Shown: positions 1 through 22,032, counted from the first letter of the stretch. The stretch is 22,032 nucleotides of DNA from a virus (IMGVR_UViG_3300008113_000610:1-22032), one strand, 5' to 3'. Made by a program: numbers and translations. The notes: generated by a model not told the origin, from the letters alone.

Positions 1-2664
1 ATATTCTCACCAAAGGTTATTGCAGGAGCAGCTGAATTGAAAAATACAATGGGACTTGCTGCCGATGAAGCAGGAGGTCTTGCAATAATGGCTCAGACTA
101 CTAGCGGTGATATTGATAAAACAGTTGATAGTATTGTAGATCAGACAAGTGCTTTTAATAAAGCAAATAGATCTGCAGTTAATCAAAACCAGGTATTAAA
201 AGATGTAGCAAAAACATCAGACGGAATTAAAGCCTCATTAGGAGGAAATCCAGCCGCTATTGCCAAAGCCGCTTCCGCTGCCCGTAGACTTGGAATGGAA
301 TTAGGGCAGTTAGATAAAATAGCAGGCTCTCTTTTAGATTTTGAAGATTCTATTTCAAAAGAAATGGAAGCTGAATTGCTAATAGGTAAAGACTTAAACT
401 TAAATAAAGCTAGAGAGTTAGCTTTGAATAACGACTTAGCCGGATTAGGAAACGAGTTATTTAAAAATGCAGCAGATATTAATGAATTCGGTAATATGAA
501 CCGTATTCAACAAGAATCATATGCCGCTGCGTTAGGTATGACTAGAGATGAATTAGGTAAGATAGCATACCAAAAAGCAATCGAAGCAGGAATGACAGAA
601 GAACAAGCAGCAGCCGCTGCCGGCGTTCGAGCAGAAGATATGAAAAGAGCAGAAATTCAAGAACAAATTCAAAAATCTCTTGATAAGTTAGCTCAAGCAT
701 TTGCACCGCTATTAAGTATAATAGGAGACATTGTTAGTATCTTTGCACCAGCTGTACAGATAATAGGAGGTATAGTAGGTTATGCTGTTAAATTCTTAGA
801 TACATTAGGTTTAATAAAACCCTTAGTTATAGGTATTGTAGCAGTAATGGCAGCTGGTAAAATAGCTAGCTTCTTCGGTGCTGCAACATCAGGTGCTTTA
901 AAATTTGCAGAATCAATGAAAGGGATGAAGTTCTCTTTCAGTGGAATGATGGACACAGTTAAGAGCTGGGGTGCAGGAGTAAAAGACGCCTTTAAAGGAG
1001 GAATGTCAGGTGCAGGTAAAGTAGCCGATAAAGCAAAAGACACACTTACATCGAAAGCGGTTGATAATACAGCTGATTTAGCCGATAAAACTAAAGGAGC
1101 AAAAGGTGATGAAAAACAAGGACCAGGAGGATTTTTAAAATCACTTGGTGATGGTTTAGCATCAATAGGTAAACAGTTTGGAGATGTAGTAAAGGGTGCA
1201 TTAGCAATTGGAATTGCAGGTCTAGCACTAGGAGGCTCATTTGCATTAGCTCTTAAGATGGTAGAAGGAGTTGACCCAGTAAGTATGTTAGCATTTGCTG
1301 GATCTATAGGTATTTTTGGAGCATCATTAGCATTAGTAGGAAAACTAGGAAACGACGCAATTAAAGGAGCAATCGCAATGGGAATTGCCGGCGTAGCTCT
1401 AGTACCTGCAGCATACGCATTTAGTCTTATGGCAGGTGTCGATCCAATGTCAGTAGTAGCTTTATCAGGAAGCTTAATAGCGTTAGGTTTAGCAGCAGCT
1501 TTAATGGGAAATGTAGGAGGACAGATAATAGCGGGAGCTTTAGCTCTAGGAATCTTAGCAGTATCCTTAATACCAGCAGCGTACGCTTTCAGCCTTTTAG
1601 GATCAGTAGATCCAATGTCAATAATAGCTATGACAGGTAGTTTAGTAGCATTAGGTGCAGCCGCCGCACTTATGGGAATGACAGGTCCAATGGTAATAGC
1701 AGGAGCATTAGCAATAGGTATATTAGCACTATCATTGATACCTGCCGCTTATGCGTTTAGTTTATTAGGATCTGTAGATCCAATGGCGATAATGGCTATG
1801 ACAGGTAGTTTAATAGCATTAGGAGCTGCAGCAGCTATCATAGGAATGACAGGACCGATGGTACTGGCAGGAGCTTTTGCGATAGGTATTTTAGCATTGG
1901 CTATGATCCCAGCAGCATATGCCTTTAGTTTATTACAAGGTGTAGACGCAAGCTCAATACTTGCGTTCTCAGTTGCATTACCTTTATTAGCATTTGCTAC
2001 TGCAGGATTAGGATTCGTAGCTCCGTTTATAATGGCTGGAGCAGCTGCATTAACAGTATTAGGATTAGCTTTAATACCTGCAGCCGCAGCATTCGGTATA
2101 ATGGCTGGAGCAGATATTCAAGGAGTAGTTGATAAACTTTCCATACTAGCTGAAATGGGACCTGGTTTAATTATGGCCGGTATCGGATTAACAGCAGCAG
2201 CGGGAGGATTGGCTTTCTTCGCAGCAGCTTTAGCAGGAGGAAGTCTAATGTCAGGCCTTACATCATTATTTACAGGTGGTGGAATTATAGAAGATCTTCA
2301 GAACTTAACAGCAATGGCAGAACCGTTACAATCAGTAGCAGGTTCATTAACAGCAATAGCCGCAGCTTTAGGAGGAATTGGAGCTGCATTAGCTACATTA
2401 GAAACTGAGAAGCTAGAAGAAATGCAAGGCTTAATAATGACAGCAGCATTTGCCGCACCTGCAATAGCAGCAGCTGGAGCAATAGGAGATATGATTTCAG
2501 GTATCGCCGGTGGCGGAGAAGGAGGTTCAGCTAAGTCAGAAAGTAATGATAAATTAATTGCAAAAATAGATGAATTGATAGTTGCAGTTAAACAAGGTAA
2601 AAACATTAACATGGACGGTAGAAAGGTAGGTGGTGTATTACAACAGACTGCTACCAATACATAA
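1..2664 (+). CDS. Tail tape measure protein, C-terminal part (5' end outside window)
   Basis: The reading frame is open from base 1, so the gene begins upstream; the TTG at 37 is not a convincing start. The 887 or so visible residues are Ala/Gly-rich. A helical, charged first part (to about base 690) is followed by hydrophobic segments, a polar Lys/Asp-rich linker (about 1020-1130), and then a long hydrophobic block containing five 56-residue tandem repeats. The C-terminus carries NMDGRKVGG, a short motif I associate with the ends of tape measure proteins. Such proteins set tail length, lie inside the tail tube and can be ejected with the DNA; the membrane-like segments would suit a role at the host inner membrane. 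Position directly before the baseplate genes supports the call. Identity as tape measure is inferred from composition, size and context, not from a catalytic motif. Confidence 0.75.
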   Translation: MFSPKVIAGAAELKNTMGLAADEAGGLAIMAQTTSGDIDKTVDSIVDQTSAFNKANRSAVNQNQVLKDVAKTSDGIKASLGGNPAAIAKAASAARRLGMELGQLDKIAGSLLDFEDSISKEMEAELLIGKDLNLNKARELALNNDLAGLGNELFKNAADINEFGNMNRIQQESYAAALGMTRDELGKIAYQKAIEAGMTEEQAAAAAGVRAEDMKRAEIQEQIQKSLDKLAQAFAPLLSIIGDIVSIFAPAVQIIGGIVGYAVKFLDTLGLIKPLVIGIVAVMAAGKIASFFGAATSGALKFAESMKGMKFSFSGMMDTVKSWGAGVKDAFKGGMSGAGKVADKAKDTLTSKAVDNTADLADKTKGAKGDEKQGPGGFLKSLGDGLASIGKQFGDVVKGALAIGIAGLALGGSFALALKMVEGVDPVSMLAFAGSIGIFGASLALVGKLGNDAIKGAIAMGIAGVALVPAAYAFSLMAGVDPMSVVALSGSLIALGLAAALMGNVGGQIIAGALALGILAVSLIPAAYAFSLLGSVDPMSIIAMTGSLVALGAAAALMGMTGPMVIAGALAIGILALSLIPAAYAFSLLGSVDPMAIMAMTGSLIALGAAAAIIGMTGPMVLAGAFAIGILALAMIPAAYAFSLLQGVDASSILAFSVALPLLAFATAGLGFVAPFIMAGAAALTVLGLALIPAAAAFGIMAGADIQGVVDKLSILAEMGPGLIMAGIGLTAAAGGLAFFAAALAGGSLMSGLTSLFTGGGIIEDLQNLTAMAEPLQSVAGSLTAIAAALGGIGAALATLETEKLEEMQGLIMTAAFAAPAIAAAGAIGDMISGIAGGGEGGSAKSESNDKLIAKIDELIVAVKQGKNINMDGRKVGGVLQQTATNT
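1267..2106 (+). repeat. Five tandem 168-bp repeats coding 56-residue hydrophobic units
   Basis: Units start at 1267, 1435, 1603, 1771 and 1939, each exactly 168 bp. Each encodes a unit beginning G/S-V-D and ending IPAAYAFSLL or a variant. Units 3 and 4 are nearly identical in protein; unit 1 and especially unit 5 are diverged (unit 5 has VDASS for VDPMS and PAAAAFGIM at the end). A further, weaker unit may follow from 2107 (GADIQGVV). Each unit could form two membrane-type helices. Exact in-frame period points to duplication inside the gene. Confidence 0.9.
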
Positions 2665-2703
2665 TAATAAACTATTTATAAACGAACTAATAAATTAAAA
2701 ACA

Positions 2704-2910
2704 ATGAAAGGAATTTTAGACAATCAAACTCCAAATTCTAGATTAGGATTGAAGGGTAAGACTCCAAAAGTACCAGTAGGTGCAACAGGTAAGTCTACTC
2801 AACATAAGACCTCTTCTATTAACAACTTACCAGAGTTTACTAAAGCAACATCAGGTTTAGACCTAAACGGTGCTACACCTTCTAAGTATTTAGATAATCC
2901 TCCAGTTTAA
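2704..2910 (+). CDS. Small structural protein of the tail/baseplate cluster, unknown function
   Basis: This encodes 68 residues, polar and rich in Pro, Gly, Ser, Thr and Lys, with no membrane segment or cysteine. The ATG at 2704 follows an A-rich stretch (aattaaaaacaATG) with no Shine-Dalgarno. It ends 2 bases before the next ATG at 2913, so the two are probably translated together. The sequence looks like an extended, unstructured peptide (LDLNGATPSKYLDNPP near the end). I recall similar short proteins next to baseplate genes in environmental phages, but no function is known to me. The gene is probably real, given tight packing, codon use like its neighbours and a typical start context. Confidence 0.65.
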   Translation: MKGILDNQTPNSRLGLKGKTPKVPVGATGKSTQHKTSSINNLPEFTKATSGLDLNGATPSKYLDNPPV

Positions 2911-2912
2911 GT

Positions 2913-3404
2913 ATGCCTTTACTACCTCTTCAGACAAATCTTAAGAGCTTAAAGTACGGAGATGCAGGACCATATGTCTCAAAAGACATAAATAATCCAC
3001 CTCGGTATAATGTAATAGGTAATGAAGTAACTGCACGAGTAGATGATTTAAAACGAATCAGTAAACTACTTGTAGACACTCCTGGATTAAAGTGGACTTT
3101 ACATCAAGCAACGTTAAATCTTGCTTATAATGAAAAGAAAGGCTTCGGGAGAAAGTTACTAAATAGCCTTGGCAATACCGCAAAAGTCATCGGAAGTACT
3201 TTAGCACAAGTACCTGTTAATGGAACGGGTACACACTTTGTTATTGGCTTTGGAGGAAACGAGTACTTAAAGCAAGGCGGACAGAGAAGTAGCTGGTTAG
3301 ACAGGTTCTTAAAAACTACTGCAGGAACCGGAGGAGTAAACGGAGCAAAATCTGTACTAAACGGTAAAAATGTAATTCTTGACCATAGAGGAGAAGAGGG
3401 TTAG
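2913..3404 (+). CDS. Baseplate/tail structural protein, or N-terminal part of a frame-split gene
   Basis: This encodes 163 residues starting MPLLPLQTNLKSLKYGDAG, 2 bases after the preceding stop. The opening (short hydrophobic start, then NLKSLKYG and a Pro-rich stretch) resembles the N-termini of long virion proteins in Bacteroidota and environmental phages, as I recall them. A helical region follows (about residues 40-75), then a Gly-rich part. It stops at TAG 3402-3404 directly after GEEG. The next ORF continues in the +1 frame without any ATG for about 245 codons. The two may therefore be one protein of about 575 residues separated by a single-base insertion (for example in GGG 3398-3400), a true mutation, or a +1 recoding event. 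If it is complete, it is an unassigned structural protein. Confidence 0.6.
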   Translation: MPLLPLQTNLKSLKYGDAGPYVSKDINNPPRYNVIGNEVTARVDDLKRISKLLVDTPGLKWTLHQATLNLAYNEKKGFGRKLLNSLGNTAKVIGSTLAQVPVNGTGTHFVIGFGGNEYLKQGGQRSSWLDRFLKTTAGTGGVNGAKSVLNGKNVILDHRGEEG

Positions 3405-4641
3405 CTTACTTGCAAGAGAGAACGGAAAAGTAATAGCAGATAATACCGGTTTAGATGGGTATAGAACCCCAAATGAAGGTTTAGATAGGATTGATCAAGA
3501 GTTAAAAGTAAACATTGATGATACCTATCTGAGACAGGACGGTAGAGTGTTATTGAAAGGATCAGAAGGTACAAGTATAGACGCAAACGTACCGACAAGA
3601 CTTGATAGCGAATCTCCCGAAACTGCAAGAGAAAGGTTAACACCTTTAGCTGATGCAAAAGAAGTTGGAAGAGATAAAAAAACAAGCTCTGAATTCACTA
3701 ACCAAGATACATACGATACTACTGCAGCTAGAAGTAGGGATAATAAAGATCCATTCCAGAAGTCTACTAACAAGTTAAACGCAGAGGAAGCTGAAGCAGG
3801 TAATAAGACACCTAAAGTCGGTGCTGCTGTAAAAGAGAATAAATTACAACCATATATACAGGCAGGTGGAGAACCTTTACAAGGAGATAAAGCACCCGGT
3901 AAAGCTGATTCTGAGTTAAATTTTCCTGATGAAAGTAAGTATGGTAAAAATATTGGAGGAAAAGAATCACTAGCAAATCCTGCAGTATTAAGAGATTTTA
4001 AGCAAAAAGGAACAGGAGGAGCAGGTACCTATACTACAAAGAGTATCGCTGCTAAAGATAGTGTACGAAAAGAGAAAGAAGTAGCTGGCACAAATATAGA
4101 AAGGAATGAGGAAATGATTCCTTTTACCTTTACTATAGCAACCCCAGATAGTAAAGAAACATTACATTTTTGGGCATATTTAGATAGCTTATCTGATAAC
4201 TATAGTGCTACATGGAATGGGCAGAGATACGTAGGACGTGGTGAATCTTTTTACAATTACGGAGGCTTTGAAAGAAAAGCTTCTTTAGGATTTAAAGTAG
4301 CAGGACAGAACTACAAGGAATTAGAATTATATTACGAGAGGCTTAATAAATTAGCTTCCGCAACAGCTCCGACTTACGGTTCAGGTAAGATTTTCATGAG
4401 AGGTACTTATGTTATATTAGACATTGGTACATATTTTTCTAACCAACCAGTACTCTTTAATAGTGTCGGACTGACTTGGGATGTTGCCACTCCATGGGAA
4501 ATAGATTACGAGTTGAAAGGATATTCAGAAGTACCTCATGTATTAAACGTTTCTCTTGATATGACAGTAATCCATACATTTACTCCTACAGTATCAAAAA
4601 CAGGTCAAGAATATTTTGGATTTAAGCGAAAAAATTCGTAA
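3379..4641 (+). CDS. Probable baseplate / tail-tube cap region protein (gp48/gp54-like C-terminal domain)
   Basis: This encodes up to 420 residues if the TTG at 3379 is used. That start overlaps the upstream gene by 26 bases and has no ribosome binding site; an in-frame TAA lies just before it (3373-3375) and the first in-frame ATG is near residue 247. Residues 1 to about 240 are hydrophilic, charged and probably extended. Residues 245-420 form a compact domain with IPFTFTIATPDSKETLHF, LDSLSDNYSATWNGQRYVGRGE and a later LNKLASATAPTYGSG. This Tyr/Gly-rich 'YVGRGE...YNYGGFERK' pattern resembles the C-terminal domain of T4-like tail tube cap/baseplate proteins as I remember it. Neighbours (tape measure, gp53-like, hub) agree. 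It is quite possibly the C-terminal part of the 2913-3404 gene. Confidence 0.6.
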   Translation: MTIEEKRVSLLARENGKVIADNTGLDGYRTPNEGLDRIDQELKVNIDDTYLRQDGRVLLKGSEGTSIDANVPTRLDSESPETARERLTPLADAKEVGRDKKTSSEFTNQDTYDTTAARSRDNKDPFQKSTNKLNAEEAEAGNKTPKVGAAVKENKLQPYIQAGGEPLQGDKAPGKADSELNFPDESKYGKNIGGKESLANPAVLRDFKQKGTGGAGTYTTKSIAAKDSVRKEKEVAGTNIERNEEMIPFTFTIATPDSKETLHFWAYLDSLSDNYSATWNGQRYVGRGESFYNYGGFERKASLGFKVAGQNYKELELYYERLNKLASATAPTYGSGKIFMRGTYVILDIGTYFSNQPVLFNSVGLTWDVATPWEIDYELKGYSEVPHVLNVSLDMTVIHTFTPTVSKTGQEYFGFKRKNS

Positions 4642-4650
4642 ATTAAAATA

Positions 4651-4953
4651 ATGGATAGATATACACTTATAAAGGAATATAAAACAGCAGAAGGAATGCG
4701 ATACAGACGCAATCCTATCTATCCTGATATTCCAGAACATGAAGATGATTTCTATGTTATAACTACAGGAGGAGATCGATACGATACTCTAGCCCTACAG
4801 TATTATAAAGACGCTTCCTTATGGTGGATTATTGCAAGTGCAAACACACATAGTAGATTTAATTTAATACCAACACCAGGAGTACAGCTAAGAATACCTC
4901 ACGATAAAGATACTGTACTCTTATCCTATGAAAAGGTAAATAGAGAACGATAA
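4651..4953 (+). CDS. 53: Baseplate wedge protein, gp53-like
   Basis: This encodes 100 residues. The central segment, GGDRYDTLALQYYKDASLWWIIASANTHSRFN followed by a Pro-rich turn and VQLRIP, is typical of the T4 gp53/LysM-like family, with the paired Trp, a following Ile-Ala-x-Ala-Asn, and a closing 'G-x-x-L-R-I-P' strand. T4 gp53 joins neighbouring baseplate wedges to each other around the central hub. At 100 residues this is about half of T4 gp53 (around 196) and seems to be little more than the LysM-like core. The ATG at 4651 lies in an A-rich context (aattaaaataATG). Its stop overlaps the next ATG by one base (taATG at 4953), indicating translational coupling to the hub gene. Confidence 0.75.
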   Translation: MDRYTLIKEYKTAEGMRYRRNPIYPDIPEHEDDFYVITTGGDRYDTLALQYYKDASLWWIIASANTHSRFNLIPTPGVQLRIPHDKDTVLLSYEKVNRER

Positions 4954-7907
4954 TGGCAAAGTTTTTAGGAGGTAGTTTACAGCCCGGAGTATCTGCACAA
5001 TTAACCGCAAGAACTAATTATTTAAAAGCTGATAAATATGCGGCTGGACTCTCTGCGTTACATGGTAGCAGTGCTTTTATAAACCTATACTCAAGCGTAA
5101 CAGGTACCGATCATGCTGCTGAATTCACTAAAATAGAAGGAGGACTAGCTTTCGGTGCTGATATGATAGAAGGGAACCCAGTTGGGTATAAGCTAACTGC
5201 AGCAGGATCTGATGAAAGACTTTTTACACCACGACCTGGTATTATAGATGCAAAAGTAAAATCAAAAGGAACTTTTGGAGCTTTGAAGGATGTAGAGATT
5301 ACAATTAAAGCTTATAACGTGGGAGATTTCGATGCAATATACGATTTGTATTGCCGTCCGGGTTTTAGTTTTCTTTTAGAATGGGGACACTCCGTATATG
5401 TAGATGGATCTGGTGGATCAAAAACGATGCAAACTAGAGCAGCCGCTGGTAAATTTACAGGTGGATCTAAGTATGAGGACATTATGGCAGCTATTAGAAC
5501 AGCTAGACATAGTGCGGACTACAACTACGATGCGATAGTTGCAATTTGTAAAAATTTTAGTTGGACTTTTAGTGCAGACGGTACATATGATATAACTTTA
5601 AGTTTAATATCAAAAGGTGAAGTAATTGAATCTATTAAAACATCTTTTGACCCAGGAATGGTTGAGAAAAGTGCTGCAAACCTAGCAGCAGGTTTTAATG
5701 ATAAATCTGAGAGAAAAAGTTTACTCCACTTTTTTTGTAAGCGTATAGAATTATCCGCCGCAGATGGAGAGTTGAAAGGAGCTGCAGTTCTTGGTGCTCT
5801 AAATGGAGCAGGGAAAGCATCAGGGTTGGCATCTTTATTAAAAGCTGAAGATTTGTATGTAGCTACCGCCCCTGGTTTTGATATAAAGTCACCTACAAGT
5901 TTCTTTGATGATAAGACTACATTTATTTATATTTCACTAAGAACAATTTTAGCTCTACTAAATACGTCTATGATGTGGGTAGGTAACGATCAAAGAGCTG
6001 TTAAATTTAAAACACAACCCGGTAAGTCCGGATATGATGGATACTTTACACATCCATGGCATCATAGCATTAATCCATTTGTATGTGTAACACCTAACTT
6101 AAACTCAAATAACTCTTTATGGGAATCAAAACCTGCAGGTAAAACTCTTCACCCAGGAATATCAGCACTGACACCTCAAGATGATATACTAAATATATGT
6201 GTTTCTAATTTATACCTTTATGAAAAATTAGATTCAATTTACGATGACGATCAGGCAATAGAAAAACAACCAGGTGTTTTAGATGTATTAAAAACAATAC
6301 TAGGAGGGGTAGGAGAAGCGTTAGGTGGAGTTAATGAATTTGACGTAAACTACGACGAAGACACAGATGAGTGGTGTATTGTAGATAGAAAATGTAAGAT
6401 TAGAGGAGATGCAGTTAATGCTGTAAAAGAAATAGATTTAATAGGATTAGGTTCTTTTGCTTATGATATTAAAACTGAATCTAAGATTACTAATAAATTA
6501 GCCAGTCAGGTTTCTATTGCTGCTCAAGCATCAGGTACCGGAACTAAGCAAAACGTATCAGAAATGTTACAGTGGAATAGAGGACATACTGATAAAATTT
6601 TTCCAAGAAAGAACGAAGGTACAACACAAGCACCACCCAAAGGAGAAACAGCAGCAGAAAAAGATGCAAAAGCAGAATGGAATGATAGATGTAAGGAAGC
6701 ATTTGAAAAGTTTAACGGAACAGGATGGTTTACAGACCAGCAATATGACCCGGATTTATTTAAAGGTATTCAATCAGGTCATCAGAAGTATCAGTCAATC
6801 TTAGTTTCCATGATATGTGGGAAAGAAGGAATGCCTGCACCGGGTACAATACCTGTAGAATTATCTTTTACTTTACATGGAATAGGAGGATTTAGAATAG
6901 GAGAAGTATTTAAACTTTCTGCTAATTCAATGAAAATACTACCTAGGTCTTATTCTAATGAGTCAATAGGATTTATTATTACAAGAAATGACCATAGTAT
7001 AACCGATAATGGTTGGAAGACTGAAATAGGAGCTTTAATGTACAATATTGCACCAGCTCCTAAAGTTGATACAGCCGCTCTTGCTAATTTTGCAGCTTCA
7101 GGAGGTACAGCTCAACCACAAACTAAACCAGTACCAAAAGACGAAGGAACACCAGTAGATCCAAATGCTACAGATAAGTTACAAAATCAAACTGCATTAG
7201 GAACAAACGTTTCTTATGATAAAGTAAAAGCAGCTGTACAAAATAAAAAGTATACATGGTACAGTGGAGAATTACAGCTGAACATTGTAGGTGTTAGAAA
7301 CTCAGCCGGACAAATAAGCGACGGAGCTGGTGGTGTAAAACACCCATTAACTAATAGGTTTACAGATGTTGTAATTGTAGCGTGGATAGAAGGTGGAAAG
7401 AAATTTGCAGAAAGCTACCCAGCAACCACTGTGCCCGGAGCTAGTTGGTCTTTATCTACAAATAGAAAATTTGCTTCATCAACAGGTAAAAATCCTAATG
7501 GAGTTGGTATTATGAAAGAGAAGCAATTCATAAACCAGTATACACCAGGTATGCACCACGGAGGAAGTGCCTCACCTCACCTTGCTTTGAGGTCAATGTC
7601 AGGACAATCTGCACATAGAGATAAGAATTATAGCGATAATTGGCTTACTTTAGCAGTAACCCCGGTAGGTAAGTTAGGTGCAAATCAAGCTGGTTTATTT
7701 GGTGACGGTGGAGGTATGCAACTACACAATTCAGGAGCCTCTACAGCAGCAAATAAAACAGTTGATAACTGGTCAGCAGGCTGTCAGGTATTTGCAAACC
7801 AAAAACAACATAATAGATTAATGGAATTAGTAGGTAAGAGCCAGAAAGAAACAAAAACTAAGGTGTTCTCTTACGTACTTCTTAATAGTAAAGAAATATC
7901 ATTATAA
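4953..7907 (+). CDS. Baseplate hub protein with C-terminal L,D-transpeptidase-like domain
   Basis: This encodes 984 residues. The N-terminal half contains VEITIKAYNVGDFDAIYDLY and then FSFLLEWGHSVYVD, a pattern I know from hub-type virion proteins of environmental T4-like phages. About residues 630-705 carry LHGIGGFRIGEVF, LPRSY, FIITRNDHSI and NGWKTEIGALM, like gp27-type hub domains. A Pro/Thr-rich linker (about 712-745) leads to a C-terminal domain with LHNSG (His925) and NWSAGCQVF (Ser941, Gly943, Cys944). His followed by S-x-G-C is the active-site arrangement of the YkuD/L,D-transpeptidase fold. I infer that the hub carries a domain acting on peptidoglycan at the tail tip, where T4 instead uses the lysozyme of gp5. 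Whether it cuts, links or only binds cell wall is unknown. The start overlaps the previous stop by one base. Confidence 0.7.
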   Translation: MAKFLGGSLQPGVSAQLTARTNYLKADKYAAGLSALHGSSAFINLYSSVTGTDHAAEFTKIEGGLAFGADMIEGNPVGYKLTAAGSDERLFTPRPGIIDAKVKSKGTFGALKDVEITIKAYNVGDFDAIYDLYCRPGFSFLLEWGHSVYVDGSGGSKTMQTRAAAGKFTGGSKYEDIMAAIRTARHSADYNYDAIVAICKNFSWTFSADGTYDITLSLISKGEVIESIKTSFDPGMVEKSAANLAAGFNDKSERKSLLHFFCKRIELSAADGELKGAAVLGALNGAGKASGLASLLKAEDLYVATAPGFDIKSPTSFFDDKTTFIYISLRTILALLNTSMMWVGNDQRAVKFKTQPGKSGYDGYFTHPWHHSINPFVCVTPNLNSNNSLWESKPAGKTLHPGISALTPQDDILNICVSNLYLYEKLDSIYDDDQAIEKQPGVLDVLKTILGGVGEALGGVNEFDVNYDEDTDEWCIVDRKCKIRGDAVNAVKEIDLIGLGSFAYDIKTESKITNKLASQVSIAAQASGTGTKQNVSEMLQWNRGHTDKIFPRKNEGTTQAPPKGETAAEKDAKAEWNDRCKEAFEKFNGTGWFTDQQYDPDLFKGIQSGHQKYQSILVSMICGKEGMPAPGTIPVELSFTLHGIGGFRIGEVFKLSANSMKILPRSYSNESIGFIITRNDHSITDNGWKTEIGALMYNIAPAPKVDTAALANFAASGGTAQPQTKPVPKDEGTPVDPNATDKLQNQTALGTNVSYDKVKAAVQNKKYTWYSGELQLNIVGVRNSAGQISDGAGGVKHPLTNRFTDVVIVAWIEGGKKFAESYPATTVPGASWSLSTNRKFASSTGKNPNGVGIMKEKQFINQYTPGMHHGGSASPHLALRSMSGQSAHRDKNYSDNWLTLAVTPVGKLGANQAGLFGDGGGMQLHNSGASTAANKTVDNWSAGCQVFANQKQHNRLMELVGKSQKETKTKVFSYVLLNSKEISL

Positions 7908-7908
7908 A

Positions 7909-9063
7909 ATGGCAGATATTAAAAGCGATATACTAAGTTACGTTCCCGGCTCTCAATATGTTATTGAAGCGCTTGGACAAGCTACCGGAGAGGCATCTAA
8001 TGAGTATGCGAAATATACAGACATATTAAATAAACCAGTAGACGATTTAGTAGGTGTTGCGACATCTTGGGGAAGTAAGTACAAAGTAGCTTTAGAAGAT
8101 TTACTAAAAGGTAACTTTGCCAAAGCTACATTACTTTTTGAAAATGTAGGATCAAATCCTGCTTATAATATGGTAGCTCCGGGCCTTAAAAATAAATCAA
8201 CAGAAGCTTTTTACTACCCTAAACCAACAGAAGAAGACTATATACAGGGTACTTTTAGAAGATACTTTTTACAAGATGTAAGAAACGGAGAAATAAAAGA
8301 AATAACATCTGAAACATACAGAAGTATCGCTGATAAAGGATACTACAGAAGAACTAAGTTAGAGTGGAACCTCTTGGGACCCTCCGAAGATGAAAAAGTT
8401 AGTGGATACATTTATCCTGGAGCAGTAGCAAGGAATAGAGACGTTGTAGCACAAGCAGAAGAGGTTATACCTGGTATGACAGAATTCCTTTCTGATCTAA
8501 AGCAATTTGTAGTTGAAGAGGCTTCTAAGTTTAAACAATTAAAGAAAGAAAAGAACGAGGTAACTACATTAGAAACTCAAGGACTTACTGTAACTGGTGT
8601 AACTAATAAGAAAGTAGTAGAAGAAGAAGAATTACCACCTCTTCCTGAACTACCTCAATCAGAAGCAAATGCAGGAGAAACCGCCGCAACTGAAGGAACT
8701 CAAAGCGCAGACTCGACATCAGCATATGCTAAATCATTAACATGGTATCAAGCACAGGTCGGCAATCCTAGTGCAGAAAGATCATGCGGTTCTTTTGTTC
8801 CGGTGAGTATGAAGGTATATAATCAAGAAGGTCCTTTATTAGACGGTGAAGGAAATCCTAAAAAAGATATTACGTACTATAGAACTAAAAATGCTGATAA
8901 CGGAAATATTTACCACCCAGTTAGAAGAATTCCTAGTCTTAACCCGAAGGTACAATCGCCAGAATCTTACAACCTATACTACACTATCCGTGTAGAAGGA
9001 TACGGAGATTATACTGCAAAGATTGATAGAAACGGAAAACTTTACGACATTAAGCAATGTTAA
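7909..9063 (+). CDS. Virion/baseplate-associated protein, unknown function
   Basis: This encodes 384 residues, starting one base after the hub stop in an A-rich context (ttataaaATG). Residues 1-95 are mixed helical. A conserved-looking segment, EDYIQGTFRRYFLQDVRNGE, lies around residues 107-126, followed by a Tyr/Arg-rich part. A charged Lys/Glu helix lies near 200-220, then an acidic, Pro-rich and Ala/Thr/Ser-rich linker (about 235-280), and a C-terminal domain of about 100 residues with several Tyr and a final Cys. The domain-linker-domain layout resembles structural proteins that join the baseplate to another component. It ends the structural block: after it come a 49-base gap and the replication genes. 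I do not recognise a specific family and assign no enzyme function. Confidence 0.6.
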   Translation: MADIKSDILSYVPGSQYVIEALGQATGEASNEYAKYTDILNKPVDDLVGVATSWGSKYKVALEDLLKGNFAKATLLFENVGSNPAYNMVAPGLKNKSTEAFYYPKPTEEDYIQGTFRRYFLQDVRNGEIKEITSETYRSIADKGYYRRTKLEWNLLGPSEDEKVSGYIYPGAVARNRDVVAQAEEVIPGMTEFLSDLKQFVVEEASKFKQLKKEKNEVTTLETQGLTVTGVTNKKVVEEEELPPLPELPQSEANAGETAATEGTQSADSTSAYAKSLTWYQAQVGNPSAERSCGSFVPVSMKVYNQEGPLLDGEGNPKKDITYYRTKNADNGNIYHPVRRIPSLNPKVQSPESYNLYYTIRVEGYGDYTAKIDRNGKLYDIKQC

Positions 9064-9081
9064 GTTTGATCTTAACAGATT

Positions 9082-9109
9082 AGTTCGTATCTTAAGTAAA
9101 AGGTTATAA
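9082..9109 (+). promoter_or_regulatory. Possible promoter element shared with the gap before the gp32-like gene
   Basis: The gap holds AGTTCGTAT (9082-9090), 12 bases, then GTTATAA (9103-9109), just before the ATG at 9113. The same two words recur at 10926-10950. This is the boundary from structural to replication genes, where a promoter is expected. Two occurrences in AT-rich DNA are weak evidence, and TTCGTAT also occurs inside genes. Confidence 0.2.
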
Positions 9110-9112
9110 GAA

Positions 9113-10435
9113 ATGTTTTATATAGTAGAGAATAAACAGCAGCTAGATAGGCTCCGTAGTTACCCGGATGTAGATGTATATGTAGATGTAATTTCATCTA
9201 ACGATTACTTTCATCCTAAATTCACAACAACTGTAGCAGTTTACATAAGACCCCTAGATGAATCTGGAGGGTATATTATTCCTGTTAATCATGATGAAGG
9301 TTTAAATGTAAGTAAGGAAGAGGTGTTTGATCTCTTAAAAGCTTATAAAAGAATCTACGTACTAGATAAGAAAAACTTACTATACCATTTCCCACTTATA
9401 GATGCAGTAGATATAAACTTATGGAGAGCTTTCTGGTATTACGACAAAATAGAAATTCCAAGTAAAATATCAACAATTAACTGGTTTTATAATAAGTTTA
9501 AAGATTTTGATAATATTAATCAGATAATACCGCTATCTAAACTACACGAACAAAGTGAAAAAGTATTTGATGTAATTGAGAAGTATATAGAGGAACCTAA
9601 AGATAATGCTTTTAAATTCTATAACGACATCGCAGTTAAAGTCTTTTATTTGTTAGAACAACACGGACTTAGAGTAATATATCAGCCTTTTGTTGATCTT
9701 TTTAAACCAAATACACCGAAGTATAACATAAAAGATAATATTACATATACCTATTATAACTTATATAACAGTACATCAAGACCTACTAATGCTTTTAATA
9801 GTATAAACTTTGCGGCTATACCAAAAGGGGATGATTTTAGAAAAGCTATTATACCACAACATGATTGCTTTGTTGAATTCGACTTCGATGGATACCATTT
9901 AAGATTACTATCAGAGCAAATTGACTTTAAGATAGAAGGAGAGTCTGCTCATAAGGCTTTAGGTAAGTACTATTTCGGTAAAGAAGATCTAACAGAAGAA
10001 GAATACTCTCAAGCTAAACAAATTAACTTCCAGGCCATTTACGGGAGAATACCTGACGGGTATAAGAATCTAGAGATCTTTGTAAAGCTAACAAAGTATA
10101 TAGACCGTTTATGGGATGAGTTCTCTAAAGGAGAAGTAAGAACTCCTTTGAGTGATAAACCTTTTAATAAGCACTTGAAGGAAATGCATCCGCAGAAACT
10201 TATGAATTATATCATGCAATCGTTGGAAACTGCAAGAAATGTTCTTATATTAAAGGAAGTGTTAAAGTATCTTAGAGATAAGAAGACAAAAATAGCTTTA
10301 TACACCTACGATGCGATACTTTTTGATTATGCTAAAGAAGACGGAGAGCATATACTTACAGAATTAGCCTCAATACTAAGCGAAAATAAAAAATACCCAG
10401 TTAAAATAAAAACATCAGAAAACCTGGTTTTGTAA
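9113..10435 (+). CDS. Short divergent family A DNA polymerase-like protein with degenerate exonuclease domain
   Basis: This encodes 440 residues, against about 600 for a Klenow-type fragment. Motif A is FDFDGYHLRLLSEQI (equivalent to DYSQIELR): the metal-binding Asp is kept, but the Glu that sets sugar selectivity in E. coli Pol I (E710) is His. Motif B is AKQINFQAIYG, keeping the Lys, Phe and Tyr equivalents of K758, F762 and Y766, with Tyr at the R754 position. Motif C is YTYDAILFD, keeping the Asp of the H-D-E triad while His and Glu become Tyr and Ala. Both catalytic aspartates therefore survive and activity is plausible. The N-terminal 130 residues resemble the 3'-5' exonuclease fold but lack the D-x-E metal ligands (VDV instead), so proofreading seems lost. 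It heads the replication block, as a replicative or accessory polymerase; no family B gp43 is in the window. Confidence 0.75.
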   Translation: MFYIVENKQQLDRLRSYPDVDVYVDVISSNDYFHPKFTTTVAVYIRPLDESGGYIIPVNHDEGLNVSKEEVFDLLKAYKRIYVLDKKNLLYHFPLIDAVDINLWRAFWYYDKIEIPSKISTINWFYNKFKDFDNINQIIPLSKLHEQSEKVFDVIEKYIEEPKDNAFKFYNDIAVKVFYLLEQHGLRVIYQPFVDLFKPNTPKYNIKDNITYTYYNLYNSTSRPTNAFNSINFAAIPKGDDFRKAIIPQHDCFVEFDFDGYHLRLLSEQIDFKIEGESAHKALGKYYFGKEDLTEEEYSQAKQINFQAIYGRIPDGYKNLEIFVKLTKYIDRLWDEFSKGEVRTPLSDKPFNKHLKEMHPQKLMNYIMQSLETARNVLILKEVLKYLRDKKTKIALYTYDAILFDYAKEDGEHILTELASILSENKKYPVKIKTSENLVL

Positions 10436-10461
10436 AACCTTTTAATATTTATAATTACACA

Positions 10462-10920
10462 ATGGAAAATGTTATGTCTCAAAGTCGATTCGATTATGAT
10501 ATCGATCAAATATATTTAACTGAGGATATGAGTAATAAGCTGTTTTGCACCTTCTCTACAGGAGAGGAATTAGATGCGACAATAGAAAATATAGTACAAA
10601 AATATAGAATTATCTATAATAAAATATTCGTTTTGTATTCCAAAAGCCAAGACGAGTACATCTGCACTTACAATGTAGATTTTGGTAATGTTTCTAACTT
10701 TATTGATAACACTATTTTAGTGCATCGAAAGAAAGAAGCAAACACCTTGTATACGATTAACGCCTTAAATACCCTAATCAAAGAACTTAACAACGGAGTA
10801 TTAGACACTTCTTTTAAAATCAACTGGACTGACTACAAAAACTGTATTCTCTTAACGAAAGGTCCGGAATTAAAAAGAGTAAATACGAAATTATTTAAGA
10901 TCGTAGAGTTGGATAATTAA
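10462..10920 (+). CDS. Unknown protein between polymerase-like and gp32-like genes
   Basis: This encodes 152 residues, with no recognised family. The ATG at 10462 follows 'attacacaATG'; a second ATG at 10474 (MSQSRFDYD) is an alternative start that would shorten it by four residues. It is rich in Asn, Ile, Tyr and Asp, has three cysteines and no membrane segment, and looks like an alpha/beta protein: a helix around residues 35-50, then strands such as KIFVLYS, then ILVHRKK and a helix near 95-110. Placement between polymerase and single-strand binding genes suggests a replication accessory role, but that is context only. Codon use and start context match the neighbours, so it is very likely a real gene. 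Confidence 0.6.
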   Translation: MENVMSQSRFDYDIDQIYLTEDMSNKLFCTFSTGEELDATIENIVQKYRIIYNKIFVLYSKSQDEYICTYNVDFGNVSNFIDNTILVHRKKEANTLYTINALNTLIKELNNGVLDTSFKINWTDYKNCILLTKGPELKRVNTKLFKIVELDN

Positions 10921-10925
10921 GAGAA

Positions 10926-10950
10926 AGTTCGTATATTTAATAAGTTATAA
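10926..10950 (+). promoter_or_regulatory. Possible promoter element before the gp32-like gene
   Basis: AGTTCGTAT (10926-10934), 9 bases, then GTTATAA (10944-10950), 17 bases before the ATG at 10968. It shares both words with 9082-9109, but spacing to each other and to the start differs. A strong promoter for an abundant single-strand binding protein would make sense here; the assignment is tentative. Confidence 0.25.
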
Positions 10951-10967
10951 ACAATTAAAGTTATATT

Positions 10968-11777
10968 ATGAATCTAGATGCAATCAAAGCAAAGCTGTCT
11001 GCGTTAAACAACGGCGGACAAGAAAGAGAGAAAGTAGACTATTCAGCTACCTTCTGGAAACCCGAAATCGGTAAGAGCACTATTCGTATTGTACCTTCTA
11101 TGTATGATCCTAATCTTCCATTTAAGGAAGTGAAGTTTCACTATGGAATCGGTAAATACCCTATGGCCGCTTTATCTAACTTCGGAAAACAAGATCCTAT
11201 TGAAGAGTTTATTAAGGAATTAAAGAAGACTTCAGATAAGGATAACTGGACATTAGCCGGTAAACTTAACCCCAAGACACGTATTTTCGCACCTGTAATT
11301 GTAAAAGGTGAAGAAGATAAAGGTGTTCGTTTATGGGGATTTGGTGTAACGATCTACAAAGCGTTATTAGCATTAGCTCAAGACGAAGAAGTAGGAGATT
11401 ACACAGACGTAATGAATGGATGGGACTTAGTAGTAGAAGTAGCTGCAGGTAACCCATACCCAACCACATCGGTTCGTATTCGACCTAAACAAACTCCGTT
11501 GTCAGATAATGCAGCGCAAGTTGATTTATGGTTAAAGAACCAACCACACCCTGTTGAGATTCATACTCAATATGATTATGAGTTCATTAAAAAGCAGTTA
11601 CAAAATTACTTAACACCAGGATCAGCTGAAGACGAAACACCTACAGCATCGGCTCCTGAAGCAACTAACTCCTTGACTCAGACTCTAGGAAGTCATGCAA
11701 CTGACTTTTCTTTAGAGACTTCAACTCCAGGAATTAAAGACACGGTAAGTAAATTTGATGACCTTTTTAACGAATAA
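10968..11777 (+). CDS. 32: Single-stranded DNA-binding protein, gp32-like
   Basis: This encodes 269 residues (T4 gp32 has 301). The N-terminus (DAIKAKLSALN) fits the basic helix through which gp32 molecules bind each other. The core has YSATFWKPEIGKSTIRIVPS, then FHYGIGKYP, WTLAGKLNPKTRIFAPVIV and VRLWGFGVTIYKALL, a typical gp32 OB-fold series. The C-terminus is an acidic tail (KFDDLFNE) after a Ser/Thr/Pro-rich linker, as in gp32, where it recruits partner proteins. There is no cysteine in the whole protein, so the zinc site of T4 gp32 (one His, three Cys) is absent; that region reads YPMAALSNFGKQDPIEEF. It coats single-stranded DNA during replication and recombination and sits directly before UvsX, a functional partner. 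The gap to the next ATG is 5 bases. Confidence 0.9.
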   Translation: MNLDAIKAKLSALNNGGQEREKVDYSATFWKPEIGKSTIRIVPSMYDPNLPFKEVKFHYGIGKYPMAALSNFGKQDPIEEFIKELKKTSDKDNWTLAGKLNPKTRIFAPVIVKGEEDKGVRLWGFGVTIYKALLALAQDEEVGDYTDVMNGWDLVVEVAAGNPYPTTSVRIRPKQTPLSDNAAQVDLWLKNQPHPVEIHTQYDYEFIKKQLQNYLTPGSAEDETPTASAPEATNSLTQTLGSHATDFSLETSTPGIKDTVSKFDDLFNE

Positions 11778-11782
11778 AATAA

Positions 11783-12856
11783 ATGGCAAAAAGCGCAACA
11801 GCAGAAAAAGCAGCTGCTATAGTAAAGGGTGGATTTAATCTAGGTAATTTCAAGAAGAAGAAAGGATTTGCTAATGCTTCGGTAAAGTTTAAAGAGCAAG
11901 GGTGGATACCTTTGTCAAAAGCTTTCCAAGACATTACCTCTATCCCAGGTATTCCGACAGGACATATTACCTTATTAAGAGGGCATAGTGATACAGGTAA
12001 GACAACTGCCTTGTTAGAAGCAGCAGTAGCAGCACAAAAGCAAGGTATCTTACCGGTATTAATTATTACCGAGATGAAATGGTCATGGCAACATGCTAAA
12101 GAGATGGGCTTACAGTTTGAAGAAGTCATAGATGAATCAACTGGTGAGATTACAGACTACGAAGGTTTCTTCCTTTATGCAGATAGAGGTACATTAAACA
12201 CTATCGAAGATGTAGCATCTTACATAGCAGACCTTTTAGACGAACAAGCTAAAGGTAACCTACCTCACGACTTATGTTTCTTCTGGGACTCTGTAGGCTC
12301 AGTACCTTGTGATTTATCAGTACGTTCTAATAAGAATAATAATGAATGGAATGCAGGAGCAATGTCTACTCAGTTTGGAAATAACTTGAATCAAAAGATC
12401 TTGTTATCTCGAAAAGAAGGAAGTCCATACACTAATACGTTAGTAGCTATTAACAAAGTATGGACACAGAAACCAGACTCTCCGATGTCACAACCTAAGT
12501 TGCAAAACAAAGGTGGAATGTCGATGTGGTATGATGCAACATTAGTAATCACTTTTGGAAACATTACTAACCCAGGTACCTCTAAGATTAAAGCTATAAA
12601 AAGCGGATTACAGGTTGAATTTGCTAAGAGAACAAATATACAGATTGAAAAGAACCATATTGAAGGAGTACAGACAAGAGGAAGAATTGTAATGACCCCT
12701 CACGGTTTTATTGCTGACGATAAGAAAGCAATCGATAAGTATAAAGACCAGCACAAAGAACACTGGTTAAAACTTTTAGGATCTATTGATTTTAGTTTAG
12801 TCGAAGAAGGTGACATGGAAGAAGATGAAATCCTACCAAACCTACTAGACGACTAA
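11783..12856 (+). CDS. uvsX: UvsX-like RecA-family recombinase
   Basis: This encodes 357 residues. Walker A is GHSDTGKT (residues 67-74), a likely catalytic Glu lies in LIITEMKW (Glu97), and Walker B is LCFFWDS (164-170), followed by GSVP. FGNNLNQKILLSRKEG and VAINKVWT match the later core of phage RecA-like proteins. The N-terminal 30 residues are basic and Ala-rich, fitting the oligomerisation segment; the C-terminus is acidic (EEGDMEEDEILPNLLDD). UvsX forms filaments on single-stranded DNA and drives strand exchange, which starts recombination-dependent replication in T4-like phages. Together with the gp32-like protein upstream and nuclease and helicase downstream it forms a compact replication-recombination operon. 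Its TAA overlaps the next ATG by one base (taATG at 12856). Confidence 0.92.
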   Translation: MAKSATAEKAAAIVKGGFNLGNFKKKKGFANASVKFKEQGWIPLSKAFQDITSIPGIPTGHITLLRGHSDTGKTTALLEAAVAAQKQGILPVLIITEMKWSWQHAKEMGLQFEEVIDESTGEITDYEGFFLYADRGTLNTIEDVASYIADLLDEQAKGNLPHDLCFFWDSVGSVPCDLSVRSNKNNNEWNAGAMSTQFGNNLNQKILLSRKEGSPYTNTLVAINKVWTQKPDSPMSQPKLQNKGGMSMWYDATLVITFGNITNPGTSKIKAIKSGLQVEFAKRTNIQIEKNHIEGVQTRGRIVMTPHGFIADDKKAIDKYKDQHKEHWLKLLGSIDFSLVEEGDMEEDEILPNLLDD

Positions 12857-13875
12857 TGGACTATAGTAAAATTATAAACAACCTTAAAGAATCCCCGCCT
12901 AGAGAGTTAAACGATCATATCTTGATCATAGATTCTATGAATACTTTTATTCGTAGTTTCTCAACTCTAAGAGCGATGAACCCTCAAGGCCACCATATCG
13001 GTGGTCTTGTAGGCTTCTTAAGATCACTAGGATACCTAGTACGTACAATCGACCCTACAAGAGTAGTATGTGTATTTGACGGTAAAGGATCTTCTACTAA
13101 CAGGAAGAATATAGATCCTAACTACAAAGCACAAAGACAGCATACAAGAATTACTAACTGGGGTATGTATGAAAATAAGCAAGAAGAATATGAATCACTA
13201 TCTGCACAATTAGATAGATTAAGAGACTACCTTGAATGCTTACCAGTACAGAGCCTGACAATGGAAAAGCTAGAAGCAGATGATATCATTGCCGACTTAG
13301 CTTTAGGTGCTTCAGCATCAGGTAAACAAGTTACAATTGTTTCTTCTGATAAAGATTTTCTACAATTAATAGATGGATGTATCTCAGTATACTCTCCTAT
13401 AAAGAAAACGCTTTATACCAAAGATAATATTGTACAGGAACTTGAAGTACTTCCTCAGAATTACAATATTGTAAAAGCTTTATTAGGAGATAACTCAGAT
13501 AACCTTTCCGGAGTAAAAGGTTTAGGTTTAAAGACCTTGACTAAAGAGTTCCCGAATCTATTAACAAATCCTAATTACGAGCTAGAAGATATCTATGCAG
13601 TATGTGAACAAAACCTAGACGGTAAGTCTATTTTTGCTAAGATAATACACAACTGGGATCGGGTAAAAACAAATTACCAACTGATGAATTTACATGAAGG
13701 ACAGTTGGATGATAAAGAAATTCTTCATATATTAAGTGTATTGAAAGAGCCTATCCCACCTCTACAGACAGGAGCCTTTTTGCATCTATTAGATATAGAT
13801 AAGATCGAAGGTATTACCAAGAACACAGAAGGCTGGTTAGAGAATTTCAGAACATTAACGGTTTTTAAACAATAA
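12856..13875 (+). CDS. rnh: RNase H / 5'-3' exonuclease (FEN-like, T4 Rnh type)
   Basis: This encodes 339 residues, close to T4 Rnh (305). Metal-binding acidic residues of the FEN/5'-nuclease family are visible in order: Asp26 (LIIDSMNTF), Asp75 (VFDGKGS), Glu140 with Asp142/143 (EADDII), Asp165 and Asp167 (SSDKDF), and Asp212 and Asp215 (GDNSDN). The helix-hairpin-helix region follows at about 219-227 (GVKGLGLKT). Such enzymes remove RNA primers and flaps from lagging-strand fragments. The family A polymerase-like protein of this phage has no visible 5' nuclease domain, so this separate protein would supply that activity. It is coupled to UvsX by a one-base overlap and followed after 5 bases by the helicase. 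Confidence 0.92.
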   Translation: MDYSKIINNLKESPPRELNDHILIIDSMNTFIRSFSTLRAMNPQGHHIGGLVGFLRSLGYLVRTIDPTRVVCVFDGKGSSTNRKNIDPNYKAQRQHTRITNWGMYENKQEEYESLSAQLDRLRDYLECLPVQSLTMEKLEADDIIADLALGASASGKQVTIVSSDKDFLQLIDGCISVYSPIKKTLYTKDNIVQELEVLPQNYNIVKALLGDNSDNLSGVKGLGLKTLTKEFPNLLTNPNYELEDIYAVCEQNLDGKSIFAKIIHNWDRVKTNYQLMNLHEGQLDDKEILHILSVLKEPIPPLQTGAFLHLLDIDKIEGITKNTEGWLENFRTLTVFKQ

Positions 13876-13880
13876 GTTAT

Positions 13881-15218
13881 ATGACATTGCAGAAGTTAAC
13901 GCAATATGGAAAACCCTTCCAAATTAAAGTAATAGGCGCCTTACTCACAGATAAAGGCTTCCTACTAACAGTAAGAGACGTATTAAGAGAAGAGTATTTC
14001 GATTCAGATACACATAAGTGGATTATCGGACAGATCTTAAAATACTTCGATAAGTACCATACTACTGTTACTATGGATGTTTTAAAAGTAGAACTTCAGA
14101 AGATTGAAAACGAAGTTTTGCAGGTTGCAGTAAAAGAAGAATTACGAAACTCATACGCCGCTTCTCAAGATGACTTAGATTATGTAGAAGAAGAATTTAC
14201 TACATTCTGTAAGAATCAAGAAATGAAAGCAGCTATTTTATCCTCAGCAGACTTATTAAAGCAGAGCGATTTCGAAGGCATTCGTAACCTGATTGAGAAA
14301 GCTATGAAAGCTGCAATGGATAAGAATATCGGACACGAGTATGATAAAGATGTTGAGTCTCGATATAGAACAGATTACAGACCTACTATTCCTACTCCAT
14401 GGCCGTTACTAAATGAGTCTATTCAAGGAGGCTGGGGACCTGGTGATTTAATTATCGTATTTGGTAACCCAGGTGGTGGTAAGTCTTGGACGATGGTAGC
14501 AGCAGCTGCTCATGCTGTAAAGCTAGGCTTCAAAGTAAACTACTATACTCTAGAATTAGGAGAAGATTACGTAGGTAAGCGATTTGATTGCTACTTTACA
14601 GGTTACTCTATTGATGAAGTTAATAAACATAGAAAAGAAGTAGAGACTCAAATTAATAACCTTAAAGGTAGATTGATCGTAAAGGAGTATGCTCCTAAAG
14701 CAGCGACAGTAAATAACATTAAGAGCCATGTTCAAAAATGTATTGACATGGGCCATAAACCAGATTTAATTGTTATTGACTACGTAGATTACCTTAAAGC
14801 ACCTTCTAGAGGTAAATTCTCAGAGCGTAAGGATGAAATTGATGACGTATTTATCGCTACTAAGAGTTTAGCTAAAGAGTTAAAAATACCGGTACTAACA
14901 CCTTCTCAGGTTAACCGTATGGGTGCTAAAGACTCAGTTATTGAAGGTGATAAAGCAGCTGGTTCTTACGATAAGATGATGGTAGCAGATATTTGTCTTT
15001 CATTATCAAGACAGAAGGAAGATAAAGTATTAGGTACAGGACGCTTGCACGTTATGAAGAACAGATATGGTCAAGACGGTATGACATATAATGTAAAAAT
15101 GGATACCAATAACGGGCATATCGAGATTGAAGGTAAAGCAAGTATAGATGACGATGGCAGCAGTCCGCAAGGTACTCACTTTGAAATTGCTAAGAAATTT
15201 TTCGAGCAAAATCAATAA
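13881..15218 (+). CDS. 41: Replicative DNA helicase, DnaB/gp41-like
   Basis: This encodes 445 residues. An N-terminal helical domain (about 1-150) is followed by the RecA-type helicase core. Walker A is GNPGGGKS (195-202), the catalytic Glu is in YTLELGED (Glu225), and Walker B is LIVIDYVDY (296-304). PSQVNR at about 341-346 with a later Arg-rich end (MKNRYGQDG) matches DnaB motifs 4 and 4a. It would act as a hexamer unwinding the fork 5' to 3' and is expected to recruit a primase, which is not in this window. The length is close to T4 gp41 (475). It is the last gene of the replication block and is followed by a hairpin terminator. The start is ATG at 13881 in an AT-rich context without Shine-Dalgarno. 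Confidence 0.92.
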   Translation: MTLQKLTQYGKPFQIKVIGALLTDKGFLLTVRDVLREEYFDSDTHKWIIGQILKYFDKYHTTVTMDVLKVELQKIENEVLQVAVKEELRNSYAASQDDLDYVEEEFTTFCKNQEMKAAILSSADLLKQSDFEGIRNLIEKAMKAAMDKNIGHEYDKDVESRYRTDYRPTIPTPWPLLNESIQGGWGPGDLIIVFGNPGGGKSWTMVAAAAHAVKLGFKVNYYTLELGEDYVGKRFDCYFTGYSIDEVNKHRKEVETQINNLKGRLIVKEYAPKAATVNNIKSHVQKCIDMGHKPDLIVIDYVDYLKAPSRGKFSERKDEIDDVFIATKSLAKELKIPVLTPSQVNRMGAKDSVIEGDKAAGSYDKMMVADICLSLSRQKEDKVLGTGRLHVMKNRYGQDGMTYNVKMDTNNGHIEIEGKASIDDDGSSPQGTHFEIAKKFFEQNQ

Positions 15219-15227
15219 CAAATAGTA

Positions 15228-15248
15228 GTAGAAGCTATTTATTTCTAC
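15228..15248 (+). other. Small stem-loop ahead of the terminator
   Basis: GTAGAA (15228-15233) pairs with TTCTAC (15243-15248) around a 9-base loop. It lies 10 bases after the helicase stop and directly abuts the stronger hairpin at 15249. It may stabilise the mRNA 3' end or be part of the termination signal; the pairing is short and AT-rich, so it may be incidental. Confidence 0.3.
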
Positions 15249-15292
15249 ATCCCCGAAAGCAAAATAATGCTTAGAACCTCGGGGATTTTATT
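15249..15292 (+). terminator. Rho-independent terminator after the replication block
   Basis: ATCCCCGA (15249-15256) pairs perfectly with TCGGGGAT (15279-15286), the most GC-rich run in the surrounding AT-rich DNA. Inside it, AAGCA (15257-15261) pairs with TGCTT (15268-15272) around loop AAATAA, extending the stem with a one-sided bulge (15273-15278). A T-rich tail (TTTTATT) follows. It sits in the longest gap of the window (97 bases), between helicase and nrdB, and separates the replication genes from the nrd and modification genes. Confidence 0.8.
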
Positions 15293-15315
15293 ATTTAACA
15301 CATTAAAAATATACT

Positions 15316-16293
15316 ATGGGACTAAGAGATGAAAGAGTTGTTTATAAGCCGTTTGAATACCCTAAAGCGTATGACTATTGGTTAAAGCAACAACAAGCGC
15401 ATTGGCTTCATACAGAAGTTCCAATGGCACAAGATGTTACAGATTGGAAATCTAATTTGAAAGATCATGAGAAGAATGTAGTCGGTGGTATATTAAAAGG
15501 ATTCGCTCAAACAGAAACAGTAGTAAATGACTACTGGACAGGGTTAGTAACTAGCTGGTTTAGAAAGCCAGAAGTTATTATGATGGGTGTTACTTTCGGA
15601 TCTTTTGAAACTATACATGCAGAAGCTTATTCATTACTTAACGAACAGTTAGGTTTAGATAACTTTGCAGAATTCTTAGAAGACGAAGCTACTAAAGCAA
15701 AGATTGAATCTTTGATGAATGTTAGAGATAGTCATGACGGAACTCCTGATTGGCATGAACGAGCTAAATCGTTAGCTATATTCTCAGCATTTACAGAAGG
15801 AGTTAATTTATTCTCTTCGTTTGCAGTACTCTTGTCGTTTAAGATGAGAAACAAATTAAAAGGAATCGGACAGATTGTCGAATGGTCTGTACGAGATGAA
15901 TCTCTTCACTCAGAGGCAGGTTGTTGGTTATTTAGACAACTACTTTCAGAGTATCCAGAGATTAATACAGAAAAATTACAAAGCGAAATCGAAGAAGCAG
16001 CTCACTTAGCTCTTAAACTAGAGTTCGATTTTATTGATAAAGTTTTTGAATTAGGAGATTTAGAGAACTTATCTAAAGAAGATCTTAAGAACTTTATTAA
16101 ACATAGGGTTAATACTAAAATGGGAGATCTAGGTTTAAAACCTTTGATTCCATCTGATCAGATTGATGCAGGAGCATTAAAGACTATGAAGTGGTTTGAT
16201 GCAGTAATTGCAGGTAAACAGCATACAGACTTTTTTGCAAGTAGAGTAACAAATTACTCTAAAGGTCATATGGATTGGTCAAAAGCATTTTAA
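15316..16293 (+). CDS. nrdB: Ribonucleoside-diphosphate reductase small (radical) subunit NrdB
   Basis: This encodes 325 residues, a normal length for class I R2. All six iron ligands can be placed: Glu67 (QTETVVND, at the position of E. coli Asp84), Glu98 and His101 (SFETIHAEAY), Glu161 (AFTEGVN), and Glu195 and His198 (RDESLH). The radical tyrosine is Tyr105, four residues after His101 as in E. coli Tyr122, so a tyrosyl radical enzyme is expected rather than the Tyr-less class Ic type. It makes the radical used by NrdA to convert ribonucleotides to deoxyribonucleotides for phage DNA synthesis. The ATG at 15316 is the first gene after the terminator. The gap to nrdA is only 22 bases and includes TTATATAATG at the nrdA start. 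Confidence 0.95.
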   Translation: MGLRDERVVYKPFEYPKAYDYWLKQQQAHWLHTEVPMAQDVTDWKSNLKDHEKNVVGGILKGFAQTETVVNDYWTGLVTSWFRKPEVIMMGVTFGSFETIHAEAYSLLNEQLGLDNFAEFLEDEATKAKIESLMNVRDSHDGTPDWHERAKSLAIFSAFTEGVNLFSSFAVLLSFKMRNKLKGIGQIVEWSVRDESLHSEAGCWLFRQLLSEYPEINTEKLQSEIEEAAHLALKLEFDFIDKVFELGDLENLSKEDLKNFIKHRVNTKMGDLGLKPLIPSDQIDAGALKTMKWFDAVIAGKQHTDFFASRVTNYSKGHMDWSKAF

Positions 16294-16315
16294 TAAAATT
16301 TAATTAGATTATATA

Positions 16316-18031
16316 ATGGCACTACAAGTAGATACTTCCACCTGGGAAGCAGGAAAAGATTATCCTGAATGGATGAATGAAATTTCTTTATCAACAATAT
16401 CAAAAGGATATCTCCTACCAGGAGAGACTCCTCGAAAAGCATATAAACGAGTATCAGATACAGTAGCAGCACGATTAGATCGACCAGATTTAGCTGCTAA
16501 GTTCTTCAAGTATATGTGGAAAGGTTGGTTAAATTTAGCTTCTCCAGTTTTATCTAACACAGGTACTGATAAAGGTTTACCTATTTCTTGTTTTGGTATT
16601 GATACTCCGGACTCTATTAGGGGTATTGGATTAACAAATGCTGAATTAATGAGATTGACTTCATTAGGAGGTGGTGTTGGTATTGGTCTTTCTAAAATTA
16701 GAGGAAGAGGATCTAAAATCGGTAATGGAGATTTAGGACAATCAGAAGGAGTTATTCCTTGGGCTAAGATATACGACTCTACTATCATTGCGACTAATCA
16801 AGGAGCAGTACGTAGAGGAGCAGCTTCCGTAAACTTAGATATTAACCATCCAGATATTAAGGAATTCCTACAGATTAGACGACCTAAGGGAGATCCTAAT
16901 AGACAGTGTCTAAACCTACATCAATGCGTTGTAGTGGATGATAGCTTTATGCAAAAGATCGAGCGTAGAGACCCTGAGGCAATGGAAGTCTGGGTAGAAA
17001 TACTAAAGGCTAGAGTAGAGACAGGAGAACCTTATATTATGTTTAAAGATAATGTAAATAACGCTAACCCTCCTGCATATATTAAGAATAATTTAGAAGT
17101 AACTATGACGAACATCTGTTCGGAAATTACTTTACATACTGACGAAGAACATAGTTTTATTTGTTGTCTAAGCTCAGTTAATTTAGCTAAATGGGACGAA
17201 TGGAAAAACACAGATTTAGTTGAGACTGCAATCTACTTCTTAGACGGAGTAATGGAAGAGTTCTTAGTTAAGACTAACGGTAAAGAATCCTTAATTAGAG
17301 CTCATCGTTCTGCTAAAAAAGGTAGAGCAATTGGCTTAGGTGTGCTAGGATGGCATACATTATTACAAGAGAAAAAGATTCCTTTTATTAGTATTGCAGC
17401 AAATAGCTTAACACATCAGATCTTCTCTCAAATTAAATCACAAGCAGAAGCTGCTTCTAGAAAGTTAGCAGATGAATACGGAGAACCAGTTTGGTGTAAA
17501 GGTACAGGTATGAGAAATACGCACTTGTTAGCAATTGCTCCGACAGTATCTAATTCAACTATCTCAGGAGGTGTATCAGCAGGTATCGAGCCTTTACCGG
17601 CAAACATCTATACATTTAATTCAGGAAAGGGAACTTTTATTCGTAAAAATCCTGAACTAGAAAACTATTTATTAGAGAGAGGTCACAATACAGACGAAGT
17701 ATGGGATCAGATTATGAAAGATAGAGGTTCTATTGCAAATCTACCAGAAGATGTTATGCCTACAGAAGATAAACCAATCTTTTTAACATTTGCTGAAATT
17801 AACCAATTACAGTTAGTAGAACAAGCAGCAATTCGTCAACAGTATATAGATCAGACTCAATCTTTGAATTTAGCTTTTGATCCAACAGATAGTCCTAAAT
17901 TTATCAATTTAGTTCACCAGACGGCTTGGAAGTTAGGAATAAAAACCTTATATTATTTAAGAACAGATTCTGTAATCAATGGAGACATTGGCAGTAGAAC
18001 AGCAGAAGACTGTGTAGCTTGCGACGGATAA
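16316..18031 (+). CDS. nrdA: Ribonucleoside-diphosphate reductase large (catalytic) subunit NrdA, without ATP-cone
   Basis: This encodes 571 residues, against about 750-790 for cellular NrdA. Catalytic residues are present: Cys92 (LPISCFGID), Asn266, Cys268 and Glu270 (TNICSEI), Cys283 (ICCLSSVNLA, partner of Cys92), the radical-path Tyr pair (TLYYLR), and the C-terminal redox cysteines Cys566 and Cys569 (CVACDG). The shortness is mainly at the N-terminus: the protein begins near the fold that normally follows the ATP-cone, so dATP shut-off of overall activity by that domain is not possible. This suits a phage that needs continued dNTP synthesis. The C-terminal CxxC should be reduced by thioredoxin or glutaredoxin, not encoded here. 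Only 13 bases separate it from the next gene, so the modification cassette is probably on the same transcript. Confidence 0.95.
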   Translation: MALQVDTSTWEAGKDYPEWMNEISLSTISKGYLLPGETPRKAYKRVSDTVAARLDRPDLAAKFFKYMWKGWLNLASPVLSNTGTDKGLPISCFGIDTPDSIRGIGLTNAELMRLTSLGGGVGIGLSKIRGRGSKIGNGDLGQSEGVIPWAKIYDSTIIATNQGAVRRGAASVNLDINHPDIKEFLQIRRPKGDPNRQCLNLHQCVVVDDSFMQKIERRDPEAMEVWVEILKARVETGEPYIMFKDNVNNANPPAYIKNNLEVTMTNICSEITLHTDEEHSFICCLSSVNLAKWDEWKNTDLVETAIYFLDGVMEEFLVKTNGKESLIRAHRSAKKGRAIGLGVLGWHTLLQEKKIPFISIAANSLTHQIFSQIKSQAEAASRKLADEYGEPVWCKGTGMRNTHLLAIAPTVSNSTISGGVSAGIEPLPANIYTFNSGKGTFIRKNPELENYLLERGHNTDEVWDQIMKDRGSIANLPEDVMPTEDKPIFLTFAEINQLQLVEQAAIRQQYIDQTQSLNLAFDPTDSPKFINLVHQTAWKLGIKTLYYLRTDSVINGDIGSRTAEDCVACDG

Positions 18032-18044
18032 AAAAATAAACTAT

Positions 18045-19307
18045 ATGGAAAGATTGTACGTAGGAAATGAGCACGGATTAGAAATGTTTACTATTCCACA
18101 GTTCCTAACTAGCGAAGAATGTGATCATATTGTCAGGTTAACAGAGAACGGGAGCACCCGATCAAGTGTGGCCGGTACTGGAACACAGTCTATTAAGTAC
18201 GATGAAGGTCGTACTAGCTCTACAGCGGTGCTACTTGATACAGACCCAATCGTGAGTCAAGTAAATCAAAAAATGTACACAGAGTTAGGGATAGAAGGAC
18301 CTTATTCAGAACCAACCCAAGGACAGATTTACGAAGTAGGTCAAGAATTTAGACACCACCAAGATGCTTTCGGTAAAGACGCATACCACAACCACTGTTT
18401 ATCAAGTGGCCAAAGAACTTGGACATTTATGATATACCTTAACGATGTAGAAGAAGGCGGTGAAACAGATTTTCCTACTATTGGGAAAACTTTTACCCCT
18501 CAGAAAGGAATGGCAGTTGTTTGGAAGAATTCAAACGGTACCGGGACTGAAAACTCTGCTGCTTTGCATGCAGGTTTACCTGTAAAAAGAGGTAGAAAGG
18601 TTATTATTACCAAATGGTTTAGAGAAAATGTATTTAATAGTGCAGAAGATGCTAGATTAGCAAAAGAATACCTAGAAATGACACAACCACAGCAGATAAC
18701 ACAACCTACCGAAAAAGTATTCTCTAAAAGTGAAGATTTACCAAAATTATCTGAGTTAGGATTCAAAGTAGTAAAAGTACCTCAAAAAACTTTTCAATTA
18801 ATACAGGAAGCTTATAACTTACTAAAACCTAGTGTTAGACCGGAAGAGTGGGGAGGTATTACAAACTTTATACACGATAATCAAGGTAATGCACCGGTAG
18901 AGATTTTCCCTATGGATTCTTTTACTAGGATAAGAGAGATAATCGCAGAAGAACTACAGCCACTCCATGAAGAGTTTATAGGTAATAAAGAAAGATTAAT
19001 TCCTAAATGGATTTACGGTATTAGATCTTACAAAAGAGGAGCTATACTAGAACCACATACAGATACTTTAGTAACTCATCATATTTCTTCTATAGTAATT
19101 GTGGATAAACAAGTAGATAGAGATTGGCCCTTAGACATACAAGACCACTTGGGGAGATGGCATAAAGTTTACGCAGAAGCAGGGGAAATGATTTTATATG
19201 AGTCTGCTACAAATAAGCATGGCCGAATCGAACCTTTTGAAGGTGAGTACTTTAGAAATTTCTTCTTACATTATACATTAGCAGATTATAAATTTGTAGC
19301 ACAGTAA
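18045..19307 (+). CDS. Prolyl 4-hydroxylase-like protein fused to a second 2OG-Fe(II) dioxygenase domain
   Basis: This encodes 420 residues in two domains. Domain 1 (about 10-195) is P4H-like: RTSST (56-60, substrate-loop type), QIYEVGQ (Tyr96), iron ligands His105 and Asp107 (HHQDAF), YLNDVEEGGETDFP (131-144, a hallmark of prolyl 4-hydroxylases), distal iron ligand His175 (LHAGLPV) and Lys185 for 2-oxoglutarate binding (GRKVIITKWFRE). A linker (about 200-235) leads to domain 2 (about 236-415): Tyr329, iron ligands His338 and Asp340 (LEPHTDTLVTHH), GEMILYES (380-387), distal His392 and Arg404 (EYFRNFFLHY). Both domains therefore look active. Domain 1 probably hydroxylates a proline (or another residue) in a protein, using O2 and 2-oxoglutarate; the substrate of domain 2 is unknown. 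It abuts the glycosyltransferase genes (next ATG follows the stop directly), suggesting the hydroxyl is then glycosylated. Confidence 0.88.
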   Translation: MERLYVGNEHGLEMFTIPQFLTSEECDHIVRLTENGSTRSSVAGTGTQSIKYDEGRTSSTAVLLDTDPIVSQVNQKMYTELGIEGPYSEPTQGQIYEVGQEFRHHQDAFGKDAYHNHCLSSGQRTWTFMIYLNDVEEGGETDFPTIGKTFTPQKGMAVVWKNSNGTGTENSAALHAGLPVKRGRKVIITKWFRENVFNSAEDARLAKEYLEMTQPQQITQPTEKVFSKSEDLPKLSELGFKVVKVPQKTFQLIQEAYNLLKPSVRPEEWGGITNFIHDNQGNAPVEIFPMDSFTRIREIIAEELQPLHEEFIGNKERLIPKWIYGIRSYKRGAILEPHTDTLVTHHISSIVIVDKQVDRDWPLDIQDHLGRWHKVYAEAGEMILYESATNKHGRIEPFEGEYFRNFFLHYTLADYKFVAQ

Positions 19308-21113
19308 ATGGACTATATTGTTGTTGGAACTAGTCGGTGTGAATACCAAGCATGGCAGATAAAGTTACTACACTGGTCATTAAAAAAAGTAAATCAAAAA
19401 GGTAAATTAGTAGTTCTACTTTCCGGAGATTACGGACATAGAGACGAAACACCTGATTTTAGTTTTTTATCAGACGCAATAGTAATAGATCAACCAGATT
19501 ATGCACACTTGTGGCAAGTAGCTAACAACGATTGGTGGGGTGGTATTCCTAATAAGTATAGATCTGTAGAATGGTTATGTGAAAATAACTACTTCAAAGA
19601 AGAAGATAAGCTTCTATTCTTAGATCCTGATATGGTGTTTACTAAATCAGTAGATTTTGATTTAGAAGATGATCATATAATTGGGCAAGACTTTATACAT
19701 TATATGCCACTTAATGGATGGGAAGATCGAGATAAAGATCCTCTCAATACTAAAGGAATAATGTACCCTTTTGCTTTGAAATTTAAGACTTTAAAAAAGT
19801 TTTATAAGAAGTATACAGAATACTGTGAACAGATCCGTAAAAAAGAAGGTAGATGGGAAGCCGAGATGTGGGGATTAGATTATGCTATAAAGGACTCTAA
19901 TATTAAAGTAGAACTTGTACAGGATATCGGCACCTGTACAGCATGGAATGACCGCGAAAGAAATATACTAGGAAGTATTATGCATTACCCTAATGTAATA
20001 CCGGATAAAGAAGGTAATACGTTATTTTTTAAACAAGATCATACTTTCGATCAAAAAAAGAAGTACGATTTATCTCAAACAACTAGCGAAGCAGGAAATA
20101 AAATGGTTACTGGAGTTGATCAATTTAGAACAGATTATGTTTACTATACAAAATGGAATTTTGAAAGCATTTTTAAATTCTACGACGGTAGTAAAGGTTA
20201 TATAGTTTTTAGACCCTGGCCAGGAGGTTTTAATAATATAAGAATGTCATTAGAGCTAGCAGTTTGTATAGCTTACTTAACAAACCGAAAATTAGTATTA
20301 ACACCAGAGTATAAAATGTATCTCTTAGAAGGACACTCTAGTATGGAGTCGTTTTTTGATACCTCTAACCTAGGAGTAATCTCTATTCCGTTTGATAATT
20401 TCTGTAAAGAGAAAGGATTAGATGCTAATTACGAAAGTGTAAAAGCAGTATCTAAAGTACTAGACTACGACGCAGTAAGACATGTAATAAACTTTGAAAA
20501 AGTTCCAGTTCCTACTAAGTTTTCAAAACATCGCCCAGTACTTAATAAAGAAGACCTTTATACAGGTGAGGAATACTTATTCTTAGAGTCGAATTTACTA
20601 GGAGTAACACATCAGACTTTATTTACTAGTTTAGATGTAGAAATTAAAAAACTTATTGCAAAATATGTACACTATCGAACAGATATTTTTGACTTAGCTT
20701 GGCAGTTTATTAATAAATTAGGTGATAAGGAGTATTATTCTATTCATATTAGACGAAATGATTTCCAATATAAGGAGTTGTTTATTCCTTGCGAACAGAT
20801 ACTAGAAAATATAAAAGGTGTAATTCCGCAAGGAAGTAAGCTGTATATAGCAACAGATCATAGAGATCGAGAATTTTTTAAACCATTATCTGAATACTAT
20901 CAGACATTTTTTTACGAAGATGTAAAAAAAGAAGTAGCTATTTTTACCGAGTTTGATAATAACTGGATTCCAATTATAGAACAGTTTATATGTACTAGAG
21001 GTATTAAGTTTATAGGTAATAGTCATTCAACATTATCTTCTTACATTTACCGAATGAGAGGATATATGTCAGATATTGAGGATAAAAATTACTACCTTAA
21101 TACAGAAACATAA
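19308..21113 (+). CDS. Two-domain glycosyltransferase: hydroxyproline O-arabinosyltransferase-like plus O-fucosyltransferase-like
   Basis: This encodes 601 residues. Residues 1 to about 250 resemble the HPAT/SERGT families (GT95/GT96): EYQAWQIKLLHWSLKK (12-27), NKYRSVEWL (82-90), a DxD-type motif in LLFLDPDMVF (102-111), EAEMWGLDYAI (184-194) and a final IMHYP (224-228). These match in order the WQ, PWAFVQWL, EPDHVF, EMYGYAIA and IHY blocks of plant HPAT proteins as I remember them. Residues about 285-590 resemble GT-B protein O-fucosyltransferases: GGFNNIRMSLELAVCIAYL (306-324), IHIRRNDF (479-486), LYIATDHRD (512-520) and FIGNSHSTLSSYIYRMRG (568-585). Inference: a protein that adds two different sugars, the first perhaps on the hydroxyproline made by the upstream enzyme. 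The actual donor sugars cannot be read from sequence. Its 3' end overlaps the next ORF by 38 bases. Confidence 0.8.
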   Translation: MDYIVVGTSRCEYQAWQIKLLHWSLKKVNQKGKLVVLLSGDYGHRDETPDFSFLSDAIVIDQPDYAHLWQVANNDWWGGIPNKYRSVEWLCENNYFKEEDKLLFLDPDMVFTKSVDFDLEDDHIIGQDFIHYMPLNGWEDRDKDPLNTKGIMYPFALKFKTLKKFYKKYTEYCEQIRKKEGRWEAEMWGLDYAIKDSNIKVELVQDIGTCTAWNDRERNILGSIMHYPNVIPDKEGNTLFFKQDHTFDQKKKYDLSQTTSEAGNKMVTGVDQFRTDYVYYTKWNFESIFKFYDGSKGYIVFRPWPGGFNNIRMSLELAVCIAYLTNRKLVLTPEYKMYLLEGHSSMESFFDTSNLGVISIPFDNFCKEKGLDANYESVKAVSKVLDYDAVRHVINFEKVPVPTKFSKHRPVLNKEDLYTGEEYLFLESNLLGVTHQTLFTSLDVEIKKLIAKYVHYRTDIFDLAWQFINKLGDKEYYSIHIRRNDFQYKELFIPCEQILENIKGVIPQGSKLYIATDHRDREFFKPLSEYYQTFFYEDVKKEVAIFTEFDNNWIPIIEQFICTRGIKFIGNSHSTLSSYIYRMRGYMSDIEDKNYYLNTET

Positions 21114-21972
21114 CGGAAGTATATTTGTATCAATTGCAAGTTATTGTGATTCTCAGATCATAGACACATTAAAAAGCCTATACTCAGAAGCTATAGACCC
21201 TAGTAGAGTACACGTAGGAGTTAATCTACAAGATACAGAGGAAGCATACGAAAAGCTAAAGCAACTTAACTTTCCAAATTTAAAGATAATATTTACACCT
21301 AAAGAAGAAGCAAAAGGTGTTGTATATGCTAGAAATAGAATAAAAAATGAGCTCGTAGGAAATGAAGATTATTTCTTACAGATAGATTCACATAGTAGAT
21401 TTAGACAAGCTTGGGATGCAATTTTAATAAATCAGTATAATAGTATAGAAGAAGGTAAGGTGATATTAACCACATATCCTAATCATTTTGACGTTCCAGA
21501 TTATGAAAAAAAGTATTTAGATAAATCAAACAATACTCCATTACGTATTAGAAGGTTTTTACAAGAATCGAGTAACAACGACAACAGGCATATAGCTGAA
21601 AATTTACCTACGTTAGAAGACTATAAGGTAATAGAGACTAGATGGGCTGCTGCAGGATTTTTATTTACTAGAAGAGAATGGTTGGAGGAAGTAAAGATAC
21701 CGAATAATATAAGATTTAACGGAGAAGAAGATTTTCAAACATTTCTCAGTTACTTAAAAGGCTGGAACTTACGAATTACATCTTTAGCAACAGTGTGGCA
21801 TAATTACAACTTTAAAACATCCGATACAGATGAACCGTATAGAGAACACAACACTAAGTACTTTATAGACGATACAGCAATAGACTTAGTCAATGATTTT
21901 CTATTTAACCAAACCCACACACGAACATTAGATGATTTAGAGAGTTATTTTAATATAAAATTAAAAAGGTAA
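21076..21972 (+). CDS. GT60-like (Skp1 GlcNAc-transferase type) glycosyltransferase
   Basis: This encodes up to 298 residues. GSIFVSIASYCDSQIIDTL (14-32), GVVYARNRI (81-89), LQIDSHSRF (101-109, a D-x-H in place of D-x-D), RWAAAGFLFTRREWL (189-203), FNGEEDFQTFL (214-224) and WHNY (241-244) together form the pattern of the GlcNAc-transferase family of Dictyostelium and Toxoplasma Gnt1, which puts alpha-GlcNAc on the hydroxyproline of Skp1. The neighbouring hydroxylase fits that role. The start is uncertain: the frame has no ATG at all. The earliest candidate is TTG 21076, inside the upstream gene and in the +1 frame to it. Either a non-ATG start is used, or a one-base change (for example in AAAAA 21084-21088) has split a larger fusion protein. 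Next gene: ATG one base after this stop. Confidence 0.78.
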   Translation: MRIKITTLIQKHNGSIFVSIASYCDSQIIDTLKSLYSEAIDPSRVHVGVNLQDTEEAYEKLKQLNFPNLKIIFTPKEEAKGVVYARNRIKNELVGNEDYFLQIDSHSRFRQAWDAILINQYNSIEEGKVILTTYPNHFDVPDYEKKYLDKSNNTPLRIRRFLQESSNNDNRHIAENLPTLEDYKVIETRWAAAGFLFTRREWLEEVKIPNNIRFNGEEDFQTFLSYLKGWNLRITSLATVWHNYNFKTSDTDEPYREHNTKYFIDDTAIDLVNDFLFNQTHTRTLDDLESYFNIKLKR

Positions 21973-21973
21973 T

Positions 21974-22032
21974 ATGTTTAATTTAGGTTTTTTTGGATCA
22001 CATAACGGTAGTTTAGCTATCTCTTTTAAAGG
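21974..22032 (+). CDS. Possible carbamoyltransferase, N-terminal 19 codons only
   Basis: The ATG one base after the preceding stop opens a frame reading MFNLGFFGSHNGSLAISFK, running out of the window. The pattern L-G-x-x-G-x-H-N-G-S-x-A resembles the N-terminus of NodU/TobZ-type carbamoyltransferases (LGI-G-HDAS-A). Such enzymes add a carbamoyl group to sugars or to modified nucleosides and occur in glycan and DNA-modification clusters. Only a short N-terminus is visible, so this is a tentative reading. Confidence 0.45.
   Translation, partial: MFNLGFFGSHNGSLAISFK

Follow-up and report, generated by a model that had tools for sequence, protein, structure and literature searches.

A phage gene cluster with a predicted prolyl 4-hydroxylase and fused glycosyltransferases is linked to genes for proline-rich proteins

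Plants, algae and some protists are the textbook cases of hydroxyproline glycosylation, a modification found in plant and in algal cell walls. The window analysed here, a 22-kb fragment from an uncultured phage (22,032 nucleotides in all), encodes at positions 18,045 to 21,972 a prolyl 4-hydroxylase (P4H)-type dioxygenase and glycosyltransferases, which a first-pass annotation, made from the sequence alone, took for one pathway that hydroxylates a proline on a virion or host protein and builds a short glycan there. Which protein would such enzymes modify in a phage, and at which residue?

Enzymes encoded downstream of nrdA

The cluster starts directly 3' of nrdA, the gene of the large subunit of class I ribonucleotide reductase (16316..18031, plus strand, as are all window features below; phrog_84, E = 2e-161), which is preceded by the small subunit gene nrdB (15316..16293; phrog_86, 2.3e-82). 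These two genes served as upstream anchor, as they stand in the same order in relatives, and the order nrdB-nrdA-P4H-glycosyltransferase is kept in the lineage of the window. Selection on the cluster is purifying, with dN/dS values of 0.05-0.09. The closest cultured relatives by nrdA are the Flavobacterium phages immuto (83.8% nrdA identity), which lack the cluster and have genes for endonucleases and for lectin and cohesin proteins at the post-nrdA site. An NCBIfam search gave no informative match.

The first gene of the cluster (18045-19307) encodes a 420-residue fusion of a P4H domain (18045..18659; PF13640, 3.9e-17) and a second 2OG-Fe(II) oxygenase domain (18720..19304; phrog_2954, 1.6e-16). 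Domain 1 exhibits the iron triad HxD...H (H105, D107 and H175), with the 2OG lysine (K185) 10 residues past the distal histidine, and all four residues are invariant among 18 sequences. Comparison with solved P4Hs by phmmer gave E values of 8e-25 to 1e-24, and the best PDB matches of the model in Foldseek were the P4Hs of B. anthracis (1.1e-15) and Chlamydomonas (1.7e-15), the latter a structure with bound (Ser-Pro)5 (TM 0.77 on the target). By sequence, active-site residues and fold, domain 1 is thus a predicted peptidyl prolyl 4-hydroxylase. The P4H-type dioxygenase of the first-pass annotation, with its HxD motif and distal His and Lys, has therefore held up in family and in the fold comparison that was proposed there, with the amendment that the protein holds two oxygenase domains. 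In domain 2 the HxD motif and the distal histidine are invariant in aligned relatives, and the homologue in one relative (L014) is 32% identical to gp114 of Synechococcus phage S-SCSM1, the gene of which adjoins an O-fucosyltransferase (O-FucT) gene. The arrangement of the two domains in the model is uncertain (pTM 0.49). Single-domain P4Hs of cultured phages (Erwinia Y3, Salmonella Sen-NF and Microcystis Mel-JY01) have unrelated neighbourhoods, and no glycosyltransferase gene adjoins those of the Erwinia and Salmonella phages.

The following open reading frame (ORF) (19308-21113) combines an HPAT-like glycosyltransferase module of GT-A type with a strong O-FucT domain, and the last one (21076-21972) encodes a GT60 enzyme. 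The GDP-fucose protein O-fucosyltransferase-type module (20199..21068), with an HIRRND motif, matched PF10250 over the complete profile (1-326 of 326) with 91.9 bits against a cut-off of 31.5 (7.8e-26), and POFUT2 in phmmer (5e-4). The GT60-type, Gnt1-like module (21112..21972), with a DSH motif and conserved in relatives, matched PF11397 at 1.3e-38 (133.8 bits against a cut-off of 21).

The assignment of the first module (19308..20162) was built on its relatives. The window module alone reached 16.8 bits with the HPAT (GT95-related) profile PF23452, against a cut-off of 23.9. This family was matched by 20 of 23 aligned first-module sequences, with no other Pfam family recurring, and in a rescan six of eight sequences were above the cut-off (L061, L060, L067, L062, L047 and L329; 24.8-47.9 bits, best E value 1.6e-12). 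The DPDM motif is invariant across the aligned relatives. A profile search of the PDB found no relative of the module. In the fold comparison likewise proposed for it, the AF2 model was a confident GT-A fold (pLDDT 87.5, pTM 0.88) nearest to GT6/GT8 enzymes (LgtC and glycogenin scored among the highest), and HPATs are described as GT8-related (PMC4908140). Because of the Pfam matches across relatives and the GT-A fold near GT6/GT8, we regard the module as a distant HPAT relative by sequence and model, with putative donor and acceptor.

Thirteen relatives encode, in place of the two glycosyltransferase ORFs, one uninterrupted protein of 917 residues, in which GT60 is the third module. The first-pass annotation had listed an HPAT-type enzyme fused to an O-FucT-type domain and then a GT60-type enzyme; the O-FucT and GT60 families stand, the first module is a distant HPAT relative, and the separation into two proteins does not hold in relatives. 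Alignment with the relative L002 demonstrated that the window is 99-100% identical nearby, yet lacks 89 nucleotides after about position 21111 (junction 21111..21112), shifting the frame and splitting the protein. The TTG start at 21076 is therefore probably not real. The deletion, which takes out the linker joining the O-FucT and GT60 modules, is either a population variant or an assembly error. Breaks in the same gene were also seen in L008 and L017. In another near relative (L204:4170-11988, 92% nrdA identity) the oxygenase and GT60 genes are apparently frameshifted and the HPAT/O-FucT module is absent; its proline-rich proteins are homologous to those described below, with repeats of the type TPTxTPT rather than APT.

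Proline-rich proteins and their linkage to the oxygenase

No substrate is visible in the window, since the DNA stops at 22032, before the genes for proline-rich proteins that follow in relatives. In L002, L014 and L015 the glycosyltransferase gene is succeeded by two carbamoyltransferase genes with a second GT60 gene between them, and then by the gene of an epimerase that shares 56% identity with the S-SCSM1 GDP-mannose-3,5-epimerase; the cluster in relatives also includes genes for one to three proteins dense in TPAP/SPTP repeats. The proline-rich proteins of these three loci, with up to 966 residues, have their repeats between small Cys-containing segments, and such genes are present wherever a contig of the window lineage extends past the epimerase gene. 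Among 1,911 prolines in the repeats of relatives, 91% are non-contiguous and 84% come after T, A, S or V (31% Thr, 28% Ala, 14% Ser and 11% Val). Clustered non-contiguous proline in AP, SP, TP and VP dipeptides is the pattern by which arabinogalactan proteins (AGPs) are described (PMC4908140), and in dipeptide pattern the proteins of the relatives are AGP-like as judged by sequence. P4H-linked segments also include pure VPVP or APVP runs devoid of Ser and Thr, some of them longer than 20 residues. Where compared, proline-rich proteins of different lineages are mostly non-homologous outside the repeats, and the N-terminal domains of those in the window lineage had no match among cultured phages or PHROGs. 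On the contig of L014 (G001), a block at about 63.6-78.5 kb between the tail sheath and tail fibre genes looks glycosyltransferase-like and radical-SAM-type, by N-terminal sequence only.

The linkage between oxygenase and proline-rich genes was assessed across phages with loci from two profile scans, one with the fused glycosyltransferase (51 loci, 24-100% identity) and one with the double oxygenase (best 80 of 255 taken), the P4H proteins of which were clustered at 75% identity into 25 lineages. A proline-rich ORF was present in the locus in 15 of these lineages and was the direct neighbour in 10. When the anchor was randomly placed within the same locus 2.8 such adjacencies were expected, and the observed number was reached in 1 of 20,000 shuffles; clustering at 65% identity gave 8 adjacencies with 2.0 expected, reached in none of 20,000. 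A whole-contig adjacency test is by itself modest (combined p = 0.003). Proline-rich genes adjoin the cluster in many lineages and in varying gene orders. The constant pair is the double oxygenase and the proline-rich gene, and the glycosyltransferase set is freely exchanged: HPAT-like alone, an O-FucT-carbamoyltransferase fusion, an O-FucT-GT60 fusion, or none recognised (L348). Linkage is conserved across many phage lineages, but what had been proposed as a conserved trio is not a fixed unit. No proline-rich ORF was found within the flanks seen of L040, L220, L324, L334, L053 and L066, or in the 90-kb contig of L223, which has a double oxygenase and GT60. In the L040 variant (L040:12749-18603) there are, in addition, genes for a UDP-galactopyranose mutase and for a glycosyltransferase of PLOD type, a hint at furanose and collagen-like sugar chemistry.

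As a control, loci were collected via nrdA, with at least 8 kb of downstream sequence. A downstream proline-rich ORF was observed in 7 of 12 loci with P4H versus 0 of 24 without (p = 9.5e-5). Among the five negative P4H loci, the contigs of L003, L006 and L016 stop too early, and L220 and L223 are real exceptions. Many P4H-free nrdA relatives contain GT60 and carbamoyltransferase genes with no proline-rich proteins, and these two enzymes consequently have other uses too. In the P4H-free loci L207, L212, L249, L250 and L252, GT60-type genes, some in tandem, lie 3' of nrdA without proline-rich proteins, and part of these loci have NodU-type carbamoyltransferases at the same site. The reverse test, starting from 54 verified viral loci with TPAPTP[AS]P repeats, revealed a cluster module at 6 and none at 48, the flanks of which are short; such repeats alone therefore do not predict the system.

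In three loci (L326, L344 and L355) the proline-rich proteins are virion structural proteins of the family phrog_14478 (E = 4.5e-213 or better), and the structural annotation of the homologue in Cellulophaga phage phi40:1 derives from experimental MS/MS proteomics according to its record note. Within this family, proline-rich segments occur in or right after the protein in 21 of 21 loci with a double oxygenase nearby and in 0 of 9 loci without P4H, five cultured phages among the latter (p = 7e-8, a value inflated by near-copies, with 7 of the 21 loci found via P4H and not via the virion protein). In the phrog_14478 tree the P4H/proline-rich label changes at least three times, on well-supported branches. 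The proline-rich proteins of the lineage to which the window belongs could not be assigned to the virion.

A scan of bacteria, with one genome per species, gave three contigs with a double oxygenase and HPAT/O-FucT/GT60-type glycosyltransferases: a marine Bacteroidetes genome (L293, 1917-2396 and 8715-14599), a Saprospiraceae MAG (L294, 3-5809) and a Myxococcota MAG (L295, 5571-6569 and 6758-10864). L293 and L295 also encode proline-rich proteins, that of L295 directly adjoining the oxygenase, and their twin-arginine-like N-termini make them look exported. The HPAT Pfam search missed the module in the three bacterial genomes, and our own HPAT-like profile, searched against 284 Myxococcota and 396 Bacteroidota genomes (680 in all), had matches only in the two query genomes, so the enzyme set is rare in bacteria. 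The bacterial contigs may represent integrated phage or binning errors.

A proposed pathway and its alternatives

We propose that the window cluster opens a phage operon devoted to glycoproteins of the hydroxyproline type. Its P4H domain would hydroxylate prolines within the X-Pro repeats (TP, AP, SP and VP) of proteins encoded by neighbouring genes, and the HPAT-like module would probably put the first sugar on hydroxyproline. The O-FucT-type and GT60 modules, together with the partner GT60, the carbamoyltransferase and the GDP-mannose-3,5-epimerase (GME), would then extend and finish the glycan, into which L-galactose or L-fucose and carbamoylated sugars may be built; the adjacent GME gene suggests GDP-L-galactose as a possible donor of the O-FucT. 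The decorated proline-rich segments would be displayed on the virion, belonging in several lineages to the C-terminal region of one of its structural proteins, and would act as glycan-coated spacers or shields during host contact. Hydroxylation, acceptor residue, sugar identities, display and purpose are inferred from what the sequences show, namely enzyme families, active-site residues, folds, the fusion, the gene linkage and the joint occurrence of P4H and proline-rich segments, and we consider it likely that the phage hydroxylates prolines of its own displayed proline-rich proteins and glycosylates them there. With less assurance, we lean slightly towards the broader reading of a prokaryotic hydroxyproline O-glycosylation pathway, spread chiefly by phages and seldom by bacteria, which would produce AGP-like virion glycoproteins with glycosyltransferases swapped around the pair of P4H and proline-rich protein.

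The acceptor residue is where the main alternative arises. The glycosyltransferases could modify Ser and Thr of the TP/SP repeats in a mucin-like manner, with P4H only stiffening or tuning a polyproline-II repeat. Both the GT60 and O-FucT families include Ser/Thr-modifying enzymes, and in L047, L055, L057 and L058 the HPAT-like/O-FucT/GT60 enzyme is kept without detectable P4H; no member of the P4H family was found on their contigs (G698, G008, G005 and G699) of up to 166.6 kb. The repeats of this P4H-free group are nearly all Thr-Pro or Ser-Pro (in L047, 87 TP and 23 SP versus 2 AP). An ORF of about 176 residues in L057 appears 2OG-like by eye and has no Pfam match. On the other hand, HPAT is the sole Pfam family to which first-module sequences matched repeatedly, about 39% of the prolines come after A or V, and several P4H-linked segments are the long VP or AP runs that offer no Ser or Thr. 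Given these runs against the TP/SP repeats of P4H-free clusters, hydroxyproline is favoured as the acceptor where P4H is present, and glycosylation of Ser/Thr is rather improbable, albeit the chief competitor. The initial proposal of one pathway, in which proline hydroxylation precedes glycosylation, thus gains for a phage protein from the proline-rich genes beside the cluster and from the conserved linkage, but a strict dependence on hydroxyproline is at odds with the clusters that lack P4H.

Other readings place the target outside the proline-rich proteins. GDP-sugar epimerase, carbamoyltransferase and glycosyltransferase genes are typical of surface polysaccharide loci, and the cluster could remodel host surface polysaccharide or lipopolysaccharide for superinfection exclusion; in S-SCSM1 the sugar genes were classed as cell wall synthesis and modification, and its 24 2OG oxygenases as host reprogramming (PMC9602691). 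This we find quite unlikely, as it leaves unexplained a peptidyl P4H, the protein-type O-FucT, HPAT and GT60 families and the tight linkage to proline-rich virion proteins. The linkage might instead be incidental if hypervariable adhesin loci of phages gather proline-rich linkers as well as glycosylation genes. The post-nrdA site is variable, as the lectin and cohesin genes of the immuto phages illustrate, and proline-rich repeats are common without the cluster, but direct adjacency exceeded that of shuffles within the same loci and proline-rich segments track P4H inside one homologous virion protein family, making coincidence a very unlikely account. Finally, the P4H domain is equally close to the B. 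anthracis P4H (5v7y), for which EF-Tu has been reported as a target, and it might act on such a host protein, as some bacterial P4Hs do, while the glycosyltransferases act elsewhere. Nothing was found in favour of this target, which the first-pass annotation had considered; the P4H is linked to proline-rich phage genes rather than to genes of translation, its fold matches the algal P4H with bound (Ser-Pro)5 equally well, and we give the idea hardly any weight.

If the proposed pathway is true, hydroxyproline glycosylation extends to bacteria and phages, with a substrate of the phage's own, and phages have a new route for coating the proteins by which they contact the host. Some of the numerous 2OG oxygenases of marine phages that still lack an explanation would be accounted for, and compact enzymes for producing hydroxyproline glycopeptides would be at hand in a simple, testable system. 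As contigs from Bacteroidota and Myxococcota encode the same set of enzymes, one may also ask whether bacteria apply it to exported proteins.

Comparison with known systems

The hydroxyproline-rich glycoproteins of plants and algae (AGPs and extensins) are made with P4H and HPAT/GT95, and the phage set pairs P4H with an HPAT-like module. It differs in being phage-encoded, in the fusion of O-FucT and GT60 to the HPAT-like module and in the second oxygenase domain, and no AGP or extensin elongation enzymes were seen in it. In the Skp1 pathway of Dictyostelium and Toxoplasma, the prolyl hydroxylase PhyA works together with Gnt1 (GT60) and PgtA, a multi-domain fucosyltransferase-type partner. A prolyl hydroxylase with a GT60 enzyme is common to that pathway and the phage set. 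However, the Skp1 pathway modifies a single proline of a host regulator, whereas the phage enzymes probably target long repeats in proteins of the phage, and an HPAT-like enzyme is added.

No description of a phage hydroxyproline glycosylation pathway was found in the literature searched, most subscription journals being outside its scope. Virion glycosylation by phage glycosyltransferases is known from mycobacteriophages (Che8 and others; Freeman et al. 2023, cited in PMC11256854), in which the enzymes decorate capsid proteins; the text consulted there mentions neither a prolyl hydroxylase nor a proline-rich repeat substrate. In the cultured Synechococcus phage S-SCSM1, gp112-gp123 (L023) include adjoining genes for 2OG oxygenases, O-FucT, carbamoyltransferase and GDP-mannose-3,5-epimerase, homologous to those of the cluster (32%, 29%, 54% and 56% identity, respectively). 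The S-SCSM1 genes are unfused, no HPAT-like or GT60 module was detected, and the proline-rich virion proteins gp19 and gp217 are encoded elsewhere in the genome. One locus of this phage (L033:23462-31273) encodes a virion protein of 2,603 residues with a PQPRPQP-rich stretch. The P4H of Chlorella virus PBCV-1 (5c5t) is likewise a virus-encoded peptidyl P4H of similar fold, but it is a single-domain enzyme of a eukaryotic virus, whereas that of the window belongs to a phage and is fused to a second oxygenase. On the proposed reading, the cluster would bring together two known kinds of biology, the glycosylation of hydroxyproline in eukaryotes and that of virions by phages, in a place where this was not expected.
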